Assembly (NCBI GenBank): GCA_016181345.1
Contig: JACOZM010000101.1
Location: forward strand, 1 to 12,128
Origin: Candidatus Woesearchaeota archaeon
Lineage (GTDB): Archaea > Nanobdellota > Nanobdellia > Woesearchaeales > GW2011-AR9
Length of the DNA: 12,128 bases
Reading direction: 5' to 3'
A model generated the notes under the pieces. That model did not search any database and had not been told where the DNA came from. It was given only the letters and a program-made list of their open reading frames with translations. Of the stretch, positions 1-12,128 are shown piece by piece. The position numbers were made by a program, and so were the translations under genes. The stretch's first letter is position 1. Each line of letters begins with the position of its first letter.

Positions 1-443
1 AAAGCCATATAAGGGTTATTGTAATCAAAACTGCATCCTACTCTTTGGAAATCTTTATCCATGACTAAAGCTGTTTTTTTGGCATAATCCTCGCACTCTG
101 TTACAAATTTGTCTAACCCTAATTTAATGATATCCTCTTTAGTTTTGAGGTCGAATTTTGCCATAACTTTATGCTCAGTAGGCAGTCCATGAACATCATA
201 ACCATTTCTATCCCAAACATTAAACCCTTGGCTGCGTTTATATCTTAAGATAAGATCCTTTAGAGACGTATTCCAGGCCGTGCCAAGATGGACTTTTCCT
301 GAGGTGTATGGAGGACCTTGCAAAAAGCTAAATTTTTTTCCTTGCTTATTTTTATCCTTAAGCTTAGAGAGAATTTTATTTTGTTCCAAATAATTAATAA
401 TCTCTGGTTCAACTTTCAGAGGATCATACTGTTCAAATAACAT
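1..443 (-). CDS. ileS: Isoleucyl-tRNA synthetase, N-terminal part (runs off left edge)
   Basis: Class I aminoacyl-tRNA synthetase that charges tRNA-Ile in the cytoplasm. The first 147 codons are present and the remainder lies beyond base 1. The translation starts MLFEQYDPLKVEPEI and carries the ATP-binding signature region GPPYTSGKVHLGT, in which KVHLGTA is the HIGH-type motif, followed by the IleRS hallmark DRNGYDVHGLPTEHKV. The GYDVHGLPTE wording is that of the archaeal/eukaryal IleRS branch. The ATG at 443 is chosen because no in-frame upstream start is better placed and a TATA box lies about 25 bp upstream, implying a leaderless mRNA. The KMSKS and anticodon-binding parts are outside the window. 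It is divergent from vapB. The reading frame is intact, unlike several accessory genes here. Confidence 0.95.
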   Translation of the reverse strand, partial: MLFEQYDPLKVEPEIINYLEQNKILSKLKDKNKQGKKFSFLQGPPYTSGKVHLGTAWNTSLKDLILRYKRSQGFNVWDRNGYDVHGLPTEHKVMAKFDLKTKEDIIKLGLDKFVTECEDYAKKTALVMDKDFQRVGCSFDYNNPYMA

Positions 444-463
444 CTGAGGAAGGAGAAAGAACC

Positions 464-471
464 TATTTAAA
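464..471 (-). promoter_or_regulatory. TATA box of ileS
   Basis: On the minus strand this reads TTTAAATA in an A/T-rich setting, centred about 25 bp from the ATG at 443. That is the distance expected for an archaeal TBP/TFB promoter driving a leaderless transcript. Confidence 0.6.
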
Positions 472-532
472 AATATTCTGTTGAAAATTGGAGGTAGGTG
501 ACTCCTAAATCTCTTAAATATGAATAGAAAGA

Positions 533-576
533 TTTAAATAAATACACATAATTTAATAATTTACACATAATGGAGG
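533..576 (+). promoter_or_regulatory. vapBC promoter, candidate operator repeats and ribosome binding site
   Basis: TATA box TTTAAATA is at 533-540. A 10-bp direct repeat TACACATAAT occurs at 543-552 and again at 562-571, 19 bp apart start to start, close to two helical turns. A Shine-Dalgarno GGAGG at 572-576 stands 6 bp before the vapB ATG. The repeats lie just downstream of the TATA box and at the predicted transcription start (about 562). This is where a ribbon-helix-helix antitoxin such as VapB would bind to repress its own operon. The operator role is inferred; the repeats are visible. Confidence 0.5.
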
Positions 577-582
577 TTAAAC

Positions 583-813
583 ATGACCACGATGACATTA
601 GCAGTTCCGCAAGGACTAAAACAGAGAATGGACTCTTTTCCAGAAATGAATTGGTCTGAAGTAGCTCGGCAGGCATTTATGCAAAAAATTGAGGATATGG
701 AATTCCTCAAGAAGTTTAAATCTAAAAGTAAGCTAACTGATGAGGATGCCTTACGACTAGGAGATGAAGTGAGTAAAGCAGTTAGCAAGCATCTCAAGCT
801 AAAGGCTAAATAA
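583..813 (+). CDS. vapB: VapB-type antitoxin (ribbon-helix-helix)
   Basis: A 76-aa antitoxin expected to bind and neutralise the PIN-domain RNase encoded immediately downstream and to repress the shared promoter. The N-terminus TMTLAVPQGLKQRM (residues 3-16) has the beta-strand plus amphipathic helix of archaeal RHH antitoxins, and NWSEVARQAF (23-32) is the typical second helix with its W-S-E-V-A-R motif. The C-terminal half (about 36-76) is charged and helical, as expected for the toxin-wrapping tail. The start is fixed by GGAGG at 572-576. The stop at 811-813 leaves a 1-bp gap before the toxin ATG, the usual toxin-antitoxin spacing. Alternative: another RHH regulator, but the PIN partner makes VapB by far the most likely. 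Confidence 0.85.
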   Translation: MTTMTLAVPQGLKQRMDSFPEMNWSEVARQAFMQKIEDMEFLKKFKSKSKLTDEDALRLGDEVSKAVSKHLKLKAK

Positions 814-814
814 A

Positions 815-1215
815 ATGGATCTTGTAGTTGAGCCAATATATTATTTGCAGCTTTAATCAAGGAGAGTGTTTCTTACCATCTTCTTTTTAGGGATGATCTT
901 CATCTCTTTAGTCCAGAGTACATCTTAGAAGAATTTGAAAAGCATAAACTAGAGATTTTAGAAAAAACTGAAAGTAGCTTAGAAGAATTTAGAAAAGTAG
1001 TGGATATTTTGAGGAGAAGAATCATATTAATACCTTTAGAAGAATTAGTTCCTTACGTGCATAAAGCGGAACAGATTTCTCCCGATCCAAAGGATGTTGC
1101 TTATTTAGCTTTGGCTTTAAAACTCCATTGTGCTGTTTGGTCTAATGATAAGAAACTTAAAGAAAAACAAACGATTATTCCCGTCTATAATACCACAGAA
1201 TTAATGAAGCTCTAA
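815..1215 (+). pseudogene. vapC: VapC-type PIN-domain toxin, frameshifted at the first catalytic Asp
   Basis: PIN-domain endoribonuclease toxin of the vapBC pair. From the ATG the frame gives MDLVV, then loses one base at 830-832 where the sequence reads GTT GA- GCC. Restoring a pyrimidine gives MDLVVDANILFAALIK, the canonical start in which D6 is the first metal-binding Asp. As read, translation stops at 854-856. After the shift the frame stays open to TAA at 1213-1215, giving a 133-aa protein if repaired. Remaining PIN acidic positions are visible: the E39/E40 region (SPEYILEEF), D91/D94 (SPDPKDVAYLALAL) and D112 (WSNDKKL). With one base missing the toxin is not made, so this is either a disarmed toxin or a sequence error. 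A T-run shortly after the stop may end transcription, convergent with the next gene. Confidence 0.85.
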
Positions 1216-1237
1216 AGAAAGATAGAACTATAACTTT

Positions 1238-1802
1238 TTATTTCCCAGATTTCTTTGCTTTATTCTTCATGTCCTTAGCAACTTTGCTAATTCTCTGATA
1301 TCGAGCAACAGAAGCATGGTCTCCTTTTGCTTTAGCTGCCTTTATTTTATGAGCGCAATAGCTTTCCACATATGCATTAGCACGATACTCGACGCCATGG
1401 CCTTCATTAGCTGCTGCCTGGTGAGATAATTCATGCAATAAAACAAATTCACGCATTTCATCATGGCTTACTTGTCCTTGATATGAGGCAGCAAAACGCT
1501 GTACTTTTTCTTCAAAACTTCCGCCAGTATAATTTCCAACAATCACTCCAACCTTATCTCTTGTTGATAATAGGGCAGCGATAACACGATCATCAAGATT
1601 GTCCGTTGCGCCATAACCAACAACATCTACTGGAGAACTTAGTCGGCCTTTTGCGTAGTTCACAAACTCCTGACCTTTCAAAAGCTTCAGAAGCAACTTG
1701 TTCTAATCCTATGTTGGCTTGTAATTCTAATTGCTGATGGTTACTAGATCCATAACGACTAAATATTTCTCGTCCTTGTAATTGAATGTCCAAATATCCC
1801 AT
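1238..1802 (-). pseudogene. HExxH zincin-like protein (IrrE/ImmA-like motif), one frameshift
   Basis: Two overlapping minus-strand frames form one gene. The first runs from ATG 1802 and the second carries the rest to the stop at 1238-1240. One extra base in the T4 run (plus-strand AAAA, 1680-1683) separates them; removing it joins ASEAL to KGQEFVNYAKGRL and gives 187 aa. The repaired protein has HELSH at about 123-127 preceded by hydrophobic FVLL, and EYRANAYVESY from about 138. The HExxH plus E-x2-AN-x-(F/Y) pattern resembles ImmA/IrrE (DUF955)-type metallopeptidases, with His, His and Glu as candidate zinc ligands. The C-terminus is very Lys-rich. No signal peptide or membrane segment is seen. 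TATA TTTAAATA is at 1828-1835. The substrate is unknown, and membership of the IrrE family rests on the motif alone. Confidence 0.6.
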
Positions 1803-1849
1803 GATTTTTTATTAGAACGGGAGCTATTATTTAAATATTTCAGTATAAA

Positions 1850-1876
1850 GTGAGACAAAAATGCAAATTGGTTTGC
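1850..1876 (-). terminator. Hairpin plus T-run after the 245-aa gene
   Basis: On the minus strand a 5-bp stem GCAAA/TTTGC with a CCAA loop (1863-1876) is followed by ATTTTTGT. It lies about 46 nt beyond the stop of the gene ending at 1923 and before the promoter of the next minus-strand gene. Confidence 0.4.
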
Positions 1877-1922
1877 CTCCTATGAAACTTTAGTATATTT
1901 TATTGGGAGATAAAAATCAACT

Positions 1923-2660
1923 TCATTTACTTTCTCCACTCTCTGATTTCATCTTATATGCACCTATGACTCTTCTTAAAATAGTATCGGTAAGTGCTCC
2001 TTCACGATAAAAGAGATTTAATAAGGTTTTAGCTTCATCTAAATTGATGAATTGGCTTTTCACTTTTCCTTCTAAGCCTACATGCTTGATAATATCTGGA
2101 ATGTCTTCATATTTAAAGTGGGTCGCAGCTACACTATACAAGCGCTGCTCTAATTTCTGCTGTAATTGTTCAGTCTCTTTATGGAAATCCGAATGAGTTA
2201 ATTTCCCATTGTATTGATCTAAAATACTCTTTAAATCCTGCTCAAAAACTCCGACATACGCCCCCATCAGCATGCTTTCTTCAAATTCATCTAAATTCTT
2301 CGTAATCTGGAAATATTCTTTTGCTCGAGAAACATAAACATCTTTCATCGATTTTTGAAAGCTTTCTCGGACTTGATCATTGTCTAGGCGCTTAAAATAG
2401 ACTTTCTTTTTATCATCCATCAAATGTGTTTCAACTGCTTTGGTAAAGGCTTCAGAATGAGTAGCGGCTGCCGTATCAGCCAGAACTTTAGCTTCGTCAG
2501 ACAATTTCTTATGCTTATGTAGCTTATCAGAAGCTAAGTAATGAGCTAGATGAGAATTGTTATCCTTTGGTAAATGATAATTACCTTGATGAGAATCCTT
2601 AGCATGGTGTGGATTATATAATAAGAAAGAAAAAATAACGTTGAAAGGAAATATCATCAT
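1923..2660 (-). CDS. Uncharacterised helical protein, paralogue of the alanine-rich protein at 3594-4086
   Basis: A 245-aa protein of unknown function. Residues 1-15 (MMIFPFNVIFSFLLY) form a short hydrophobic stretch that could be a signal anchor, followed by a His/Asn-rich segment (about 18-50) and a long charged helical region. Residues about 178-233 match the C-terminal domain of the protein encoded at 3594-4086: AA-x-D(I/L)PD(I/V)I-x-H-(V/L)GL-x-G, then an AK-x-L-x-N segment and G-x-L-x-D-x2-LR. Both also share A-(H/D)-YLAS near the N-terminus and an LMG motif before the shared domain. The start at 2660 is supported by a TATA-like TTTATAAT (2678-2686) and GGTGAT just upstream; 2657 is an equally good Met. 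A second TATA-like stretch inside codons 10-16 leaves a shorter product possible, but no good in-frame start follows it. Confidence 0.7.
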   Translation of the reverse strand: MMIFPFNVIFSFLLYNPHHAKDSHQGNYHLPKDNNSHLAHYLASDKLHKHKKLSDEAKVLADTAAATHSEAFTKAVETHLMDDKKKVYFKRLDNDQVRESFQKSMKDVYVSRAKEYFQITKNLDEFEESMLMGAYVGVFEQDLKSILDQYNGKLTHSDFHKETEQLQQKLEQRLYSVAATHFKYEDIPDIIKHVGLEGKVKSQFINLDEAKTLLNLFYREGALTDTILRRVIGAYKMKSESGESK

Positions 2661-2708
2661 ATAATCACCATATCGGGATTATAAATGATTATAGTTTTTA
2701 TATTTTTC

Positions 2709-2867
2709 TTATTGAAGTACATGCATAGCGCCGTCATCAAGACAAAAAATGTTTTCGTTTACGTAAAAAAAATGCAATATCAAGAGTTAGAGATTTTTTG
2801 CCTGTACTCCTTTGTAAAAGTACTCTTTCTTGATGACATCTTGGCGGCTATGCACATACTTATTGAG
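2709..2867. mobile_element. 143-bp MITE-like element (2717-2859) with flanking target duplication
   Basis: The element runs 2717-2859. Left end GTACATGCATAGC and right end (reverse complement) GTATGTGCATAGC match at 11 of 13 positions. The inverted repeat continues inward with a perfect 10-bp pair, GTCATCAAGA (2733-2742) and TCTTGATGAC (2828-2837), separated from the tips by a small insertion on the right arm. Flanks are TTATTGAA (2709-2716) and TTATTGAG (2860-2867), an 8-bp target duplication with one mismatch; shifting the boundary by one base gives a perfect CTTATTGA pair. There is no transposase inside. The ends resemble those of the element at 7609-7792, with shared consensus GTAYRTNNNTAG. 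It sits between two minus-strand genes, just upstream of the promoter of the 245-aa gene. Confidence 0.65.
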
Positions 2868-2900
2868 AGGAATTAGAACACGAAAACAGGAGATCAGAAA

Positions 2901-3542
2901 TCAAAGATTCAATTTTAATTCTAATAAATTTAATTCTTGAGGTTTCATCTCATCATAAGCAATTTTAGCTCTTACAACTCCGCCAGTAGAATTATATCTT
3001 TCTAATTCTAATAGCAAGCCATCCAAAGGCCTAGATTTTAAATCTTGAGACTTTCCTACAGGGTTGCCTAACAAGGTAGCATATGTGAGCCTGACTTTAT
3101 CAGAATCAGTAACCCCAACTATAGAGCTTGAAGCATACCGTCGTCCTAATCTAGCTGCTTGAGAAATGAAACTAATACCTTCTTGAGAAATTGCAGTTAA
3201 TAATTTATGATCTAATTCCTGTAAAGCAGCAAAATCCAATCTGCCACTGCTGTTGGTGAGTTTACGAGCTTGTTCCAATTTATCGTTCCCTAAAAAGGGA
3301 GAATAGGTTATTTCTTCAGGAACTTTTTCACTGGCTAGGGCCATCTTTACACCTGTTTGGAATGAATCCCTATTTCCAGAATGAAAGATATACAATGGAC
3401 CTTCCTTTCTCTTTAATAAAAAATTGCCAACACGAAAAGCAGAATCAACTTCTGCTAAACCTCTTCCTGGCACTTCAATTCCAGCGTACAAGGCACTAGC
3501 AGGACTAAAGAGATAAATAGTAGTCTTCACAGTATGTGTCAT
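2901..3542 (-). CDS. Uncharacterised 213-aa protein
   Basis: I do not recognise this protein. It begins MTHTVKTTIYLFSPASALYAG, mildly hydrophobic but without a clear cleavage site, and appears soluble and mixed alpha/beta. Visible features are a GPLYIFHSG strand (about 49-57), a hydrophobic helix around ISFISQAARLGRRYASS (about 123-139) and a Leu-rich C-terminus ending ELNLLELKLNL. It has no Cys residues or catalytic motif that I can name. It lies between the MITE-like element and the terminator of the upstream gene, with its own A/T-rich TATA-like sequence at 3556-3563, though that is only about 18 bp before the ATG, so the true start or box may differ slightly. The frame is intact. Its position inside the block of four minus-strand genes suggests a shared accessory function, but nothing in the sequence names it. 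Confidence 0.65.
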   Translation of the reverse strand: MTHTVKTTIYLFSPASALYAGIEVPGRGLAEVDSAFRVGNFLLKRKEGPLYIFHSGNRDSFQTGVKMALASEKVPEEITYSPFLGNDKLEQARKLTNSSGRLDFAALQELDHKLLTAISQEGISFISQAARLGRRYASSSIVGVTDSDKVRLTYATLLGNPVGKSQDLKSRPLDGLLLELERYNSTGGVVRAKIAYDEMKPQELNLLELKLNL

Positions 3543-3557
3543 TTTGAAAAATAATTA

Positions 3558-3595
3558 TTTAAAAAAAGAAAAAAGAAAAGGGGTTTAACCCTTTT
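3558..3595 (-). terminator. Hairpin and T-rich tract after the alanine-rich gene
   Basis: On the minus strand a 7-bp stem AAAAGGG/CCCTTTT (3576-3582 with 3589-3595) overlaps the stop codon and is followed by a long T-rich run interrupted by single Cs. This looks like a strong archaeal U-tract terminator. The distal end of the tract merges with the TATA-like sequence of the next minus-strand gene. Confidence 0.6.
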
Positions 3596-4086
3596 ACATT
3601 AAGTCTAGTTGTCTTAAGACTCTGTCTTCAAGACCACCGTTGACGAAGTTGTAATTCATCAAGACCTTAGCTTTCTCTAGAGTTAATCTAGCAGGGTTAA
3701 TTCTTCCAGCTAATCCAAGATGAGTGATTACGTCTGGTAAGTCAGCATCATGTAAGCGTGCAGCAGTTAGCATCTAAGTATGCACTAGCTTCGCCTGCCT
3801 TGATTCCGCCCATTAACAAATATTGCGCTCTTTGATGTTCATCAACTGCAGGAGTACCTCCCACAGTAGCTCTGATCGCATCAGCAGCGGTATTTTCATA
3901 GGCTAAAGCAGCAGCATCTCTTGCAGCTTGATTACCTGCACCAGCAAGAGCAGCGTAGTTTACACGCCCATCAGTTCCTCGTACAGAAGCGGCAAAAGCG
4001 GCTTGAGCAGCAGCTACTCCGGCTTCAATAGTATCTTCCATGACCTTTCCTGTAGGTCTACTTGCTAAATAATCTGCAACTGGCAT
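3594..4086 (-). pseudogene. Alanine-rich protein, one frameshift; paralogue of the 245-aa protein
   Basis: From ATG 4086 the frame reads 107 residues to LDAN and then ends in an unrelated CCTLT stop. With one extra base removed next to AAC (plus-strand 3764-3768), translation continues AARLHDADLPDVITHLGLAG and ends RQLDLM at the TAA on 3594-3596, 163 aa in all. The part after the shift aligns with the C-terminal domain of the protein at 1923-2660, so the extension is real coding sequence. The N-terminal two thirds are strikingly Ala-rich (for example AAAQAAFAAS, residues 25-34), unlike neighbouring proteins, and no membrane segment is evident. A ribosome binding site GGTGA lies at 4093-4097 and a TATA-like ATTTAAAA near 4121-4128. 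Function unknown. The separate promoter, ribosome binding site and strong terminator suggest a well-expressed single gene. Confidence 0.65.
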
Positions 4087-4223
4087 TTTGTTTCACCTTT
4101 TGTATATTTTATTTTTGTTTTTTTAAATCTTGTTGTTCTTTTTTTCAAAAAACAACATTAACTTAATATGTAACCACTTAATAATGACATTACTATATAA
4201 ACCTTTCGCTGGTTTTTAACCAT

Positions 4224-4279
4224 TTGCGAAGGCTAGTGGTTTTGACCAATAAAATCGTTTAAATTTTATTGTTTTTGTT
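4224..4279 (+). ncRNA. Possible small RNA from the first duplicated promoter
   Basis: A strong TATA box (CTATATAAA, 4193-4201) predicts a start near 4224. A hairpin plus T-run ending near 4279 looks like a terminator, giving an RNA of about 55 nt that does not reach the next gene. It fits no family I know. The call rests only on promoter-terminator spacing and is weak. Confidence 0.2.
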
Positions 4280-4386
4280 ACTACTAAGTGACACTTATAT
4301 ATAAATATTGTGTTTTTAGCCCTTTTTGAGCTTATTTTAGCAGTAAAATAGTCTGGGTTTGATGACTTCTCCAAGCGACAAAAGGC

Positions 4387-4394
4387 TTTTAAAT
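4387..4394 (+). promoter_or_regulatory. TATA box of the 292-aa gene
   Basis: TTTTAAAT centred about 27 bp before the ATG at 4417 predicts a leaderless mRNA and supports that start. Confidence 0.5.
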
Positions 4395-4416
4395 CTAGTA
4401 ATAATAGGATAGAGTT

Positions 4417-5295
4417 ATGCAACGACAGGCCCTGATTCACCATTTAGAAATTTTATTTTCTTTAATCCAGGCCAAAGCTATTAAAGCTATAACTCAAAAC
4501 GGGAGGATGGAAAGTTCCAGCTTAGAAGCGAAAAACACTTTCTTACGAGCATATAAGGAAGAGTGGACCCGAGCAAAAAATGAGGTCTTGGCTTGGATGA
4601 AAGAAGCAGGTATACAAACCTTAGATACCGCTTATAGTATCGCTACTCGAGAAGTTTATGCTCTGGCTAATTCATTAGTAAAAAAATCTTCAATTTCTCC
4701 ACGCAATGTACAAGAAATAACTACGGGCTTTAGTGCAAGTATTGCTAAGGAGATAGGCTGTCCGGGATATAGTAATAGATTTATGGCTTTTTTAGAAGCT
4801 TATCTGATTGATAAATGTAAACGCACCTTAAGGCATCCTAGTAACGGCAGGCAATATTCAGAAACTGAATTTACTGGTTTTAGACAAAGATTGGCTGCAA
4901 TATTAGAGTTAGATCGAGCCTTTATTGTTGGTGAACTCGTTAAAGAAAGAGAAAATTTACTGACTTCAGATGGATTAAGAGACTATAGGGAAATTGTATT
5001 TATTGTCTTAAAAATAATAATGCCACATCTAATCAGGTCGTTAAAGAAGGCCAGAAATAATTTTGCTGCAATAATTGAAGCTACCATAAGATATTACATT
5101 CCAAAAATACAAACAGGAAAAATTGCTGTAGAATTAGAAGCTGAAGAAAGTCCAGAAGAAAAAAGAAGAAGATTAGAAGCGGCGCAGATAGCGGACGTGA
5201 ATGAAGTGATTTATGGTGTTCAACCTCGAGACAATAGCTGGCTGTTAAAAAAAGATTTATTTGAAGATCCTTTAGCTAGAAAGAAAGTGAGATAA
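4417..5295 (+). CDS. Uncharacterised 292-aa alpha-helical protein
   Basis: I do not recognise this protein. It is almost entirely predicted-helical and charged, with no signal peptide. Features visible in order are an amphipathic N-terminal helix (residues 1-25), a Lys/Glu-rich region, a segment around KEIGCPGYSNRFMAFLEAYL (about 111-130) with one of its few Cys residues, a hydrophobic stretch EIVFIVLKIIMPHLI (about 192-206) too interrupted to call a membrane helix with confidence, and an acidic-basic segment EAEESPEEKRRRLEAA (about 241-256). The final part, PRDNSWLLKKDLFEDPLARK, is less helical. The start is set by the TATA box at 4387-4394. A short stem AAGGA/TCCTT followed by T's lies about 30-50 nt after the stop. 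The gene is divergent from the alanine-rich gene and separate from the nucleotidyltransferase downstream. Confidence 0.65.
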   Translation: MQRQALIHHLEILFSLIQAKAIKAITQNGRMESSSLEAKNTFLRAYKEEWTRAKNEVLAWMKEAGIQTLDTAYSIATREVYALANSLVKKSSISPRNVQEITTGFSASIAKEIGCPGYSNRFMAFLEAYLIDKCKRTLRHPSNGRQYSETEFTGFRQRLAAILELDRAFIVGELVKERENLLTSDGLRDYREIVFIVLKIIMPHLIRSLKKARNNFAAIIEATIRYYIPKIQTGKIAVELEAEESPEEKRRRLEAAQIADVNEVIYGVQPRDNSWLLKKDLFEDPLARKKVR

Positions 5296-5420
5296 AAGGG
5301 ATTCTAAGAGATTTTAAAGGAGATTAGAAGGATTTTCCTTTTCTAGAGAGTTACTGACAAAAAGGTCTCACCAGATAGCGTAAAGTATATAATGTATTGA
5401 AATATTGTTCAATTTAAGCC

Positions 5421-5507
5421 TTTATAAATGTCACAAAGCGTATCAGTTTTTATTTAATTATCTTCATCGATTAAGGAGCCTATGAATTGAAAGGAGGGGA
5501 TGAAGAT
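5421..5507 (+). promoter_or_regulatory. Upstream TATA box and leader stem-loop before the nucleotidyltransferase gene
   Basis: TTTATAAA at 5421-5428 could start a transcript near 5450. Its leader would contain a perfect 9-bp inverted repeat ATCTTCATC (5460-5468) and GATGAAGAT (5499-5507), enclosing two Shine-Dalgarno-like AAGGAG sequences and ending on an ATG at 5500. A second TATA box, TTATTTAA at 5521-5528, predicts a shorter transcript (start near 5551) that skips this structure. Two alternative leaders, one structured, are therefore possible; a regulatory role is inferred only. Confidence 0.3.
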
Positions 5508-5563
5508 CATCAATGAGCATTTATTTAAGATTAATTTAAGTTTATTAACATGGAGGATGGACA

Positions 5564-7489
5564 ATGAGCAAAAAAGGGAAATCGTTACAGCCGCAGAAAA
5601 TAACCAAGCGAGATGAGAAGAGTGTAGAAACAACGCTTCCGTCTGCACAAAAATTACCTTCTGATGTAGAAAAAAAGCTTCAAGCTCTTAAAAAGAAGTT
5701 AGATACCTTCAAAGAAAGAGTTCTAGAAAAATTTGGGGATTATATTACGGGTATGACTTTATTACCACCAGAAAAACCTGTTCAGCCGAATGGTGAGCCT
5801 CTTCCTAAAGAGGAGAAAGGAGAAAGGACAGAAAAAGCTGAGAAGGATGCGCCTAAATCTGAGTCAAAAGAAGAGAAATTGCAGATTCTCGTTGTTGTTG
5901 ATGATACGACTTCACAAAAGATGTCAAAAGATGAACTTCATCAAAAATTCTCTACTGTGGTTAAAAAGATTGCAGAAGAAGTAGATAAAAATATTGTTCC
6001 TCAGCCAATACTGTTAACTGATTTATGGCTTAATTGTTATGATGCTAAATATGATCTAAACCGTTTAATCTCGATGGGGGCACCGATCCATGATACAGGG
6101 ATGTTGGCTGCTATCAAGATTGCGGAGATCCATAAAAGCATGGTCATCAAGAAATTTGAGAAATATATTTTATCTTATGTTTTAGCAGGATCGTTGACGC
6201 AAGGTAAGGCTACGCCAACTTCGGATATCGATGTTTGGATCGTTATCGATGATACTGATGTTAAAAAGATGTCAAGAGCAGAATTAAAAGATAAGCTTCG
6301 AGCTATTATTATCGGCATGGGTATTGAAGCCGGAGAAATGACGGGAATTAAGAATAAACTGAATATCCAAGTGTATATCTTAACTGACTTCTGGGATAGC
6401 CTGAAAGAAGCCAACCCAATAATCTTTACTTTGCTTCGTGATGGAGTTCCATTTTACGATCGAGGAATTTTCATGCCATGGAAGCAGTTGTTAAGGATGG
6501 GCAGGATTAAACCGTCCAGAGAAGCGATTGATTTGTTTATGAGTACGGGAGAGCAAAGTATTACTCGTGTAAAAAATACTCTTAAAACAATGGGTATGGA
6601 AGATACGTACTATGCAATCTTAACTCCTTCACAAGCAGCAATCATGCTTTATGGTCTACCTCCGCCAACTCCGCGAGAGACTCCAGACGTGATGGAAGAA
6701 ATTTTTGTGAAGAAAGAAAAGATGTTAGAGCCAGAATATGTTAAGATTCTGAAGGCAAATGTTGATTTACGAAAAGATATCGAGCATGGTACTAAAAAAG
6801 AATTAAGCGGTACGGAATTAGATAAGTATGTCCAAAATGCAGAGAAATTTTTGAAAAGGATTAGAGAGCTCTTTAAAGAGATTGAAGCAAAACATGATGA
6901 AAAAAGTATCCTCAGTCTTTATGATGAGATTATCACTATTATTCGTGATGTCTTAAAGCAGGAAGGAATTGAGAAAGCTCAGGATGAGGATATTCTTAAA
7001 CTCTTTGAAGATGAGTTGATTTCAACAGGTAAGGTTCCAGCTAGATATTTACGAGAGTTGAATGATATCGTTGATGCGAAGAAACGCCATGTCGAGAAAA
7101 AATTAACGAAGAACGATATCGAGAAAGCTAGAAAGGGCAGTAGTACATTAATCAAGTTTTTAGTTGAATATCTGCAGAGAAAGCGCGGGCGAGAACTAGA
7201 GCAAGCGAAGATACGAGTTAAGTATGGAGAGAAGAAGTACGGTGAGGTTATCCTGTTAGATAAGGTTGCGTTTGTTATCAAGGATATCGATGCTAAGGAT
7301 CAGTTCATCGAAAAAGCACCAATTAATGAAGATGGAAGCTTAGGAACATTGCAAAAATCTTCCTTGGAAGAGTTTGAGAAGGAATTAGCTAAAATTAAGA
7401 TTCCCGCTAAGGTCTTCATTAAAGAGCCAATCTTTGAGGATTTAAAGAATATCTTCGGACGCCATGTGGAAGTCTTGATGAATTATTAA
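5564..7489 (+). CDS. Nucleotidyltransferase-domain protein with duplicated NTase and HEPN-like helical regions
   Basis: A 641-aa cytoplasmic protein of the DNA polymerase beta-like nucleotidyltransferase superfamily. An active-looking domain spans about 197-315, with GS at 209-210 and DID at 221-223 (AGSLTQGK...TSDIDVWIVIDD), the nucleotide/metal-binding signature. Residues 107-186 repeat its later part (VVVDDT..KMS..EL, LTD.W, G.P..D.G) but lack GS and DxD; a charged low-complexity insert (about 66-105) sits where they would be, so the first copy looks like a pseudo-domain. The helical C-terminal part contains RKDIEH (403-408), an R-x4-H pattern as in HEPN domains, and a related helical unit near 497-545. 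The start is set by GGAGG at 5552-5556 and a TATA box at 5521-5528. The target (RNA, protein or small molecule) is unknown. MNT-HEPN modules often act as toxin-antitoxin pairs, but this large fused form may be a different DPANN family. Confidence 0.8.
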   Translation: MSKKGKSLQPQKITKRDEKSVETTLPSAQKLPSDVEKKLQALKKKLDTFKERVLEKFGDYITGMTLLPPEKPVQPNGEPLPKEEKGERTEKAEKDAPKSESKEEKLQILVVVDDTTSQKMSKDELHQKFSTVVKKIAEEVDKNIVPQPILLTDLWLNCYDAKYDLNRLISMGAPIHDTGMLAAIKIAEIHKSMVIKKFEKYILSYVLAGSLTQGKATPTSDIDVWIVIDDTDVKKMSRAELKDKLRAIIIGMGIEAGEMTGIKNKLNIQVYILTDFWDSLKEANPIIFTLLRDGVPFYDRGIFMPWKQLLRMGRIKPSREAIDLFMSTGEQSITRVKNTLKTMGMEDTYYAILTPSQAAIMLYGLPPPTPRETPDVMEEIFVKKEKMLEPEYVKILKANVDLRKDIEHGTKKELSGTELDKYVQNAEKFLKRIRELFKEIEAKHDEKSILSLYDEIITIIRDVLKQEGIEKAQDEDILKLFEDELISTGKVPARYLRELNDIVDAKKRHVEKKLTKNDIEKARKGSSTLIKFLVEYLQRKRGRELEQAKIRVKYGEKKYGEVILLDKVAFVIKDIDAKDQFIEKAPINEDGSLGTLQKSSLEEFEKELAKIKIPAKVFIKEPIFEDLKNIFGRHVEVLMNY

Positions 7490-7492
7490 TCT

Positions 7493-7580
7493 ATTTATTT
7501 ATTATTCTTTTTTTATTTTTTTAGTATTATTTCTAGATTCTTATTATCTCTTTATTCTTATTTTCTTTAATTATTATTTT
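7493..7580 (+). terminator. Long T-rich tract after the nucleotidyltransferase gene
   Basis: Directly after the stop is an extended T-rich stretch with several runs of 5-7 Ts and no strong hairpin. This fits U-tract-dependent archaeal termination. Confidence 0.5.
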
Positions 7581-7600
7581 ACTTCCTACATTAGTTTGGG

Positions 7601-7800
7601 TCTTTATCGTACGTATTTAGTTCCACACCAAAAATGGTGGCAGGTCGGAAAATTCAGCCTGACTTTCTGGATAAAGCAATGATTAAACATTGATTTTAAG
7701 CTAAAAGTCAGGCAACTAAACTTATCTGACGAAGTACTTCATGAATTTTCCCTCTTGACCAAGCCACTATTTTAACTGAACTAAATACGTACTCTTTATC
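7601..7800. mobile_element. 184-bp MITE-like element (7609-7792) with perfect 8-bp target duplication
   Basis: The element runs 7609-7792. Its ends are a perfect 15-bp inverted repeat, GTACGTATTTAGTTC (7609-7623) and GAACTAAATACGTAC (7778-7792), abutted on both sides by the direct repeat TCTTTATC (7601-7608 and 7793-7800). Further inverted pairs nest inside: GTGGC/GCCAC (7637-7641 with 7763-7767), GGTC/GACC (7643-7646 with 7757-7760), GGAAAATTCA/TGAATTTTCC (7647-7656 with 7742-7751), GCCTGACTTT/AAAGTCAGGC (7657-7666 with 7704-7713) and CAATG/CATTG (7677-7692). A perfect palindrome GAAGTACTTC is at 7731-7740. Single strands would fold into a long branched hairpin. No coding sequence lies inside. 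Its right end is about 20 bp upstream of the CBS gene's TATA box. The transposase family is not identifiable from this alone. Confidence 0.85.
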
Positions 7801-7820
7801 ATATACTTTATTTCCCCTGC

Positions 7821-7828
7821 TTTAATAT
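7821..7828 (+). promoter_or_regulatory. TATA box of the CBS gene
   Basis: TTTAATAT centred about 27 bp before the ATG at 7852, predicting a leaderless transcript. It lies just outside the mobile element, so the gene's core promoter was not disrupted by the insertion. Confidence 0.45.
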
Positions 7829-7851
7829 AGTATTATTGTTTTCAATAAACT

Positions 7852-8265
7852 ATGATTATTAAAGAGATTATGCATACTACCACGAAAGTACCACATGAGG
7901 TTTCAATTACAAAAATAGCAAGTATCATGCGCCAGAAATTAATAGGCTCAGTTTTAGTAGAAGAGAAAAGTAAAGTAGTAGGTATTGTAACTGAACGAGA
8001 TATCTTAAATAAGGTTGTGGCTACAGGAAAGAATTCAGATAAGATTTTAGCTAAAGAGATTATGACTTCCCCATTAATAACAATTGAAGCAAATTCTCCA
8101 GTTGAAGAAGCCAGTCATTTGTTGAATAAGCATAAGACTCGACGATTAGTTGTCACTGAAAATAAAGAGATAGTAGGGATAGTAACTGCCAGGAGTATTG
8201 CAGAAACTTTACGATTTAGTTTTGCTAGAAATACTGATAATTATTCCAGAGCTATGGAGAAATAG
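7852..8265 (+). CDS. Tandem CBS-domain protein (one Bateman module)
   Basis: A 137-aa soluble protein made only of two CBS domains, which together bind adenine nucleotides (AMP, ATP, SAM or similar) and act as energy or ligand sensors. CBS1 covers about 2-58 with IMHTT at the start and GIVTERDI at 44-51. CBS2 covers about 68-125 with EIMTSPLITI at the start and GIVTARSI at 109-116. The G-(I/V)-V-T-x-R/D-(D/S) ends are the ligand-pocket signatures. No enzymatic domain is fused, so it would act through a partner or by sensing. The start is supported by the TATA box at 7821-7828. It has no obvious operon partner; the lipoprotein gene downstream has its own TATA box. Stand-alone two-CBS proteins are common in archaea, and the ligand and partner cannot be told from sequence. 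Confidence 0.9.
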   Translation: MIIKEIMHTTTKVPHEVSITKIASIMRQKLIGSVLVEEKSKVVGIVTERDILNKVVATGKNSDKILAKEIMTSPLITIEANSPVEEASHLLNKHKTRRLVVTENKEIVGIVTARSIAETLRFSFARNTDNYSRAMEK

Positions 8266-8337
8266 ATGACCTAAATCAGTTATTATAATGATAATGACTA
8301 CTGTGTTGTTTCTTAGTAGTAGTAATTTATAGAAAAC

Positions 8338-8346
8338 TTTATATAA
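8338..8346 (+). promoter_or_regulatory. TATA box of the lipoprotein gene
   Basis: TTTATATAA centred 26 bp before the ATG at 8368, a textbook archaeal TATA box for a leaderless mRNA. A weak inverted repeat ACTACT/AGTAGT (8297-8320) lies just upstream. Confidence 0.55.
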
Positions 8347-8367
8347 TAGCTGTGTTTTTTGTAAGGT

Positions 8368-8868
8368 ATGACATATTTAACTAGAATTATTGGTGGAGCT
8401 GCGCTATTGGCAGCATTAACTGCTTGTGGAATAAAACAGGAGCAGGTTAAAGTTTATGAACGTCCGGCTGATCCTCACGAGTGGCCTGCTTGGTTACAAT
8501 CGAATGATAAGCATTTTGTCTACGGGAACCTAGATCTAAGCAATGATAAGAGATATGGACAAGAAATCGAAAGATTTCCTCATGAGAAGGGTCCTTCTTC
8601 AGATAAGGCCGTCTTAATGTTAAGAGATGCAGCTGCGATTACCACTGGTGATTTACGAGTAAGCGCAGGACCAAATGAAAGAAGTTATACTCTTACAGGA
8701 AATGGGTATAATGGAGCTAATCCAGGACATCGTGAAGCTTGGGTAGAGATGTATGAGCTTGCTGATGCTAATGGTAATAAAGAAGTTTCTGATCCTGAAG
8801 CTAGAAATCTACTTGAAGCTATTCTAGACTCCCAATTAGAAGTTGCAGCAAAAGCAGGAAAAAAATAG
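8368..8868 (+). CDS. Secreted lipoprotein with one EF-hand-like calcium site
   Basis: A 166-aa exported protein. Residues 1-20 are a lipoprotein signal: a basic Arg at position 6, the hydrophobic core IIGGAALLAAL and the lipobox LTAC with Cys at 20, so the mature protein should be lipid-anchored outside the membrane. The mature domain is hydrophilic and contains D133-A-N-G-N-K-E-V-S-D-P-E144, which matches the EF-hand loop pattern with ligands at positions 1, 3, 5, 7, 9 and 12. It is followed by the helix ARNLLEAILDSQ and preceded by a helix ending EMYELA, giving helix-loop-helix geometry. Only one EF-hand is evident, and it may pair with another copy in a dimer. The remaining domain is not recognised. 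The start is set by the TATA box at 8338-8346; a T-rich terminator follows. Confidence 0.75.
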   Translation: MTYLTRIIGGAALLAALTACGIKQEQVKVYERPADPHEWPAWLQSNDKHFVYGNLDLSNDKRYGQEIERFPHEKGPSSDKAVLMLRDAAAITTGDLRVSAGPNERSYTLTGNGYNGANPGHREAWVEMYELADANGNKEVSDPEARNLLEAILDSQLEVAAKAGKK

Positions 8869-8872
8869 ATTT

Positions 8873-8957
8873 TAATCATTATTTTTATTCATATTTTTTT
8901 AATTTCTATTCTTTTATATCAATTTCTAACTCTATTTTTCATTCATATTTCTTTATT
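8873..8957 (+). terminator. T-rich tract after the lipoprotein gene
   Basis: A run of T-rich sequence with several T5-T7 blocks follows the stop with little secondary structure. The rest of the gap to 9164 holds a short TTCC/GGAA hairpin near 9043-9055 and the promoter of the next gene, and no gene I can support. Confidence 0.45.
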
Positions 8958-9133
8958 GTAAATTTGCAGATTTAAAGGTGATTTATAGTTTAGTTATTTA
9001 TATTTAATTTTTGAGTTGCCTAAAACGTTCTCTTCCTCTTCGGAAATAACTCTTTTTTGACGTTGCTATCTATAATTACTACATTTTAAAAATTGAAAGG
9101 GAAAGGAATTAGGGGCATTTGAAAATACAAAAA

Positions 9134-9141
9134 ATATAAAA
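9134..9141 (+). promoter_or_regulatory. TATA box of the 201-aa gene
   Basis: ATATAAAA centred about 27 bp before the ATG at 9165, predicting a leaderless transcript. Confidence 0.5.
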
Positions 9142-9164
9142 GGAGCAACTTTCTTCTAAGTGGT

Positions 9165-9770
9165 ATGGCAAGAACAGTAATAAAATACTATCGTCTTATT
9201 GCTAAATCTGGAAAGTTACTTACTAAGCTGAAAGCCGAGATGGAAGTATATTTTTTGAAGCTCGAGGAAAACCAGAGAGTACTGGAAGAAATTTTTCAAG
9301 CTGAAAAAAAGACATTCGAAGAAGCTCTTAGAAATGAGCAACTTGAGGTAGCAGCTATGCAAGCTGATAATGATTTTGCTGTTCTTTACTTCAAACAAAT
9401 AAAGGGAGGAGCTTGGAGAACTAAAGAAGTTGATCTCGTTTTCAAAGGGTCACCTAGTAGGTTAAGAAGAGCTGAAGTTTGGATAAATTCTCAAGGTTGT
9501 TCACTTACAAGGCAAAAAGTAGTTCAAAGGGCTTCTTTAGCACTGAAGATTGGTGAAATAAGAGGAGATAGGTGGAAGATTGTAAAAACTTCCATTCAGC
9601 AATCCTGCCCAAACATTAAACTTAATTTTGAGGAACCACAAAGAGAAGATTATTTTAGAGTAGTAATTGGAGAGATTGTAGGTGATGTTGAGGAGGTCTT
9701 AATAGCAAGAGATCTTTTGATAAATTCAACTTTAGCAAGATTAAGGAAAGAAAGTGTAACTTTTATCTAA
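9165..9770 (+). CDS. Uncharacterised 201-aa protein with N-terminal coiled coil
   Basis: I do not recognise this protein. Residues about 10-62 form a long charged helix with heptad-like hydrophobics (LLTKLKAEMEVYFLKLEENQ and onward), a probable coiled coil. Residues about 68-130 look alpha/beta (DFAVLYFKQI, KEVDLVFKG, AEVWINSQGCSL), and the remainder ends in a basic/hydrophobic helix with LINSTLARLRKESVTFI. The two Cys residues (in SQGCSL and QQSCPNI) do not form a known metal motif. There is no signal peptide, so it is presumably cytoplasmic. The start is set by the TATA box at 9134-9141; weak alternatives exist nearby but none better. It is convergent with the rRNA methyltransferase gene, and the 81-bp gap between them holds no clear terminator hairpin. 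Confidence 0.65.
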   Translation: MARTVIKYYRLIAKSGKLLTKLKAEMEVYFLKLEENQRVLEEIFQAEKKTFEEALRNEQLEVAAMQADNDFAVLYFKQIKGGAWRTKEVDLVFKGSPSRLRRAEVWINSQGCSLTRQKVVQRASLALKIGEIRGDRWKIVKTSIQQSCPNIKLNFEEPQREDYFRVVIGEIVGDVEEVLIARDLLINSTLARLRKESVTFI

Positions 9771-9851
9771 ATTAAAAATTCAGCGTCGTCACATTGTTCC
9801 CCCTTGCGTGGACATGAAGTACCCGAAGTATAACAGCATTAACTTTGTACC

Positions 9852-10677
9852 CTACTTCTTAATTACATAAAATATTTCGTTGCTGAATTTTAGCGTTTTA
9901 TAGGTGTATTTTAAGCGTGTGCACATTAACTCGATCCATTTTCGTTCAGGGAAATTCATTCCCTTTCCACTCATTGTTTTAGTAGAGAAGGAAACAACAA
10001 CATATTTTGCCGGAATTCTTTTGATTACTTCCTCGCTTACTTTGTGGCCTCGTCCTCGGTCTAGGACATCGGTCATCTTAAATAAAAAGCAGAGATCAAC
10101 AGAGTCATGCTTGGCTATCTCTTCCCAGGAAAAGGCATCTAAAACCTTAGCTACTCCCCAAAAACCATCATTTTTTTCTTCTAAAAATTGAAAGAATGTA
10201 TTTAATGAGTTTATTTCCTCTTTACTTAGATCATAGGCATAATAATTCAGTTTATTAAGGCCCATCAAAGGAATAGAAAATGGATTTAATCCGCATCCCA
10301 AATCCAGGATTGATGCTGGAACTTTGCTTATTTTGAATATCCTTGAATATAATTTAGCATAGAAATCTAATCGTTCTTTTGTTGAAGAATGGGTTTGCAG
10401 AATCTTTGCAATTATCTCGTTCAATAGTCGTCCGGTAAAGCCCGTAAACTCTACGCAACTGCTGGCGGACTTCTTTTAGGACTTTCTTATATAGAGATGA
10501 TTTAGGCTGGAAATTAGAATTTAGCTTAGAAACGAATTGATGGTTTTTCTGAAGATACTTAAACAACTCGTCACGGACAAAATCTTCATTAAGGTCTTGA
10601 AGTGTTTTTCGCTGAAGAATATCGTGGATCAATCCAGTTATCTTTGATTCGTCTAGGATTATTTTGCCGATTAACAT
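9852..10677 (-). pseudogene. 16S rRNA (guanine-N7) methyltransferase, ArmA/RmtB (FmrO) family homologue, one frameshift
   Basis: Homologue of the SAM-dependent enzymes that methylate N7 of G1405 in the decoding site of 16S rRNA and confer aminoglycoside resistance in bacteria. One extra base at about 10434 splits it. Repaired, VYGLY joins GRLLNEIIAKIL and the protein is 274 aa, close to ArmA/RmtB (about 250-257). It shows the family's helical N-terminal rRNA-binding domain with a basic helix (KEVRQQLRRVYGLY, 68-81), the HSSTKERL motif (96-103; LHASTKERL in RmtB), SAM motif I ILDLGCGLNPFSIP (123-136), FLFKMTDVLDRGRGH, SFSTKTMSGKGMNF (SFPTRSLGGRGKGM in RmtB) and an ending YVIKK as in RmtB. TATA TTTAAATA is at 10695-10702. 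As read, no full product is made. Its archaeal target is unproven. Confidence 0.8.
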
Positions 10678-10694
10678 TGTTTTCTTTAAACCCC

Positions 10695-10702
10695 TATTTA
10701 AA
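10695..10702 (-). promoter_or_regulatory. TATA box of the rRNA methyltransferase gene
   Basis: On the minus strand this reads TTTAAATAGG, centred about 22 bp before the ATG at 10677, and supports that start over the internal TTG start at 10424. Confidence 0.45.
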
Positions 10703-10853
10703 CTACTCTTTAAACACCTCAGATTATTTTCCGGTTTAATAGTCTTCTTTTTTTAATAATTCTCTTAACTATAAAAACCTAACTTTTTTAAATAGAGGAA
10801 GATTTATTCAAATTATCAGAGGGATAGTGACAGTATTCATTATAGGAGAGGAG

Positions 10854-10863
10854 TATAAAAATA
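10854..10863 (+). promoter_or_regulatory. TATA box of the signal peptidase gene
   Basis: TATAAAAATA centred about 34 bp before the ATG at 10892, giving a short leader of about 8 nt. The rest of the divergent gap (10703-10853) is A/T-rich with no other clear signal. Confidence 0.45.
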
Positions 10864-10891
10864 TCGCCAGAAAAGATGTGAGAGATTAGAA

Positions 10892-11356
10892 ATGAGAGAC
10901 AAATTAAAATATCATAGTAAAAGAGCATGGAATTTTTTTTGGAATGATGATTCTATAGGAAGTTGGATTGCCAATATCATCGTTGCTTTTGTTTTAATTC
11001 GATTTCTCCTTTATCCATTATTAGGAGTAATCCTGGGAACGGGTTTTCCAATTGTAGCAGTTGTTAGTGAAAGTATGGAACACGGACTTCATGAGGGAGT
11101 ATTATGCGGCCAGGAATTTATCGAATTCCCAGAATCTTTTGAAAATTACTGGAAAGTCTGCGGGCAATGGTATACAGAACAAGGGATAACTCCAGAAGAA
11201 TTTCAGAATTTTAAGTTTAAGAATGGGTTCAATAAGGGAGATGTCATTATCTTATGGAGAGCAAATCGCGACAATATTCAGTTAGGAGATATTTTAGTCT
11301 TTCAAGGCTCTAAACCACAACCTATTATCCATCGTGTTGTAAAGGTTTTTGAAGAA
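10892..11356 (+). CDS. Archaeal type I signal peptidase, truncated at an apparent chimeric junction
   Basis: Membrane-bound signal peptidase (peptidase family S26B, SEC11-like) that removes signal peptides from exported proteins. A hydrophobic membrane segment covers about 25-57. The nucleophile is S61 in VVSESMEH (SxSM motif), and the general-base His of the archaeal/ER type is H147 in IIHRVVKV. Between them are the expected strands GDVIILW (116-122) and LGDILVFQG (131-139), separated by a Cys-containing insert (C72, C90). The homology ends at about residue 155, right after HRVVKVFEEN. The third conserved motif (G-D-x-N with the catalytic Asp) and the C-terminal part are missing. From there the same frame continues into a bacterial lytic transglycosylase. 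As it stands the protease could not be active. Confidence 0.8.
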
Positions 11357-12128
11357 AACCACTTACCTACCGATCTTGCCTACTTAGCACTCATTGAGAG
11401 TGGTTATAACCCACATGCTTATTCAAGAGCAAAAGCAGTAGGAATATGGCAGTTTATGCAAGCAACTGGAAGACGTTATGGGCTTAAATCCAATTGGTGG
11501 ATCGATGAAAGAAGAGATCCTGTCAAATCAACAAAAGCCGCGGCCAATTATCTTAAAGACCTCTATCAAATATTTGGCTCTTGGTACTTAGCTGTAGCTG
11601 CTTACAACGCTGGAGAAGGGAAAATTCTTCGTTCTGTAAAAAAGCATAAAACAGATAATTTTTGGGAAATGGCTAAATATCGCCATCTTAAGAGGGAAAC
11701 AAAAGATTATATTCCAAAATTCATTGCTGCCATGCTTATTGCTAAAGATCCTGAAAAATATGGTTTTACCAATTTAAAATATCAAGAACCTATTTCCTAT
11801 GAAGAGGTGGCACTCACAAAACCAGTAGATCTCCATGAAGTAGCAAAAAGCATTGAAATATCTTATGAAGAGCTTAAAAAATTAAACCCCGAACTCAAAG
11901 GATTTTCTACTCCCTTGGATTTGGATCACTACACACTTAAAGTTCCAGAAAATAAAAAAGAAATTTTTCTTGTAGAGCTTGAAAGCATTCCGGCTCTTAA
12001 AAAGACAGATTTACATCAACATCAAGTAAGTTATGGAGATACCTTATGGGCTCTTTCTAGAACCTATGGGACAAGCATTCCGCAAATTAAAAAGATGAAT
12101 AATCTGACTTCAAATGTGCTCAGAATAG
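11357..12128 (+). CDS. mltD: Membrane-bound lytic murein transglycosylase D-like, catalytic domain plus LysM (partial at both ends)
   Basis: A bacterial peptidoglycan-cleaving enzyme (SLT family 1 fold). The frame opens abruptly with HLPTDLAYLALIESGYNP, whose Glu is the catalytic acid. It continues with AVGIWQFM, GLKSNWWIDERRDP, STKAAANYL and AVAAYNAGEGK, all signature MltD segments in the correct order. A degenerate LysM-like region (about 75-90 residues before the right edge) and a LysM domain starting HQHQVSYGDTLWALSRTYGT then run off the window at 12128. The N-terminal signal/lipobox and the region before the catalytic Glu are absent, replaced by archaeal signal peptidase in the same frame. 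Archaea of this kind have no murein, so this part most likely belongs to a co-assembled bacterium. Confidence 0.85.

Follow-up and report, generated by a model that had tools for sequence, protein, structure and literature searches.

Metagenomic contigs that combine the DNA of two organisms are rare in the experience of the authors of PMC7111523, according to the available portion of that article, and they typically lack paired-read support or show differing coverage or phylogenetic profiles. Lytic murein transglycosylases of Woesearchaeota are already in print (PMC9723730, in the part of that paper available to us). The other described systems closest to the locus reported here are the archaeal/ER-type signal peptidase I of Woesearchaeota and the MltD protein of a deltaproteobacterium, and the locus resembles each of them on one of its two sides.

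The window, that is, the whole stretch of DNA that was analyzed, is the entire 12,128-base contig G000:C137, which belongs to a genome bin of 902,592 bases in 146 contigs (68.39% complete). A single frame at positions 10892–12127 of the forward strand extends over 412 codons without a stop and continues past the contig end. Along this frame, an archaeal/ER-type signal peptidase passes into an MltD-like lytic transglycosylase, with the switch located within positions 11339–11360. The fused protein has no second match in the archaeal bin at E ≤ 0.001, and the GC content exhibits no clear step at the join. As in the chimeric metagenome contigs mentioned above, the phylogenetic signal differs on either side of the join and only a short overlap of the two parents is possible; unlike those contigs, the join in this case keeps one frame open, and consequently looks like a gene fusion. 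On the basis of the sequence comparisons described below, we have very little doubt that the fused frame would be an artificial join at the contig end, whatever its cause.

The signal peptidase part and its archaeal neighborhood

The 5΄ part of a signal peptidase gene, comprising codons 1–149, occupies positions 10892–11338 of the forward strand, and its 3΄ part is missing. Apart from the protein of the window itself, 112 others matched residues 1–156 at E ≤ 0.001 (best identity 72% among the matches listed), and several of these homologues bear the name signal peptidase I of Woesearchaeota. When the same residues were compared with Pfam, no family was found above the cut-off. At the level of genomes, peptidase matches were obtained in 88 of the 96 genomes searched, including the window's own, or in 87 of the 95 relatives; the best relative in this set of genomes was 73% identical across residues 4–155. 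Ser61 and His147, which we take to be catalytic, are both present in the fused frame, and His147 is kept in all 112 relatives. In these respects, the left part is the same as the archaeal/ER-type signal peptidase I of Woesearchaeota, and the identification that the initial annotation had proposed for residues 1 to about 155 is upheld by the homologues and by the two residues at the expected places.

The left part differs from this family in that the KGD(H/N)N-type motif and everything downstream of it are missing. A regular expression run over whole proteins detected KG[DEN][HN]N in 102 of the 112 relatives and did not detect it in the fused frame. Ten relatives are without the motif; we inspected six of them, and five of the six harbor near variants (e.g. 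LGDHN and KGDN). A search of the bin at E ≤ 1, in which the full-length relative P0002 served as the query, did not recover the continuation of the archaeal gene: the one strong match was to the window's own contig, accompanied by two weak places on contigs C72 and C118. Contig C72 (locus L112) contains a separate small signal-peptidase-like frame of 157 aa, which has SMDP, HRV and KGDNN motifs of its own.

A fusion of signal peptidase and MltD was observed in no other protein among the 113 listed, the window's own protein being the sole case. The other 112 homologues are 226–264 aa long, although the search admitted candidates of up to about 721 aa, and hence none of them is fused. Similarly, in a crude test of 232 proteins, 'HRVV' and 'ALIESG' occurred together only in the window's own protein.

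Two genes to the left of the peptidase gene were compared in the loci of 14 relatives, out of the 87 relatives with a match. The first, an FmrO/methyltransferase-like gene of 190 aa on the reverse strand (9852–10424; Pfam FmrO, 2.9e-21), produced tblastn matches in 12 of the 14 loci, and the second, a 107-aa frame on the reverse strand without a Pfam family (10354–10677), did so in 13 of the 14. This recurrence shows that the left part of the contig is in its usual archaeal neighborhood. In 12 of the 14 loci compared, the FmrO-like methyltransferase gene adjoins the signal peptidase gene. Further upstream, a 166-aa frame on the forward strand (8368–8868), which has no Pfam match, begins by eye like a bacterial lipoprotein (LTAC).

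The MltD part and its bacterial source

The right part of the contig (11339–12128, forward strand) is an internal piece of an MltD-like gene that encodes an SLT domain and an incomplete LysM domain. Residues 157–412 matched Pfam SLT (6.4e-32) and LysM (1.9e-11), and the latter domain is cut by the contig end at 35 of its 43 positions. These matches bear out the earlier observation that one frame passes from a signal peptidase to MltD. In the protein search with the right part, 7,570 of 8,000 scored candidates matched; the top protein besides the window's own among the 120 listed was P0114 (360 aa), which is 100% identical across all 256 residues. A separate search of each half, as had been suggested, led to the 112 homologues for the peptidase half and to a full-length parent, P0114, for the MltD half.

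A scan of contigs with the right part detected 94 relatives, and we retained the 80 best. The top-ranking locus (L002), at 100% identity, lies in JACPKQ010000024.1, a contig of 73,488 bases from a groundwater MAG, Deltaproteobacteria bacterium isolate NC_groundwater_499_Ag_S-0.1um_36_10. The next locus by E-value (L003) belongs to another deltaproteobacterial MAG and is 65% identical. In an ungapped DNA comparison with L002, 790 of 790 bases were identical from position 11339 to 12128, the last base of the window; on the left side of 11339, the identity dropped to the level of unrelated sequences. The 790-base match is co-linear and lies in the interior of the bacterial contig.

The intact MltD gene occupies positions 2746–3828 of L002 and encodes 360 aa with, by eye, a lipoprotein-like N-terminus. 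From the coordinates, residues 150–412 of the fused frame correspond to residues 79–341 of P0114, to which they are identical. The fused frame differs in that it lacks the first 78 residues of the intact protein, which by eye include a lipoprotein signal, and the last 19; the MltD piece is accordingly cut on both sides. The initial annotation had described both proteins as cut inside conserved domains; the KG[DEN][HN]N motif is indeed absent from the peptidase, and MltD is short on its N side.

We also compared the two genomes beyond the identical stretch. A search of the bacterial genome with positions 9850–12128 of the window, in which scoring covered 40 of the 72 first-look candidates, yielded the 790-base match and a second one of 41 bases (83% identity), to the right of the join (11504–11544). 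For positions 9850–11338 (1,489 bases), the 40 of 72 candidates scored contained no bacterial match at E ≤ 0.001; in the opposite direction, the 40 of 45 candidates scored in the archaeal bin contained none to the 5,978 bases by which L002 (6,768 bases) extends beyond the identical stretch.

These data also bear on the idea that the contig of the bacterial MAG is the chimera and that the MltD piece is archaeal, which we consider practically negligible. We found no point in its favor. The bacterial gene is intact within a contig of 73 kb, and relatives such as P0115–P0121 can be aligned to it both left and right of the join. In addition, its two upstream neighbors are common to another deltaproteobacterial MAG: in L003, matches to both neighbor genes and to MltD occur in the same order and at about the same places. 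The two neighbors recur in this one locus out of the 13 compared, and L004–L015 show only MltD, where L005, L010 and L013 each provide <1.2 kb of upstream sequence. The notion that the SLT part is the archaeon's own, which the SLT domains of relatives had suggested, was rejected on account of its exact identity to the bacterium and its weak likeness to the SLT protein on contig C66 of the bin.

A match of 790 bases that is co-linear and 100% identical, runs from the join to the contig end and falls in the interior of another organism's contig supports a misassembly through short homology, which the initial annotation had preferred. The switch that it placed at about 11360 is real, but this position is the right edge of the interval, since the DNA identity starts at 11339 (codon 150) and not at codon 156/157. 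Its caution against attributing the right part to the archaeon is sound, with the limit moved from about 11360 to 11339; the contig is to be trimmed at 11338.

The join and its probable cause

The join occupies positions 11339–11360 of the forward strand, and the switch between the parents would be somewhere inside this interval, which consists of the first 22 bases identical to L002. All 22 bases are owned by the bacterial parent. For the archaeal side, we counted the corresponding residues in the 112 relatives and found V150 in 108, K151 in 39, V152 in 18, E154 in 34, E155 in 49 and N156 in 25. Phe153, which is inside the possible overlap, was found in only two of the 112, tryptophan being the commonest residue at this place. 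The joining bases, earlier suggested to be plausible in both parents, are shown to be native only to the bacterial one; in the archaeal one they are plausible, with the reservation of the rare Phe153. The base matching position 11360 was read in 7 of the 14 relatives' loci (the other seven, which were minus-strand matches, were left out): six carry G and the seventh T, compared with C in both the window and the bacterium. This difference suggests that the archaeal parent probably diverges at 11360 at the latest. The overlap shared by both parents would be at most 22 bases, and 21 bases if the archaeal parent owns positions 11339–11359; the rarity of Phe153 indicates that it may be shorter than 21 bases, in which case it would be unfit for a k-mer join.

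The smallest k that MEGAHIT uses by default is 21. Under a simple composition model, in which 36% GC and independence were assumed for both genomes (0.9 and 1.7 Mb), the expected numbers are about 3.4 for shared 21-mers and 0.9 for shared 22-mers, so that chance openings for such joins exist. Within the window's own genome, the 21-base join sequence was found, with up to 2 mismatches allowed, exactly at the join itself and at one other place with 2 mismatches. An overlap of ≤22 bases would fit a misjoin through a short k-mer. We propose the following course: the contig would follow the Woesearchaeota signal peptidase gene into the stretch of at most 22 bases at 11339–11360 and would then run 790 bases through mltD from a co-occurring deltaproteobacterium, where it would stop. 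The trigger would be a k-mer of about 21 bases shared in the assembly graph, which we infer to be the likeliest cause, although it is not proved. For two coding regions on the same strand, the frame would be kept open across the join with odds of about 1/3, and the open frame should need no further explanation.

The two genomes appear to come from the same groundwater study. The name style of the bacterial MAG fits PMC7906910, which we regard as the apparent source study. As described there, each filter was assembled alone using MEGAHIT 1.2.9 with default parameters, and scaffolding was performed with IDBA-UD.

Scaffolding, or a DNA molecule or read that was already chimeric in the library, might also have produced the artificial join in place of a shared k-mer. 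Such an origin is one form of the artificial join, its probability being contained in that of the latter, and we consider it rather unlikely. The presence of Phe153 in only two archaeal relatives would be consistent with such an origin, as would the scaffolding step that the available part of PMC7906910 includes; however, much of 11339–11359 is plausible as coding sequence of the archaeal family, judged from the counts for V150, K151, E154, E155 and N156, and the join contains no Ns.

Lytic transglycosylase genes of the relatives and the question of a real fusion

Matches to the SLT family were obtained in 55 of the 96 genomes searched, including the window's own, and 54 were above the Pfam cut-off; among the relatives alone, 54 of 95 genomes had a match. 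Because such genes are present in over half of the relatives, in some cases on contigs of >200 kb, they seem to be native to this group, and an SLT gene in the host archaeon would not be absurd in itself. These counts, together with the frame that is open across the join, are what could be adduced for a very recent horizontal transfer, by which a fragment of a deltaproteobacterial mltD gene would have entered an archaeal signal peptidase gene and created a real in-frame fusion. However, the identity is 100% over 790 bases to an organism that is apparently of the same study, and the identical stretch starts inside a gene and ends at the contig end. The transfer would also have broken a peptidase gene that is matched in 87 of 95 relatives, and no second example was present among the 113 proteins listed. 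Moreover, the SLT protein that C66 of the bin encodes bears only a distant resemblance to the fused one (one 41-residue piece at 41% identity). We accordingly judge a transfer of this kind to be highly improbable, and slightly less credit still is due to its boldest form, in which a living Woesearchaeote would have captured mltD DNA of a neighboring deltaproteobacterium in its peptidase gene and thereby gained a membrane-anchored murein hydrolase.

Under the preferred reading of an artificial join, it is likely that no organism makes the fused protein, and the peptidase-MltD fusion is almost certainly no real feature and no gene. It has no weight as biology and matters as sequence hygiene: if the contig is left uncorrected, a DPANN archaeon will be credited with a bacterial MltD and with a new gene fusion. 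False examples are easily believed here, as real peptidoglycan-degrading genes are under discussion in this group, according to the accessible portion of PMC9723730.

Some minor observations concern SLT genes elsewhere. In the related genome G008, an SLT gene and a peptidase gene lie, by eye, about 1.7 kb apart in separate frames, which we read as incidental. In the window's own bin, contig C66 carries a frame with Peptidase_M15_4 (M15-type carboxypeptidase) and SLT domains (L109:498–2387), which adjoins a second M15-type frame (L109:1–543). This arrangement may represent either peptidoglycan-acting domains in the presumed archaeon or another mixed contig. Also on this contig are genes for an enolase and for a RelA/SpoT-like protein with HD, TGS and ACT domains.
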